Source: Spirochaetales bacterium Spiro_09
GTDB taxonomy: Bacteria > Spirochaetota > Spirochaetia > Treponematales > Treponemataceae
Reading direction: 5' to 3'
NCBI GenBank assembly: GCA_001604385.1
Contig: LVBK01000020.1
Span: forward strand, 62,001-126,000
Length of the DNA: 64,000 nucleotides
Part shown: positions 1-64,000 of the stretch, one piece after another
Layout: each line of letters begins with the position of its first letter
Position numbering within the stretch: the stretch's first letter is position 1
Position numbers and translations under genes: made by a program
The notes under the pieces: model-generated
The model's input: the letters and a program-made list of their open reading frames with translations, nothing else
Database searches by the model: none
What the model was told of the DNA's origin: nothing

Positions 1-927
1 CGCATTCGTGACCATCACTGCGGGCAGCGCATGGTAGTTCGCGGTCTCGTGGAGTTCTCCAGTTGTTGCGTCAATACCTGCCGCTATTGCGGCTTGAACC
101 GGAATAATCCGAAGGCAGAGCGTTTCCGCCTTACTCCGGACGACATTCTGGAAAGCGCGCGTCTTGTGCACGAGGCAGGTATCCGCACTATTGTGCTGCA
201 GTCGGGAGAAGAATCCCGCGACGCCCGTGAGCTTGCCGATGTTATCAACAAAATTAAGAGCACCTATGATATGGCAATTACCCTGTCGGTCGGGGAGAGA
301 AGCCATGCCGATTACGCGCTCTGGAAGGAAGCTGGTGCCGACCGGTATCTTTTGCGGATAGAGTCCGTGGACGCGGATGTATACCGCTCCCTGCACGTGG
401 GTCGGGAACTGGAAACCCGTCTTGCCTGTCTTGAAACGCTTCGGGAGTTGGGGTATCAGGTGGGAAGCGGCGTCATGGTTGGCGTACCCGGTCAGACGAC
501 GCATCATCTTGCCCGGGACATCCGGTTTCTCGCTTCCCGCGAATTCGACATGATCGGGGTGGGTCCCTTTATTCCCCACCCGGACACCCCCTTCCGGGAC
601 GAGAAGGCCGGCGGGGTTGGCCTGACGCTCAGGATGCTCGCCCTTTTACGGATCGTCACGCGGAACGCCTGGCTTCCGGCGACGACCGCCCTCGGGAGCA
701 TGGACAGGGATTACCGCATTGACGCGCTCAAGGCAGGCGCCAATGTGCTCATGCCCAATTTCTCGCCGGTGGAAGTGAAGAAAAAGTATGAAATTTATCC
801 GGGAAAGCGGTGCATAACCGAACGCACCGGCGCCTGTGCGCTCTGTACCGAGGGTATTGCCCGCGCAGGGGGGCTCGAGATTGACTGGTCCCGGGCAGAT
901 TCGCTGAAGATGGCCGTCCGGCTCTAG
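1..927 (+). CDS. hydE: [FeFe] hydrogenase maturase HydE (radical SAM), 5' end outside window
   Basis: Frame open from base 1; radical-SAM CX3CX2C motif (CCVNTCRYCGL); HydE-like LVEFSxxCxNxCxYCGLR/N context and C-terminal PGKRCI. Confidence 0.9.
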   Translation, partial: RIRDHHCGQRMVVRGLVEFSSCCVNTCRYCGLNRNNPKAERFRLTPDDILESARLVHEAGIRTIVLQSGEESRDARELADVINKIKSTYDMAITLSVGERSHADYALWKEAGADRYLLRIESVDADVYRSLHVGRELETRLACLETLRELGYQVGSGVMVGVPGQTTHHLARDIRFLASREFDMIGVGPFIPHPDTPFRDEKAGGVGLTLRMLALLRIVTRNAWLPATTALGSMDRDYRIDALKAGANVLMPNFSPVEVKKKYEIYPGKRCITERTGACALCTEGIARAGGLEIDWSRADSLKMAVRL

Positions 928-931
928 GTGC

Positions 932-953
932 GGCAACGGCTCTTGCCGTTGCC
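932..953. terminator. Perfect 9-bp GC-rich hairpin between convergent genes, no U tract
   Basis: GGCAACGGC-TCTT-GCCGTTGCC directly after the hydE stop codon. Confidence 0.4.
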
Positions 954-961
954 CCTGCATC

Positions 962-1585
962 CTATATCCAGCCCAGAATTCCCGCAAACAGGATCATTGC
1001 CAGGGCGTCCACCGCGAACAGAGACCCGATGACCAGTCGTTGCACCCGGGGTTTCCAGTCGTGCGCGAAGTTTGCCATGAGGAAGAAAGGGATATAGACG
1101 GTAATGAACACGGGCAGGCTGCCCCACCAGGGGTACACCCAGACGAAGGCCGGGGTGCGGGCAAGAAAAATCTCGAATATCGAGAAAAACGCCGCATTGC
1201 CAAGGGCGAACACAATCCGGTTGTTGATTCCCAGAATTTTCAGCGCGGGGTCGGCCGGCAGCAGTTTGGAAAAAATGAGGCCGGCAACCGCGAACATCAT
1301 GGACAGTTCCCAGCCGACGCCGACCAGAAGCAGGAAGGAGGTGCCGGTCGGAACCGTCCACAACGCGTGGCCGCTCCAGTGCTGGATCAGCGCGTTCAAA
1401 ATCTCGAAGAACCAGTGGGTTGCATACAGGGCCAATCCCGCCGCTATTTGTTTCCAGTTTTTCTTTTCAATTTCACCGATATAGATGTACACCACAAAGG
1501 CAAAAAGAGGGATAAAATACCATTGAAAGGGATGGCCCTGACGCAGTATGGAAAGGGCCTGGTTTGTTGCTTCCGGATTGTTCAT
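962..1585 (-). CDS. Integral membrane protein of unknown function
   Basis: Multiple hydrophobic segments; start re-assigned to MNNPEAT (RBS AACAAGGAGT). Confidence 0.65.
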   Translation of the reverse strand: MNNPEATNQALSILRQGHPFQWYFIPLFAFVVYIYIGEIEKKNWKQIAAGLALYATHWFFEILNALIQHWSGHALWTVPTGTSFLLLVGVGWELSMMFAVAGLIFSKLLPADPALKILGINNRIVFALGNAAFFSIFEIFLARTPAFVWVYPWWGSLPVFITVYIPFFLMANFAHDWKPRVQRLVIGSLFAVDALAMILFAGILGWI

Positions 1586-1747
1586 GCGTGACTCCTTGTT
1601 AATGAAGGATACCGCACCGGAAGAAAAAAAACCGCTCCGGTGAGGCTCATTTCCCCTGCGGCAACCAGCGGTTGCGTTTTTTGTCCGGTATGGCTGGTAG
1701 AATGCCTCCTTCACCGGTTGTACTCTTGAAATAAGGAGAATAGACAA

Positions 1748-2434
1748 ATGGATATATCATCAACCTTACAGGCTCTCAGAAGAGAACAGGGGTTGTCACA
1801 GGAACGGCTTGCGGAGCTTTTAGGTGTCTCGCGCCAGGCTGTGGCAAAATGGGAGTCGGCCGACAGCCTTCCGGAAATAGAGAATCTTGTGGCAATTGCT
1901 TCTGTCTTCAGGGTCTCCCTGGACGATCTGGTCAGAAATTCAGCCGACTGCGGCGTTCACCCGGGCAGGAAGGACGGTGCAGCTTGCCATGACGCACAGT
2001 CTGAACTGGTTTCTTTTCTGATCAAGGCCAAGCGGCTGACCTATGCGGCTCATGGAGCCGAAACCAGGCCCTCGCGCCCGTCTTCGCACGATCTTGCCTA
2101 CACCGAGGGTGACTATTCCTACTATGACACCTATCTGGGAGGAGAGCGTTTTGCCGGGGAAGAGGCCGTGTGGCGCGGGGTAACGCCTCTGTGGTCCATG
2201 AATTATGCGGGCAGGGTTACCGCTCCGGGCTTCTCAGGCGATTTTTTGAAGGACGCCCTGTTGCGGGTTCCCCGGGACCAGCCGTTTCGGGGGCCGCGCC
2301 TGTATGCCTCGGGAGACTATGTGTATCATTGCCGGGTGGATGGAAACTTTGAATGGTTTTCTGGACGCGAAGAAATATTTCTACATGATATGTGCATATA
2401 TGAATGCCTCTTTCACGGGACGCTCATTGTGTAA
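1748..2434 (+). CDS. XRE-family transcriptional regulator with C-terminal DUF5680-like domain
   Basis: N-terminal HTH (LRREQGLSQERLAELLGVSRQAVAKWES); RBS AAGGAG. Confidence 0.85.
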   Translation: MDISSTLQALRREQGLSQERLAELLGVSRQAVAKWESADSLPEIENLVAIASVFRVSLDDLVRNSADCGVHPGRKDGAACHDAQSELVSFLIKAKRLTYAAHGAETRPSRPSSHDLAYTEGDYSYYDTYLGGERFAGEEAVWRGVTPLWSMNYAGRVTAPGFSGDFLKDALLRVPRDQPFRGPRLYASGDYVYHCRVDGNFEWFSGREEIFLHDMCIYECLFHGTLIV

Positions 2435-2456
2435 GTACCGGTAGTGCCGAATTCTG

Positions 2457-2485
2457 TTGACGCTGACGTTTTCAATGAATATGTT
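2457..2485 (+). promoter_or_regulatory. Sigma70-like promoter for MFS gene, predicted leaderless
   Basis: TTGACG-N17-TATGTT, 6 nt before ATG at 2492. Confidence 0.5.
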
Positions 2486-2491
2486 TCGGGA

Positions 2492-3766
2492 ATGAGTAAC
2501 TGGAAAGTGAAAACCGGTCTTTTTCTGGCCGGGCAAACCATATCGCTGTTCGGCTCTTCGCTGGTGCAATACGCCATACTGTGGCACCTGACGCTCGAAA
2601 TGCGTTCCGGCATGGTAATGACGGCCTACATTCTTGCGGGCTTTATTCCGTCCCTGTTTTTGTCCCCCTTTGCGGGCGTATGGGCTGACCGCTACGACAG
2701 AAAAAAACTGATTGTGCTGGCAGACGGCTTTATCGCGCTGGTGTCCCTGGTCGCAACTTTATTTTTGGCGCGGGGCTTCGAAAGCCTTGCCCTGTATTTG
2801 ACCGTGGCTGCCTTTCGCTCGTTCGGTTCGGCAGTGCATCAACCGGCGGTCGGAGCTTTTTTGCCGGGTATCGTACCGCCTGAGAGCCTGATGCGGGTAA
2901 ACGGCATTAACGGCAGCCTCCAAAGCGCCCTGATGCTGGTGTCCCCGATGGCGGCGGGCGCCCTTCTGGTATTGCTCGACATTCATTTGATTTTCCTGGT
3001 TGACGTGCTGACGGCCCTTGTAGCCATTGCAATTCTCGTGTTTTTTGTCCGGCACACGCAGGAGAGGGCCGGAGCAAACGCGGACGGAACCGACGCGGCG
3101 GAATCGGGCGGTGAGGCTCTGGCGCCCGCCGGCTACTTGAAAGATATTCGGGACGGAATACGGTATATTCGGGAACACCGGTATCTGATCTCGTTTTTCG
3201 CCTATATGGGAGCCATCTTCTTCCTGGTATCGCCGGCTGCCTTTTTAACCACCGTTCAGACCGCGCGCACTTTTGGCGGCGAGGTGTGGCGGCTGACTGC
3301 CATTGAAATAGTTTTTTCGGTGGGTATGCTCGCGGGAGGGGCCCTGATCGCATCCTGGGGCGGATTTACAAACAGGATCAAGACTATCGTATTGGGAAAT
3401 GCGGGAATGGCCGTATGCACGGTTGGCCTCGCGCTTTCTCCCTTTGTGGCCGGCTCCCTGAACTTCGCCGTGTACCTTGCCTTTATGGGCATTTTCGGGA
3501 TAGCGCTTCCACTTCTGAATACGCCGTCCACCGTGCTCTTGCAGGAGCAGGTTGATTCCGCCTACCTTGGACGAACCTTCGGGGTGTTTTCGATGATTTC
3601 CAGCTCCCTGATGCCCGTCGCGATGCTTGTCTTCGGCCCGCTGGCAGATGTTGTCGCGATCGAGTGGATTCTATTGGTGTGCGGCATCCTTATGCTGGGT
3701 TTGGCCATATCGGTTCGCGCCAACCGCCGGCTCATAGAAGCGGGCCGACGCGTTTCGGCGGTCTGA
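2492..3766 (+). CDS. MFS transporter (enterobactin-exporter/multidrug-like)
   Basis: Twelve-TM-like hydrophobic pattern, WADRYDRKK motif; start chosen at MSNWK after promoter. Confidence 0.85.
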   Translation: MSNWKVKTGLFLAGQTISLFGSSLVQYAILWHLTLEMRSGMVMTAYILAGFIPSLFLSPFAGVWADRYDRKKLIVLADGFIALVSLVATLFLARGFESLALYLTVAAFRSFGSAVHQPAVGAFLPGIVPPESLMRVNGINGSLQSALMLVSPMAAGALLVLLDIHLIFLVDVLTALVAIAILVFFVRHTQERAGANADGTDAAESGGEALAPAGYLKDIRDGIRYIREHRYLISFFAYMGAIFFLVSPAAFLTTVQTARTFGGEVWRLTAIEIVFSVGMLAGGALIASWGGFTNRIKTIVLGNAGMAVCTVGLALSPFVAGSLNFAVYLAFMGIFGIALPLLNTPSTVLLQEQVDSAYLGRTFGVFSMISSSLMPVAMLVFGPLADVVAIEWILLVCGILMLGLAISVRANRRLIEAGRRVSAV

Positions 3767-3782
3767 CACCCTGCGGTGTCAG
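3763..3782. terminator. Perfect 8-bp hairpin spanning MFS stop codon, convergent with glnK
   Basis: CTGACACC-CTGC-GGTGTCAG, no U tract. Confidence 0.4.
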
Positions 3783-3806
3783 CCAGTTTCGCGTTGTATG
3801 CGTCCG

Positions 3807-4148
3807 TTAACCGATGGCTTCCGAGCCGGTTTCCCCGGTCCGGATGCGAATGCAGCGTTCCAGGTTTGTGACCCAGATTTTTCCGTCGCCGATCTTGCCG
3901 GTTCGGGCAGCCGATATGATTGCATTGATTGTCGGATCGACAAATTCGTCGTTGACGGCAATGTCGAGCCTGATTTTCTTGTGCAAATTTACTTCGGTAA
4001 CCGCTCCGCGGTATTCCTCGGTGTAACCGGCCTGTTGTCCGCAGCCATGAGCCGGGCTGACGGTCATTTTCGTAACCTTCGCCTCGACAAGGGCTTTTTT
4101 GACATCTTCAAGCTTGTACGGTTGAATGAGCGCGACTATCAATTTCAT
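3807..4148 (-). CDS. glnK: P-II nitrogen regulatory protein
   Basis: Full-length PII ([28 protein letters not shown]); downstream of amtB. Confidence 0.93.
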
Positions 4149-4162
4149 GGTTTTATTCCTTC

Positions 4163-5461
4163 TCAGTCAATAATCTGGAAGCCGGCATATGCTTCCGCAC
4201 CGTGTTCTCCGCGGTCCAGACCGCCGAGTTCTTCTTCGCGCGATACGCGGATACCCATGATTGCCTTGAGCGCCAGCCAGATCGCGAGCGAGAGGCCGAA
4301 GACGAAGGCTGCAACCGCCACGACACCGATGGCCTGGTTCAGCAGAAGCTGAAAACCGCCGCCGAAGAACAGTCCGTTTCCGGTTGCCGATCCGGTAATG
4401 CCGTCCTTTGCGAAGAGCCCGACGGCAAGGGTTCCCCAAATGCCGTTTGCAAGGTGGACGGACAGGGCGCCGACCGGATCATCCATCCGTCTGCGGTCAA
4501 AGAAGGGTACCGCGACGACAACAAGCACGCCGGCGACCAGACCGATAAGGGCCGAGCTTCCCACGTCGACAAAGGCACAGCCCGCTGTTATGGCTACAAG
4601 GCCTGCCAGCGCGCCGTTGACGATCATCGAAAGGTCGGGTTTCCCCAGGGTGATCCAGGCGGTGATGGTGGAGGAAAGTATGGCCGCGGCGGCAGCCGTG
4701 TTGGTGGTGACCACGATGTGGGCAATTGCGCTTCCGTCGCCGACCGCCATCGTAGATCCGGGATTAAAACCGAACCAGCCGAACCACAGGACGAGTCCGC
4801 CCAGGGTAACCAGCGACATGTTATGTCCCAGAATGGGATTGATGGTGCCGTCCGCACGGTATTTCCCGGTACGGGGACCCAGCACGAGCACTCCCGCGAG
4901 GGCTGCCCATCCGCCGACGGAGTGAACGACCGTGGAGCCCGCAAAGTCCCAGAAACCGAGGGTCTGAAGCCATCCGCCTCCCCATATCCAGTGTCCGCTT
5001 ACCGGATACACAAGGGCGACCAGGAGGGAGGCGAAGACGATGAAGGCGGGAAACTTGATGCGTTCGGCTACCGCTCCGGACACGATTGTCGCGGCGGTTC
5101 CGGCAAACACAAGCTGGAAAATGAATTTTGCCCAGAAGGGTACGGCTGTCCAGGAGATAGCATCAAAACCCTCGTCAACGCCGCCGTTTGCGAAAAAGAG
5201 ATTCGTCAGGCCGACAAAGGGGTTTCCGTTACCGAACATCAGGCCCCAGCCGAGCGCCCAGAAGGATAGGGAGGCAATTGCAAAGACGATAAAGTTTTTG
5301 GTAAGTATGTTAACCGCGTTTTTGCTCCGGCACAGGCCTGTTTCAACCATGGCAAAGCCGAGATTCATGAAAAACACCAGGAATGCCGCGAAGAGCACCC
5401 ATACAGTGTCGAGTCCTACGGAAAGAGTGGAAAGAATGGCAGGATCGCTGACCGCATCCAT
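4163..5461 (-). CDS. amtB: Ammonium transporter
   Basis: Amt family motifs ([27 protein letters not shown]); linked to PII gene; RBS AAGGAGG. Confidence 0.95.
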
Positions 5462-5544
5462 AGGAACCTCCTTAAATGAAAGTATTCCTACGTCTTTGTA
5501 GTCAGCGTGAGGCTGTCCAGGACAGCAGTACGCCTTTATCCGGC

Positions 5545-5573
5545 ATACTATCGTACGGTTGACCGCTCGTCAA
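5545..5573 (-). promoter_or_regulatory. Sigma70-like promoter of amtB-glnK
   Basis: TTGACG-N17-TAGTAT on minus strand; inverted repeat CGGTTGAC-N5-GTCAACCG (5556-5576) overlaps -35. Confidence 0.55.
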
Positions 5574-5595
5574 CCGGTCTTCGACGGGCAGGTCC

Positions 5596-6522
5596 CTAGC
5601 CTTCTTCGACGCGGTTGCGGCCCGCTTCCTTTGCCCGGTAGAGAGCCCGGTCAGCGCGCGATACCAGTTCGGCCGCTGTCGCGCAGTCGGGAGGAATGCC
5701 CGCGACGCCGAGGCTGACGGTCACCCGCTCTCCGGCGACCCTGGCGGAATTGTCGGCAACCCGGTCGCAACAGTGCCGGGCCATGAGTATCGCCTTTTCT
5801 GCAGGTGTTTCCGGAAGAATGAAAACCAGTTCCTCTCCGCCGTAGCGGCACAATATGTCGCTTGCCCGGCAGGTGGAGGCGAGCAGCATGGCGACCGCAC
5901 GCAGTACTTCGTCCCCTTTCTGGTGACCCCAGGTGTCGTTGTATTTTTTGAAGTGGTCAATGTCTATCATGATGAGGGCAAGCGGGCGGTCATAGCGGTG
6001 GGCGCGGTCCCATTCCTCGGCGAGGCGCCGGTCAAAGTACCGGCGGTTGTAGACCCCGGTCAGCTGGTCCTTCCAGGCCAATGCGGCGAGTCCTTCCTTT
6101 TTTGTATTGTAAAATTGTTTGAGCTCGAGCAATTTTTCTTCGAGGGGGCTTCCGGCCGCACCAGCGATGAGGGTGGAAATTTTCTGCTCGAAGGCCATGG
6201 TGTCGTCGGCGGAGGGTTCCCCATCCTGAATATCGGTGGCTTCCTTTATGACTATTTTCAGGTTTGCGGAGCCAAGCCTGAACCCTGCCTGTTCTCCCAA
6301 TAGCCGTTTTTCGATTCGCTCGCCGTCAATCCAGGTACCGTTTGTGCTGCCCTGGTCGGTCAGCACAAAACCTTCCGGCGTGCCGCACAGAAGCGCGTGA
6401 ACGCGCGAGACGGTCCGGTCCATGATGCGTATGGCACAGTCGTCACCGCGGCCCAGGAGGTAGGTTTTGGACGGGCTTATTTCCGTTTTCCGGTTCTCGT
6501 GATACAGGTAGTAGAGTTTCAT
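5596..6522 (-). CDS. FHA-domain diguanylate cyclase
   Basis: FHA (LLGRGDDCAIRI...SRVHALL...DQGSTNGTWIDG) plus GGEEL with DxDxFKxxND. Confidence 0.9.
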   Translation of the reverse strand: MKLYYLYHENRKTEISPSKTYLLGRGDDCAIRIMDRTVSRVHALLCGTPEGFVLTDQGSTNGTWIDGERIEKRLLGEQAGFRLGSANLKIVIKEATDIQDGEPSADDTMAFEQKISTLIAGAAGSPLEEKLLELKQFYNTKKEGLAALAWKDQLTGVYNRRYFDRRLAEEWDRAHRYDRPLALIMIDIDHFKKYNDTWGHQKGDEVLRAVAMLLASTCRASDILCRYGGEELVFILPETPAEKAILMARHCCDRVADNSARVAGERVTVSLGVAGIPPDCATAAELVSRADRALYRAKEAGRNRVEEG

Positions 6523-6634
6523 ACATCTTTCATGATACTGCATAGAGCGCGAGCCGGCCATCTTTCTTGCGCGTCTCTCGCGCCGGCAGTCGTCCTCCTG
6601 CCTTTCGCTCTCTGAGTCAATCTGTTCTTCCGTC

Positions 6635-6663
6635 TTGCCTTGACGGGAAGGCTGTGAGATAAT
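6635..6663 (+). promoter_or_regulatory. Sigma70-like promoter of VTC-DUF4956-CotH operon
   Basis: TTGCCT-N17-GATAAT, 9 nt before ATG at 6673, no SD. Confidence 0.45.
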
Positions 6664-6672
6664 CAAATTCTC

Positions 6673-7410
6673 ATGAAAAATTCACATCCGCGCCATGAGC
6701 TTAAATATTTGATATCCCTGCAGGATGCGGCTGTTTTGTCCACGCGGCTGTCGGCCTTCATGGCTGACGATTCCTACGGAGACGGAAAAGACGGATACGA
6801 GGTGTTGAGCCTTTATTTTGATACCCCCGCGCGGCAATTCGCCCGGGACAAGGAAGACGGTTTGTTCGAGCGGAAGAAGTACCGGCTGCGGACTTATGGC
6901 AGTACCGGGGTGTACAAGTTTGAGCAAAAGCAAAAAAAGGGAAGCCTGTGTTTCAAGACGTCCTGTACCGTTAATCCCGATACCGCGCGGGCCTTGCGGG
7001 ACGGCGGTCTGTCTGTCAATTCCCGGGAGGATGGTTTTCTCGCTTCCTTCGCTGCCCGACGGAATGCGGGCCTTTTGTCTCCTTCCGTGGGCGTTTCCTA
7101 TACCCGCCGCGCCTTTTGCCTTGAAAGCGGCCATGTGCGCGTTACCCTCGACGGGAATGTGCGCGCCCTCCGGCCGGCCGGCGCGTTCGCCGTTTCGGGC
7201 GATGTCGCGAAAGCTCCGTTCTCCCCGTCGGATCGACCGCTCGCGGTTCCCGTGCTCACACGCGGCTTTATCATACTGGAGGTAAAGTATACCGGGTTTT
7301 TGCCTGCCCCGGTTCGCTTTCTCCTGTCCTTGCCCGGCCGCCCGGTCCAATCCCTTTCCAAATATGTGCTCGCGCTTGACGCGCTGTCCGGCCTTCGGCA
7401 GCACCGCTGA
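6673..7410 (+). CDS. Polyphosphate polymerase (VTC/CYTH-like) domain protein
   Basis: RHELKYLI, YDTP..., EVKY motifs typical of VTC domain; followed by DUF4956 and CotH genes. Confidence 0.82.
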   Translation: MKNSHPRHELKYLISLQDAAVLSTRLSAFMADDSYGDGKDGYEVLSLYFDTPARQFARDKEDGLFERKKYRLRTYGSTGVYKFEQKQKKGSLCFKTSCTVNPDTARALRDGGLSVNSREDGFLASFAARRNAGLLSPSVGVSYTRRAFCLESGHVRVTLDGNVRALRPAGAFAVSGDVAKAPFSPSDRPLAVPVLTRGFIILEVKYTGFLPAPVRFLLSLPGRPVQSLSKYVLALDALSGLRQHR

Positions 7411-7442
7411 TGTGCCAATAAAACAACATTAAGGATGAGTAA

Positions 7443-8126
7443 ATGATCAATTTTGCGGATGTATTCAAGTCAAGTTTTCTTGCCCAGTCTGGCGGTCCCT
7501 CTGCCAACCCTCTGACCTTCGCGCTTTCCATCGTCAGTATCATCGTGTATGCCGCCCTGATCCGGGTTGTCTACCGGCATACCTATCGGGGGGTCATGTA
7601 TTCGAGGACCTTCGGTACCGCGCTCGGCGTTGGCGTATTGGTAACCGGTTTTATTATCATGACCATTTCGTCGAACATTGTGCTGTCCCTCGGTATGGTT
7701 GGCGCCCTGTCCATTGTACGCTTCAGAACGGCGGTAAAGGACGCCATGGACGTCATCTACATGTTTTGGGCGGTCGGTCTGGGCATTGCGGCCGGCGGCG
7801 GTCTTTTTGCCGTAGCCGCCCTGCTTTTTGTAGTGGTTGCCCTCTTTTTGATTGTCACCGCACGGGAAGGCCTTTTTACCCAGCCGTATCTGTTTGTCGT
7901 TTCCTGTGACGGAGAGGACTGCGAAAAAGAGGTGCTTGCCCTGATCTCGCCGGCCGTCAGGAAACTCTCCCTGCGCGGAAAAACGGTGCGGGGTACCGAG
8001 CGGGAACTGACTGTCGAGGTTGTTCTTGGCCGGGAAGGGGATACCTCCTTTGTCGCCCGTGCTGCCGCCGTCAAGGGCGTTGGTTCCGCTTCACTGATCG
8101 GTTGCGACGGCGATGTATCGGTGTAA
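7443..8126 (+). CDS. DUF4956 membrane protein
   Basis: SLGMVGALSIVRFRTAVKDAMDVIYMFWAVGLGIAAG; operon context. Confidence 0.85.
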   Translation: MINFADVFKSSFLAQSGGPSANPLTFALSIVSIIVYAALIRVVYRHTYRGVMYSRTFGTALGVGVLVTGFIIMTISSNIVLSLGMVGALSIVRFRTAVKDAMDVIYMFWAVGLGIAAGGGLFAVAALLFVVVALFLIVTAREGLFTQPYLFVVSCDGEDCEKEVLALISPAVRKLSLRGKTVRGTERELTVEVVLGREGDTSFVARAAAVKGVGSASLIGCDGDVSV

Positions 8127-10629
8127 GCCCGTCCTGGCAGGTGTCCTTTTACTGGTTGTAGCGCTCGTCTCCTGTGCTCCCCGTGACGCGGAACAGGCCG
8201 ATCTCTCTGCGTCCGTCGCGTCGCCGCCGATACCGCAGCCGTCCCTGGTGATCAACGAGGTAATGTCCTCGAATACCCGGTTTTTGTATGACCGGCAGGG
8301 GAATACCTCCGACTGGATAGAGCTTCGCAATACCGGACGGCGACCGCTCCGCATCGGAGGCTGGGGCCTCAGCGACAGTGAGAAAAACCCGTTCAAATTC
8401 ACCTTCCCCGATATTGTTGTACCGCCGCTTTCCCTGGTTCTTGTCCGCGCGTCCGGAATGGAGATTACGGACGGAATTGAACTGCATGCGCCGTTTCGCC
8501 TCCAGTCCGGTGGCGAGAAAATCCGGCTGTCGGACAAAAATGGTGTCCTGATAGACAGTCTGCGCATACCTCCCCTTGAAACCAACGCCAGTTACGGACG
8601 GCCACATTCCGATCCTGGTCGCTTTGACCTTCTCTCCGAAGCGACTCCCGGCGCGATGAATGCCGACTATCTGAGCGGGGATGAGCGCGTTCCGGCCCTT
8701 ACCGCGAATACCCGAACAGGACGTGTGAGTGCGGGAAGCATGCTGACCCTTGCGTGCGATCATCCGGAGGCTGAAATTCGCTATACCCTGGACGGATCGG
8801 TCCCCGACCTTTTTTCGCCCCTGTGGCCCGGCTCCCTTGCCCTTGATCCCTCCCTGATTCCTGATGAATCCCTGACCGCGGTGGAAGGAATTACCGAGCA
8901 GTATGAGTCTCCGGGAATTATCGGGGAACGGGCCCTTGTTGTGCGAGCCCGGGCCTTTGTTCCGGGCTTGAAGCCGTCCTCCTGTTTCACCGGAACGTAT
9001 TTTTTTGAAAGCGATGCCCTTGAGCGCAGTATGCCTGTCATGCTTTTGACATTGCCTGCCGGGAGCCTGATGAACCGCGATTCGGGTATCTATGTGCTTG
9101 GCCGCGTGTATGCCGACTGGAGGGCCAACAATCCCGACGCTCATTATCAGGGCGACAGTCCTGCGAACTATAACCGGCGTGGTGGGGCCTGGCGCGTGCC
9201 GGTAGCGGCCGAGTTTGTTGATGGAGGAAGCGGTTTTTCGGTCGATGGTGAACTGAAATTGATGGGCGGCTGGTCGCGGGCAAGCGCGCAAAAGTCGTTT
9301 CAGCTCTTTTTTCACCGCAAGGCGGATGATTCGGGCGCCCTGGAATATGAACTGTTTCCGGGACTCCTGTCGCGCGACGGTTCCGGCCGCCCGGTCCGTT
9401 CTTTCCGGTCTGTGCTGCTGCGAAACGGCGGCAATGACTGGCCGATAACCCTCTTCCGCGACCTGATGATCGGGCGGCTTGTCTCCCTCTTTCCGGTGGA
9501 CGTCCAGGCCGGCCGTCCGGTCATTGTGTATGTGAACGGGGAGTATTGGGGAATCCTGAACATGCGGGAAGCCTTTGACGAAGGCTATTTTTCTGCCCAT
9601 TACGGATCTGATCCCGGACGGGTACGCATGCTTGAGGGAAAGGACCCGACCGGTACCGAGCTTCGGCTCGGGAGCGAGCGGGACCTCCGCGCGTACAACT
9701 CCCTGCGGGATGCCATTTCCCGCGCGGATTTCTCTTCGCAGGAGACGTACGACCGCTTTGATCGACAGATGGATCTTCGGAACCATGCCCTGTATACCGC
9801 CATACAAACCTGGACCGCAAACGGTGACTGGCCGGGAAACAATATCCGCTATTGGCGGTACGATGGTGTCCGGCCTTCCGACGTCGCTGCGGGCGTGAAA
9901 ACCTCCCTCGACGGACGCTTTCGCTGGCTCCTGTATGATCTTGAGTTCTCGATGAATATTTATAACCCGAACCAGTTTCGGGTAAATATGTTCGAAGTTC
10001 TCAATACACCCGATGCTCCCGGATGGCCAAACCCGCCCTGGTCAACCGTTCTGTGGCGAGCCTTCCTGAAGAGTCCGGAGTATCGCCGTCATCTGGTGAA
10101 CGCTGCCTGCGATCTGACAAGCTCGGTGTTTACTCCTCAAGCCATAGCACGCGCAGTGGATGAAATGATAGCCCTCTATAATCCGGAAATGGACGCGCAC
10201 TGGCAACGCTGGAACTGGGCGGCAAGCGGAAGCCGTGAAAACTGGCTGGCGCGGACGGAGGTACTGAAAGAGTACCCCGTCTATCGGACTCCGGAGTTCC
10301 ACCATCACCTCCGGAACTTCTTTATCCTTCCCCGCTCTGTCCCGGTTGTGGTCGAAGTGCCGGAGGGTGGGACCGTGGAGTTCAATTACCTTCGTCTTCG
10401 CGGGGAAACCTTCACAGGCTCGTATTATCCCGGCATACCCGTGGATATGCGAGCGCTTCCCGACGATGGATATCGCTTCACCGGGTGGCAGGCCATTCCA
10501 CCCGACAGAAGCTGGAACGAAGGCCCTGATGAAAGCGGGAGGCTTTTTTCCCCGGAGGACAGGCTGCGCCTTGATCCGAAACAGGGAATCAGGCTGAAAG
10601 CCCGTTTTGAAAGGATATCTCGAGACTGA
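8113..10629 (+). CDS. CotH kinase-family lipoprotein with lamin-tail-like domain
   Basis: Lipoprotein signal (LLLVVALVSCAP); INEVMSSN...DWIELRNTG (LTD); CotH region (LLRNGGNDWPITLFRDLMIGRLV...NGEYWGILNMRE). Confidence 0.85.
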   Translation: MYRCKPVLAGVLLLVVALVSCAPRDAEQADLSASVASPPIPQPSLVINEVMSSNTRFLYDRQGNTSDWIELRNTGRRPLRIGGWGLSDSEKNPFKFTFPDIVVPPLSLVLVRASGMEITDGIELHAPFRLQSGGEKIRLSDKNGVLIDSLRIPPLETNASYGRPHSDPGRFDLLSEATPGAMNADYLSGDERVPALTANTRTGRVSAGSMLTLACDHPEAEIRYTLDGSVPDLFSPLWPGSLALDPSLIPDESLTAVEGITEQYESPGIIGERALVVRARAFVPGLKPSSCFTGTYFFESDALERSMPVMLLTLPAGSLMNRDSGIYVLGRVYADWRANNPDAHYQGDSPANYNRRGGAWRVPVAAEFVDGGSGFSVDGELKLMGGWSRASAQKSFQLFFHRKADDSGALEYELFPGLLSRDGSGRPVRSFRSVLLRNGGNDWPITLFRDLMIGRLVSLFPVDVQAGRPVIVYVNGEYWGILNMREAFDEGYFSAHYGSDPGRVRMLEGKDPTGTELRLGSERDLRAYNSLRDAISRADFSSQETYDRFDRQMDLRNHALYTAIQTWTANGDWPGNNIRYWRYDGVRPSDVAAGVKTSLDGRFRWLLYDLEFSMNIYNPNQFRVNMFEVLNTPDAPGWPNPPWSTVLWRAFLKSPEYRRHLVNAACDLTSSVFTPQAIARAVDEMIALYNPEMDAHWQRWNWAASGSRENWLARTEVLKEYPVYRTPEFHHHLRNFFILPRSVPVVVEVPEGGTVEFNYLRLRGETFTGSYYPGIPVDMRALPDDGYRFTGWQAIPPDRSWNEGPDESGRLFSPEDRLRLDPKQGIRLKARFERISRD

Positions 10630-10663
10630 AACTGCTCCAGGCGGGTCGGATATACAGTCTGGG

Positions 10664-11782
10664 TCATGGCTCCAGGCGGTAGAGGCCTGCCCGTTGCGCA
10701 TCGGTAATGAAGTACACATATCCGTCCGGACCCTCGCGAACATCGCGGATACGCCCCACACGTCCCTCAAGAAGCGTTTCCGCCTCGATTACCCGATCTC
10801 CGTCCAGGGCAAGCCGTACGATACGGGTACCGGCAAGATTGCCTGAAAAGAGGTTGCCTCTCCACTTGGGAAAGGCATTGCCGGTGTAGAAGTCCAGTCC
10901 CGACGGGGCAATTGAGGGTGTCCACTGGATGAGTGAATCCTCCATCCCCTCCTTTGTAGTCCCTTCTCCGATTCGCGCTCCCGAACCATATTGTCTTCCG
11001 TGGGTGACTACCGGCCAACCGTAATTGGCTCCCGCACGCACCCGATTCAGTTCATCGCCGCCCTGGGGACCGTGTTCGGTCGCGAATATTTTCCCGGTCC
11101 CCGGCTGAACGGCAAGTCCTTGAATGTTACGGTGACCCAGCGAATACACGCTTGCGGCGGCCGCTTTGTTTTTGACAAAGGGATTGTCCGGGGGAATCGA
11201 GCCGTCCCGGTTAATGCGGTGTACTTTTCCCGCGCTGTCGAAGGGATCCTGGGCGCGATTCATGTCGCCGCGGTCACCGGTAGAAACAAGCAGGGTTCCA
11301 TCCGGCAAAAAACGCAGTCTGGAGCCGAAATGCTGACCAGCGCCGGTTTTCCTGTCCATTTCCCAGATTCGTTGCACCCCGATCAGGCTGTCTCCCTGAA
11401 GAATGGCCCGGCTTACCGCCGTTCCGCTTCCGGACGAACCGGAAACCGAATGGCTCAGATACAGGGTCCTGTTTGTGGCAAAATCCGGATCAAGAGCTAT
11501 GTCGAGAAGGCCTCCCTGACCGCCGGTCGCTACAGCAGGGACACCCTCTATGCGCGATGTGGATGCCGCAGAAATGCGGAGGAGGTTTCCTCTTTTTTCT
11601 GTAACGAGAATTGAACCGTCGGGAAGAAAGACAAAACCCCAGGGTTGCACCAGTCCTTCCCGGACTGTAACCAGCGAAAAGGAATGATGCTGTGATGATT
11701 CTTGCGCATGGAGTAAAGACGGTAAAAGGGGAGTGGCGAAACAGAGAATGCCTGCCATATACAAAGCCGTACTTTTTCTCAT
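10664..11782 (-). CDS. PQQ-dependent sugar dehydrogenase family (secreted)
   Basis: QPWGFVFLPDGSILVTEKRGNL, LGHRNIQGLA, EHGPQGGDELN motifs; signal peptide; RBS AAGGAGG. Confidence 0.88.
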   Translation of the reverse strand: MRKSTALYMAGILCFATPLLPSLLHAQESSQHHSFSLVTVREGLVQPWGFVFLPDGSILVTEKRGNLLRISAASTSRIEGVPAVATGGQGGLLDIALDPDFATNRTLYLSHSVSGSSGSGTAVSRAILQGDSLIGVQRIWEMDRKTGAGQHFGSRLRFLPDGTLLVSTGDRGDMNRAQDPFDSAGKVHRINRDGSIPPDNPFVKNKAAAASVYSLGHRNIQGLAVQPGTGKIFATEHGPQGGDELNRVRAGANYGWPVVTHGRQYGSGARIGEGTTKEGMEDSLIQWTPSIAPSGLDFYTGNAFPKWRGNLFSGNLAGTRIVRLALDGDRVIEAETLLEGRVGRIRDVREGPDGYVYFITDAQRAGLYRLEP

Positions 11783-11864
11783 ATGTTCCTCCTTCTGTAT
11801 AAGTTAGTATGTTAATAGGAAAAGTCAACTATTATGAATGACAGCTACAACATGGAATTCTAAC

Positions 11865-11894
11865 TTGCGTGTTCCCCATGGACGGCAGTAGTAT
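11865..11894 (+). promoter_or_regulatory. Sigma70-like promoter, predicted leaderless
   Basis: TTGCGT-N18-TAGTAT, 6 nt before ATG at 11901, no SD. Confidence 0.5.
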
Positions 11895-11900
11895 GTATCC

Positions 11901-13229
11901 ATGGCACGAAAAAAGAACAAGATTTTTTTACTCGATACGAATGTGGTGTTGCACGACTTCCGCTGCATCTATCAGTTCGAGGAGCATGATATTGTTATTC
12001 CGATCACCGTGCTTGAAGAACTGGACCGCTTTAAAAAGGGCAACGACATTATCAATTTTCATGCCCGCGAGTTTACCCGCGAAATTGACCAATTGTCGGG
12101 CGATCTTCTTTTCAGCAAGGGTGTGCAGCTTGGCCCCAAACTGGGAAAGCTGTTTGTCGAAACCGGCAAGCCTTTTTCCAGGACCCTTGCGGAATCCTTT
12201 CCGGAACAATCCGCGGATCACCGTATTCTTGCCATTACGGAATATATCGCCCAGAAATACCCTGACCGGCACGTTGTCCTCGTTACCAAGGATATCAACC
12301 TCAGGCTCAAGGCAAAATCACTGGGTCTGTTCGCCGAGGACTATGAATCCGACAAGGTTCAGGATGTCAGTGAATTCGACCGGACAATAAAAAAAATCGA
12401 GGACATGGATTCCCGCCTCATTGGCCGCCTCTATGAGGAGGAACGCGTTCCCTATGCCGACTTCGGGTTTGACCGGAAACCGCAGTACCACCAGTATTAC
12501 ATTCTGAAAAATTCCTCCTCAAGCGCGCTTGCCTGTTATGACAAGGAGCATGACAGCTTGCGCCGGGTTGAGCGCCTGCGCTGTTATGGCATTGAACCCC
12601 GGAACGCGGAACAGGCCTTTTCCCTTGATGCGCTCATGCAGCCGGACATTCCCCTGGTAGCCCTTTCCGGCAAGGCCGGAACCGGGAAAACGCTTCTTGC
12701 CCTGGCTGCCGCCCTGTCGCAGGAAGACAAGTTTGATCAGATACTGCTTTCACGGCCGATCGTGCCGCTCGCGAATCGGGATATCGGCTTTCTTCCCGGA
12801 GACGTAGATGACAAAATCGGCCCGTACATGCACCCCCTTTTTGACAACCTTTCGGTTATAAAGCATCAGTTCAAAACGAATGGCAAAGAAAACCAGCATA
12901 TCGATGATTTGCAGAAGAAGGGTAAACTGGTTATTTCGCCTCTTGCCTATATCCGGGGCAGAAGTCTGTCAAACGTGTTTTTCATTGTCGATGAGGCTCA
13001 AAACCTGACTCCGCACGAGGTAAAAACCATTATTACCCGCGCAGCCGAAGGAACCCGCATGATTTTTACCGGCGACATCCAGCAAATCGATTCGCCGTAT
13101 CTCGATTCCAGTTCGAACGGTCTGAGTTACTTGATTGATCGTATGCGCGGGCAGGAAGTGTTTGCGCATGTGCACCTGGTTAAAAGCGAGCGAAGCCGAC
13201 TGGCCGAGCTGGCAAGCTCTCTTTTGTAG
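11901..13229 (+). CDS. PIN-domain/PhoH-family ATPase fusion
   Basis: N-terminal PIN (KIFLLDTNVVLHD); Walker A SGKAGTGKTLLALA; FIVDEAQNLTPHEVKTIITRAAEGTRMIFTGDIQQID. Confidence 0.92.
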   Translation: MARKKNKIFLLDTNVVLHDFRCIYQFEEHDIVIPITVLEELDRFKKGNDIINFHAREFTREIDQLSGDLLFSKGVQLGPKLGKLFVETGKPFSRTLAESFPEQSADHRILAITEYIAQKYPDRHVVLVTKDINLRLKAKSLGLFAEDYESDKVQDVSEFDRTIKKIEDMDSRLIGRLYEEERVPYADFGFDRKPQYHQYYILKNSSSSALACYDKEHDSLRRVERLRCYGIEPRNAEQAFSLDALMQPDIPLVALSGKAGTGKTLLALAAALSQEDKFDQILLSRPIVPLANRDIGFLPGDVDDKIGPYMHPLFDNLSVIKHQFKTNGKENQHIDDLQKKGKLVISPLAYIRGRSLSNVFFIVDEAQNLTPHEVKTIITRAAEGTRMIFTGDIQQIDSPYLDSSSNGLSYLIDRMRGQEVFAHVHLVKSERSRLAELASSLL

Positions 13230-13248
13230 GTTTTTCCCCGATCGGGGG

Positions 13249-13277
13249 CAGACACGATTTTTACTTTATGGTACAAT
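13249..13277 (+). promoter_or_regulatory. Sigma70-like promoter for RRM gene
   Basis: CAGACA-N17-TACAAT; gives about 115-nt 5' UTR. Confidence 0.35.
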
Positions 13278-13398
13278 ACACATGTTGGCAGTTCATCCTG
13301 GATGTTTTTTACCGGATACCGGGCGCGAATCGCTTGCAGGCTTGTCAGAGGACGGGCAAATTATTGTTAATCCGGTGGATCGGATGAAGGATGCCAGT

Positions 13399-13668
13399 AT
13401 GGGCAAGAAAGTTTATGTAGGAAATCTCAGCTATGACACAAGTGACGCGGGTCTCGCCGAATTGTTCGGAGCACACGGAAACGTAGTGTCTGCACGCACG
13501 ATTGTTGACCGCGACACAGGCCGTTCAAAAGGCTTTGCGTTTGTTGAAATGGGAACTGACGAGGAAGCTCAGTCAGCCATTTCCGCCTTGAATGGTATGT
13601 CCCTTGATGGACGTCAGATTAAGGTGAATGAATCTGTAGAAAAACCCCGCACAAACAGCCGCTGGTAA
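13399..13668 (+). CDS. RRM-domain RNA-binding protein
   Basis: RNP2 KVYVGNLSY and RNP1 SKGFAFVEM; start at MGKKVYVG with AAGGA upstream. Confidence 0.92.
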   Translation: MGKKVYVGNLSYDTSDAGLAELFGAHGNVVSARTIVDRDTGRSKGFAFVEMGTDEEAQSAISALNGMSLDGRQIKVNESVEKPRTNSRW

Positions 13669-13689
13669 GATACCGGCGTTATGAATAAA

Positions 13690-13722
13690 GCCGTCCGGCC
13701 CTGAGCCGGGCGGTTTTTTTTT
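13690..13722 (+). terminator. Intrinsic terminator downstream of RRM gene
   Basis: CCGTCCGGC-CCTGA-GCCGGGCGG followed by T9. Confidence 0.85.
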
Positions 13723-13829
13723 GTCCGATTTCCGTTCTTTATGTGACCATATCACCGTTTCGTTCCGGCGGTATGGTCGTGCACCTTTTTCCTGCGTATA
13801 TTACCGATATACGGAGAAAGGAGCCTTTC

Positions 13830-14381
13830 ATGAAAAAGTATGTACCGACCGCACTTATTCTTTTTGGCGTATTTTTTGTGATGTCCTGCGCCAGCGCCCC
13901 CACCACAGCGCACATACCCGCGGTGGAACGGATAGACTTCGACTTGTTCGAGGCACCCTGGTACGAAATAGCCCGCATCCCCATTCCCATTGCCTCTGAC
14001 TGGGTCGGTACGACCGATACCTACGTAAGACAGGAAGACGGCAGCTGGATAGTGCTGTATGAGGGCTATAAGGGCGATTTTGACGGAAAAAAAGGGGTGT
14101 TGACGCAAAAATTGAAGCTGGTGGAAGGCGATCGCCAGGGCGAAATGAAGGCGCGGCCCTTTCCTTTTATATGGATGCCCTACCGGATAATCTACTGGAA
14201 CAGTGAAAACAGAACCATGCTGGTAACAAGCGGTTCCATGGATTATCTGTGGATCATGGCCCGCGACAGCGTGCTTCCGCAAGCGGTCTATAACGAGCTT
14301 GTCGAAGAATCCGGGCGACTGGGTTTCGATATAGCCCGTCTCCAGATAGTTCCCCAACGTGAACATGGAGGTGAAATGTGA
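13830..14381 (+). CDS. Lipocalin-family lipoprotein
   Basis: Lipobox VMSCAS; APWYEIARIP (GxW motif variant); TSGSMDYLWIMARD. Confidence 0.8.
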   Translation: MKKYVPTALILFGVFFVMSCASAPTTAHIPAVERIDFDLFEAPWYEIARIPIPIASDWVGTTDTYVRQEDGSWIVLYEGYKGDFDGKKGVLTQKLKLVEGDRQGEMKARPFPFIWMPYRIIYWNSENRTMLVTSGSMDYLWIMARDSVLPQAVYNELVEESGRLGFDIARLQIVPQREHGGEM

Positions 14382-15109
14382 GATTTCTTACCGGTAACCC
14401 GCCGACCCTGCGCGTTGTATTCTCTGCCTTGTTTGTGCTGACCACCGTCGCCTCCCTTGCCGCTCAGACAACCACTATCTGGCGCTTTTCCTCCCGTGCG
14501 GTAAAGGACGGCCGTCTGGTGTATGACGAGAAGCATGAAGCGGAATATCGTGACGGAAAGATTTTCCGGGGCCGAACGGATTATCTTGCTCCCGACGGTA
14601 CGCCCCTTGCATATATAGAATCGTTCTTTACCGAATCCTTGACGGCCCCTTCCCACATTTTTGTCGATTATCGCAACGGTTTTACCCATGGTACCCGCTA
14701 TGAAAATGGACTGCCGGTATTATTTGCCCGGGAACAGGGCAAGGCGGAGCGGTCCCGGGTTCTGACGGAACGAAACAATGGTCGGGCCCTTATGGTGGGC
14801 TGTCAGGGACTTTTCTATTATTTGCAGGAAGATTTTGCTGTAGTGCGTGAACAACGGAGAATACCGGTACGGTTATTGATCACCGGCACCCTTGATGTAT
14901 ACGATTTTGAGCTTGAGTACAAGGGGGAGAAGGACGGGGTTGCGGACCTGGTTATCCATATTTCAAACCGCTTTTTGCGCCTGTTTGCTCCGAAACTGGA
15001 CGTCAAATATGATGCAGTGAACAAAAAAATGCTCTATTACCGCGGTTTGTCCAATATCCAGGATGATAGGGGAAGGCTCCAAACCGTGGAGATTGTCTAC
15101 ACCTATTAG
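14378..15109 (+). CDS. Secreted protein of unknown function
   Basis: Signal peptide; GTG start overlaps lipocalin stop by 4 bp (GTGA). Confidence 0.65.
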   Translation: MRFLTGNPPTLRVVFSALFVLTTVASLAAQTTTIWRFSSRAVKDGRLVYDEKHEAEYRDGKIFRGRTDYLAPDGTPLAYIESFFTESLTAPSHIFVDYRNGFTHGTRYENGLPVLFAREQGKAERSRVLTERNNGRALMVGCQGLFYYLQEDFAVVREQRRIPVRLLITGTLDVYDFELEYKGEKDGVADLVIHISNRFLRLFAPKLDVKYDAVNKKMLYYRGLSNIQDDRGRLQTVEIVYTY

Positions 15110-15124
15110 TGCCGGGTGCCTTCA

Positions 15125-16390
15125 CTATCGCGGTGAGGCGAACGAGTTATCCGAAAATTGTGGCATACGGAGCCCGGGCATTCTTCCCTGCGAAAATTCA
15201 TCCGTAGTATTCTGGGAAAACAGGCAGGATTGTGCAAGGATATTCGCACTCAGAGAATCGATCGAAAAAAGTGCGCTTCCCCGGTTGTTCGAAAAGGTGC
15301 AGTCCCGCCACAACACGTTTTCCGAGGCAATCACCTCGATCAGGCTGTATTCTCCGGTGTCCTGCAATCGGGTGGTGATGAACGAGATGTCGCTGCTTCT
15401 TTCGATACGTAACAAACCATAGGTACATTCCCGGATTATACTGTCGCTCAAGGTAACCTTCTGGGTGCGTTCCAGGGATATCCCGATGGTTCCGGACCCG
15501 TACAAGTCACAGCGAGACATATCGATCTGCTCGCAGTTTTTGAACCGTAATACGCCCCCCAAACAGTAACCGGGCACGCTATGACCGAAGGTAATGCCTG
15601 AAAGGGTAATTGCTGAACAGTTTTCAAAGGAAAATACCCAGCCATAGGCCGGTTCAATAACTATTTCCGCTCCCTCTTCCCCGATTATTGCGAGATTGGA
15701 TACTCCCCTGATCACCGGACACAGACCGTCATACTCGTCAACCCAATTGATGACGCGATTTTTTACCTGCCAGGATTGTGAAATATCGTATATTCCCTTT
15801 TTCAGGCGAATGGTTTTATCGCTTCCCACTGCTGCAATCAGTTCGTCTGCCGTACTGACATCAATGATCGATCCGGTTTTTGTTCCTGAACGGAGCGTAT
15901 TGTACAGCGTTCCCTCGGGCAAGCGGACGCTTTCCATCGCGAGAATTCGGGCCGTTTCCACCGCGATCGCTTTCAGGCGCAACAGGCGGGTATCATCGAG
16001 CGTCCCGGTTATGATGATTTGCGCTCCAAGCATTTTGCCAATGGACTGCGCTGACTCGTCGCTTACTTCACCTGAAAGCTGAAAGGTCAGTTCTTTTTTA
16101 ACGAGCTCGATGTCCTTGCGGTCAACCACCACAAGTTTTCCTGACTTGACGAAATTTTGGGCAATTTCCTGGCTTACAAAGGCCGCAAGATTTTCTGACG
16201 GCGCGGAGCAATCCAGCACTGCCACCACGCTTCCCTGAACGAGCGGTTTTTCAAGACGCAGGGCCGCATCGCGTATGCCCGTTTCTAGCAGACCGTCCTG
16301 ACCGTACAACACGGCGTTCAGCAGAAAGAGAATCAGACAGATTCCTGGCAAGGGATGGCGGATGCACTTCTGAAGATGGTTGGCACTCAT
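15125..16390 (-). CDS. Secreted protein: FlgO/CsgG-like N-terminal domain plus right-handed parallel beta-helix
   Basis: VAVLDCSAPSENLAAFVSQEIAQNFVKSGKLVVVDRKDIELVKKEL...LGAQIIITGTL; repetitive beta-helix C-terminus. Confidence 0.7.
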   Translation of the reverse strand: MSANHLQKCIRHPLPGICLILFLLNAVLYGQDGLLETGIRDAALRLEKPLVQGSVVAVLDCSAPSENLAAFVSQEIAQNFVKSGKLVVVDRKDIELVKKELTFQLSGEVSDESAQSIGKMLGAQIIITGTLDDTRLLRLKAIAVETARILAMESVRLPEGTLYNTLRSGTKTGSIIDVSTADELIAAVGSDKTIRLKKGIYDISQSWQVKNRVINWVDEYDGLCPVIRGVSNLAIIGEEGAEIVIEPAYGWVFSFENCSAITLSGITFGHSVPGYCLGGVLRFKNCEQIDMSRCDLYGSGTIGISLERTQKVTLSDSIIRECTYGLLRIERSSDISFITTRLQDTGEYSLIEVIASENVLWRDCTFSNNRGSALFSIDSLSANILAQSCLFSQNTTDEFSQGRMPGLRMPQFSDNSFASPR

Positions 16391-16397
16391 GTCGTGC

Positions 16398-16406
16398 AGT
16401 ATATCA
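16398..16406 (-). promoter_or_regulatory. Extended -10 promoter, predicted leaderless start of beta-helix gene
   Basis: TGATATACT 7 nt upstream of ATG at 16390, no SD. Confidence 0.4.
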
Positions 16407-16454
16407 CAGTTTGATTTTTTGCTCTTCGGGAATCTATTGAAGAAGCGCTTCGTG

Positions 16455-17531
16455 TCAGTTTCCTGAAACCTCGTACCGGTTCCTGCCGCCTTTCTTGGCC
16501 CGGTACAGGGCCTCGTCAATGCGGTGATACAGGGATTCAAACTGTTCGGATTCGCGGAATTCGCCCACACCGATACTGATCGTTATCTTGACTCCTTCAA
16601 GATCGGCCCGTTCGACCGCTGCGCGGACTTTTTCCGCTACCCGCGAGGCATTTCGCAAGGAGGTTTGGGGAAGCACAATAAGAAATTCTTCGCCTCCCAT
16701 GCGCGCGATGATGTCTGACTGCCGTATCTGCTCCTGCAGGCACCGGGTGAGCGCCGAGAGCACCCGGTCACCGGTCTGGTGTCCCCGCGTGTCATTGATG
16801 TCCTTGAAGTGGTCAACGTCGATGAGCAAACAGGATATGTCGGTATTATAGCGGTGTTTGGTCTCCAGCATCCGGTTAATGTATTCATGGAGAAAAATAC
16901 GGTTGTAGACTCCCGTTAAATGGTCCCGCAACATCATGTCGCGCATGCGCAGCCGGGCTACCTGATTCTGGGTGCGGCTCCGTTCGGTGTACATGCCCAA
17001 CGCAGCGCTCAAACCGCCCAGAAACGCAATCGAAATAATCAGGCTTTGGTTCGCAGTTTCCTGTAAGAACATGACGTAGACTATGCAAAACAGGGCGGTC
17101 AGATACAGAATAATCAGCGCATACCATCGGTAGGGCGCGCTCAGCATAATGCTGACCCCGATCGTCGCAATATATACCGCGGTCAGATTTTGATAATCGT
17201 GAAAGTCGAGCAGGGTCAGGGAAAGTCCGAGCGTAACCACAAAAAGGCAAAAAAGGAGGGCGGCGGCCGAGACCAGTTTTTTCAGGTGTTTTTTCCGTGC
17301 GAACCAGCTTCCAGCCATAAAAAGAGGCGCGAAAATAAGGGCTGAAAGGTACAGACGTACGTACCGGGCTGTATAGAGCGCACTGGTATTTCTGTCGGGC
17401 AGATACAGTTTTTGCAGCAAAAAAATGCCGCAGCTGGCAAAAAGAATGATCGCGAGGATCATGAAGGTTTTGTAATTATGGTGCAGTCTGAGGTCCGACA
17501 GCTCTTCGCGATAATCATTTTGTGTGCTCAC
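16455..17531 (-). CDS. Membrane diguanylate cyclase (GGDEF)
   Basis: TM segments then DHLTGVYNRIFLHEY...DVDHFKDINDTRGHQTGD...RMGGEEFLIVLP; GTG start overlaps upstream stop (GTGA). Confidence 0.9.
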   Translation of the reverse strand: MSTQNDYREELSDLRLHHNYKTFMILAIILFASCGIFLLQKLYLPDRNTSALYTARYVRLYLSALIFAPLFMAGSWFARKKHLKKLVSAAALLFCLFVVTLGLSLTLLDFHDYQNLTAVYIATIGVSIMLSAPYRWYALIILYLTALFCIVYVMFLQETANQSLIISIAFLGGLSAALGMYTERSRTQNQVARLRMRDMMLRDHLTGVYNRIFLHEYINRMLETKHRYNTDISCLLIDVDHFKDINDTRGHQTGDRVLSALTRCLQEQIRQSDIIARMGGEEFLIVLPQTSLRNASRVAEKVRAAVERADLEGVKITISIGVGEFRESEQFESLYHRIDEALYRAKKGGRNRYEVSGN

Positions 17532-18535
17532 ATACTGGAGTGTAGTGTATTGGCGGACGTTTCGCAAAGCGCTTTCAGGAGGCCCGGCGGATATACGGCA
17601 AGATATATCCGGGACCGGCCCTCATGGGAAGAATAGTATGAAACATGGAGCGTCTTCCGGTGCACTGCCATGCCGGGGTAGCCGCAGTCACCGCCCGAGG
17701 GAAGTTCATGGATAACCGAGAGGGAGTCCCCTTTCATCAGACAAAGGGCAACCAGGGGTTTCCGCTTTTTCCAGATACGGGTCGCCGCAAGGAGCGTGCC
17801 GTCTTCCAGCACGATGAAATTGGGTCCGCCGATGCGTTGTCCGGAGGAAGCCCAGGTCCACCTGGTGTACGGCGGTTCGCTTGTCCCGATTCTGGCTGCG
17901 CCCCGGCCCGCCTCACGACGGACAAGCGCTATGGCGGTTGAACCCCTGAAGCGGATCACCGCTTCGTTGGGCAAACCGGGAACGCGCAATTCGCACAGGT
18001 CATGCCATTCGCGGCCGTCCGCGCTTTTCATCAGGTGAACGGTCCATCTTCTTTTTTCGGGAAGGCGGTAACTGATCCCGTACACTGCCTTTCCGTCCGT
18101 TTCAGGCCGCCACAACCAGTCTCCCTCGCTTCCCGCCTGCCAGCCCTCACTCCATTTCTGTCCGTCCTCCGATTCCCGAAACAGGGTATGGCGGCCAACG
18201 GGCACGCCCTTTACCAGGCGCGTCGCGCCGGTTACCAGAAGAATTTTTTTGGGCGAGAGGACAAGGAATTTCGGGTCGCGCAGATCAACCGACCGTTGCG
18301 AAATCAGGGCAACGCTCGTCCACTGGCGGCCATCCATGGAGCTGATTACCCGTATTTTACCCGGACAGAGGGCATGGGCCTTTGCTTCCCGAAACGTGCA
18401 AAACCACCGGTTTTTGAAGCGTACCAGATCGGTAAAGGCGCAGTGGGGTGCGCCGTCCCAGATCATCTGCAGTGTATAGTTAGCAGCGACGGGACTTTCG
18501 GCGACCATACCGTCAATGCCTGCCATATTCGGCAT
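17528..18535 (-). CDS. BNR/Asp-box sialidase-like beta-propeller protein
   Basis: Repeated Asp-box-like SxDGxxW (SSMDGRQW, SEDGQKW, SADGREW). Confidence 0.6.
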   Translation of the reverse strand: MPNMAGIDGMVAESPVAANYTLQMIWDGAPHCAFTDLVRFKNRWFCTFREAKAHALCPGKIRVISSMDGRQWTSVALISQRSVDLRDPKFLVLSPKKILLVTGATRLVKGVPVGRHTLFRESEDGQKWSEGWQAGSEGDWLWRPETDGKAVYGISYRLPEKRRWTVHLMKSADGREWHDLCELRVPGLPNEAVIRFRGSTAIALVRREAGRGAARIGTSEPPYTRWTWASSGQRIGGPNFIVLEDGTLLAATRIWKKRKPLVALCLMKGDSLSVIHELPSGGDCGYPGMAVHRKTLHVSYYSSHEGRSRIYLAVYPPGLLKALCETSANTLHSSM

Positions 18536-20660
18536 TGTGCCGGCTTCCTTTTTTCAATTGTTTTTCGCGGTACAGATCGGTATCCGCTTCTTCCATCATT
18601 TGTTCCAGACTCATGGTGCAATCGACACCGGAATAAAAATGGCCGATGCTTATAGCCAGCGTCCATTCCCTGCCGAGCTCGCGGTTTTTTTCGTCAAAGG
18701 CCTTGTCTATACGTGCCTTGATTGCCGGATAATTCGGCGGTTCGGCCTTGAGCACGAGGGCAGTGTATTCATCTCCGCCCAGGCGGGCCACGAGGTCAGA
18801 GTCCCGCAAGGTTTTCTTGAGTACCTGTCCGGCAGACAGGATGGCAAGGTCTCCGTCAGCGTGACCCCATTTGTCATTGATTATTTTCAGACCGTCAAGA
18901 TCGGCGTACAGTACATAAAAGGGGGTTTGCTGACGACGCAGATATTTTACCTGCTGTTCCGCCATGGCAAGAAAACCCCGTCGATTATAGAGATGGGTCA
19001 GTTCATCCTCGATGGACATGCGCTCAACCAGTGAAATTGCCTCTTTCAGCTTGTTCTCGGTTCGTTGTCTGATTGTGTTCTCGCTTTTGAGCCGTCTGTT
19101 CAGGCGCTGGATTTTCGCGATTGCCAGAATGTCCTTTGTAATGGCGATGCTGCTGATCCTGATCTGATCAAAGGCAGATACTTCCGGGATGCGCTCGTCG
19201 ATAAGCACGAAGCCATATGAGCGTTCGTCATCCAGTATCATGTTTGCTACAAGGGAGCCGGTGCCGCGGGGCGGAAACCAGGAGCCGCTTCCTGCCCTGT
19301 TGTGCGGATATGCGATATTGAATGAAAAAATGGCAGCAGCTCCGTTGTCTGTTTTGCCAAAGGAGCGGAATCGTAACAGGGCTGCCTTATTCGCACCGCA
19401 TACTTCGGCAATCTCGCTGCAGGTGGCAAGATGCTTTTCAATGCGAAGATCCTGTGCCAGTTCACCGTGAAGCCGTTCGAGCAGTATCCGCAGACTTTGT
19501 GTGTGCAGTATCGTTCTCCAATAGTCTGTATAGGTGCGGTGCCCGTATTCTTCCAGAAGATAGGCATAGAGCTCTACGGGCAGGGCTTCTCCGGTTCGGG
19601 TCAGGGTATGTTCGGATACCATGTGCAAGACCTGTTCAAGCTCGTGGCGCGACTTTTGATCCTTCATTATAGTGGTGACCATGGAAGCCCACCTGCGGAG
19701 CACTTCGGTTTTATCCGTCGTCAACACATCCTTTACCTCGCTGTAGAGCGCTGTAGCACCGTCAATCCGTTCGGGCATCCGCCGGGTAAAATCGACACAG
19801 CCGCAGGAATTGCGGATGCGTATCTGGGGCTGCCAGGGCGGGCTGACGGGGGCTTCATGGCCTTCAACAATGGAGGCAAGGTGTTTTGCGGCATGGTAGC
19901 CCAGGGTGTCAAAGGACTGGCTTGCGGTTGTAAACTGGTGTGAAACCGTGCGCGAAATCTGGTGGTCGTCATAGCCGGTTACCGCGATATCGAAGGGGAC
20001 ACTGATTCCCCGATCCGCGAGGGCATTGTAGACTCCGGCCGCCATCATGTCATTCGAACAGACAATTACCTGCGGGCGAATCTTTCGTTTTTCAATGAAC
20101 GTTACAGCCGCCTCATATCCGGAGGGAGCGTTGAAGTTACCCTCGAATTCCCTGCTCTCGTCCCGTTTGATTCCTGCCTCGTCAAGGGCCGCAAGGTAAA
20201 TTTCCTTGCGAAGCCAGGCTTCCCGGTTGCTCATGGGCCCGGACACGAAGGCAAAGTCGCGATACCCGTGATCATCAAGCAAGTGCTTCATGATAGTTCG
20301 CATGCCGCTGATGTTGTCGAAGGTAAAGGATGGTTCTCCGGCTACCGAGGGCCCTATCGACACAATCGGAAGCGATGATAATCTGTTGATGATCGCCAGT
20401 AATTCTTCATTCTGCCCGTTGTGGGCAAGGGTTGCGGAAACCAGGATAAGCCCGTCAAACTCAGCGGGCGATATCATTTCGAAGAACAGTTTTTTCAAAC
20501 TGTCTTCCGGATTTTTCGGGTTAAGATTTCCGACCCCGAAAAATACCGCTTCCATGCCCTTTTCGTCGAGCAGACGGTTGATGCCTGTTCGCACATCAAG
20601 CAAAAAATTGGAAAAGGCATAATCCATACAAACGGCGAAACGTTTTGGGCTGGCAGACAT
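18513..20660 (-). CDS. LacI/GalR-type periplasmic-binding-fold sensor (no HTH) fused to GGDEF diguanylate cyclase
   Basis: N-terminal LacI effector-domain fold (DHGYRDFAFVSGP, VIVCSNDMMAAGVYNAL, VTGYDD); C-terminal LGGDEY. Confidence 0.85.
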   Translation of the reverse strand: MSASPKRFAVCMDYAFSNFLLDVRTGINRLLDEKGMEAVFFGVGNLNPKNPEDSLKKLFFEMISPAEFDGLILVSATLAHNGQNEELLAIINRLSSLPIVSIGPSVAGEPSFTFDNISGMRTIMKHLLDDHGYRDFAFVSGPMSNREAWLRKEIYLAALDEAGIKRDESREFEGNFNAPSGYEAAVTFIEKRKIRPQVIVCSNDMMAAGVYNALADRGISVPFDIAVTGYDDHQISRTVSHQFTTASQSFDTLGYHAAKHLASIVEGHEAPVSPPWQPQIRIRNSCGCVDFTRRMPERIDGATALYSEVKDVLTTDKTEVLRRWASMVTTIMKDQKSRHELEQVLHMVSEHTLTRTGEALPVELYAYLLEEYGHRTYTDYWRTILHTQSLRILLERLHGELAQDLRIEKHLATCSEIAEVCGANKAALLRFRSFGKTDNGAAAIFSFNIAYPHNRAGSGSWFPPRGTGSLVANMILDDERSYGFVLIDERIPEVSAFDQIRISSIAITKDILAIAKIQRLNRRLKSENTIRQRTENKLKEAISLVERMSIEDELTHLYNRRGFLAMAEQQVKYLRRQQTPFYVLYADLDGLKIINDKWGHADGDLAILSAGQVLKKTLRDSDLVARLGGDEYTALVLKAEPPNYPAIKARIDKAFDEKNRELGREWTLAISIGHFYSGVDCTMSLEQMMEEADTDLYREKQLKKGSRHNAEYGRH

Positions 20661-20797
20661 GAAGCCTCCGATGAATGGTAACTTTACTAATTGGACAAGT
20701 CCGGGCGCTCGTTCCCTTTAACTGTAATAGGTGTATCGGCATTTCACAAGTACAACATGAATATGCCTCCCGGTTCGGGATTACCCGACAGCGCAAT

Positions 20798-20826
20798 TTG
20801 ACAAACGACCGTGGATGAATGATCCT
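20798..20826 (+). promoter_or_regulatory. Sigma70-like promoter, predicted leaderless
   Basis: TTGACA-N17-GATCCT, 6 nt before ATG at 20833; -10 weak. Confidence 0.35.
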
Positions 20827-20832
20827 TGAGTA

Positions 20833-23800
20833 ATGATCGATCTTGCGGGATATCGCGTTACCGAGCTGGTGCATACCGGCTCGGTGTCGACGGTTTACAG
20901 GGGTTTTCGTCTTGATGACGGTAAACCGGTTGTCATAAAAAAGTATGAGGGCGCGGAGGTGGAACGGGAGTATTCCGTCGTTCGCTCGCTCTCCGGCCCC
21001 GGTATTCCGAATCTGGTGTCCTTTGACCGCACCGACAACCGGTCTTTTCTCGTGTACGAGGATACCGGCGGTCTTGCCCTTGATACCGCCCGTTCCGCAG
21101 CGCAATTCGGTCCTGACAATCGTTGTGAAATTTCACTGTCACTTGTTGATATTATATTTTCAATTCATGAACAGGGATATCTGTATACCGCGTTCCATCC
21201 TTCCCGAATCATCTATTGTCCCGATACGGGCGTCATACATCTTGCCGGCCTCGGACACGCCGTATTGGCCGAAAGCATGAAGGTTCCCCTGACGGAACGT
21301 CCTTCCGGGCGTATCGAGTGCATTTCTCCCGAGCAAACAGGCCGGATCCAGAAGATCCCCGATATGCGAAGCGATCTGTATTCGCTGGGCTGTTGCCTTT
21401 ACTGGCTGTGGACCGGACACTATCCGTTTACGGGTGACACGCTCGAGATATTGTACAGTCACATTGCGCGCGTACCGCTTGCCCCCGCACTTGTGGAAGG
21501 AATTCCCGGCGAGCTTTCTGCCATCATCATGAAGCTGCTTTCGAAGCGCAGCGAGGATCGGTATCAGACTGCTGCGGGGTTGCGTTCAGATTTACAGTAT
21601 GCGCTCAGTACCAATCGGGGGGCTGTTTCCCCGGAGGTCTTCGTTGCGGGAGCCCAGGACAAGAATCCGTATTTGCTTCAGTCCTCCCATATATACGGCA
21701 GAAAGGACGAATTCGAGCGAATGACCAGGATCCTGTGCGCAAAGCGCAACACACCGGTGTGCGTACTGGTTTCCGGGGCCTCGGGAATCGGCAAAACAAG
21801 TCTTATCCAGGAGGCCGTTCGCCTCTGTGTGGAAGAGGGTGCGGTGCTGGTTACGGGTACTTTTTCCCTTCTGGAGAGAAATATCCCCTTCAGTATATTG
21901 TCTGCCGTTTTGAGCGACGTATACCGGGCTGTACTGCAAAAAGACGGAGAGAGTGAGCCGTTCAGAACCGAGCTTCTTGCTGCCCTTGATACAAATGCGG
22001 GTATTTTAACGCATCTGGTTCCGGACCTGGTTGCATTACTGGGGGAACACGAAGAGCCGCCCACACTTTTTCCGACTGAGGCATGGAAACGCCTCGTTCG
22101 GGTAGTCGGGGATTTTGTCCGTCTGTGTGCGGATCGCCTGCCGCTGGTAGTGTTTTTTCTGGATGACGTGCAATGGGCCGATATGTCTTCGATGGATTTG
22201 CTTGGTCAGCTGATTTTTTCGAAGGCATCGCCAAATATCCGCTTGATTCTTTCGTACCGTGACTGCGATATTATGTCGGGACACCCTGTCTCTCTTTTTC
22301 TGGAAGATATTCACAAAGGGGGCGGCTTTGGACCGGATATTCAGGAATTTGAAATTGGTCCGCTTCCGGAAACGGACGTGAATCTTCTGGTGGCCGGCAC
22401 TCTGCAGGTATCAAGCGAAATGGCGACAAGTCTTTCCCATTATATTTATACGAAGACCAAGGGTAATCCGTTTTTCAGTTTGCGGCTGTTACAATCCCTG
22501 TCGGAGAGAGGCTTGCTGACAAATGGCGGAAATCCGGGCGACTGGTCCTGGAAAATGGCAGAAATCGAGCGCGCTCCGGTGTCGGACGATGTGGTTGACT
22601 TTCTGGTCGATGAGATGGCTGCCCTGCCTGAGGCTGTTCAGAGTGTATTGAGCAAGGCCGCCTGTATTGGCCAGCGTTTTGACTTTCATGCCCTTTCGCA
22701 CTTTTGCGAACGCAGCGATGGCCTTCCCGGTATTGTCTGGTTGTTGCTCGAGCGGGGGTATATTCTTCCGCTGACTTCCGCATACCGGCGGCTTGATTCG
22801 GCAAAGACTGCCTATGCCGGAAGCGGCGTGGAAATGCTTTTCCGGTTTGCCCATGATCGCATTCATACCGCGGCCTATTCGCTGATGTCATCGCAAACCC
22901 GGGAACAAACGCACCGGCTGATCGGAATGAAGCTGCTTGCTTCCCGCGTTCGGTCAACACCCGGACAGATGCAAATATTCGAGCTGACAAATCAGTTGAA
23001 TCTTGCGGGCCAAACCATCTCGCTTTTTGATGATCGTCTGGAATTGATGCGTCTGAACACCGAGGCGGCCCGAAAAGCCGCTGAAAATACGGCCTATGAT
23101 GTGGCGTTGACCTACGTGGATCGCGCAATATCCCTTTTATCACCACAGGAGTGGGAAGATTATCCGTCGGATCTGTATTGTCTGCGAACCCTTCGTGTTG
23201 AATGTCTTTTTCACCGTCACGGGACGGAAGATGCGCTGAACGAGTGCTCTTTGCTGGTCACTCTGGCCGGCTCAAAGCTTGAGCAGGCTGACGTGTTCGC
23301 CCTTCGGGCAAAGATACTTGACCATGGAGGAGAACGCCGCGAGTTTATCATGGATGAACTGCGGAAAGCCCTTGCGCTCTTCGATGTATCGTTTCCCTAT
23401 GAGCCTGAGCGTCTTTCGGAGCTTGCCGCAGCGTCCCTGGTGCGTATGCGCGATCGTTTTCTGGAAATGGGTGAGTCGGCAACGAATATCATCACCTCCT
23501 TGCCGCTCATGAACAATCCGGAGAATGAGCGGGTCATGCGGCTTTTATATCAGGCCCTTCCGGTCGCTTTCCAGTATAATCAGGATCTCTATCTTTCAAT
23601 ACAGGCCCGGATGTTTTCCATTACCCTTGATTACGGAATCTGCGATGTTTCGTGCAAAAACCTGGTTGAGTGCGGCATGTCGCTGGGCAGTATTTTCGGT
23701 ATGTATCGGGAAGGTCATGCGTGCGGAAAAATCGCCTTCGATCTGATTGATCGCTACCGGTATCGCGAACAGAAGTCCGCCTGCTGTTTTATATTCGCAA

Positions 23801-25998
23801 CCTTCATTTCGCACTGGAGCGCCCCGTTTTCTGAAAGCCTTGAGTATTTTGATTTATCCATAAAGAGCGGACTTGAACTGGGGGACATTCAGCATGCCGC
23901 CTATGCCGCGACGCATCGCTTTAACCGTCTGGTATATACTTCCCTGCCGCTGAGCGAGGCCTCCCGTACACTGGAAGAATTGAAGGTCTTTCTTGAGTCG
24001 GTTCAGGGAAACTTGCTGTTGGTGTATGCCGAATATCTTCGCTATTTTATTGATCGCCTGACCGGCAGGGCGGATATTTCCCGTGAGTCCGATCTGGCCG
24101 CTGTCGCTGCCTCGGACGACAATGTGTTTTATCGCTGCATATTCGGACAGTTGAATGTGTTTTATTCGGTCGTCATGGGAGACCTTGAGGCCGCTGCCCA
24201 GTGGGTCGCGTATACCGAACCATTTTTGAATTCCGGTATCGGTATGTTTCCTCTGGCGGATCATGTGTTGTTCCGCTTGCTGACCGTACTCCGACAGGAG
24301 CGCGCGAAGAAAACAGAGCTTACTGAAGGTGAGCGAAAAATAGTCGAGACCTCGCTGGCTCAACTTGAGCTGTGGGCTGAAAACTCGAGCGAGAATTTTT
24401 ACCCGGTCTATTGGTTTGCGCTCGCGGAATATCGTGCTAGCGAGGGAAGGGCCCCTTCCGAGGTTCTGGAGGCATACCGCAAGGCGCTTGAGGGAATCCG
24501 TCCGGGCAGCTTTGAGTACATTCGGGCGATGGTGCTGGAAGGCGAGGGCTTGTACCGGAGTATGACAGGTGACGTCGCAGGTTTTCACTCATCCATACGA
24601 TCTTCCTGTGCCGCGTTTCGCCTGTGGGGAGCTACCGAGAAGGTGTCCCTCATGGAACGCCAGTATCCTTTCGTGCAGGATCGTCCGCTCATCCGGCTGT
24701 CACAGGGTGAGGTCTCCGAGGGCGGACCGATACTTTTTGAGCGGACCCTTTCCGCGGTACAGGTGCTTGCACGCGACTTGAAGCGGGATTCTGTCATTGC
24801 TGCCGCCTTGCGACTGGTGTGCGAGTTATTGGACATGGACCGGGGTGTTTTTCTTGCACCGATACCGGGCACCGCCCAATTTTCTGCGGTTGCCGGGTGC
24901 GAGCGGAATATGGAAGGATATGTCGTGGTACATGAGGGTGACACGCACGAAAGGTCGCGGATAGCGTGCAATCGTGATGTCGTCCGTCAGGTGCACAATT
25001 CGGGCGACCTCGTGTTGCTTCATTGCGCGTCTGAAGTACGATCCCGTTTTTCCCCGGTGACGGAGGGTCTCCCGGAAGCCTTGGTATGCGCTTCAGTGAA
25101 AAGCCAGAATCTGCAGTTCGGTGTGTTATATCTTGATTCGCTCCGGACCCGTGAGGGTTTTGATTCCGCGCTCAGGGCGTCTCTTGTGTGTATTCTTGAG
25201 CAGCTGGGTGTCTCTCTGGAACACGCGCACCGGTTTGACGATCTTGAGGGAAGACTCTGTTTGCGCAATGAGCAGGTAGCATCACTTCAACGCGAAAACA
25301 GCGAACTGTCGCTGGTTGATCCGATCACCGGATTATACAACCGCAGATACCTTGATGAGGTCGTCAAGGAAACCTGTGAAAAACATATGCAGGCGTATTC
25401 TTCCGTTCAGTGGTCCCGGGAAAAACGGCGGGGTTTTTTGGGCCGCTACGTCACGGGCGTCGTGCTGGTCCGTCTGGACTCCTGGTCGCGGGTTCATGCC
25501 GTGTATGGGCAAACCGCTTCCAGCCAGTTGATGTCCCGGTTCACGGACCAGTTGCGCGCACTCGTCAGAAAAAACGATGTCCTGATCAAATGGGGATCTG
25601 ACGATATTCTCGTATTGCTGACAAACGCGACCCGCCGGTTTATTCCCCGTTTTGTCGACAAAGTCCTGTCTGCCTGCGCCAACGGGGAAGTGGATCTGGG
25701 TGATAACCGGAAGTTCCGTCTTGACTGCAGCGTGGGCTCCTGTTCCTTCCCTTTGTACGCCGGACAATCGGACCGCTTTTCATTGGACTCGGCAATTACC
25801 CTTTGCTGTGTCGTACGCAATTCCATAAGCCGCCGCACCGGAAGCCAGGCCGCCTGCGCTACCGGCAGGCGTTTCCGCGATGACGGTATCTCCCTTGAGA
25901 GCTGGCTTGACCGACTTGAGGCCGACAGCGACTTTGACGACCGGTTTATTACCGTCGATTATCGTGGATCCTCCCGTGCCGTTTCCGGAAATGCCTGA
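20833..25998 (+). CDS. Giant signalling protein: Ser/Thr pseudokinase - AAA/STAND ATPase - helical repeats - GAF-like - degenerate GGDEF
   Basis: Kinase fold with HRD->TAF and DFG->GLG; Walker A SGASGIGKTS, Walker B VVFFLDDVQWAD; C-terminal DPITGLYNRRYL with WGSDDI instead of GGDEF. Confidence 0.88.
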   Translation: MIDLAGYRVTELVHTGSVSTVYRGFRLDDGKPVVIKKYEGAEVEREYSVVRSLSGPGIPNLVSFDRTDNRSFLVYEDTGGLALDTARSAAQFGPDNRCEISLSLVDIIFSIHEQGYLYTAFHPSRIIYCPDTGVIHLAGLGHAVLAESMKVPLTERPSGRIECISPEQTGRIQKIPDMRSDLYSLGCCLYWLWTGHYPFTGDTLEILYSHIARVPLAPALVEGIPGELSAIIMKLLSKRSEDRYQTAAGLRSDLQYALSTNRGAVSPEVFVAGAQDKNPYLLQSSHIYGRKDEFERMTRILCAKRNTPVCVLVSGASGIGKTSLIQEAVRLCVEEGAVLVTGTFSLLERNIPFSILSAVLSDVYRAVLQKDGESEPFRTELLAALDTNAGILTHLVPDLVALLGEHEEPPTLFPTEAWKRLVRVVGDFVRLCADRLPLVVFFLDDVQWADMSSMDLLGQLIFSKASPNIRLILSYRDCDIMSGHPVSLFLEDIHKGGGFGPDIQEFEIGPLPETDVNLLVAGTLQVSSEMATSLSHYIYTKTKGNPFFSLRLLQSLSERGLLTNGGNPGDWSWKMAEIERAPVSDDVVDFLVDEMAALPEAVQSVLSKAACIGQRFDFHALSHFCERSDGLPGIVWLLLERGYILPLTSAYRRLDSAKTAYAGSGVEMLFRFAHDRIHTAAYSLMSSQTREQTHRLIGMKLLASRVRSTPGQMQIFELTNQLNLAGQTISLFDDRLELMRLNTEAARKAAENTAYDVALTYVDRAISLLSPQEWEDYPSDLYCLRTLRVECLFHRHGTEDALNECSLLVTLAGSKLEQADVFALRAKILDHGGERREFIMDELRKALALFDVSFPYEPERLSELAAASLVRMRDRFLEMGESATNIITSLPLMNNPENERVMRLLYQALPVAFQYNQDLYLSIQARMFSITLDYGICDVSCKNLVECGMSLGSIFGMYREGHACGKIAFDLIDRYRYREQKSACCFIFATFISHWSAPFSESLEYFDLSIKSGLELGDIQHAAYAATHRFNRLVYTSLPLSEASRTLEELKVFLESVQGNLLLVYAEYLRYFIDRLTGRADISRESDLAAVAASDDNVFYRCIFGQLNVFYSVVMGDLEAAAQWVAYTEPFLNSGIGMFPLADHVLFRLLTVLRQERAKKTELTEGERKIVETSLAQLELWAENSSENFYPVYWFALAEYRASEGRAPSEVLEAYRKALEGIRPGSFEYIRAMVLEGEGLYRSMTGDVAGFHSSIRSSCAAFRLWGATEKVSLMERQYPFVQDRPLIRLSQGEVSEGGPILFERTLSAVQVLARDLKRDSVIAAALRLVCELLDMDRGVFLAPIPGTAQFSAVAGCERNMEGYVVVHEGDTHERSRIACNRDVVRQVHNSGDLVLLHCASEVRSRFSPVTEGLPEALVCASVKSQNLQFGVLYLDSLRTREGFDSALRASLVCILEQLGVSLEHAHRFDDLEGRLCLRNEQVASLQRENSELSLVDPITGLYNRRYLDEVVKETCEKHMQAYSSVQWSREKRRGFLGRYVTGVVLVRLDSWSRVHAVYGQTASSQLMSRFTDQLRALVRKNDVLIKWGSDDILVLLTNATRRFIPRFVDKVLSACANGEVDLGDNRKFRLDCSVGSCSFPLYAGQSDRFSLDSAITLCCVVRNSISRRTGSQAACATGRRFRDDGISLESWLDRLEADSDFDDRFITVDYRGSSRAVSGNA

Positions 25999-26010
25999 GG
26001 GAAGATAATC

Positions 26011-28725
26011 CTACAATTGTATACCCATGACGAGGGCCGTAACCGTAAAGCCGTTTTGTTCAAAGAGCCAGGCGTAGCGGATGCCGGCCTGTATTTCGAA
26101 TGGCAGCTGAAGCGGCATGAAGTGTGATATCAGATCAAGGCCAACCGCTTTGAGGGTTTCCCCGCTCTCCAGAATACTGTTTGCGTCGTAGAATACTTCT
26201 GCGGCGATTTTATTGAAATACACCAGTGAGCCGAGCGCGGCATCGGGATAAACGAGGGGAAGATTCCAGCTGAGACCTGCCGACACACGCCCTTTTCCCG
26301 ACATGCCGTCCGAGCCCTTGTAGTATCCGGTCATCACTGGCTGCGCGTCATCCGGCGCGAATTCCGAAGCGGCATAGAAGCCGATGCTGTCGCGACGCAG
26401 TGGGCCCCTGAGGGATGAGCGCACGGAAGACCACAGATGGGCTGTATCACGCGCCTTTGCGGGATCGGCGGTCAGCGCGCCAAGCACGGCAACGCTCGTC
26501 AGCGGATGATACCATTGCTGCGATATCTGGGCCAGGACAAGCGCCTCCGCCTCGGATCCGGTGAATCTGCTTCCCGTGGAAAGGGCAAGCAGGGTATGGA
26601 AACTCCAGGTGCCCGGCCTTTCGACACCGAAGGGCAGTTCAACTCCTGCGGTAAACTGCGCACTGTTATCCTGTGCGATGTTGTCGGGTGCTCCGGAAAA
26701 GAGTGCTGAAAGGGTTAACCGGGGCCGATACCGCGACCAGCGGGTAGTCCATGAACCGGTAACAGTACTGGTGCGGACATCCCAGAGCGAGAGAAAATCA
26801 TGCGAAAGTACCCCGGCGAGATTGTCGATTCCGAGTGTCAGGCCGATTCTGCTTCGTGTCAATTCATCAACTGCAATACCCCACCGGGTAGGGCGGTTGC
26901 CATCAAGCTCGGCCGTCCAGTCACGGACGGGACCCTCGAATTTTGCAATCAGTGAAGGGTTAATCTCTGTGGCCGGTCCTTCCTGCGTGTGGGCTGTATG
27001 ATAAAAATCCTCCCGCACAATCGGGACATTGCTCCGGCTTATTGGCACTATGTCATCGCTGTTGACCACTGCGATGCTGTCACCCGTCGATCCGGAAAAG
27101 TCGACAAAGTAAAGGTTTCCCGAATCCGGGTCAGGCGTCGGGTATCGGGCGGAATAGGGCCTGCCGAACAGCTGTTCGGGGGCCGATCCCTCGTTCATGC
27201 GCCACAGGGTTTCAATCCCGGACCAGGTGGAGCTGAATACGATCGAGTTTGAATCAGCTACCGGACTGGATATACGCTCTTCCTGCGATTGCATCATAAC
27301 GCGCAGTGTCCCAGTGTCCATGTCGAGGGTAACCAGGCGGCTTCCCTGCCATTGGGCCCGGAATGAATACGGGTAGAGGATGCCGATAAGGGTCCGGCTG
27401 TCTGCTCCAAAGCGGAAATCGGCCAGTATTGTGCCCGGCTCGCATGTAAAGCGGGATACTTCGCTGAAATCGGCAAGGGACAGAAGAAGAATTGAGTACT
27501 CCCCTTCAGGCGAACGGGCACGAACCGCAATCACTGTTCCATCGGGACTGAGCGCCGGATGGTCAAGGTTTCCTCCGTTCGCCAGGACGCGCGTACGGCC
27601 GGTGCGGGTGTCACGGACAATAATTCGCGTTGTTGATGAGGCAAACACCGTGTCAAACTGAAATTCGTCCCAGGCAATCAGGGATCCCGCGGCGCTGAGT
27701 GCCGATGCGGGGCGAGCGCGCGCAAGCAGCCGGGTTTCTCCGTTCGAGTGGCGTACAATTTCAGAAATACCGTCTGTTCGGGTATGATAGATGAGTGAAC
27801 CGTCATCGATCCGGTTAAGGTGGGTAATTTCCCGAAAGGTCTGTTCCCGGGGCGGAACTATCCATCGTACCGGTGTGACCGGCAGTGTCAACTGCTGCCG
27901 TTCCCAGAAGGCTCGATACCAGGCAGTCATTTCCCGCAGCGAGTTCTTGCCTCCTTTACCGGTTACCGCTTTCATGGCGCGATAGGGCCCCCATGCAGGT
28001 ACCGGTGTTTGAGTCCAGGCGTTCAACAGGGTTTTCGGTGCTTCCGGCGAATATTCGCTTCTCATCCAGGCCTGCATTACATAGCCGAAGGTATAGGCAT
28101 CCGGCACCTCATCCCGGAAGGAACCGAGAAGGAACTTGTTATAGGACCACTCTTTGTTCTCCAGAACAATTGCCTTGAAGAGTTTGGTAAAATCAGGATC
28201 CCGGCCCCTGCCTCCCGAAGTATATATCGTTTCCGCCATTACCGCATCGCCCTCAAGCCACCACAGGGGCATCAGGGGAAGAAAGCCGATTTCACCGTTC
28301 AAAAAATAGAGGGCCCGTGTCGTGTTCCGGTTCAGAGAATCGATCTGAAACATGTGTCGGCCCTCGTGAATGGCAAGCAGTGTCAGCCAATCGCTTCCGA
28401 AGGATACTCCCGGCGACGTAAAAAAGGTAGCTCTCCGGGGCAACAGGCTGACGCTGCCGTTGGCGTGCGCGGTGAAGGGGTTCAAAAGAACGGGGAAACG
28501 GTAGTTTCGAGAGGGCTGCAGCGCTGATTGTTGAAAGGGCCACAAATGTTCGAGTATGGCTGCCGAATATCGGGCGTCCTCTTCCAGAAAAGCGGGAAAA
28601 ATAATCTCGTAGTGCTCGCTGTCCAGTTTTTTCCATCCCGCAGTTCCCTGTGGAACCGGCTGGGCTGTGAGCAGAAGCGGGCATGAGAGGACGGCAAGGA
28701 CCATCACCAAGTGTCGTTTACTCAT
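26011..28725 (-). CDS. Secreted zincin-like (HEGRH) / TolB-like propeller / outer-membrane-barrel-like protein
   Basis: Signal peptide; AIHEGRHMFQ...WWLEGDAVMAE; propeller repeats (HPALSPDGTVIAV); amphipathic C-terminal strands. Confidence 0.65.
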   Translation of the reverse strand: MSKRHLVMVLAVLSCPLLLTAQPVPQGTAGWKKLDSEHYEIIFPAFLEEDARYSAAILEHLWPFQQSALQPSRNYRFPVLLNPFTAHANGSVSLLPRRATFFTSPGVSFGSDWLTLLAIHEGRHMFQIDSLNRNTTRALYFLNGEIGFLPLMPLWWLEGDAVMAETIYTSGGRGRDPDFTKLFKAIVLENKEWSYNKFLLGSFRDEVPDAYTFGYVMQAWMRSEYSPEAPKTLLNAWTQTPVPAWGPYRAMKAVTGKGGKNSLREMTAWYRAFWERQQLTLPVTPVRWIVPPREQTFREITHLNRIDDGSLIYHTRTDGISEIVRHSNGETRLLARARPASALSAAGSLIAWDEFQFDTVFASSTTRIIVRDTRTGRTRVLANGGNLDHPALSPDGTVIAVRARSPEGEYSILLLSLADFSEVSRFTCEPGTILADFRFGADSRTLIGILYPYSFRAQWQGSRLVTLDMDTGTLRVMMQSQEERISSPVADSNSIVFSSTWSGIETLWRMNEGSAPEQLFGRPYSARYPTPDPDSGNLYFVDFSGSTGDSIAVVNSDDIVPISRSNVPIVREDFYHTAHTQEGPATEINPSLIAKFEGPVRDWTAELDGNRPTRWGIAVDELTRSRIGLTLGIDNLAGVLSHDFLSLWDVRTSTVTGSWTTRWSRYRPRLTLSALFSGAPDNIAQDNSAQFTAGVELPFGVERPGTWSFHTLLALSTGSRFTGSEAEALVLAQISQQWYHPLTSVAVLGALTADPAKARDTAHLWSSVRSSLRGPLRRDSIGFYAASEFAPDDAQPVMTGYYKGSDGMSGKGRVSAGLSWNLPLVYPDAALGSLVYFNKIAAEVFYDANSILESGETLKAVGLDLISHFMPLQLPFEIQAGIRYAWLFEQNGFTVTALVMGIQL

Positions 28726-28817
28726 AGATTCAGGTATACCACGCTGCCATGAAAATGTTGACCCCATGACGCGCTTTTTCCTGTTTGTCAAAATATCGGT
28801 AACCTTTCATGATTTTC

Positions 28818-28846
28818 TTGTCCGGTAGCGGGATGCATAGTATAAA
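28818..28846 (+). promoter_or_regulatory. Sigma70-like promoter of chrA, predicted leaderless
   Basis: TTGTCC-N17-TATAAA, 6 nt before ATG at 28853. Confidence 0.55.
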
Positions 28847-28852
28847 GAAAGG

Positions 28853-30034
28853 ATGGAACAGCCTGTCAAAACAACCGCATTCCTTGCAGATGTCTTTGTG
28901 TGCGCGTTGGGAGCCTACGGAGGCCCGGAAGCCCACATGGGCGTTTTCCTGGATCAACTGGTGGTCAGAAGAAAATATCTGACCGAGGGGGAACTGGTCG
29001 AATTGCTCGCACTGTGCAGCGTCCTCCCGGGACCTACCAGCACTCAAACCATTGTCGCCGTCGGCTATAAGACAGGCGGGCCGTGGCTTGCCCTGCTCAC
29101 CATGCTGGTTTGGGCCGCACCCGCCATAGCCGTCATGACCATCCTGTCGTTTATGTTCAGTTTTCTTGATGCGATCGGCCTTTCGCGCAATATGTTGCGC
29201 TTTATCGGGCCGGCAGCGGTTGGCTTTATTGTGGTCGCTGCATGGAAAATCGGTAAGAAAGTTGTTGTAGACAGGCTGACGGCCTTTTTGTGCCTCATAT
29301 CCGCCCTCATTACCTGGTTTTTTCATACACCCTGGGTTTTCCCGGTGTTGCTGGCCCTTGGTGGCGTGGTGACAGTTGTCGCTTCAGGAGAGAAAACGCT
29401 GTGGAAGCGTGTTGACCTGAACCCTCCCTGGATATATCTTTTTATTTTCTTTTTTATAGCCGGAGCCGCTCTTGTCGGCGCGGCTGTATTTCCCGGCAGT
29501 CTGGTTTCCCTTTTCGAGAAATTCTACCGATACGGGTATCTGGTTTTTGGAGGGGGACAGGTTGTGGTTCCCCTTATGTATTCGGAACTGGTTGATGTAT
29601 ACCGCTATATGGATAATACGGAATTCCTGACCGGATACGGACTTGTACAGGGAATACCGGGGCCCATGTTCAGCTTTGCTTCCTGGGCCGGGGCTCTGGC
29701 GGCTCGCAGCGGGGGCCGGGTCTTACAAGCTGTGGGTGGTATGCTGGGGGGACTCGGAATTTTTCTTCCCGGCCTTCTCCTCATTTATTTTGTGTATCCT
29801 GCCTGGGAACGGCTCAAAAGCATTCCCGCCATCCGCATATCGCTGAAAGGTATCGGTGCGGTTGCAGGCGGTCTTATCGCGGTGGCTGCCTTTGTCCTTG
29901 CGGCAAAGAACGGCCTGACCGCGGTCAATCTGCTTGCGACCGCGATAACCATCGCCCTTCTGTTGACCGGACGGGTTCCCGCCCCGCTTATTGTTGCCCT
30001 TGCCCTGCTGTCGGGCTTTTTCTTGCCGTTGTAG
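28853..30034 (+). CDS. chrA: Chromate transporter (two CHR domains)
   Basis: ALGAYGGPEAHMGVF and LCSVLPGPTSTQT; second half FGGGQVVVPLM...LVQGIPGPMFSFASWAG. Confidence 0.92.
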   Translation: MEQPVKTTAFLADVFVCALGAYGGPEAHMGVFLDQLVVRRKYLTEGELVELLALCSVLPGPTSTQTIVAVGYKTGGPWLALLTMLVWAAPAIAVMTILSFMFSFLDAIGLSRNMLRFIGPAAVGFIVVAAWKIGKKVVVDRLTAFLCLISALITWFFHTPWVFPVLLALGGVVTVVASGEKTLWKRVDLNPPWIYLFIFFFIAGAALVGAAVFPGSLVSLFEKFYRYGYLVFGGGQVVVPLMYSELVDVYRYMDNTEFLTGYGLVQGIPGPMFSFASWAGALAARSGGRVLQAVGGMLGGLGIFLPGLLLIYFVYPAWERLKSIPAIRISLKGIGAVAGGLIAVAAFVLAAKNGLTAVNLLATAITIALLLTGRVPAPLIVALALLSGFFLPL

Positions 30035-30048
30035 GAAGCTCTCTCCGG

Positions 30049-31422
30049 TCAGTCTGATCCGAGTTCTGCGGCGATGTGTTTGTCATGCCCATGAATCCGC
30101 TCGAAGATTTTCAGCCAATGGCCCGAGCGGTAATAAAAGAAGCCGGCAATGGTTCCGACAAGCCAGCCGGTCGGAAAAGCCATCCATACACCGGTAACAC
30201 CGAACAGGCGGGAAAATAAAATGGCAGCGGGTACACGAATAAGCCACATGGCGACAATGGTATTGATGAGCGGCATGAATGTGTCGCCTGCTCCCCGAAT
30301 GATGCCGTTGTACATGAACATGACGGAAAACAGTACAAAACAGGGACCGATGATTTGCAGATAACTGTATCCGATACGGATAACCCCCGGGTCGCGATTG
30401 AACATCCCGATCAATTCTTTTCCGAAGACCAGGAATATAATCGCCGCAAGGACCGATATGCTGACCGAGAGTATGAGCGAAGCGTTCAAGCCGCGCTTCA
30501 CGCGATGGGGCATGCGGGCTCCCAGATTTTGTCCGACAAAGGTTGAAAGAGCCATTGCGATGGTCATTGACGGAAGAGACGCAAGACTGTCCAGACGGGT
30601 TGCCGCTGCATACCCGGCAATGGCGTCGGTTCCGAAACTGTTGACAATACCGGTCATCGCGCTGATTCCGAGAGCCACCAGCGATTGCTGTATACCCGAG
30701 GGGATACCGATTTTTATGCTGAGCATGAAAATGTCGCGGTTAAATCGTAACTGAAGAAAATTCACTTTTAATAATTTGTGTTTTCTGTTGAGCCACCAGG
30801 CTGATCCGATGAGCGAAACCGTTTGACTGATAATGGTTGCCAGGGCTACCCCCGCAACGCCCCAACCAAAGAAAATAACAAACACAAGATCCAGCACGAT
30901 ATTTATACCGGTGGACACCAGCAGCATGTACAGGGGAGTGCGGGAATCGCCCAGGCCGCGCAGGATTCCGCTGATGGTATTGAAACCGAGCGAAGGCAGC
31001 ATGCCGAGGCTGAAAATACGCAGATACAGGCTTGCTTGCGGCAGTACCTCGGGCGGGCTTTGAAGCAGGCGCATGACCGGCTCGGCGCCAAAAAAGCCGA
31101 TAACCATCAGGACCAGGCTTGCCCAGAAGGTAAAGATATAGGTTGTTTCTATCGCGAGCTTAACCTTTTCCTCGTCTTTTGCTCCCTGATACTGGGCGAT
31201 CAGGATGTTTGATCCCATTGAAAAGCCCATAAAAAGAGATAACAGAAGGAATATTACCGGAAAGCTTGCCCCGACTGCTGCCAGAGCTTCTTTTCCGACC
31301 CAGTTTCCGACCACTATGCTGTCAACCATATTATATAATTGCTGAAACAGATTACCGATGAGCATCGGTATTGAAAACAGGATGATGAGCCTCGTTTCGC
31401 TGCCCTTTGTCAAATCATGCAT
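30049..31422 (-). CDS. MATE-family efflux transporter
   Basis: PMLIGNLFQQLYNMVDSIVVGNWVG; start MHDLTKG with RBS AAAGGA. Confidence 0.93.
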   Translation of the reverse strand: MHDLTKGSETRLIILFSIPMLIGNLFQQLYNMVDSIVVGNWVGKEALAAVGASFPVIFLLLSLFMGFSMGSNILIAQYQGAKDEEKVKLAIETTYIFTFWASLVLMVIGFFGAEPVMRLLQSPPEVLPQASLYLRIFSLGMLPSLGFNTISGILRGLGDSRTPLYMLLVSTGINIVLDLVFVIFFGWGVAGVALATIISQTVSLIGSAWWLNRKHKLLKVNFLQLRFNRDIFMLSIKIGIPSGIQQSLVALGISAMTGIVNSFGTDAIAGYAAATRLDSLASLPSMTIAMALSTFVGQNLGARMPHRVKRGLNASLILSVSISVLAAIIFLVFGKELIGMFNRDPGVIRIGYSYLQIIGPCFVLFSVMFMYNGIIRGAGDTFMPLINTIVAMWLIRVPAAILFSRLFGVTGVWMAFPTGWLVGTIAGFFYYRSGHWLKIFERIHGHDKHIAAELGSD

Positions 31423-31546
31423 GGATATTCCTTTTGTCAGGGATGGATGTTTTGTTATTGGCCATTTATCTGATAGCCTGGTACAAAGAATACCGGAGCA
31501 CTTCGTCAGATACAAGACCTCCGTACCTTTCTTTTCCGGTATTTAT

Positions 31547-31575
31547 TTGCCTTCGGGCGCCAGCTTTTGTATACT
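31547..31575 (+). promoter_or_regulatory. Sigma70 promoter of tpx
   Basis: TTGCCT-N17-TATACT, RBS GGAGG downstream. Confidence 0.6.
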
Positions 31576-31599
31576 ATGGCTAACAACAGGAGGTTGTGT

Positions 31600-32109
31600 A
31601 TGGCAAAAATTACCCTGGGCGGATCGCCCATAGAAACATCCGGTTCTCTTCCCGCCGTCGGTTCGGTGGTTCCCGACTTTCTACTGACCAGGGAAGACCT
31701 GTCAGATGCCCGGCTTGCGGATTTCTCCGGAAAAATAAAGATTGTCAATATCGTGCCCAGTCTTGATACCGGCGTCTGTGCCGCGAGCGCGCGGAGGTTT
31801 GACCATGAGGTCGCGAAGCTTGGGTCGGTGGTACTCCTGACCGTTTCGAATGATCTACCCTTTGCCATGAGCCGGTTTTGCAAGGCGGAAGGCCTTTCCA
31901 ATGTAATTTCCCTTTCGCAGCTGCGCAACCGTTCGTTCGGGACTGATTGGGGGGTAGCAATAACAACGGGACCCCTTGCCGGTCTTTTGTCCCGTGCTGT
32001 CGTCATTCTGGACAAGGATAATCGTGTCGCGTATACGGAACAGGTTCCCGAAATAAAACAGGAACCGGATTATGAGAGGGCTCTTGAAGCGGTACGAAAG
32101 CTGATCTGA
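31600..32109 (+). CDS. tpx: Thiol peroxidase (2-Cys, Tpx)
   Basis: PSLDTGVCAASARRF and SNDLPFAMSRFCKAEG. Confidence 0.94.
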   Translation: MAKITLGGSPIETSGSLPAVGSVVPDFLLTREDLSDARLADFSGKIKIVNIVPSLDTGVCAASARRFDHEVAKLGSVVLLTVSNDLPFAMSRFCKAEGLSNVISLSQLRNRSFGTDWGVAITTGPLAGLLSRAVVILDKDNRVAYTEQVPEIKQEPDYERALEAVRKLI

Positions 32110-32126
32110 GAGCGTTTATCCATATC

Positions 32127-32152
32127 CCCGATGCTCGGTAACCGGCATCGGG
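32127..32152. terminator. Hairpin between convergent tpx and cyclase genes, no U tract
   Basis: CCCGATGC-(T)CGGTAACCG-GCATCGGG. Confidence 0.4.
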
Positions 32153-32189
32153 AGACGTTCGTACGGGCAGCCTGGAGGAATAGTCGGGC

Positions 32190-33536
32190 TCAGCAACCCT
32201 TTCGCTTTACCTCATTGTACATAGCCACGAAGGCCGCGTTCGGGAAGTTGTTGTCAAAGTCCAGGCACAGATCCTTTTTGATGCCGTGTACGTAAAACAT
32301 CTCGTAGGTTTCGCCGTTTTTCGCTTCCACAATACCCCTGTTCTCGCATTCAAAGAAGTCCTTGACCTGCTCGTAGGTTGACCGGGAAATGTTCACCTTG
32401 TTTGGCGCGCTGTACTTCTCCATGCGGGAGGCCATGTTGACGGTCGATCCGAATATGTCGTACGAGAATTTCAGGGATCCCAGGACACCCGCTATAACCG
32501 GTCCGGTATGAACCCCGATTCTCATATCGAAACACAGGGGCGACTCGCATTCTTCGGCATCCCGCTTGACGAAATCCATAAAATCGAAGGCTGCCAGAAT
32601 GCAGTCAATGGCATGCGTTGGTATGCTTGTGTCCAGACCGCCGGCCAACATGTACGCGTCCCCGATCGTCTTTATTTTCTCAAGATCATACTTTTTCGTA
32701 ATGTAGTCGAAGTAGCTGAAGTACTTGTCCAGGGTTGAAATGACCGGTTCCGCGGCGATTCCCTCGGTTATCTGGGTAAAACCGACAAAATCAGCGAACA
32801 GAACGGTGACCCCCTCGTAATTGACCGGCAGGGCTTTCCCGCGGGTTTTCAGCTCCCGGGCGACCTGTGCGGGAAGAATGTTCAGGAGCAGGGCCTCCGA
32901 CTTTTTTTTCTCCGCGTCAAGCTCGTTCGCCTGGAGGAAGTTCATGCGGACGTACCATTCCCGGGAATACCCGCCGATCAGGCCGATAAGCGAAAATGCG
33001 CCGACAATGAAGCTGACATACACAATGGACACCGGATCGGCGCGCAGGCCAAAAATAAGCACAATGAAAAGGAGAATCAGATCAAAGACCAGGTAGATGA
33101 CGGCGTGGATATACCTGATGGTCGCGAAGGTCAGCGGGAAGACTATGACGATAGAGCTGATAAAGGCGAAGTATTCGCTCGGGAAGTTACAGACGAGGGC
33201 GAGAAAAATATGTCCAAGCTGCGTGCCAACCAGGATGATGAAGGACCAGACTTCAATCTTACCCTTATGTTTCCAGGTCATGAACAGGCAAAAACTGAAC
33301 ACTACCGGCGCGACGCCAAGGCGTACCAGCAGGGATATAAACAGACTTTCCGGCACAATCAGGTGATCCAGCGCGCTGAATGACATAAAAAGGATCAAGC
33401 CCAATATGAGCGCGAAGCGCGATTGCATGAGCGAATGCTTGACGTTGCGTATCCAGAACAGCCGCTCGAGGCGACGGTCCGCAAACCCTCTTATCCGTAA
33501 TATACCCTGATTTGTTTCTGCGTGTTTATTTTCCAT
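32190..33536 (-). CDS. Membrane class III adenylate/guanylate cyclase
   Basis: VTVLFADFVGFTQI...KIKTIGDAYMLAGG...GVHTGPVIAGVLG; N-terminal TM segments. Confidence 0.92.
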   Translation of the reverse strand: MENKHAETNQGILRIRGFADRRLERLFWIRNVKHSLMQSRFALILGLILFMSFSALDHLIVPESLFISLLVRLGVAPVVFSFCLFMTWKHKGKIEVWSFIILVGTQLGHIFLALVCNFPSEYFAFISSIVIVFPLTFATIRYIHAVIYLVFDLILLFIVLIFGLRADPVSIVYVSFIVGAFSLIGLIGGYSREWYVRMNFLQANELDAEKKKSEALLLNILPAQVARELKTRGKALPVNYEGVTVLFADFVGFTQITEGIAAEPVISTLDKYFSYFDYITKKYDLEKIKTIGDAYMLAGGLDTSIPTHAIDCILAAFDFMDFVKRDAEECESPLCFDMRIGVHTGPVIAGVLGSLKFSYDIFGSTVNMASRMEKYSAPNKVNISRSTYEQVKDFFECENRGIVEAKNGETYEMFYVHGIKKDLCLDFDNNFPNAAFVAMYNEVKRKGC

Positions 33537-33541
33537 ACCTG

Positions 33542-33571
33542 ATTGTGCGGGCTGCCGGTTTTATCTGTCAA
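33542..33571 (-). promoter_or_regulatory. Sigma70-like promoter of cyclase gene, predicted leaderless
   Basis: TTGACA-N18-CACAAT, 5 nt before ATG; -35 lies at the very end of the Sir2 gene. Confidence 0.4.
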
Positions 33572-34322
33572 GCTCCAATGTGCGCAGAAGGCCGGTAAAA
33601 GTCGTTTCAAGGTCCTCAAAGCGCAAAAAGGCGCGGTCGTCAAGCGCGGTCGGCATGTCATTCACCAGAACAATTCGGCCTCCCGCGCGAAGCGTCCGTT
33701 CGGGCAAACCGGCGGCGGGGTGGACAATGAGCGAGGTTCCCAGTACCAGCATGAGATCCGCCTTCCTTGATTCGTCTATGGCCTCTTCCAGGGCTTTTTT
33801 GGGCAAGGCCTCGCCGAAGAATGTTATGTCGGGTTTCAGAATGCCGCCGCAGGCGGGACAACGGGGTATTTCCCCGCGGCGTACCACATTTGCCACCTCG
33901 GAAAAACCTTGCTGGAAACCGCAGGAAAGACAGTGGTGAACGGCGGGAGAACCGTGAATTTCTATAACCCTTCTCGATCCTGCTTTCGTGTGCAGGAGGT
34001 CAATGTTTTGCGTGATGACCGCATCCAGATACCCCGCGCTTTCCAGGGCCGCAAGGGCCATATGCACCGTAGACGGTTTTTTGTCATCGAGCGCATAGAT
34101 AAAGTCGCCGCTCATCCGGTAAAAATAGGAGGGGTCGTGCCTGAATATTGAAATGTCGAAGATGGTATCGGCATTCATCGTGCGGTACAAACCGTTTTTC
34201 CCGCGGAAATCCTGAATGCCGGATAGTGTGCTGACTCCGGCGCCGGTCAGGGCAACACAGCGGGACGCACTCCGTATCGCCTCGGCGAGTGCGGAGATCG
34301 CCCCCTCGTCACGGGCACCCAT
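33561..34322 (-). CDS. Sir2-family NAD-dependent protein deacylase
   Basis: ALTGAGVSTLSGIQDFRG, TQNIDLLH, two CxxC zinc pairs, GTSLIVHPAAGLP. Confidence 0.93.
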   Translation of the reverse strand: MGARDEGAISALAEAIRSASRCVALTGAGVSTLSGIQDFRGKNGLYRTMNADTIFDISIFRHDPSYFYRMSGDFIYALDDKKPSTVHMALAALESAGYLDAVITQNIDLLHTKAGSRRVIEIHGSPAVHHCLSCGFQQGFSEVANVVRRGEIPRCPACGGILKPDITFFGEALPKKALEEAIDESRKADLMLVLGTSLIVHPAAGLPERTLRAGGRIVLVNDMPTALDDRAFLRFEDLETTFTGLLRTLELDR

Positions 34323-35143
34323 CAGTGAAGCGCCTGTGCGAACCAGTCGATAAACCGTTCATCGCCGATACCGGTTTTATCGTCCGGTTCGATATAAAAG
34401 TGCCGCCTGCTTTCATATTCTACATAGCGCGAATCGGGGCAGAGTAGGGAAAGAATCTGGCCGGTTCGGTGACCCTGCTCGAAAATGCCCGCGTCATTTC
34501 GCGCGGTCGCGCAGTAAAACCGCACCCGGGCAGCCCTGAATAGTTCGACAGGCGAGGCCGCGTAATAAGAACTGCCGGAAGCGACTGCCCTGAAGAGGCG
34601 AGGATCATACATGGCAAGTTCCTGCACAAAGGCCGCTCCCTGCGAAAAGCCCCAGCCTCCAATGCGTTTGCTGTCGAGGCAGGGATATTGAATGCACAGG
34701 TTCTGGACAAGGCGGGAGTATGCGTGCGGGTCTGAATAATAGTCGACACGGGCCTGTACGGCAAGAACGGCGGCTCCCCGCTCTCCGAAGGCTTGCTGGC
34801 TCTTGGCGGATGTAAAAAGCCTTCCATACCGGTCTTTCACGATCCCCTTTTCTCCCTGGCCATGGAAGACGATAATGAGTGGAATGCGTTTTGTGGAACT
34901 TTCGCGGTCTATCCCTTCCGGAATAAACAGATTGTAATTAATTCCTGCCGGCGTGAGCGCCCATATCCAGGAACCGCTTTCAAGACTCTTGTTCGGCCAA
35001 AACGCCTTATCATATTTGAGGGCGAGTGACGGCCGCCAGCGAAGCGCGAACGCGCACGCGATCGTGATCAGGACGGCGATGCCGATACCGGTGCACAGGC
35101 GCGTGGTCATGTGCAATCTCTGTTGACTTCTTTCTTTTATCAT
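34322..35143 (-). CDS. PHB-depolymerase/esterase-like alpha/beta hydrolase
   Basis: IPLIIVFHGQGEKG, GGWGFSQGAAFVQELA nucleophile elbow; overlaps neighbours by 1-4 bp. Confidence 0.72.
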   Translation of the reverse strand: MIKERSQQRLHMTTRLCTGIGIAVLITIACAFALRWRPSLALKYDKAFWPNKSLESGSWIWALTPAGINYNLFIPEGIDRESSTKRIPLIIVFHGQGEKGIVKDRYGRLFTSAKSQQAFGERGAAVLAVQARVDYYSDPHAYSRLVQNLCIQYPCLDSKRIGGWGFSQGAAFVQELAMYDPRLFRAVASGSSYYAASPVELFRAARVRFYCATARNDAGIFEQGHRTGQILSLLCPDSRYVEYESRRHFYIEPDDKTGIGDERFIDWFAQALH

Positions 35144-35997
35144 ATATCCTCGCTTTCTATTTCAATCCGGGCACGCAAAAAAAGATGGTCCGACGGCAGA
35201 TTATACCGTTCTTCCCTGTTCCGGGGAACGGCTTCCTCGATAACCGACGCGTCCATAATGTGAATGTCGTGGGTACAAAACATATAGTCAAGCTGGGAAA
35301 AGTGCGTGCCGTTTCCGAAGTAATAGTGGGTGTGCCGTTGCCCGGGAGGGATGCCTACCGCGGCCAGTACATCGGTCAACGGGAGTTCGAGCAGGGGTTC
35401 AAACTCGAACTGATTTTGAGTGCGGATGGCAATGCCGTTGAAGTCGCCCATCACGATTGTCCGCTTTTTGCCGACAAGTGAAGCCAACCGGCCAATTTCT
35501 TGCGCCCGCTCGTCAATGCCGTAATCATCTCCCCGCTGGCTTTTCAAATGAACCATAAAGATGTCAAGGTAATCCTGCCGGGTTTGCACCCGCAGGCGTA
35601 ACAGATTTCGCGAAAAGTCGTTGCCCATATTTTTCGCAGTGACGTGCCTGAAGACTCCTTTTTTGACCAGCGCCCCGACAAAGATTCCCCGTTTCGAGTT
35701 TTCCTCATGAAGCAGCGGGATGTATTCGCCGTCAAGATAGATGCGGTTGAAGGCTTCGAGTGTTTCCATGCCGCCAATTTCGCACAGACCGACGATGTCA
35801 AAGTCTTCTTTCTGGATGATTCGCGCGATCCGGGCAATTTTTCGGCGGTCCTTGTTCGGGTTGTAGATAGAGGTGTTCATTGCCCGATAGTCGTCGAGCG
35901 GCAGGGCGTCAAGGTCTTCGCGGGTATAGTCGTCCCGGTCGAGCAGGAGGGAAAAGTTCTCTGCGTTGAAGGTTGCGATGTGTAATTCAGTGGTCAC
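35140..35997 (-). CDS. Endonuclease/exonuclease/phosphatase-family protein
   Basis: IATFNAENF, DIVGLCEIGG, VMGDFNGIA, PSDHLFLRA; GTG start. Confidence 0.85.
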   Translation of the reverse strand: MTTELHIATFNAENFSLLLDRDDYTREDLDALPLDDYRAMNTSIYNPNKDRRKIARIARIIQKEDFDIVGLCEIGGMETLEAFNRIYLDGEYIPLLHEENSKRGIFVGALVKKGVFRHVTAKNMGNDFSRNLLRLRVQTRQDYLDIFMVHLKSQRGDDYGIDERAQEIGRLASLVGKKRTIVMGDFNGIAIRTQNQFEFEPLLELPLTDVLAAVGIPPGQRHTHYYFGNGTHFSQLDYMFCTHDIHIMDASVIEEAVPRNREERYNLPSDHLFLRARIEIESEDI

Positions 35998-36064
35998 ACA
36001 CCAGAGTGTATCAATTTTTATGAGTGGTTTAAAGACAGGTAGGACAAACTGTCCTGCCTGTCCG

Positions 36065-37141
36065 TTACACCGGATAGAGCGCCGCGATCAGGGGCGCCGC
36101 AAGTCGATTGCGGTGCCATTCGGGCCGGCAGGCAATCTCCGCCATAAAATCTTCGATGAGGAAAACGGCCCGGAAAGTGTCATCCGCACAGGACCATCTG
36201 TTTCTTCCCCTCCTCAGGGCTCCGCCGCGTGCCATTGCCTCCGCAATATTCCGTTTGTAGTGGTCTATGTTCGCAATATACTGTTCCAGTTCCTGCTCTA
36301 TATTTTGATAGTAACACCAGTGGCCGAAACCCGATTCGGAGAGTTTCTGTGCATTCAGCTCCTGTTCATGCTGGCCTTCTACCGGTATGACAAAGACCGG
36401 CTTGCCCAGCGCCAGGGCTTCGGAAATGCTTTGATGCCCGGCGGGCGCAACAAGTCCCGCGCTTCCGGCAAGGGCTTTTTCATAACTTTCTCCTGCTTTC
36501 GGAAAAAGGCGGAAATCCTGATCCTTGAGCCGCGAAAGGACCGGTTCAAGGTGTTCTGCGTACAGCTTCTTTTGGTAGACAACAAAGTATTTTCCGTCAG
36601 AAATTTCCTGGTTTCGTAATTCACTCCTGATAATGGGGCCGACGTCGCCGTTGAAAAAGGAACAGATGATGCGCCGGTCGGAATGGCCCATCATGTAGGC
36701 TGCCACTGCCCGGGAAACAAGGGCTGCGGGATTGAACGCGGGAATCCTGTCTACAATTCCGGGATGATTCAGTTGCAGCACCGGAATGCCCGAAAGTTTC
36801 GCTGCCCGCGAGGTGAATGGCTCAAAATCTGACAGCACCATTTTGCATCCCTCCGCCTTCAATTCGCGTGCAATGCGCGACTGGATGCGCAGGCTGGAAA
36901 GAACGAGCGAGGCATTGACGCTTGCCGTTTTCAGGTAATCGAGCGAAAAACCTTTTTGTACAAAGGCAAAATAGGGGATGCTCTTGACTGTGCAAGCCGG
37001 AAAGAGCGTTGTCAGTTCAGTGCACAGGTGTTCCGGCGCACGGAATGTAATGGTATGCGATTTTACCAGTATTTCGGCCAGCGCGCGTGCCCGTGAAAAA
37101 TGACCCCGTCCTTCACCGTTGATCGCGATACATATGTGCAT
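36065..37141 (-). CDS. MJ1255/UDP-GlcNAc-type glycosyltransferase (GT28-like)
   Basis: ICIAINGEGRGHFSRARALAEIL; APAGHQSISEALALGKPVFVIPVEGQHEQELNA. Confidence 0.85.
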   Translation of the reverse strand: MHICIAINGEGRGHFSRARALAEILVKSHTITFRAPEHLCTELTTLFPACTVKSIPYFAFVQKGFSLDYLKTASVNASLVLSSLRIQSRIARELKAEGCKMVLSDFEPFTSRAAKLSGIPVLQLNHPGIVDRIPAFNPAALVSRAVAAYMMGHSDRRIICSFFNGDVGPIIRSELRNQEISDGKYFVVYQKKLYAEHLEPVLSRLKDQDFRLFPKAGESYEKALAGSAGLVAPAGHQSISEALALGKPVFVIPVEGQHEQELNAQKLSESGFGHWCYYQNIEQELEQYIANIDHYKRNIAEAMARGGALRRGRNRWSCADDTFRAVFLIEDFMAEIACRPEWHRNRLAAPLIAALYPV

Positions 37142-37286
37142 CGTATTCCTCCCGATACACGAGATATTCGCGGGTATGTGTGAAAAGACGGTCACGGTTT
37201 ATTGAAAAAACGGTTAAAAAGATTTCGGCCCTCGCTTTTAACATTATTTTCATGAAAAGTTCACGCTTGTATTATCTGGCATTGTC

Positions 37287-38498
37287 ATGCTCTCGTACAT
37301 GAGTAGACATACAGCATACGAGCGTGCGCTCAACAGTATTACCCGTTTTTACCGCGAACTTGACGGTTCCATCCCCGCCTCGGCCCGCGATTTTTTCGTA
37401 GTGGCCACCTCCTCCCTCGCCCAATTCGCCGGAGATGACCTGTGGATGACCGCCGAGCGAATCCGCGAACCGGCTCCCGGTTTCCGGACCGTACAGTCAT
37501 CTTCCCGCATGCTTCCCTTTGACGCAGCCAGTCTCGCCGCCCTTTTTGCGCGCAACCGGTGCATGAGCGCGGACGGCCGGGATGTGCATTCCCCGTCAAA
37601 GGACTTGAAATCCTGGCTCTTTATTCCCGTCTCCACAAAAAAAGAAGCGGTGTTTGCTCTGTTCTTGACGCGTCGAAGCGGGACGTATTCCAAACATGAT
37701 CTGCATAGTGCGGAGCTTCTCTCCCAGTTGTTTTCACAGGCCTTTCGCATGGTAAGGATAACAAATCGCAAGAACCGCAAACTTGCCGAAGAAACGCGTC
37801 ATGCAATGCTGATCGATACGCAGCGCACCTTTGCCCGCCGGGATCCCGATTGGTCATGGTATGCCTGTACACGCGACTATTCGGGCGGGACCGGCAGCGA
37901 TGCCGCCCTCGTGTATCCATTCGGACAGGATAATGCCCTTGTGTGTACCGCCGATGTTACTGCCGATGACGCCGACCGTCAGGCAGGCCTATTGTATCTG
38001 GACACCTGGTTTTCCATCCTGGTACAAACCTCCCTCGATGCCCGAAGCATGATAAGCCGTCTGAATACCGATATGGTTCGCAGAAAGGGTGACTGTTACG
38101 CCTCCGTGTGTCTGGTGCGCTACATTCGATCAGAAAACCGTATCGAGATTGCCGGTTGCGGCAACACTGGCTGCGTTGTTTTTTGCCACGCCAGCATGAG
38201 CGTGCGGGTAATTGAATTCGGAGCGGCCGCAGGTATTGCCTCAGATAGTGCGATTGTTTCCGAAACGGTGGCAGTGCGTCCGGGGGATATTATCTGCGCC
38301 TTCACTGACGGGGTCTCGGGAACTCGCAAACGAAACGGCGATCTGTTCGGGCTTGAAGAAATCGCGCAGATAGTGAAAAAACACTATTTCTTGTCCGCAA
38401 ACGATTTGTCGGCGCGGATCATGACCATACTCACTGAAAAGGAAGTCTCCGGCGTGCATAGCGATGACCGGACGGTACAGATAATCAAGGTCGACTAG
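37287..38498 (+). CDS. SpoIIE/PP2C-type phosphatase with N-terminal GAF-like region
   Basis: PP2C features VCTADVTADDADRQAG..., IICAFTDGVSGTRKRNGDLFG, SDDRTVQIIKV. Confidence 0.8.
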   Translation: MLSYMSRHTAYERALNSITRFYRELDGSIPASARDFFVVATSSLAQFAGDDLWMTAERIREPAPGFRTVQSSSRMLPFDAASLAALFARNRCMSADGRDVHSPSKDLKSWLFIPVSTKKEAVFALFLTRRSGTYSKHDLHSAELLSQLFSQAFRMVRITNRKNRKLAEETRHAMLIDTQRTFARRDPDWSWYACTRDYSGGTGSDAALVYPFGQDNALVCTADVTADDADRQAGLLYLDTWFSILVQTSLDARSMISRLNTDMVRRKGDCYASVCLVRYIRSENRIEIAGCGNTGCVVFCHASMSVRVIEFGAAAGIASDSAIVSETVAVRPGDIICAFTDGVSGTRKRNGDLFGLEEIAQIVKKHYFLSANDLSARIMTILTEKEVSGVHSDDRTVQIIKVD

Positions 38499-38523
38499 GA
38501 TGTCGACAGGAGGGCAACGCATT

Positions 38524-38871
38524 ATGGAAGTAAAAACACGATTGGTGGACAATATCATTGTGTATACGGTAAAGGGGGAGATAGATATGTACGAGGCTTC
38601 CTCGTTACATGAAACCTATCTGAAAGAAACGGCAAAACATCGGAATGCCTCTGTGGTCATCGACATGGAACAGGCCTCCTACATCGATTCGAGCGGCATT
38701 GGCGTGTTGTTCCAGATGTATTCAGACTCCAAAACGCGCAAGACCCTGTTTTGCCTGTGCAATGTGGGAGGCATGATCGAAAAGCTCTTCAAATTGAGCC
38801 GGATGATCTCGGTGTTTCCCATTGAACCTGATATGGCGTCCGCGCTTCGCCGGGCAGGGGGTACCCTGTGA
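38524..38871 (+). CDS. STAS-domain anti-sigma-factor antagonist
   Basis: VKGEIDMYEASSL, VVIDMEQASYIDSSGIGVLFQ. Confidence 0.93.
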   Translation: MEVKTRLVDNIIVYTVKGEIDMYEASSLHETYLKETAKHRNASVVIDMEQASYIDSSGIGVLFQMYSDSKTRKTLFCLCNVGGMIEKLFKLSRMISVFPIEPDMASALRRAGGTL

Positions 38872-39410
38872 TTGCAGAAATTCTTGTCAGTGACGACCAT
38901 GCGCTTTTATCCCGGAAAGATATGCAGTACTCCGTGTTTGCGAGCGACTTCAGGCAAATCCGGTATTATACGCTTCTTTTGGTACAGCGTTCGCGGCCGA
39001 GAAGCGATGAGCGGCTATTGCTCGAGCAACAGGTCAGCGAGGTGCTCAAGAATGCCATAAAACACGGGAACAAAAGCGACCCCTCAAAAATGATCAAGGT
39101 CTGGTACCGGTTTACCGCGACCGAAGCGCGCCTCATTGTCGAGGATGAAGGTCCGGGTTTTGCAGACATTGAAAAATGGAATATTTTCAACAGAAAACGC
39201 CAGGAATATATAGAGAAGGAAGACTTTATCGGCTTGATGAATTATGTGTCATGGCGGACAAGCAAGAGCGACCCGTATGATGGCGGCAATGCTCTTTTTG
39301 CGGCGGTCGAATACTGGAATGAGGGTGTCGTCTATACTGGAGCACGGAATACGGTTGCCGTCGGAAAACGGTTTGAATCCGATTTTCTTGACATGGAGGG
39401 CGATGAATGA
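38868..39410 (+). CDS. HATPase (RsbW-like) with atypical C-terminal part
   Basis: EVLKNAIKHGNK N-box, IVEDEGPGF G1-box; GTG start overlaps STAS stop. Confidence 0.8.
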   Translation: MIAEILVSDDHALLSRKDMQYSVFASDFRQIRYYTLLLVQRSRPRSDERLLLEQQVSEVLKNAIKHGNKSDPSKMIKVWYRFTATEARLIVEDEGPGFADIEKWNIFNRKRQEYIEKEDFIGLMNYVSWRTSKSDPYDGGNALFAAVEYWNEGVVYTGARNTVAVGKRFESDFLDMEGDE

Positions 39411-40564
39411 TTCTTTCCGAGGTCGCTCGGTCGGTTCTTCCCGACGAACGGATCATCAAGATTGCGAGTTCCTTTTCGTTCGTTTCCGCAGGGACCACCG
39501 TCCATGAACTGCTGGCCGAAATGAAAGACTCTTCCCGTCATGCGGTCGCCGTCATCGACAAGGGTCGGCTTGCCGGTATTATAGTTGCCGAAGATCTTAT
39601 GGAAATTCTTGGCAAACCCTTTGGTCGCGATCTATTGCGCAGGCAGCGCGTCGAGGACGTCATGCGGAGCGCGGTTACCTTTCGGTATGACGAGTACATC
39701 CAGTCGATTATGGAGCGAGTGCAGGGCGATCTGGAAGCTGAACGGGACGCGCACTATGTGCTGGTCGATGAATCCCTGTCCTTCAGGGGACATGTGTCCG
39801 CCCGGGACATTATTTCCTACGCGCTGGAGGATAAACGCCGTGAGGTCGAGCTTGCCGCCCGTATCCAGAGCCGTCTGGTTCCTCCGTTTCTGGAACGGGG
39901 AGGCCAACCGGTATCGTTTGTCTGTTCATCGGTCATGGCCCAGGGGGTCGGCGGTGACTATTACACGGTCATTGAATATGAACCGGGACGGTGGTTTTTT
40001 TGCCTGTGCGACATTTCGGGGAAGGGCGTGTCAGCTGCAATAATCACGGCTATGTTGGGCTGTTTTATGCAAACTGCCAATTTGTCGGGCCCTCTCGAGG
40101 CTGTGCTACAAAATCTGAACCGGATCATTCACGATACCTTTCATCTGGAAAAATACCTGACCGGGCTGTTCGCGCGCTTTTGTCCGGCCACGGGAGAACT
40201 CGAGTACTGCGACATGGGCCATTCCCTTTTTTTTGTCGTCACATCATCGGGCTGCGAGCAGCTGCATGAAAATGCCGACAATATGCCGCTTGGTCTGGAA
40301 CCGGTTCTTGACCCTGTCGTCAGGACTCTCAGGCTTGCCGGTGACACGACGCTTCTGTTGCTGAGCGACGGCGTTATCGAACAGAAAAACCGTTCGGGGG
40401 AACAGTGGCCGCTGTCGGCAATAGGTACGGCAATCGAGGAAAGCCTCCGTGTCTCAGGCGATCCGGTGCGTGCGAAAATCCGTATCCTCGAGTCTTTTTT
40501 CTCGTTCAAGGAGGATGTTCCCCAGCACGATGATATCAGCATGCTGATTTTTCACTACCGGTAA
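39407..40564 (+). CDS. CBS-domain SpoIIE/PP2C phosphatase
   Basis: N-terminal CBS pair; VGGDYYTVIE...CDISGKGVSAAIITAM; TLLLLSDGVIEQ; ATGA overlap. Confidence 0.9.
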   Translation: MILSEVARSVLPDERIIKIASSFSFVSAGTTVHELLAEMKDSSRHAVAVIDKGRLAGIIVAEDLMEILGKPFGRDLLRRQRVEDVMRSAVTFRYDEYIQSIMERVQGDLEAERDAHYVLVDESLSFRGHVSARDIISYALEDKRREVELAARIQSRLVPPFLERGGQPVSFVCSSVMAQGVGGDYYTVIEYEPGRWFFCLCDISGKGVSAAIITAMLGCFMQTANLSGPLEAVLQNLNRIIHDTFHLEKYLTGLFARFCPATGELEYCDMGHSLFFVVTSSGCEQLHENADNMPLGLEPVLDPVVRTLRLAGDTTLLLLSDGVIEQKNRSGEQWPLSAIGTAIEESLRVSGDPVRAKIRILESFFSFKEDVPQHDDISMLIFHYR

Positions 40565-40579
40565 GCGAACGTTACACAC

Positions 40580-40699
40580 TGCTATCAATATTGTTGATGG
40601 TAAATAGAATGAGGCAGAATACGGGTTGACTGGCGGGATGGCCATGCGCGGAGCCGCCGCGTATGAAAGAGCCACGAGGTTTCAACAATATTGATAGCA
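40580..40699. repeat. 120-bp element bounded by perfect 18-bp inverted repeats
   Basis: TGCTATCAATATTGTTGA (40580-40597) and TCAACAATATTGATAGCA (40682-40699); internal hairpin ATGCGCGG-AGCCG-CCGCGTAT. Confidence 0.85.
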
Positions 40700-40715
40700 C
40701 TACAAAAGGTGTTCT

Positions 40716-41663
40716 TTATGAATCCAGATGGCAACGGATCCTGTGTCCCGGGCCAATTTCACGCCATTCGGGCCGTTCCTGAAGGCATCGGTCAAGAACA
40801 TGAGGACACCGGTCCGCAAAAGCGCATGAAGTGACCCCGGCTTGCACCCTATGATCCTTACCCACGGCGGGATTATCCTGTCCGCGGGCAGCATTAAAGA
40901 GAATAACCGTATACGGGTGCCGGGCTGTGCGGTGCATATCACGCGCGGGTGCTTCCTCGACAAGTTCGCCCCGGTACATGACGCCGATTCGGTCGCAGAA
41001 CCAGCTGGCGACCTTGAGATCGTGGGCAATGAATAAAAAGGCGATGTTCCGGCGCGTGCGAATGTCAGAGAGCAAATTCAGAATCTGACCCTGTATGGAC
41101 ACGTCGAGCGCGGAGACCACCTCATCGCAAATCAATACCTCAGGCTGCATGATAAGACCGCGGGCAATTGAAATACGCTGACGCTGTCCACCGGAAAAGT
41201 CTGCCGGTCTTCGTTCCAGGTCGGAGGCGGAGAGTCCTACCTCTTCCAGTATGGCGGCAGCTTCGGCCCGGGCTTTTACCGTTCCCGGCCAGTGGCCGGA
41301 CCAGCGGTAGCCGGAGGTTAAAATGTGGAAGACATTCATGCGCGGATTGAGCGAGCGGGCCGGATCCTGAAATACATATTTGACCCGTGCCCGATAGTCC
41401 CGGAATTCCTTGCCCGACAAACGCGAAATGTCCGTTGCCTCCCGGTAGACAATGCTGCCCCCGTCTACCGGATACATGCCGGTAAGCATGCGGGCGGTTG
41501 TCGTTTTTCCGCAACCGGACTCTCCGACAAGGCCGTAGGATTCATTTTCACCGATACTGAAGCTTACGTTACGGACTGCATGGACAAAGCGTCCAAAGCG
41601 GGCAAAAAAACCGGAGTCCAGGTTGAAGCGTTTGGAAAGGTTCGTGCATTCGAGTATGTTCAT
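40716..41663 (-). CDS. Oligopeptide-type ABC transporter ATP-binding protein (OppF-like)
   Basis: Walker A GESGCGKTT, signature FSGGQRQRISIARGL. Confidence 0.93.
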   Translation of the reverse strand: MNILECTNLSKRFNLDSGFFARFGRFVHAVRNVSFSIGENESYGLVGESGCGKTTTARMLTGMYPVDGGSIVYREATDISRLSGKEFRDYRARVKYVFQDPARSLNPRMNVFHILTSGYRWSGHWPGTVKARAEAAAILEEVGLSASDLERRPADFSGGQRQRISIARGLIMQPEVLICDEVVSALDVSIQGQILNLLSDIRTRRNIAFLFIAHDLKVASWFCDRIGVMYRGELVEEAPARDMHRTARHPYTVILFNAARGQDNPAVGKDHRVQAGVTSCAFADRCPHVLDRCLQERPEWREIGPGHRIRCHLDS

Positions 41664-42673
41664 TGTAAACTCTCCGGGTCAAAAATACATCGGCGGCGTC
41701 CACTGAACACTGCCTTTTTGCCATCCGAGGATGCTCCGCCGGTGGCTGTCAGTTCAGGTATTGCTTGTTTGCATTCCCCGATGGTCCAGCGGCAGCGGGG
41801 AGCGAACGGACACCCCGGTTCGGGGTCAGCCGGATCGGGAACGCGGCCGGGAATCGATGCCAGTTTGCCGGTGCTGTAATGAGCGTCAAAGGCCGGGGCC
41901 GCCTTCAGTAACGAGCGGGTATAGGGATGCGTGGGGGCTCCCAGTACACGTGCGCTTTCGCCTTCCTCGACTACCAGCCCGCCATACATGACCAGTAGCC
42001 GGTCGGAAATCGAGGAGACAAGGTCAATATTGTGACTGATGAAAATGATGGCAATGCGTCTCGATTCCCTGATCCGTTTCAGGAGCGCAACGATATGTGC
42101 CTGTATGGTTACATCGAGCGCGGTTGTCGGCTCGTCGGCAATCAGCAGTTCGCAGCCCTGGGCCAAAGCAAGCGCTATCCCGATACGCTGAAGCTGCCCG
42201 CCAGAAAACTGGTGCGGGTAGTTTCCGAGCCGTTCCTCCGCTCCCGAAAGCCCGACTTCCGTTAAAAGCGTTATGGCTCTCAGCCGGGCCTCCTCCCTGT
42301 CGATGTCCGGCTCGGAATTCCTGAATGTTTCCAGAAACACCTTCTCCATGCTGTAGAGCGGATCATATGAACGTGCCGGTTCCTGGTAAATCATGCCAAT
42401 TTTTTTTCCGCGCCATTGACGCAGTTCTTCGGTTGACCGGCCCAGCAGTTCGACTCCCCGGAAGCGGATTGAACCGCTTACGCGCGCATGGGCGGGCAGC
42501 AGCGAGGGAATGGCTGACGTGCTGACACTCTTTCCCGAACCGCTTTCTCCGACAATGCCGAGTATCTCTCCTTCCCGGATGGTCCAGCTTACGCCGCGAA
42601 CCGCCTGGACCGGTTTATTTTCCCGGGGAAAATGCACCACAAGATTATCAATTGACAGTAAGGGTTCACTCAT
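41660..42673 (-). CDS. Oligopeptide-type ABC transporter ATP-binding protein (OppD-like)
   Basis: Walker A GESGSGKS, signature FSGGQLQRIGIA, C-terminal zinc-type Cys cluster. Confidence 0.93.
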   Translation of the reverse strand: MSEPLLSIDNLVVHFPRENKPVQAVRGVSWTIREGEILGIVGESGSGKSVSTSAIPSLLPAHARVSGSIRFRGVELLGRSTEELRQWRGKKIGMIYQEPARSYDPLYSMEKVFLETFRNSEPDIDREEARLRAITLLTEVGLSGAEERLGNYPHQFSGGQLQRIGIALALAQGCELLIADEPTTALDVTIQAHIVALLKRIRESRRIAIIFISHNIDLVSSISDRLLVMYGGLVVEEGESARVLGAPTHPYTRSLLKAAPAFDAHYSTGKLASIPGRVPDPADPEPGCPFAPRCRWTIGECKQAIPELTATGGASSDGKKAVFSGRRRCIFDPESLQ

Positions 42674-43737
42674 TTTTTCCTCCTGCCGAAGCGCGGAAAG
42701 ACAGTATGGTAGGGATCAAAAAAATCGCGGAGGGCGTCACCGATAAAATTGAAAGCGAGGGTAACGGTCAACAGAAACCAGACCGGTGACAACAGCCAGG
42801 GATAATTGCGCAGGTTTCCCAGCGTCGATATGTCCCTTCTGATGAGCGAGCCCCAGCTGACCGCGGGATCGACTATACCCAACCCCAGATACGACAGTGT
42901 CGTTTCGCTCATAATAAAGCCCGGAACACTCAGTGCAATGCTGATAATAAGGAGGCTGGCAATTTGCGGTATAATTTGTGCATAAATGATTATCAACGGG
43001 GGAATGCCTTCGAGCTGTGCGTTCAGAATGAATTCTTCCCGTTTAATAGAATGGACAAGGCCGCGAACGGTTCGTGCCGAACCGGGCCAGCCAACCAGAG
43101 ACAGAATAATGGTTATGACCATATAGGATTGTCCCGAATCCATTGTCGAAGAAAGAAGGGATCGCAGAAAGAGAATCAGATAGAGGCCGGGAATCAGCAT
43201 GAAAAATTCGGAAAAGCGCATGATGAGCCAGTCGGTTATGCCCCCGAAATATCCCGCGAGCCCGCCGAACAAAATGGCGAGCGACAGCGATATTGCTGTT
43301 GCGATGAAGCCGATTGTCAGCGAAATTCTGCTGCCGTACACAACGCGCGTGAACAGGTCACGTCCCAGATTATCCGCGCCGAATAGAAAGACAGGGGGCG
43401 TACCTTCAGCTGTACCAAAAAGGTGCCGGTCGAAGGGAAATACACCAAATATGCGGTAGGACTCCCCTTTTACAAAAAAACGCACCGGAAAGTGAGCATC
43501 CCGCACCCGCACGTATTCCCAGGTAACGGGGTTGATCACCTGTGCTTCCTGCACTGTAAGTCCCCGGATCGTCAGGTGCACGTTTGGCGGATGATAGGTC
43601 ATGCCCGCGAAGGAGGTCGTTGGCCGGTAGGGCGCGAAAAACTCGGCGAAACCCATCATCAGATAGAGAGAGGCTAATACCGCAAGCGACACACGGGCGA
43701 GCGGTCTTGTTTTCAGGAATCGGATAAACTGTTTCAT
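42670..43737 (-). CDS. ABC transporter permease (OppC/DppC-like)
   Basis: GADNLGRDLFTRVVYGSRISL; BPD permease loop. Confidence 0.92.
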   Translation of the reverse strand: MKQFIRFLKTRPLARVSLAVLASLYLMMGFAEFFAPYRPTTSFAGMTYHPPNVHLTIRGLTVQEAQVINPVTWEYVRVRDAHFPVRFFVKGESYRIFGVFPFDRHLFGTAEGTPPVFLFGADNLGRDLFTRVVYGSRISLTIGFIATAISLSLAILFGGLAGYFGGITDWLIMRFSEFFMLIPGLYLILFLRSLLSSTMDSGQSYMVITIILSLVGWPGSARTVRGLVHSIKREEFILNAQLEGIPPLIIIYAQIIPQIASLLIISIALSVPGFIMSETTLSYLGLGIVDPAVSWGSLIRRDISTLGNLRNYPWLLSPVWFLLTVTLAFNFIGDALRDFFDPYHTVFPRFGRRKK

Positions 43738-44810
43738 TCTGCACCGTACCGTATACGCGGATCGACCAAGGCAAGGATGATATCGGACAGCACCATGCCG
43801 ACCAGAACCAGGAACGAAATAAACATTATATTGGCCAATACAAGGTTTATGTCTTCCTGCATGACTGCTTCGTACATAAGTCTGCCGATGCCGGGATAGG
43901 CAAAGACAATTTCCAGGATGAGCGAACCGGAGAACAGGCCGGCGAGCAGGTTTGCGCTTCCGGTGATATACGGATTCAGCGTATTGCGGAAAGCATGGTT
44001 GAAATATACCCTGCGCTCGGCAATTCCGCGCGAACGGAGCGCCGTTATGTAGGGCTGGCCAAGCTGGTCAAGCATGGTTGCCCGTATCATGCGCATAGTG
44101 CCTCCGACTCCGCCCAAAAAAGCTGCCAGAAGGGGTAAAAAGACATGATGGGCATAACTGAAGACAAATTTGCCCGGGTTTTCCACCCAGGGAAAACCCG
44201 GGTACCCGGTAACCGGAAAGAGTCCGCTGACCGAGGCAAAGAGCTGCAAGAGGATCAGCAGCAATATTCCCGGGAAGGCATGCAGAACGAGCGCAAAAAA
44301 GGTGACGGCAAGGTCGGTGCGCGTTCCCGCCTTCGAGGAAAACCAGACCCCCAGGGCAAAGGAGGTGAGGGTAATAAGCACCAGTGAAATGAGGTTGAGG
44401 AGGACTGAGTTTGCCAGTCTCGGGCCGATCAAAAACAGAACCGGCGCGCGGGAAATCAGGCTGTTTCCCAAATCCCGATGCACAAAGACCCGTTCCAGCC
44501 AGCGGAAGTATTGTTCGTAAAAGGGCCGGTCGAGACCAAGGTCCGCGCGGGTGGCGGCAATTTGTTCATCCCTCAGTGCCCGGTCTCCCTCTCCCGCACG
44601 CGATTCCTGGGTCAACAATTGCTGGGTTACCAGCTGGTCCACGATGTCTCCGGGTGCAAGTTCCATCAGGCCGAAGACAGCAAAGCCAAGGACGAACAGG
44701 ATGGCCGCCATAGTGACCATCCGCGATACAATAAAGGAAAGGAGCGGAAATTTTTTTCGTGTCCGGTTTACCGCGTCAATGGCGGCATAGAGTGCTGTTC
44801 GTGCATTCAT
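43734..44810 (-). CDS. ABC transporter permease (OppB/DppB-like)
   Basis: RATMLDQLGQPYITALRSRGIAERRV EAA loop; DLGLDRPFYEQY. Confidence 0.92.
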   Translation of the reverse strand: MNARTALYAAIDAVNRTRKKFPLLSFIVSRMVTMAAILFVLGFAVFGLMELAPGDIVDQLVTQQLLTQESRAGEGDRALRDEQIAATRADLGLDRPFYEQYFRWLERVFVHRDLGNSLISRAPVLFLIGPRLANSVLLNLISLVLITLTSFALGVWFSSKAGTRTDLAVTFFALVLHAFPGILLLILLQLFASVSGLFPVTGYPGFPWVENPGKFVFSYAHHVFLPLLAAFLGGVGGTMRMIRATMLDQLGQPYITALRSRGIAERRVYFNHAFRNTLNPYITGSANLLAGLFSGSLILEIVFAYPGIGRLMYEAVMQEDINLVLANIMFISFLVLVGMVLSDIILALVDPRIRYGAE

Positions 44811-44811
44811 G

Positions 44812-46692
44812 TCAGGGTTGGTCCTCCTGTTTCAGCCAGAGGCGATCTGTTTGCAAGCCGCCTATATTGTCGTAATACAGATTTGCCGTATCCCACCGGT
44901 TGTCTACCGCGGTAAAATTCCGGGGTCTAACCAGATATATGACCGGACATTGCTCAAGAATGATACTCTGGTATTCATCCCATATTCGTTGAGCCCGACT
45001 CCGGTCAAGGGTAAAACTTCCTTCGTTATATAACCAGTCGATACGGGCTTCCCATTCGGTGGCGGGCTCTTCCTGAAGGGGATGCCACAGGTGCAAGTTC
45101 CCCGTTGAAGGCCATACGTTAGACCCTTGGGTCGGCCAGTAATTGACGCCAAGTCCGATAATGACGGATTGCCAGTCGAAGGTAGCGGTGAGCTGTTCCA
45201 CTATTTTCTGGAAATCGGTTGCCCTGATCCGCACGGTAATGCCGATCCGGGCACATTCATCGGCAATGATCGACGCTATGTCGCTGGTCGTGGTGACATC
45301 GGAAGGGATGGTCAGATCAAATTCAACCGGCCTGCCCTGTACGTCCCGCATAATGCCGTCACTTCCCCGCTCCATGCCGATCGATGCAAGCAGGGCCAGT
45401 GCGCGCTCCGGATTGTAGAGGTACTCCAGCCGGATAGACGGATTGTAGAAGGGGTTCGGCTCGGGAAAGAAATCGGTCTTGGGCACGGCAAGTCCCCGGT
45501 ATGTTTGCGCGATAATGCGGTCCCGGTGAAGGATCGAACTCATTGCCTGGCGGAATTCTTTTTTGGTAAACCAGGCGTACTGGGCGCTCTCGTTGTTTGC
45601 AGGATTCTGGTTGAAACTCCAGAAACTTGCGCCGAGAGAACCTCCCGCGCTGTACATGGTGTAATGGGGATTCGCCCGCTCTACAAGCTCTTCAAGATCT
45701 TCCGGTCGCAGACCATAGCTTTCAAGTTCCGCCTGTTTGAAAAGAAGAAACCGTGTGTTTTCCTCGGGAATGATGCGGACTACCTTCCGTTCGGGATAGG
45801 GAATGCTGTCTTTTCCGTCTTTTTTCCAGTAATGGGGGTTTCGGGTAAATATCAGGCGCTGCCCCGGTGTATATTCAGTCAAATGCCACATGCCCATTGA
45901 GGGTATTTTCCGGGGGTCGCTTGCAATGCTGAAGAGGTCCATAACACCCTTGACGCCTCCTTCATCCTTTGCCTTCTTGTACAGAAAGCGTGGTCCGAAA
46001 TTGCGGTTTGTTGACAAAAAGGGATTGGAGTCGATGCGGGGAAAATCGAAGGCGAAACGTTTGTCGTCGATGCGCCTGATTGTCACTCTTCCTTCCGAAC
46101 CGTCCTCGAGGGTGACAAATTGGCTGTTGTAGGCAGAGCTGCGGAATTCGCTGTCGCCCTCAATCTCATTGTACCAGAAAATGACATCATCGGAGGTTAC
46201 CGGGATTTTCTCGGCGGATCCGTAGAATGTCCAAAAGAGGTCATCACGAAGCGTGTAGATGACCGACAGGGTTCCCTTATCCTCGTCAATATGTATTTCT
46301 CCCGAGGCGCAATTGGGCTGCCACTCGCGGGTAATGTAATTGTAGTCCATAAGGGAATCGTGCAGATGATCCAAAATGGCGCTGGTCGATCCGTCTCTCT
46401 CTGCGACGAGGAGGTTAAAACTTTTCGGATCGGCTGAAACTGCAGATCTCCAGTCTCCCCCGCGAAAGCCGGGAACCCATTGTTCTCCCTGCCAGGGTTT
46501 GTGTACTGTTTTCTCCAGAAGCGCATTTTTGCCTGCAGACATCAGGCTTTCAATTTCTTCCCGGCTCATTTCCGCCGTACGGGAACAGGAAACACTTGCG
46601 AGGAGTGCGGTCACTGCAAGAAACAGGGGAAGGAAGTATCCTCCCGTCCGTTGCGATCCGCATGCATTTCCGGTACACAATTTTTTATTCAT
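44812..46692 (-). CDS. ABC transporter substrate-binding lipoprotein (SBP family 5)
   Basis: Lipobox LLASVSCSR; SBP5 features; RBS AAAGGA; first gene of ABC operon. Confidence 0.9.
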   Translation of the reverse strand: MNKKLCTGNACGSQRTGGYFLPLFLAVTALLASVSCSRTAEMSREEIESLMSAGKNALLEKTVHKPWQGEQWVPGFRGGDWRSAVSADPKSFNLLVAERDGSTSAILDHLHDSLMDYNYITREWQPNCASGEIHIDEDKGTLSVIYTLRDDLFWTFYGSAEKIPVTSDDVIFWYNEIEGDSEFRSSAYNSQFVTLEDGSEGRVTIRRIDDKRFAFDFPRIDSNPFLSTNRNFGPRFLYKKAKDEGGVKGVMDLFSIASDPRKIPSMGMWHLTEYTPGQRLIFTRNPHYWKKDGKDSIPYPERKVVRIIPEENTRFLLFKQAELESYGLRPEDLEELVERANPHYTMYSAGGSLGASFWSFNQNPANNESAQYAWFTKKEFRQAMSSILHRDRIIAQTYRGLAVPKTDFFPEPNPFYNPSIRLEYLYNPERALALLASIGMERGSDGIMRDVQGRPVEFDLTIPSDVTTTSDIASIIADECARIGITVRIRATDFQKIVEQLTATFDWQSVIIGLGVNYWPTQGSNVWPSTGNLHLWHPLQEEPATEWEARIDWLYNEGSFTLDRSRAQRIWDEYQSIILEQCPVIYLVRPRNFTAVDNRWDTANLYYDNIGGLQTDRLWLKQEDQP

Positions 46693-46785
46693 AGGGCATC
46701 CTTTTCCCAAGCAGTATACCGGAAAACGGTCCGGTTGGGTGAATTTTCTTGCCCGTTTTCGACAACGAGCTGTATGCTGATGCTC

Positions 46786-47661
46786 ATGAATACTGCCAGG
46801 CGCCGCTTCGGGGATCGAAAAGAAGGAAGACTCCTTCGTACCCTGCACCCAATGGATCTGTTAACCCCGTATTTGATGGTCGAACGCAATGATGCGACCA
46901 ATTATATCCGTGATCGCTTCGAAATCGGGGAAGCCGATCGCTATGTTCATAAAAAGCGCGCTGAAGGGCTGTCCTCGTTCGGGCTCATGCACCTTCTGAT
47001 CGCTGCCTACGTGCGTGCGGCCAGCCAGCGGCCGGGAGTAAACCGGTTTGTTTCCGGCCAGCGCATCTATGCCCGCAACCGGCTGACCGTGAATATGGTG
47101 GTCAAGCGCAGCCTTCGGCTGAACGAAGAGTCGACAATCATCAAGGTCACCTTTGACCCATCCGATACAGCCTCTGCAGTATACCGCAAGTTTAACGAGG
47201 AATATGAAAAAGCGATTGCCGCCACCTCGACGGATTTCGACACTCTCGCGTTTGTAATCAATCTCATCCCCCGACCGGTTAAACGACTGTTGATACGCAT
47301 ACTCAAGGCTCTGGACTATGCCGATCTGCTCCCCGCCCGCCTTGTCGAGCTGAGTCCCTTTCATTCATCCCTCTTTGTTACCTCGATGGGCTCTCTCGGC
47401 ATTCCGCCGGTATTTCATCATCTGTATAATTTTGGAAATGTGGGTGTGTTCCTCTCCTTCGGCTCGAAATATTCCGAATATGTGCTGAACGGAAACGGAG
47501 AAGCGGTAAAAAAATCTTTCATGGATTACACCGTCGCGGCCGACGAGCGATGTTGCGACGGCTTTTACTTCGCCTCTGCGCTGAAACTGGTTCGTTCGTA
47601 TATCGCGCGGCCGGAGGTTCTTGACAGTCCGCCCGAAACCGTTGTCCCGGACATTGGATAG
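46786..47661 (+). CDS. Stand-alone 2-oxo acid dehydrogenase E2/CAT-fold acyltransferase-like protein, catalytic His replaced
   Basis: E2/CAT-like catalytic fold, no lipoyl domain; DERCCDGFY in place of DHRxxDG/HHAVCDGFH. Confidence 0.75.
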   Translation: MNTARRRFGDRKEGRLLRTLHPMDLLTPYLMVERNDATNYIRDRFEIGEADRYVHKKRAEGLSSFGLMHLLIAAYVRAASQRPGVNRFVSGQRIYARNRLTVNMVVKRSLRLNEESTIIKVTFDPSDTASAVYRKFNEEYEKAIAATSTDFDTLAFVINLIPRPVKRLLIRILKALDYADLLPARLVELSPFHSSLFVTSMGSLGIPPVFHHLYNFGNVGVFLSFGSKYSEYVLNGNGEAVKKSFMDYTVAADERCCDGFYFASALKLVRSYIARPEVLDSPPETVVPDIG

Positions 47662-47677
47662 GAGCTCCTGGCAAAGG

Positions 47678-50600
47678 TCAATACAGGAGCGGTTGAAGTT
47701 CTTTCCATGCGGTATCGAGGCGCTTTTGCAACTCGTCAAAGCCCCGGTGATTTTTCTGTCGGGCTGCTTCTTCGAGCGCTGCGGTCACGTCGGCAAATTG
47801 CTCGAAGCACATGTTCAAAGCCATTCCTTTCAGGGAATGGGCAATGCGGATAATGTCGGCATACTCCCGTGCCGCTACGCTTGAGTGGAGTTCTTTCAGT
47901 TTCACGGGAATTTCTGAGCGACAGGAATCGATCAATTTTTTTTGCAAGCCGGTATCGTGGCAAATATACTCGCCCCAGGTTTTGCGGTTAAACGCTTCTT
48001 TCCTGTGTCCCGTGCCGGCAGTTCCCTCACACAGGATCCCGTTGGAAGCGATCCAGGTATCCAGTATCCTTTTCAGCTTGACTTCGTCGATCGGTTTGGA
48101 CAGAAAGTCGTCCATTCCGCTTGCGAACGCCCGATCCCTCTCTTCTTTCAAAGCCCCTGCTGTCAAAGCGATAATGGGTATATGAGTGCCTGTTTCCGAA
48201 TCCCGCTCCCGGATGCGTCGCGCTGCTTCGTGGCCGTCTATTTCCGGCATCTGCACGTCCATGAATACCAGATCGACATGCTCTTTGGTTATCAACTCAA
48301 TTGCTTCCCGGCCATTTACCGCTTCAAGAATTTCTGCTTCAGGAAGAAGCCGTTCAAGCAGTGCGCGTGTCAAGGTCATATTCATGGGCAAGTCCTCGGC
48401 GACGACAATGACGGGTCGGGGCGTGTTGGCGCTATCCGGCTTGTCCATGTGGGACAGCTTTTTTTTCTCGAGCTTTTTTTCCTGTGCCTGTATCCTGTCC
48501 AGACAGTCGTCAAGATCCCGCGCTTTTACCGGTTTAATCAGGTTGTGGGCAATGCCCTTTGTTTTGCATTCATCGTGCAGTTCCTGGCTTTCCGCTGCCC
48601 CGTGCAGCAGTATGACCGGTATGCGGGAAGAGGGCAGTTCCGTGCGTTTTCTGAGGGAGGTAACCGTTACCAGCCCGTCGAGAGGACTCATGTTATAGTC
48701 GACAACCGCAAGACTGAAGGTATCTTTTTCGAGCAGGCTGAGGGCTGAAAGTCCGTCAGCTGCCTCCGAAACGGAATAGCCCCGGCCCTCGAGCATGCGT
48801 TTCAGTATTCTGCGCGAGCTTTCATTATTGTCGATTATCAACACTGTCTTGTCTGATCCGGGGATTATCGCCGGTGCTGACTCTTTGGAGCAGGCTGTTT
48901 CAAATCCGAAGTAAAAGGTCGATCCCTTGCCGACTTCGCTTTCGAAGGAAATACTTCCGCCCATTTTTTGGGCAAGAGTTGTGGAAATGGTCAAGCCAAG
49001 CCCTGTTCCGCCAAATTTTCTGGTAGTGGAGCTGTCCGCCTGCGAAAAGGCCCGGAAAAGACGGTTTTTTTGATCTTCCCGTATACCAATACCGGTATCC
49101 CGCACGGCAAAATGAAATATGCCGCGGCTGTTACCGGACGGGGTAAAATTTGCGTGCAGCTCGACTTCTCCCAGTTCGGTAAATTTGACCGCGTTGTTCA
49201 AAAGGTTCAGCAAAATTTGTTTTACCCTCACCGGATCGCAGTCGGCTTTCCGGGGCATCCCGGCCGGAATGTCCAGTAACAGTTCCAGGCCCTTTTCGGC
49301 CGCCTGATATTTGACAATATCAATGGCATCTTCCATCAGGCTGTACATGTCTGTTTCAATAATTTCCAGTTCAAGCTTACCGGCTTCGATTTTTGAAAAG
49401 TCGAGAATGTCGTTGATTATGCCGAGCAGGGCTTTACCTGCCGTATTCGCATTGACCGCGTAGTTCATTTGCATTTCTGACAAACTCGATTTTAAAAGGA
49501 GCTCGGTAAAACCTATGACCCCGTTTAAGGGCGTACGGATTTCGTGGCTCATGTTCGCAAGGAACTCGGACTTTGCGCGGTTGGCTTCCTCCGCTGCCTT
49601 TTGCGCCTCGAGTATCTGCCGTGCTGCTTTTTTCCGTTCCTCCTCTGCCTCCCGGGCAGGCGTAACATCCCGGATGTTCAAGACAATACCGTTGATTGCC
49701 GGGTCATGGAGGAAATTGACGCCGATGGTGTGCAAGTATATTTTCTTTCCGTTTTTGTGGGAAAATCGGTACTCGATATCGATGCGGGAACCCTGCGCAA
49801 GCCGGCACTGTTCGAGGGCTGTCTGGGTTCGCGGGACGTCTTCCTCATCGATTCCCTCAAAAACGCTGGTTTTCAAACTGTCTTCAACTGTGTACCCGGT
49901 AATGGCTTCAACCTGATTGCTTATATACTCAATAATGCCGTTACGGTCGGTAATGATGATAATATCGCTCGAGTTCTGCACGAGGTGACGGAAACGCTCC
50001 TCGCTCTTTTTCAGGCTGTCCTCGGTTTTCTGCCGCAAGGTGATGTCACGGAAATTCCAGACCCGGCCGGCAATCGAATCATCGATACGGTATGGATGGC
50101 TAATTCGCTCAATGATCCTCCCGTCAGCGAGCTCCAGCGTGTCGCGGGCGTTTTCTTCCGGGCTTGCGTATAGCTTCCGCACCCTCTGCGTAAAGGAAAG
50201 CGGGTTTTTTTGTTTGAGGGCAACCGCTTCAAGAAGCTGTTGGTCATCGCCCGAGAGGAGTGCCGGGTGTCCTTCGATTTGCCACAGTTCGACAAATTTC
50301 CGGTTCATCTTGACTATTTGCTCGTTTCGATCGACGACAAGTACACCATCGGCAGTGGATTCTATCGTGGCTTCCAGGACTGACAGCGATTCCTGCAGGG
50401 CCTGTTCCGTTTGAATACGGCCGCTGATGTCTCTGGCCGCCGCATATATCAGTTTCCCCTGTGGATGTGATCGCCACTCGATATACTTCCATTCGCCGTT
50501 CTTTGTCCGGTAACGGTTGACAAAGTTGATCACGTTTTTCTGGCTGTCAAGTTCGCCCATTACGGCAAGGGTGGACTCAAGATCGTCAGGATGCACAAAG

Positions 50601-51103
50601 TCAAGAAATTTGGCCGACTCAAGCTCTGTAGCCGTGTATCCCAGGACGTTTTCCCATTCACGGTTTACCTTGAGAAAGTTTCCGTCGGTATCCGCAATAC
50701 ACAAGAGGTCAAGATTGACCGAAAAAAAACTTTCAAGTTCTTCGGCCTGTTTTTTGGTCTCTGTGATATCGGTGAAGACGGTAAGAAAATGTTCCGGTTC
50801 ATCGCAGTAGGCTTGTACCTTATACCAGCGTTGCAAATGCGGGGAGAATTGCTCGGTATGGCTTTCCTTACCCGTCCGGGCGACTTCGCCATAATAGGCT
50901 ACCCAGTCGAAGCCGCTTTCCCGTATGCCGGGAATGACTTCGGTGACCCGCCTCCCGATAATTGTTTGAATGTCCAGGCCGGTCAGTTCGCCGAAAGCCG
51001 GATTGGCGTCCAAAAAAACGTAATCTTCCGGAATACCGGCTGCATCGCAGAGTATCTTATGCCGGGCAATCGCGAAGGGAGAATTCCTGAGCGCTTCAAT
51101 CAT
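47678..51103 (-). CDS. Hybrid sensor histidine kinase (multiple PAS-HisKA-HATPase-REC-REC-Hpt)
   Basis: LANMSHEIRTPLNGVIGF H-box; two receiver domains (VVDYNM, VFMDVQMPEIDG); Hpt IAHSLKGMA. Confidence 0.95.
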   Translation of the reverse strand: MIEALRNSPFAIARHKILCDAAGIPEDYVFLDANPAFGELTGLDIQTIIGRRVTEVIPGIRESGFDWVAYYGEVARTGKESHTEQFSPHLQRWYKVQAYCDEPEHFLTVFTDITETKKQAEELESFFSVNLDLLCIADTDGNFLKVNREWENVLGYTATELESAKFLDFVHPDDLESTLAVMGELDSQKNVINFVNRYRTKNGEWKYIEWRSHPQGKLIYAAARDISGRIQTEQALQESLSVLEATIESTADGVLVVDRNEQIVKMNRKFVELWQIEGHPALLSGDDQQLLEAVALKQKNPLSFTQRVRKLYASPEENARDTLELADGRIIERISHPYRIDDSIAGRVWNFRDITLRQKTEDSLKKSEERFRHLVQNSSDIIIITDRNGIIEYISNQVEAITGYTVEDSLKTSVFEGIDEEDVPRTQTALEQCRLAQGSRIDIEYRFSHKNGKKIYLHTIGVNFLHDPAINGIVLNIRDVTPAREAEEERKKAARQILEAQKAAEEANRAKSEFLANMSHEIRTPLNGVIGFTELLLKSSLSEMQMNYAVNANTAGKALLGIINDILDFSKIEAGKLELEIIETDMYSLMEDAIDIVKYQAAEKGLELLLDIPAGMPRKADCDPVRVKQILLNLLNNAVKFTELGEVELHANFTPSGNSRGIFHFAVRDTGIGIREDQKNRLFRAFSQADSSTTRKFGGTGLGLTISTTLAQKMGGSISFESEVGKGSTFYFGFETACSKESAPAIIPGSDKTVLIIDNNESSRRILKRMLEGRGYSVSEAADGLSALSLLEKDTFSLAVVDYNMSPLDGLVTVTSLRKRTELPSSRIPVILLHGAAESQELHDECKTKGIAHNLIKPVKARDLDDCLDRIQAQEKKLEKKKLSHMDKPDSANTPRPVIVVAEDLPMNMTLTRALLERLLPEAEILEAVNGREAIELITKEHVDLVFMDVQMPEIDGHEAARRIRERDSETGTHIPIIALTAGALKEERDRAFASGMDDFLSKPIDEVKLKRILDTWIASNGILCEGTAGTGHRKEAFNRKTWGEYICHDTGLQKKLIDSCRSEIPVKLKELHSSVAAREYADIIRIAHSLKGMALNMCFEQFADVTAALEEAARQKNHRGFDELQKRLDTAWKELQPLLY

Positions 51104-51109
51104 GTATAC

Positions 51110-51115
51110 AGTGTA
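51110..51115 (-). promoter_or_regulatory. -10-like box 6 nt upstream of hybrid kinase ATG
   Basis: TACACT-gtatac-ATG; no clear -35, no SD. Confidence 0.3.
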
Positions 51116-51132
51116 CTATACTTTTTCCGTCT

Positions 51133-52365
51133 TTACAGTATTCCGCCCATAACATACAGGCTCATGATGCCGAGGCCGGCCATTGTTGTTGCAATCGTTG
51201 AGGGCAGGCCGAATTTCAGAAAGTCAAGAAAACCGATGTCGCACTGGTCACGGGCTTTTTCTGCCACAATGATGTTTGCAACCGCGCCGATAAGGGTCAG
51301 ATTTCCGGCAATGGTGCTTGCGAAGGCAAGCGTATACCACATCAGTTCCGGTTTCCCATATTGTCCGACAGATTCGGCAATGAGCAGCACATAGGGCACG
51401 TTGGCGAAGACATTCGACGCCGCAATACTGATCAGGCCGAACAGCCACATGTCCGCGATGGTGTCGCCGGAAAGACGCGCGGCAAGGGCTGTCAGCGGCT
51501 TGCTTGCTCCCGAGACGTGCAGGGCACCGGTTACAATGAAGAGGCAGGCAAAGAATAACAGAAGATTCCAGTCGATGCGCTTGAGGATATCCGTTTCATT
51601 GCGGTTCCCCAGCACAAAAATGGCGGCTGCTCCGGCAAGGGCTGTCCAGGCCATATTGTGCAGGATAAAGAAACCGGCGATAACGCATGAGATTGTCAGT
51701 ACCGAGCGTTTCAAAAGCGGTTTGGCAAAAGGTGCGGTCGCTCCCCGGTCCCAAAGCTGTTTGACCGACAATTCTTTTTTGAACATGACGATCAGAAAGA
51801 TATAATTGACGCCCAGGCAGACAAGGCCAACCGGAAGCATCAGCAGAAAGTGTTCCCGGTAGGGAATGCCTGAAAGATGGCCTATGATCATATTTTGCGG
51901 GCTTCCGGTAAAGGTCAGGAGGCCGCCGATATTTGTCGAGGTGGCAAGTGCGAGCAGAAAGGGTAGGGGAGGCAGTTTTCCTTGCCGGAGCAGAATCAAA
52001 AGTAGCGGCGTGCAGATGATGCATACAATATCGTTTACCAAAAAACCGGCAAGGATGCCCGTGCCGAATACGACGATTGCCATGAAAACCCGCGGAGAGG
52101 GGCTGTATCGGGATATTCGTTCCGCCGCGATGTCGAAGAATCCCGACTCGAGCAGGTGCTCGGTCAATATCATCATGCCGAGCAGGAGGACGATGGTATC
52201 CCAGTTGACCAGGGCGTATGCCTGTGACGGGCGAATTACCCGGGAAGCGACCATGAGAACTGCACCGAGAAGAACGCCTGCCGGTCTGCCAATGTGTATG
52301 ATATTGAGTCGCCGACCGGAAATCAGGATGTAGGTAACAAGGAAAATTAATATAGAGGTGATCAC
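51133..52365 (-). CDS. SLC13/ArsB-type anion transporter
   Basis: NWDTIVLLLGMMILTEHL; AGFLVNDIVCIICTPLLLILL; TNIGGLLTFTGSPQNMIIG. Confidence 0.85.
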   Translation of the reverse strand: MITSILIFLVTYILISGRRLNIIHIGRPAGVLLGAVLMVASRVIRPSQAYALVNWDTIVLLLGMMILTEHLLESGFFDIAAERISRYSPSPRVFMAIVVFGTGILAGFLVNDIVCIICTPLLLILLRQGKLPPLPFLLALATSTNIGGLLTFTGSPQNMIIGHLSGIPYREHFLLMLPVGLVCLGVNYIFLIVMFKKELSVKQLWDRGATAPFAKPLLKRSVLTISCVIAGFFILHNMAWTALAGAAAIFVLGNRNETDILKRIDWNLLLFFACLFIVTGALHVSGASKPLTALAARLSGDTIADMWLFGLISIAASNVFANVPYVLLIAESVGQYGKPELMWYTLAFASTIAGNLTLIGAVANIIVAEKARDQCDIGFLDFLKFGLPSTIATTMAGLGIMSLYVMGGIL

Positions 52366-52449
52366 GGGTAACTCCTGCGCGTACTATATTCACTATATGA
52401 AATTACCGGTGAATCTGTCGAGACAGAGGGCCCTGCCCTGGAAATTTCA

Positions 52450-52458
52450 TGGTATAGT
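52450..52458 (+). promoter_or_regulatory. Extended -10 promoter, predicted leaderless
   Basis: TGGTATAGT, 6 nt before ATG at 52465, no SD. Confidence 0.4.
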
Positions 52459-52464
52459 ATTCGT

Positions 52465-53304
52465 ATGACCAACCTGAAGAAACTGAAAAAGCTTCTGTCC
52501 CTTGACGCCCGCCGAGACGGTTTGTTGCCGACCGCTTCCCATGCCCTGCCGTTCAGAATTGATCCTCCTGGGGCACGGGAGGCCTTCCTGATTTGTCACG
52601 GATATACCGGTATCCCCGACGAGATGCGCCACCTGGCAACCGTTCTTGCCGGCGCGGGCTATGCAGTGTCCGTTCCCCGGTATCCGGGCCACGGAACCTG
52701 CCGGGAAGACCTGTTTCACTGCGGCGCAGAGGACTGGCTGCGTTGCGCGCTCGACGCGTATGCCAACCTTTCCGCCGAATATCCCGTAGTGCACATAGCC
52801 GGTCACTCGATGGGAGGCCTTATCGCCACCGCCATTGCCGCGATACACGGTTCATCTCGTCTTGTGCTGATGGCTCCTGCTTTTTCCCTGTCTATACCCC
52901 GCATTCAGTGGATACCCTTTACATCACATTTTGTCAGGGATATCAAACGCAACCGCCAGCCCTCCGATTTTGACCGATCGAATCCGGCCCGCATGCAGAT
53001 ATTCGCGCAATACTGGCAGGACGATCTTGTCGCGCCTACGGCCGGCCTGGTGTATTTGAGCCGCCTTGTCCGTGGCCTGTTGCCCCGCGTAAAGGCCCGT
53101 GTGTTGGTGCTTTTGGGAGAAAAAGACACAACCGTACCGGTTAGCGTCAGTTCGCTCATCGGGAGGAAGGCAATTAATGCCTCGCATATCGAGACGGTTG
53201 TATTTGATAATGCCGGTCATTTGTTCCCCTTTGACAGCGATCGGGACCGTTCTTCGACGGTTGTTCTGCGCTGGCTTGCCGATTCAGCATCGAAGCCGAC
53301 ATAG
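52465..53304 (+). CDS. Alpha/beta hydrolase (carboxylesterase/monoacylglycerol-lipase-like)
   Basis: LICHGYTGIPDEM, IAGHSMGGLIA, LLGEKDTTVP, FDNAGHLFPFD. Confidence 0.88.
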   Translation: MTNLKKLKKLLSLDARRDGLLPTASHALPFRIDPPGAREAFLICHGYTGIPDEMRHLATVLAGAGYAVSVPRYPGHGTCREDLFHCGAEDWLRCALDAYANLSAEYPVVHIAGHSMGGLIATAIAAIHGSSRLVLMAPAFSLSIPRIQWIPFTSHFVRDIKRNRQPSDFDRSNPARMQIFAQYWQDDLVAPTAGLVYLSRLVRGLLPRVKARVLVLLGEKDTTVPVSVSSLIGRKAINASHIETVVFDNAGHLFPFDSDRDRSSTVVLRWLADSASKPT

Positions 53305-53453
53305 TTACCGAATCTTTTTTTTATTTTTTTACCGGTTGTTCCTGTTTCACGAAATGTAAGTGTATGATACAGTTTGGCGAATGAAATCAATATCGGAGCA
53401 TTTTTGTCCCTCATGGACAAGGTTCCGGGTGATGTAACGAATGGAGGGTACAT

Positions 53454-54425
53454 ATGAAAACTGCAGGTATCAAGTTGAGTACAGTCCTGTTTGCTTTTTC
53501 TGTCGTGGGCATTGTGGTCCTTGGCGGTTGCGCAAAACCGGTCAACAAAAATTTTATTCTGGCAACAGGCGGAACCGGAGGAACGTATTATCCCTTCGGT
53601 GGAGCCATCGCAAACATCTGGAACACCAAGGTAGCCAACATGAACGTTACCGCACAGTCAACCGGTGCTTCCGCCGAGAATCTTCGTCTTGTCAGCAAGG
53701 GCGAGGCTGAATTTGCGATAGTGCAGAACGATGTCATGGATTATGCGCATAATGGCTCGGACATATTTGCCGGCAATAAACTTGATAATCTTGCAACCAT
53801 CGGAACGCTGTACCCGGAGGTAATCCAGATTGCGGCCTCAAAATCGAGCGGTATCGCCACCATTGCCGACCTCAAGGGCAAGCGCGTATCGGTTGGTGAC
53901 GCAGGCAGCGGTGTGGAATTCAACGCCAAACAGATTCTTGAAGGATACGGACTTTCCTTCGACGATATCCGCAAGTCGAATCTTTCATTCAAGGAATCAA
54001 GCGATGGTTTGCAGAACGGCACACTTGACGCCTGTTTCGTTACCGCCGGTGTACCGAACGCCGCCCTGCAGGAACTGGCAGTGTCCGCGGGCCTTGTGCT
54101 GTTGTCCGTGGACGGCGATGCCGCCAGGGCAATTGCCGCAAAGTACTCCTATTACACCCCGGTAGTTATTCCCGGCGGTACATATAATGGAAGTCCCTCG
54201 GACGTTACCACCCTTGCGGTCAAGGCTACCCTGGCCGTTAATGCGAAACTTGATGAAAAGGTCGTTTATGATCTGACAAAGGCCCTGTTTGAAAACCAGG
54301 GTGAACTGGCGACCGCCCATGCAAAGGGCAAGGATCTCAACGCGGCCTATGCCGTTACGGGGGTTTCTGTTCCCTTCCATCCCGGTGCGGCGAAATATTA
54401 CCGGGAACTGGGTCTTCTTCCGTAA
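53454..54425 (+). CDS. TRAP transporter solute-binding subunit, TAXI family
   Basis: ATGGTGGTYYPFGGAIANIWN, TAXI features; RBS GGAGGG. Confidence 0.94.
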   Translation: MKTAGIKLSTVLFAFSVVGIVVLGGCAKPVNKNFILATGGTGGTYYPFGGAIANIWNTKVANMNVTAQSTGASAENLRLVSKGEAEFAIVQNDVMDYAHNGSDIFAGNKLDNLATIGTLYPEVIQIAASKSSGIATIADLKGKRVSVGDAGSGVEFNAKQILEGYGLSFDDIRKSNLSFKESSDGLQNGTLDACFVTAGVPNAALQELAVSAGLVLLSVDGDAARAIAAKYSYYTPVVIPGGTYNGSPSDVTTLAVKATLAVNAKLDEKVVYDLTKALFENQGELATAHAKGKDLNAAYAVTGVSVPFHPGAAKYYRELGLLP

Positions 54426-54428
54426 TTC

Positions 54429-54944
54429 GTGAAGCGCTTCATTATTATTGCTACTGCGGTGCTCGTCGCCGCAGCAGCTTTTTTGTTTCTGCCCGCGGGG
54501 TTTGCCCTCTGTCTTTCGGAATACGACCGTCCCTCCCGAATGTTTGTGACTCCGGTCGTTCCTGGACAGTCTTTCACGGTTTCGTATACCCATTCGGTAA
54601 ACCGGGGACGTATCTTTGACGACTTCGACATTATGGGCGACAGAACCCTTCGCCTGACACGGACGCGTTTTGTATCCTGGGGTGCAGGTATGAGTGACCC
54701 GTCGGAGGGTGGCCTTCTCGAGAAAACCGCTGACGGGTATCAGTTGACCTGGGAGAACCGTGAATTCCGGTCCTTTTTATTGTCGGTAGCCCTGTTGGGT
54801 GATCACCGTATCGCGATGGCTGACGGTGTCAGCTTGTTGGCCGACCTGTTTGCCCCCCAAACCCGTGTTGTATTCGAATGCCGTGCTGTTTCTCTTTTTG
54901 ACCGGATTCGATCACGCGTTTTGTTTCACCAGGGTTTGCCCTGA
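54429..54944 (+). CDS. DUF1850-domain protein
   Basis: FTVSYTHSVNRGRIFDDF; between TAXI SBP and TRAP permease; GTG start. Confidence 0.82.
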   Translation: MKRFIIIATAVLVAAAAFLFLPAGFALCLSEYDRPSRMFVTPVVPGQSFTVSYTHSVNRGRIFDDFDIMGDRTLRLTRTRFVSWGAGMSDPSEGGLLEKTADGYQLTWENREFRSFLLSVALLGDHRIAMADGVSLLADLFAPQTRVVFECRAVSLFDRIRSRVLFHQGLP

Positions 54945-55033
54945 ATAACTGCGTTCTTTGACCGCCTGTTGAGGTTCTTTCCAGACAACAACACCCGAGC
55001 CGGTTTACGCAATTCTGCCAAGGAGTATTTTCG

Positions 55034-57049
55034 GTGACAGATCAACATCATACACATCACAGCACCAGCGAGGTAATGGAAGAAATCAGCGATTCCATGA
55101 TACCGACTTCAAATGAAGAGGATATCCAGGAATATATGAAGCAGTTCGATCCCGGTTCGGCATATCGGGAGCATACCTGCTGGAAACGGTATATAACAAT
55201 TGTTGTGTCCGTTCTTTTTTGTGCGTTCCAGTTGTACGCAACCCTGTCCGGGGCGGTTACCGCCCAGATTTTGCGTGCAACACACCTCTCATTTGTTATG
55301 CTCCTGGGCTTCCTCCTGTATCCCGCCTCACGGAAAATGCCCCTCAACACCCTGCCACTGTATGATGTCTTTCTCGCAGTTCTCGGTTGGGCTTCCTGGA
55401 TGTACATCGTCATTAACTTTGACACCCTGGTTCGCAGGGCAGGCGCCTATCTTCCGCTCGACATTGTGGTCGGTGTGTTCGGGATCCTGGTCCTGTTTGA
55501 AGCATGTCGCCGCATTGTCGGTATTCCCATACTTCTCATCGCTGCGACGTTTATAGTCTATGCGTTCGTTGGTCCCTGGTTACCCGGTTTCTTCAATCAC
55601 CGTGGGTACAGTTTTGAACGGGTGGTCACCCACCTCTATTACAATACGGAAGGCATTATGGGCACACCCATAGGCGCCTGTGCGACGTTCATTTTCCTGT
55701 TTATCATGTTCGGAGCCTTTCTCGAAAAAACGGGGATTGGTCAATTTTTTATCGACATCTGCAATGCAATTGCCGGGGGGGCAGCCGGTGGACCGGCAAA
55801 GGTCGCCGTCCTGACAAGCGCCCTTGAAGGAACTGTTTCGGGAAGTTCTGTATCGAATACTGTCGGTTCGGGCAGTTTTACCATACCGATGATGAAGCGC
55901 CTGGGGTATAAACCCGAATTTGCAGCTGCAGTCGAGGCCGCAGCTTCTACCGGTGGGCAAATCATGCCGCCGATCATGGGAGCCGCCGCATTTTTGATGG
56001 CAGAAAGCCTTGGCATTTCGTATATAACTATTGCGAAGGCGGCAGTTATTCCTGCCTTGTTGTACTTTTCGGGTATCTTTATCATGGTTCATCTTGAGGC
56101 CAGAAAGCTCGGCCTGAAAGGAATGAGCAAGGAAAATATTCCGCGCTTTATACCGCTTTTTCTTGCAAAGGGCTATTTGATGCTCCCGCTCGGTGTCATC
56201 ATTTTCTTTTTAATGGAAGGTAAAACCGCCACCTTTTCCGCCTTGATGGGAATTGTATCCTGTGCGGTACTGGCCGTTACCGCCGCAGCAATAGATATGT
56301 TTCGCGGTCGCACGCCCCGATACACCCTGAAGGATTTTATCGAGATTCTGACGACCGCAGCCCGGAACATTGTCAGCGTCGCCATTGCGTGCGCCATGGC
56401 AGGTATCATCATTGGTGTGGTAACGCTCACCGGTATCGGGCTGAAACTGGGCGCCGGTCTTATCGCCATATCTCGCGGTATTCCCCTGATCACCCTGTTT
56501 TTGACCATGGTGTCGTCAATCATTCTGGGTATGGGTGCACCGACTACCGCAAACTATCTGATTACCTCGACAATCACCGCAGGAGCGATCATCGGTCTTG
56601 GTTTCGAGCCTCTGGCGGCCCACATGTTTGCCTTCTATTTCGGCATTATTGCCGATATTACCCCTCCGGTTGCGCTTGCCGCTATCGCCGGCTCTGCCAT
56701 TGCGAAGTCAAAACCGATGGCTACCGCGGTCCAGTCAACCAAACTCGCAATTGCGGCCTTCATCATCCCCTATCTGTTTGTGTTCAATCCTGAAATGCTG
56801 TTGATTGGCACGACCTTTGCCAATGTCACGCTTATTATCGTTACCTCTCTCATCGGTATGTACGGTATCGGCGCGGCTCTTGAAGGCTATACCATACGGC
56901 TGTGTAATCCTCTTGAGCGTATACTGCTCGGTGGCGCAGGCTTATTGATGGTTGCGCCGGGATTGCGCACAGATATTGCGGGTTTTATCGTTATTACCCT
57001 TGTGCTGGGCATTCAACTGCTCACCGGACGGAGAAAATCTTCCGTTTGA
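55034..57049 (+). CDS. TRAP transporter fused permease (DctQM type)
   Basis: Fused TRAP permease motifs (EGTVSGSSVSNTVGSGSFTIPMMKRLGY, GGQIMPPIMGAAAFLMAE). Confidence 0.94.
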   Translation: MTDQHHTHHSTSEVMEEISDSMIPTSNEEDIQEYMKQFDPGSAYREHTCWKRYITIVVSVLFCAFQLYATLSGAVTAQILRATHLSFVMLLGFLLYPASRKMPLNTLPLYDVFLAVLGWASWMYIVINFDTLVRRAGAYLPLDIVVGVFGILVLFEACRRIVGIPILLIAATFIVYAFVGPWLPGFFNHRGYSFERVVTHLYYNTEGIMGTPIGACATFIFLFIMFGAFLEKTGIGQFFIDICNAIAGGAAGGPAKVAVLTSALEGTVSGSSVSNTVGSGSFTIPMMKRLGYKPEFAAAVEAAASTGGQIMPPIMGAAAFLMAESLGISYITIAKAAVIPALLYFSGIFIMVHLEARKLGLKGMSKENIPRFIPLFLAKGYLMLPLGVIIFFLMEGKTATFSALMGIVSCAVLAVTAAAIDMFRGRTPRYTLKDFIEILTTAARNIVSVAIACAMAGIIIGVVTLTGIGLKLGAGLIAISRGIPLITLFLTMVSSIILGMGAPTTANYLITSTITAGAIIGLGFEPLAAHMFAFYFGIIADITPPVALAAIAGSAIAKSKPMATAVQSTKLAIAAFIIPYLFVFNPEMLLIGTTFANVTLIIVTSLIGMYGIGAALEGYTIRLCNPLERILLGGAGLLMVAPGLRTDIAGFIVITLVLGIQLLTGRRKSSV

Positions 57050-57074
57050 CAGCGGCGTGAAGCGGTTCGATACT
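57046..57074 (+). promoter_or_regulatory. Sigma70 promoter, predicted leaderless
   Basis: TTGACA-N17-GATACT, 6 nt before ATG at 57081; TRAP permease stop codon is inside the -35 box. Confidence 0.55.
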
Positions 57075-57080
57075 TGAGAT

Positions 57081-57653
57081 ATGAAATACGGCATACTCTT
57101 CCTTTTCATTCTGGTTGTTGTGCTGTGCGTCCTGTACCTGCGTGAGCGGAAACGGGTTCGTCTTCTGTCTTCAACCGATTCGCTGACCGCGCTGGCAAAC
57201 CGCACGGCATTTCTGGGCTTTCTTTCACGGGAGCTTGCCCGGACGGACCGGCACGGGAATCCCCTGTCTGTCCTGATGATCGATATTGACGATTTCAAGT
57301 GCATCAATGATACCTGGGGCCATGGCGAGGGCGATCGGGTATTGCGTAAGCTTGCCGATGAGCTTAAAGCAAATTTGCGCTCGATTGATTGCATTGGCAG
57401 ATGGGGCGCAGACGAGTTTGCCGTGGTTGTCAGCGAAACAGGGTATGATGCTGCCCTGGTTGTCGGAGATAAATTATGCAGGGTGACAGCAGCCTCCGAT
57501 GTATGCAGGTTCAAGCAGGTGACCGTCAGTATAGGGGTTTGTGCCTGTCAGGTGCATGATTCTGTCGATGCGGTGCTTGCCCGCGCCGAAAACGCCTTGT
57601 CTCGCGCTAAAGCGGAAGGGAAAAACCGTTCCTGTGGATCGCCGGTGGCATAA
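57081..57653 (+). CDS. Membrane-anchored GGDEF-domain protein (GADEF variant)
   Basis: N-terminal TM; DSLTALANR, DIDDFKCINDTWGHGEGD, RWGADEF. Confidence 0.88.
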   Translation: MKYGILFLFILVVVLCVLYLRERKRVRLLSSTDSLTALANRTAFLGFLSRELARTDRHGNPLSVLMIDIDDFKCINDTWGHGEGDRVLRKLADELKANLRSIDCIGRWGADEFAVVVSETGYDAALVVGDKLCRVTAASDVCRFKQVTVSIGVCACQVHDSVDAVLARAENALSRAKAEGKNRSCGSPVA

Positions 57654-57673
57654 GCCCGGGGCGAAAACTCCTG

Positions 57674-58783
57674 TTACCTGCGGCGTGTTTTCCTGTTCAG
57701 GGAGTGTCCAATCTCCTTTCCTGCTGCGTGCGCCAGTATACCCAATCCGTCCAATAGCACGGTTCTGTCGCTGCTTTCCAGTTTTACCAGCCCTTTTGCA
57801 ATTGCTTTCGCGCTTTTCAACCAGTCCGCTGTCAGTTCATGTATGGTACTGGCCCCTGTTGCCGAAACTACTTCATAGAAAGCGCCGAAAAAGATTTCCC
57901 GTTTATCGATATCCAGCTTCCGGAGCCAGTCCCGTATGGTTCGATCGATAAACCGGCTCGACGAGTCGACGTTGTGAAGGCGGACAAAATCGTTTGCTCT
58001 GGTTTCCCAGCTGTAGGGATCATGTTGAAGAAGTCCTCTCTGGCTGCTTTGTACCACTGTGTAGTCTTCATCGTGTTCCAGCAACATGCCGATAATCGAC
58101 GACTCCGGAATGAAGGAATATATCCGGCCTCGGATTGCCCGGTAGCCGGCAGATTCTATTACGACGGGTGAAAACCCCGGTCCGTCATTAGTGTATACGC
58201 TGTGTATTCGTTTTTGAATCCGCGGTGAGACGTGAGCGGCAGCGTAGACCGCAAGGTTTCCCCCCTTCGAATGTCCGCCGACACGCATCTTTCCGGAGAC
58301 GAGTCTCGCTGTTTCCTCAAGGTAATCGCGGGCTGCTTCCTGGGCAGGGACCGGAGTGCGAAAACTCATATTGAAATCTTCTTTCCAGCCAATCAGGCTT
58401 AAATCGGTTCCGCGAAAGGAAACGAAGATGTGCCTGTCACCCGTCAGTATTGTCAGCGCGGCAAACTGTTTTTCCAGGGCATAGTCGGTGCTGTGCACGT
58501 AATTGCAGACTGTCATACTCGAATAACGCGGTGACAGGGCCAGCCGTTCAAGCAATTGAACATCCTCAGCCGCCCGTATGGCATGATCGTTCATCTTGTT
58601 GGAGGCGAATTGACGGGCTGCTTCGGCGAGAGGCATTCCCGTTTTTTGTCCTCCCGGAACGAGAATGCCGTCAAAGGGAATGTATGAAAGTACTGAAAGA
58701 ATCAGGTTGTCAACCGGATTGAAGGGATGGGCCCTCAGGTTCAGATCTCCCCGCCAGTCAAGATAGTCAAAGACCGTATTCAT
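57674..58783 (-). CDS. DUF2974/Mbeg1-like lipase-fold protein
   Basis: VSFRGTDLSLIGWKEDFNMSF; VGGHSKGGNLAVYAA; NDGPGF. Confidence 0.85.
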   Translation of the reverse strand: MNTVFDYLDWRGDLNLRAHPFNPVDNLILSVLSYIPFDGILVPGGQKTGMPLAEAARQFASNKMNDHAIRAAEDVQLLERLALSPRYSSMTVCNYVHSTDYALEKQFAALTILTGDRHIFVSFRGTDLSLIGWKEDFNMSFRTPVPAQEAARDYLEETARLVSGKMRVGGHSKGGNLAVYAAAHVSPRIQKRIHSVYTNDGPGFSPVVIESAGYRAIRGRIYSFIPESSIIGMLLEHDEDYTVVQSSQRGLLQHDPYSWETRANDFVRLHNVDSSSRFIDRTIRDWLRKLDIDKREIFFGAFYEVVSATGASTIHELTADWLKSAKAIAKGLVKLESSDRTVLLDGLGILAHAAGKEIGHSLNRKTRRR

Positions 58784-58786
58784 GGA

Positions 58787-59875
58787 TCATTTGACCCGCA
58801 GGATCATGGTTCGGAACGCGGAACCGCCAACAGTTCCCTCCGGGTTAAAATTCCTTCCATCGGACAAGGCCATGAACTCCCATTCGACGCATCCCATAAC
58901 CGAATCGAACCAGGGATCCTGAATGTCGACATCGGATATCGGGCTCTTTGCGCCGGGAACAGGGCGAAAGCGGTCCGAGTAGCGGGTAGTCAGGGCTGGC
59001 CGTGATTTCCATGCTGCATGAAGGTGCCAGATAAACCAGGCCGCTCCGCGACGCGGCATTGGATCGTCCAGTGCCGTATATCCTGTGTGCGCCGAGGGGA
59101 GTATCTTTCTTTCCCGCAGTGCGGTTTCCAGCCGTTCTGGAGTCCACCGGTCACCGCCGGTAATAAACTGAAGAAGTGATGTCTCGGATCCGGTTAATTC
59201 AATCGCATCCCGCCAGGATATACTATTTTTCGCAAGTATTTCAGCTGTTTTTGCATCGGTAGTCCCGCTCATGTCTTTCAGTTGCCAGGCCCTCTCGCGC
59301 TCTTCTCCATAGGTTGTGCGGAATACGGGTGGCAGCCGGGAAAAGGCGGAATCGAAGGCGGCAACTGCTTCCTGATTGCGCGACAGGGAGGCGAGGGTGC
59401 GTGCCCGCTCAATATCAAGAAGGGCGGGTTCTTCCGCCCGGGCGGCTGACAGAATGAGCTGCTCAAGACGCTTTGTACTGTCCGGTTCAAGTCGTGCTGC
59501 AAGCACAAATGAAGCAGTTTCCGCAGGGGACAGGCGTTCTGCCTGGGCAAGTCTGCGTTCTGCCTCGGCGCGTTTTCCTTCCAGTAAATAAAGCCTTCCG
59601 GACCAGGCAAGAAGTTGTGCCTGATACTGGCTGTCCTGGATATTTCGGCTTTCCATTTCTTTTATCCGTTCTCGGATCAGGGACATTTGTAGCGGATCCG
59701 CATTCCTGTCGAGGGGAACTATCAGTTCCCGCAGCCGGGCTAAATCTGTTTCAAGCGCGGCATCGACCGTTTGGTTGAGTGTGTCCTGCTGCAGCGTCGC
59801 GCAAGATACTGTCGACAAGAGACAGGTAATTACCGCCAGCAGGCGGAGACATTGCCGGATTCTGGCTGCCATCAT
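58787..59875 (-). CDS. Repeat-containing lipoprotein of unknown function
   Basis: Lipobox LLSTVSCATL; helical-repeat-like sequence; RBS GGAGG. Confidence 0.6.
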   Translation of the reverse strand: MMAARIRQCLRLLAVITCLLSTVSCATLQQDTLNQTVDAALETDLARLRELIVPLDRNADPLQMSLIRERIKEMESRNIQDSQYQAQLLAWSGRLYLLEGKRAEAERRLAQAERLSPAETASFVLAARLEPDSTKRLEQLILSAARAEEPALLDIERARTLASLSRNQEAVAAFDSAFSRLPPVFRTTYGEERERAWQLKDMSGTTDAKTAEILAKNSISWRDAIELTGSETSLLQFITGGDRWTPERLETALRERKILPSAHTGYTALDDPMPRRGAAWFIWHLHAAWKSRPALTTRYSDRFRPVPGAKSPISDVDIQDPWFDSVMGCVEWEFMALSDGRNFNPEGTVGGSAFRTMILRVK

Positions 59876-59894
59876 CGTTCCTCCAAATACTGTG

Positions 59895-62537
59895 TCAGCG
59901 GATATGCCATCCGTAGATCAGATTGTCCATTCCACCCGAGATAATATCGGTTTTCCCGTCACCGTTGAGATCACCCGTCCAGGGTTTTCCCCACACTGGC
60001 AGTGGAAAACCCGGCAGCATGGTCAAATCGTGACGAACCGCATACAGTAAATTCGCCTCCCCGCTTGCAAGGACTTCGGGGACCTTGTCACCATCAATAT
60101 CTGCTGTTGCAAGATACCCAGTCTCGGCAGTAATGCCTTCAAGCTGTACCGACTCCGTTGTGCCGTCCAGACCGGTTTTGAACAGTCTTCCGTCTGAAGC
60201 AAGTGACCACAATGCTTTTCCGTCGAAGACCGGCTGGATGAAGAATACGCCGGGAAGCTGCAGGGGGAATGTCTCCCTCATTGTTCCGCTTTCACTATAC
60301 ACACTCAGTTCTCCTGCCTGGGTCAAAAAGGCCAGTCCCGTATCGGTCCGGCCCGAGTGAAAAAGAAGGGGTGACCCGAAGGCAATGCCGGAGGCGGAAA
60401 CAGGCCAGCCGGGACGAACTGTTCCTTTTTCGTCTGTCAGCCACAGTTCGCTGAAAAAACCCTTCGGATATGCGGCCATATAGATATTGCTTCCCTGTCT
60501 CATAAACGACGGGGCAGCGCGCAATATATCCTGAAATGGCAGGGACAGCGTGTGCGTTTTTGCAAATCGGTCAATAATATACAGCGAGGACTCCATATCC
60601 GAAATATAGAGACTGCCCCCAAAGGCAGCCGGGGGAGCTGAAAGCCGGTTTCCGGTAGCAACAGGAAATCCTTCCTGGTTTTTCAGATTACCGTCCAGGA
60701 GAGCGACAGTTCCCTGTTGTGATACTACCCATACTGCAGGTTGTGACAAGTCTGTCCGCTCGATACCCTCCGAGAGGACAAACCACAGTGGCTCAGGGCT
60801 TTCATATGTAGTCCGTGTTCCGTTCACCGGGTTCAGGGAGACCAGCCGGTTCCCGTTTTCCGTAAACAGGATACGTACCTCTCCTTTTGCCGGGAAAAGA
60901 AGAACCTCGATCTCGGGGGAAAGTTTCCCTTCGGGCTTCAGGGGATACCCGCTCAAAGGCAAGGGGCCTTTGGTCGAGACTGATTTTATCGCAAGCGAGA
61001 TACCTGTCTCACCATCCCGCAGGGAAAGCCGTGCGAGGCCCTGGCCGTACAACTGGAGAATGCGTTGTACGGTATCCGTACCCCGCAAGAAAAACGGGAC
61101 TGACCGGTCCAGTGAATAAAAAAGCGTAATGGTAGATGCGTCAGGGCTATGCGTGGCCAGTTTCTTCCATACTTCGGTTTTGACAATCGATGTGTTTTGC
61201 CTGATCGCGTTTACCGTTTCCAGAAGGTTTTCCGGTGATTCGGACAGATACAGAAATCCCCGTTCGGTCAGATAATAGGGAGAGGGAACCTGAATTTTCC
61301 ACAGCGAGAGCAGAGCGGTCAGAAAATCCGGCAACATGAGACGCGGAATGCGGGTTCCGTCAAGAATGACCGTATTGTCTCCGGTGAGCGCGAAGGAAGA
61401 AAGCAGGGATTCAAAGACCTGCTTTCTTCGGTTTTCATCGGCAATTTTGACCGCAAAAACCGGTCGGGGCCGTCCCTCAAGTCCGAATATGGCAAGTTCG
61501 TTTCCCGTCCAGGAGAATATAAGTTCCTCGAGCGAAAGTCCTGTCAGGAATCTGCTAGATGCGTCAGCCTTTTCCAGAAGTCGCACTGCCTGATTTCCCT
61601 GAATAGCGATTGCAGCATCCAGGAGGTCCCGCAGGGAACCGGGTGATAAAATAGTCGCATACTGGCTTTCAGGGGGAAGACCGTACAGCATGGAAGGTAC
61701 GGTGGAATCTGCATCAATGAGTTTCGTGATAGCGGGCAGGGGCGATGATATCGGCATGCGTATATTCAGGTCAATTTGGTCTTTTTGTATGTATACGGAC
61801 GCTTCTGCCTGACCGGAAGTGTTCAGACGTTCCAGAATTGTCCGGATATCCGGGGCGTCGTCTGCAAGGCCCGCGAGTATGCTCTCAGAGCGCAGAAGAA
61901 GAGCTGCATCGAAGTTTTTTGCGGCGAAGGCGGGTTGCCGGCTTCCATCGTTCTTGATTCCGCTTTCGTCAAGAACCGGCTCAATCAGCCTCTCGCTGTT
62001 GGATACTACGATCAGGTTTCTTTTAATGGCAATATATACAGTGTCCTGGTCGCTCCCGCGGTATTCAAACCGGGAATAGCGTCCTGCCTGTACGTAGTAG
62101 AGATTCTTGATCGAGAATCGCGGCAAGATGGCCGGAGCCAGAAACAGTAGCGATGACAAACGTGCGGTGTCGTAGGCTGCCAGATAGTGGCTGTCCGGGT
62201 ACAGGGCCAGATCAAGGGATCCTCCGGCGGCAAAGCGGATGAGCGGGTTCGAGAATAACCCGCTGTGCCTGAGCGTATTCACCGCGGGGGCGACCGAAAG
62301 GAGGGCCGGATCCGCCAGGAGAGTATCGAGTGTCTGGTGTTCAAGCAGACGGTTGGCCGTTCGCAGTAAATTCGGTACATGCACATATGCAATGCTTTCC
62401 TCGCCTATAACGGTATGCGGTTTCAGGGTTCCGAAGAAAGAAAACGCAAAGAATCCGGCTGGAATCAACAACAGCAGGACCAGTATCAAAAAAGGAAGGA
62501 TTGAACGTTTTTTTTGTGTATCTTTTTTTGAGCTCAT
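59895..62537 (-). CDS. Membrane-anchored protein with DUF3352-like region and C-terminal propeller/FG-GAP-like repeats
   Basis: Single N-terminal TM; FG-GAP-like TADIDGDKVPEVL and GDLNGDGKTDIISGG; start MSSKKDTQ, RBS GGAGGC. Confidence 0.65.
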   Translation of the reverse strand: MSSKKDTQKKRSILPFLILVLLLLIPAGFFAFSFFGTLKPHTVIGEESIAYVHVPNLLRTANRLLEHQTLDTLLADPALLSVAPAVNTLRHSGLFSNPLIRFAAGGSLDLALYPDSHYLAAYDTARLSSLLFLAPAILPRFSIKNLYYVQAGRYSRFEYRGSDQDTVYIAIKRNLIVVSNSERLIEPVLDESGIKNDGSRQPAFAAKNFDAALLLRSESILAGLADDAPDIRTILERLNTSGQAEASVYIQKDQIDLNIRMPISSPLPAITKLIDADSTVPSMLYGLPPESQYATILSPGSLRDLLDAAIAIQGNQAVRLLEKADASSRFLTGLSLEELIFSWTGNELAIFGLEGRPRPVFAVKIADENRRKQVFESLLSSFALTGDNTVILDGTRIPRLMLPDFLTALLSLWKIQVPSPYYLTERGFLYLSESPENLLETVNAIRQNTSIVKTEVWKKLATHSPDASTITLFYSLDRSVPFFLRGTDTVQRILQLYGQGLARLSLRDGETGISLAIKSVSTKGPLPLSGYPLKPEGKLSPEIEVLLFPAKGEVRILFTENGNRLVSLNPVNGTRTTYESPEPLWFVLSEGIERTDLSQPAVWVVSQQGTVALLDGNLKNQEGFPVATGNRLSAPPAAFGGSLYISDMESSLYIIDRFAKTHTLSLPFQDILRAAPSFMRQGSNIYMAAYPKGFFSELWLTDEKGTVRPGWPVSASGIAFGSPLLFHSGRTDTGLAFLTQAGELSVYSESGTMRETFPLQLPGVFFIQPVFDGKALWSLASDGRLFKTGLDGTTESVQLEGITAETGYLATADIDGDKVPEVLASGEANLLYAVRHDLTMLPGFPLPVWGKPWTGDLNGDGKTDIISGGMDNLIYGWHIR

Positions 62538-62709
62538 ACTGCCTCCGGAAATACCAGTATAGCCGACAAATCCCCGCCGGAAAAGGGTAATCCGGTGTTG
62601 AATCTTCTTGCCGCCATACTGGCGCTGAAGTACTATCAATTTATAGCGTTTGTAGCCGGACCTGATTGTCCGGAAAACCGCTTGTGAACAAATAATTAAG
62701 GAGCCTGTT

Positions 62710-63792
62710 ATGTATAAAATCGGTGCGGTATGTGTGGCCCTGTTTTTCATTGTCTCCTGTACGGATAAAACTGATGCTCAAAGCGGTCCGACCGCCTGGG
62801 AAGGCGGGGCTCCAGTCGATACGGTTGCCGTTGAGGCCCTGGTGGTTTCCCGCGGGCAGCTGGTCTCGACAATCAATGCCTCGGGCACGGTTGCCGGCGT
62901 CAATGAAGCCCTGGTGGTTTCGGAAGCACAGGGAATTATCAGGCGGCTTTCCGTGGCTCCCGGACAGCGGGTTCGGGAAGGGCAGGAGTTGTTGAAAATA
63001 GACGACACCATTGCGGCCTTGAATGTGCAGCGGGCAAAGGATCAGCTCGATTCAGCCCAGCTTGATTTACGCGCAAATGAACAGCTTGCCGAGTCTGGCG
63101 GAAGTTCCACTGCGGCCCTTATTCGCGCCAGAAGCGCCGCGAGCGCGGCCCGTGCCCAATACGAAACCGCTCTCAAGGCCTTTAACGACACGACGGTGCG
63201 TTCGCCCATAAGCGGTATTGTAGCCACCAGGTCCGAGGGTGTAACCGTGGGAAATGTTATCAGCGCCTTCACGCGCGTAGCCCGTGTTGTTGACAATTCA
63301 TCATTCAAAATAACGGTAGGTCTCGGTGAACGGGAAATAGGCCTTGTACGTACAGGGAATCCGGTGTCGGTGAGCATTCCCTCGGCTTTGGGAAGCGAAC
63401 TTGTAGAGGGCCTTGTCGAGTCGACGGGCGGAGGTGCAGATCCTTCTACCGGCAGCTATTCTGTCATCATCTCCTTTGCAAATAAATGGGATAATCTGGT
63501 CAAGTCGGGCATGTCCGCGTCGGTAGAAATAACTTCCAGTGAGCGGGAACCGGCTATTGTTATTCCTCTGTCTGCCCTTTTGCGCCGTAATGAGCGCTAT
63601 GCAGTATTTGTTGTCAAGGACAATACGGTTCAGGTCCGGGAAGTCACGCCCGGTCAGCGAAGCGGAGTCCGTACGGAAATCCTTTCCGGATTGTCCGAAG
63701 GCGAGCATCTTGTTATCAGCGGCTTGAGCCGGCTTCGGGACGGTACGCCGGTAGCTGTCACGCTCCGGGGGAATTCCTCGGAAAGGGAGTAA
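62710..63792 (+). CDS. Efflux RND transporter periplasmic adaptor (lipoprotein)
   Basis: Lipobox FIVSCTD; biotinyl-lipoyl-like halves; FNDTTVRSPISGIVATRSEGVTVG. Confidence 0.92.
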   Translation: MYKIGAVCVALFFIVSCTDKTDAQSGPTAWEGGAPVDTVAVEALVVSRGQLVSTINASGTVAGVNEALVVSEAQGIIRRLSVAPGQRVREGQELLKIDDTIAALNVQRAKDQLDSAQLDLRANEQLAESGGSSTAALIRARSAASAARAQYETALKAFNDTTVRSPISGIVATRSEGVTVGNVISAFTRVARVVDNSSFKITVGLGEREIGLVRTGNPVSVSIPSALGSELVEGLVESTGGGADPSTGSYSVIISFANKWDNLVKSGMSASVEITSSEREPAIVIPLSALLRRNERYAVFVVKDNTVQVREVTPGQRSGVRTEILSGLSEGEHLVISGLSRLRDGTPVAVTLRGNSSERE

Positions 63793-63794
63793 GC

Positions 63795-64000
63795 ATGAAA
63801 CTTCCCGCATTTTCCATAGACAATCATGTCCTTTTGAACATCGTCCTGGTTACCCTTTTGTCGCTCGGAATCATCAGCATCGGAAGACTGCCCCAGGAAC
63901 AGTTTGCCGAAGTGCCCTTCTACTGGGTAAATATTACCGTACCGTATCCGGGAGCCTCCGCGGACGATATCGAGAGATCGGTTACCGTTGAAATCGAGAA
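63795..64000 (+). CDS. Efflux RND permease, 3'-truncated by window end
   Basis: Translation MKLPAFSIDNHVLLNIVLVTLLSLGIISIGRLPQEQFAEVPFYWVNITVPYPGASADDIERSVTVEIE; RBS GGGAG. Confidence 0.92.
   Translation, partial: MKLPAFSIDNHVLLNIVLVTLLSLGIISIGRLPQEQFAEVPFYWVNITVPYPGASADDIERSVTVEIE

Follow-up and report, generated by a model that had tools for sequence, protein, structure and literature searches.

The window analysed here, a stretch of 64,000 nucleotides (positions 62001-126000 of contig C9) from a genome of 2.7 Mb (88% complete), carries an open reading frame of 1,721 amino acids that starts with ATG and contains no internal stop. Domains were assigned using Pfam, and matches over the curated cut-offs were obtained for Pkinase (E 8e-14), AAA_16 (E 9e-26) and GGDEF (E 2e-13); a GAF match was under its cut-off (20.4 vs 22.4 bits, E 8e-4). 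No Pfam TPR match was found in the helical region, where only a weak SPO22 match (0.09) was returned and where conservation with a congeneric relative, L011, reaches 35%. No obvious hydrophobic stretch was noticed on reading the protein sequence by eye. A frameshifted or chimeric reading frame was ruled out by the collinear full-length similarity to L011 and the lack of stop codons, and all motifs quoted in a first-pass annotation of this DNA, DPITGLYNRRYL among them, were found in the translation. Coordinates of the features are given in Table 1.

Table 1. Features of the locus (positions in the window; aa, residues of the encoded protein; DGC, diguanylate cyclase).
Feature	Positions	Strand	Basis
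Second DGC, canonical motifs, GGEEF	16455..17567	-	Pfam, alignment
Divergent neighbour: LacI-type ligand-binding domain + GGDEF	18513..20660	-	Pfam, alignment
Intergenic gap, 172 bp, shared with the divergent DGC gene	20661..20832		ORF positions
Whole gene: kinase fold / STAND ATPase / helical region / GAF / GGDEF fold	20833..25998	+	ORF, Pfam
Pseudokinase domain, aa 8-248	20854..21576	+	PF00069, PknB and family alignments
YTAFHPSR for HRDxxPxN, catalytic loop, aa 118-125	21184..21207	+	Family alignment
GLG for DFG, aa 139-141	21247..21255	+	Family alignment; G139 at the DFG Asp position
ISPEQTGR, activation-segment end, aa 164-171	21322..21345	+	Retained by almost every dead relative
AAA_16/STAND-type ATPase core, aa 287-469	21691..22239	+	PF13191
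Walker A SGASGIGKTS, aa 314-323	21772..21801	+	Sequence
Walker B VVFFLDDVQWAD, aa 439-450	22147..22182	+	Sequence
Helical-repeat region, aa about 700-1290	22930..24702	+	TPR-like by family resemblance
GAF-like domain, aa 1319-1462	24787..25218	+	PF01590, sub-cut-off
Putative linker helix between GAF and GGDEF fold, aa 1463-1493	25219..25311	+	Sequence, start of AF2 model
Degenerate GGDEF domain, aa 1494-1640	25312..25752	+	PF00990, AF2 model
VRLDSWSRVHAVYG: PleD D327->R1547, K332->S1552, N335->H1555, aa 1546-1559	25468..25509	+	Alignment
Intact I-site RxxD, R1579-K-N-D1582 (RKND)	25567..25578	+	Conserved in L011 and L012
WGSDDI for (W)GG(D/E)EF, aa 1587-1592	25591..25608	+	Alignment
Glycosyltransferase + SpoIIE/STAS/anti-sigma-like/CBS-SpoIIE cluster	36065..40564		Gene-order comparison

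Neighbourhood and genome context

The divergent neighbour carries the canonical substrate residues (DLDGLKIIND, LGGDEY, RxxD) and, judging by these motifs, is probably an active DGC; no sigma-70 match was found in the gap between the two genes. The second canonical DGC sits two genes beyond it. The glycosyltransferase-SpoIIE cluster is found 10 kb downstream and has the gene order and orientation of its counterpart in the congeneric genome G011, where it directly adjoins the gene for L011. Within this cluster, positions 37287-40564 (+) encode a partner-switching set, composed of a SpoIIE phosphatase, a STAS protein, a SpoIIAB-like kinase and a CBS-SpoIIE phosphatase. In G011, a hemerythrin-domain DGC is found in divergent orientation two genes upstream of the L011 gene. 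The gene directly upstream, on the same strand (L117, 11278-12258, minus strand), resembles a class III nucleotide cyclase by eye; it contains the motifs DIRNFSSF and GDGAIVIW and has no Pfam match. Comparison of synteny with a further congeneric genome (G004) revealed no common neighbours.

The host is a spirochaete, as judged by its three copies of the flagellar outer-layer protein FlaA, which is absent from 14 control genomes. In its genome, 28 GGDEF domains score above the curated cut-off, about 25 with a high score, which indicates that c-di-GMP signalling is abundant; a single further strong match to a Ser/Thr kinase was found. Two additional GGDEF proteins were observed in the window. 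A small protein with a hydrophobic N-terminus (57081-57653, +) has WGADEF for GGDEF with the other catalytic residues present, and by analogy with other one-letter variants is possibly active. The other (5596-6666, -) is a fusion of FHA with a canonical GGDEF domain, possibly a phospho-threonine-controlled cyclase, in a host that has few Ser/Thr kinases.

Catalytic residues of the kinase, ATPase and GGDEF folds

The alignment of the kinase fold comprised 96 relatives and PknB. The beta3 Lys is retained (K36 in VVIK), as is the activation-segment end, and E46 is aligned with the alpha-C Glu, a position that is 95% Glu in Asp-bearing relatives (this assignment being our own). The catalytic loop and DFG are lost, in agreement with the first-pass annotation: the HRD Asp, present in 74 of 97 aligned members, is replaced by Ala120, and the catalytic Asn by Arg125. 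The residues of an active Ser/Thr kinase (HRD Asp, catalytic Asn, DFG Asp) are thus all missing, and the C-lobe is retained. Degraded HRD and DFG motifs with a kept VAIK correspond to the description of the pseudokinases of the CP1 group, and by the usual sequence criteria the fold is a pseudokinase.

Concealment of the catalytic residues by misalignment was ruled out, since family and PDB alignments agree; at both termini, no catalytic Asp or Asn was found elsewhere when the domains were aligned with the 96 relatives and with PDB kinases and GGDEF domains. With three sequences as input, AF2 gave a poor model of the kinase (pLDDT 58), too weak for side-chain placement; used as a Foldseek query, it ranked PknB first (E about 6e-12, TM about 0.45). 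An anti-phage role was considered and rejected, the PADLOC matches (PD-T4-6, mad6) being essentially to a generic kinase domain.

The ATPase core, previously claimed to be intact, does possess both the Walker A and Walker B motifs that characterize STAND/AAA_16 proteins. Residues G315, G318, G320 and K321 of the former, and D444, D445, Q447, W448 and D450 of the latter, are invariant in alignment A1, and a working ATP/ADP switch is predicted from these motifs.

For the GGDEF domain, the alignment comprised ten relatives that end in GGDEF and four GGDEF domains encoded elsewhere in the window, canonical or nearly so, residues being designated by PleD numbering as in PMC12943098 and PMC3509222. 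In addition to the changes listed in Table 1, D344 is replaced by S1564 and E370 by D1590, so that the metal ligand (D327) and the guanine-binding residues (N335, D344) are all substituted, and AKxxGRN, the segment bearing K442/R446, is missing. None of the features of an active DGC (GG(D/E)EF, D327, N335, D344, K442/R446) is therefore present, and because metal, base-recognition and phosphate residues are lost together, cyclase activity is very unlikely. The fold is retained, together with its N-terminal helix and the DPxTGLYNRR segment; the AF2 model (pLDDT 71) matches PDB GGDEF domains, with a TM by target length of 0.81-0.85 against a Thermotoga GGDEF domain. The earlier description of a kept cyclase fold, with WGSDDI for GGDEF and without the FKxxND substrate residues, was hence borne out by the alignments with relatives and PDB domains.

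What had been missed in that description is the intact RxxD, which at the level of sequence gives the main positive hint of a function. A degenerate A-site combined with an intact RxxD is the pattern of I-site receptors of the SgmT/PopA type. The secondary I-site Arg (PleD R390) is roughly aligned with a Lys in the window protein. Ordinary DGCs commonly have RxxD as well, and its presence here could be a matter of inheritance only.

Relatives in the genus and in the phylum

The protein was found in 3 of 12 genomes of the genus, and the two congeneric relatives (L011 in G011, L012 in G004) share 30-33% identity with it along the full length; no close orthologue was found, the best identity being 33%. 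Full-length architecture is alike in the three proteins, and L011 also shares the downstream gene order described above. Both active sites are intact in L012 (HRDICPSN and DFG; FKTVND and GGEEF), only that of the GGDEF domain is intact in L011 (FKRVN, GGEEF; the kinase is dead, with HNAVSPSA and DFS), and neither is intact in the window protein. A tree built from the ATPase region by a quick method groups the window protein with L011 as its sister (SH-aLRT 99); as both are kinase-dead, the dead kinase is probably older than their split. The simplest reading of these sequences would be a loss of the kinase before this split and of the cyclase after it. Identity between the window protein and L011 was calculated per domain (kinase 31%, ATPase 33%, helical region 35%, GAF 23%, GGDEF 37%); the two ends are no less similar to relatives than the core, and this speaks against simple decay.

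Full-length relatives turned up in 6 of 394 genomes of the order, where they are rare, and in 80 of 393 genomes of the phylum, where they are frequent. The set of kinase-bearing members comprises 97 proteins, 95 from the phylum search and the relatives, and 2 (L007, L008) from a MAG labelled Proteobacteria. The catalytic Asp is absent in 23 of them, which corresponds to about 14 changes by parsimony, at least 6 of which are forced by well-supported branches. In these 23 dead kinases the catalytic Asn is kept in 35%, the DFG-Gly in 30%, the activation-segment G-T in 30% and 9%, and the beta3 Lys in 65%, whereas P166, E167, G170, D181, G186, R243, Y244 and D253 are found at 96-100% (P166 and E167 100%, G170 96%). 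Since the C-lobe is kept while the active site vanishes, the kinase fold seems to be retained for a non-catalytic role.

Among 94 members with a classifiable C-terminus, the effector is a SpoIIE-type phosphatase in 45, a histidine kinase (HK) in 23, a GGDEF domain in 11 and another type in 15, with class III cyclase-, AraC- and LytTR-like ends recognised by eye in this last category. Judging by these sequences, effectors are freely swapped within the family, and the statement that such proteins usually end in an HK does not hold in this phylum. A survey for the same losses gave a divided result: loss of the kinase is recurrent, but a degenerate GGDEF domain occurs only in the window protein (n = 11), the other ten GGDEF-ending members having GG(D/E)EF. 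An association of kinase death with the type of effector, visible in the raw counts (dead in 5 of 45 SpoIIE-ending members vs 12 of 34 with an HK or GGDEF end, Fisher p 0.013), was rejected, as it disappeared on independent tree pairs (median p 1).

Some other relatives were also observed. A distant one (L026, 544-3867), from a genome of the same order (G111), has HLAIAPPN and, like the window protein, GLG for DFG; its locus has runs of N and the C-terminus is unreadable. Plasmids, too, carry relatives of the chassis (221 records, most of them from Rhizobium and Pantoea). A relative on a Legionella lytica plasmid, annotated as an EAL-domain protein, aligns with residues 4-1640, and a GGDEF-EAL ending on the same chassis therefore probably exists.

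Precedents, interpretation and alternatives

CP1 proteins are described as a cytosolic kinase fold fused to a COG3899 predicted ATPase, often with GAF/PAS domains; about 40% are pseudokinases, two of them in the spirochaete Leptospira interrogans (PMC12599244). The window protein resembles them in its fusion of kinase fold and ATPase and in its pseudokinase state. It differs in having a GGDEF output and a second dead terminal enzyme, neither of which came up in the section of that review on CP1 or in a scan of its text for GGDEF. Its succession of Pkinase and AAA_16 and its full-length homology to other kinase-ATPase-GAF proteins make it probable that the kinase half belongs to CP1, as judged by the description of the group. 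The HstK/cbSTKIII dual kinases of cyanobacteria likewise have an N-terminal kinase and a middle GAF, but they end in an HK and possess the catalytic Asp, family III being 'KD' kinases (PMC2176072). Leptolyngbya proteins annotated with kinase and two-component sensor domains align with residues 1-1492 at 27% identity. A Clostridium thermocellum kinase-TPR-GGDEF protein of 1,826 aa, reported in 2005 as combining a kinase with GGDEF (PMC1262709), has by its description a large N-terminal kinase, helical repeats and a C-terminal GGDEF in common with the window protein.

For the tail, the closest tested precedent is SgmT of Myxococcus xanthus, in which a C-terminal GGDEF domain, preceded by a GAF, has a degenerate A-site, lacks K442/R446 and keeps an intact RxxD, binds c-di-GMP via its I-site and is sequestered by it (PMC3509222). 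The losses and the retained motif are alike in the two proteins, but SgmT keeps a working histidine kinase and has neither a Ser/Thr kinase fold nor a STAND ATPase. PopA of Caulobacter is cited in the same article as another protein with a degenerate A-site and intact RxxD. The first-pass proposal of a c-di-nucleotide or GTP receptor is thus strengthened as regards c-di-nucleotides, because RxxD is intact and SgmT offers a precedent, and is unsupported as regards GTP, because the substrate-site residues are gone.

The preferred reading, to which a probability of about 0.4 was assigned, is that of a STAND hub switched by ATP, whose tail is a non-enzymatic receptor of c-di-GMP and whose neighbour is a divergent, probably active DGC. 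A cytosolic chassis of the CP1/HstK type with a GGDEF output would have given up both enzymes. The STAND ATPase, whose motifs are present, would work as an ATP/ADP switch; the pseudokinase may have been retained as a protein-interaction or regulatory lobe, as selective conservation of the C-lobe suggests; and the GGDEF fold would bind c-di-GMP via its I-site RxxD and no longer make it. Binding would then set hub assembly, location or partner choice, and the DGC with the LacI-type sensor is a plausible source of the messenger. The fuller form of this reading, a c-di-GMP-gated STAND switch in which both terminal enzymes are now binding modules, a former maker of the messenger reads it, and living intermediates persist in the genus, is doubtful as a whole.

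It is also conceivable, if rather unlikely, that the degenerate GGDEF domain binds no c-di-GMP itself and is a protein partner, forming a dimer with an active DGC (the product of the divergent gene, for instance) and regulating it. Preservation of the fold with its N-terminal helix and DPxTGLYNRR, and the occurrence of DGC genes nearby in two genomes, would be expected on such an account, which nevertheless leaves the retained RxxD unexplained. Retention of ligand-site residues (K36, E46, RxxD) speaks against a pure scaffold in which both terminal folds are interaction surfaces and signalling passes through the ATPase and GAF only; this remains unlikely, despite the selective retention of the C-lobe by dead kinases and the swapping of effectors on a constant chassis.

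Decay of the gene, by which a once-active GGDEF protein would be disappearing with its terminal domains under relaxed constraint, agrees with the stepwise losses across the genus (two intact sites in G004, a dead kinase in G011, two dead sites in the window) and with presence in a quarter of the congeners; it is judged improbable, given that all 1,721 codons are open, that the terminal domains match relatives as well as the core does, and that the dead kinase probably predates the split from L011. Residual or alternative chemistry, either transfer of a non-phosphate group by the kinase fold or some cyclase activity of the GSDDI site, could be argued from the kept K36 and E46 and from the activity of VCA0965 with AGDEF, cited as an indication that degenerate DGC sites can work (PMC3974145). 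It is highly improbable, as HRD Asp and DFG Asp are both gone and as the metal-, guanine- and phosphate-binding residues are lost jointly, unlike a change of one letter in the motif.

The proposal that both ends have turned into binding or scaffold modules consequently stands as far as predicted catalytic death is concerned, in view of the residue losses, and the surprise attached to the pseudokinase does not: the dead-kinase half is already described for CP1, is recurrent in the family and is not new. Loss of the cyclase with the signal-binding motif kept is unusual, and suggests a protein that may listen to c-di-GMP instead of making it; no description of a double terminal loss with a retained I-site was found in the literature searched. 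Dead kinase-ATPase fusions are known and almost unstudied, and a single genus displays here three stages of enzyme loss on one chassis. Repeated kinase death with the C-lobe kept points to a non-catalytic job of the kinase fold that can be mapped. No direct coupling of a second messenger to a STAND ATPase switch was found in the literature searched, and such a coupling is what this protein would represent if its tail binds c-di-GMP.
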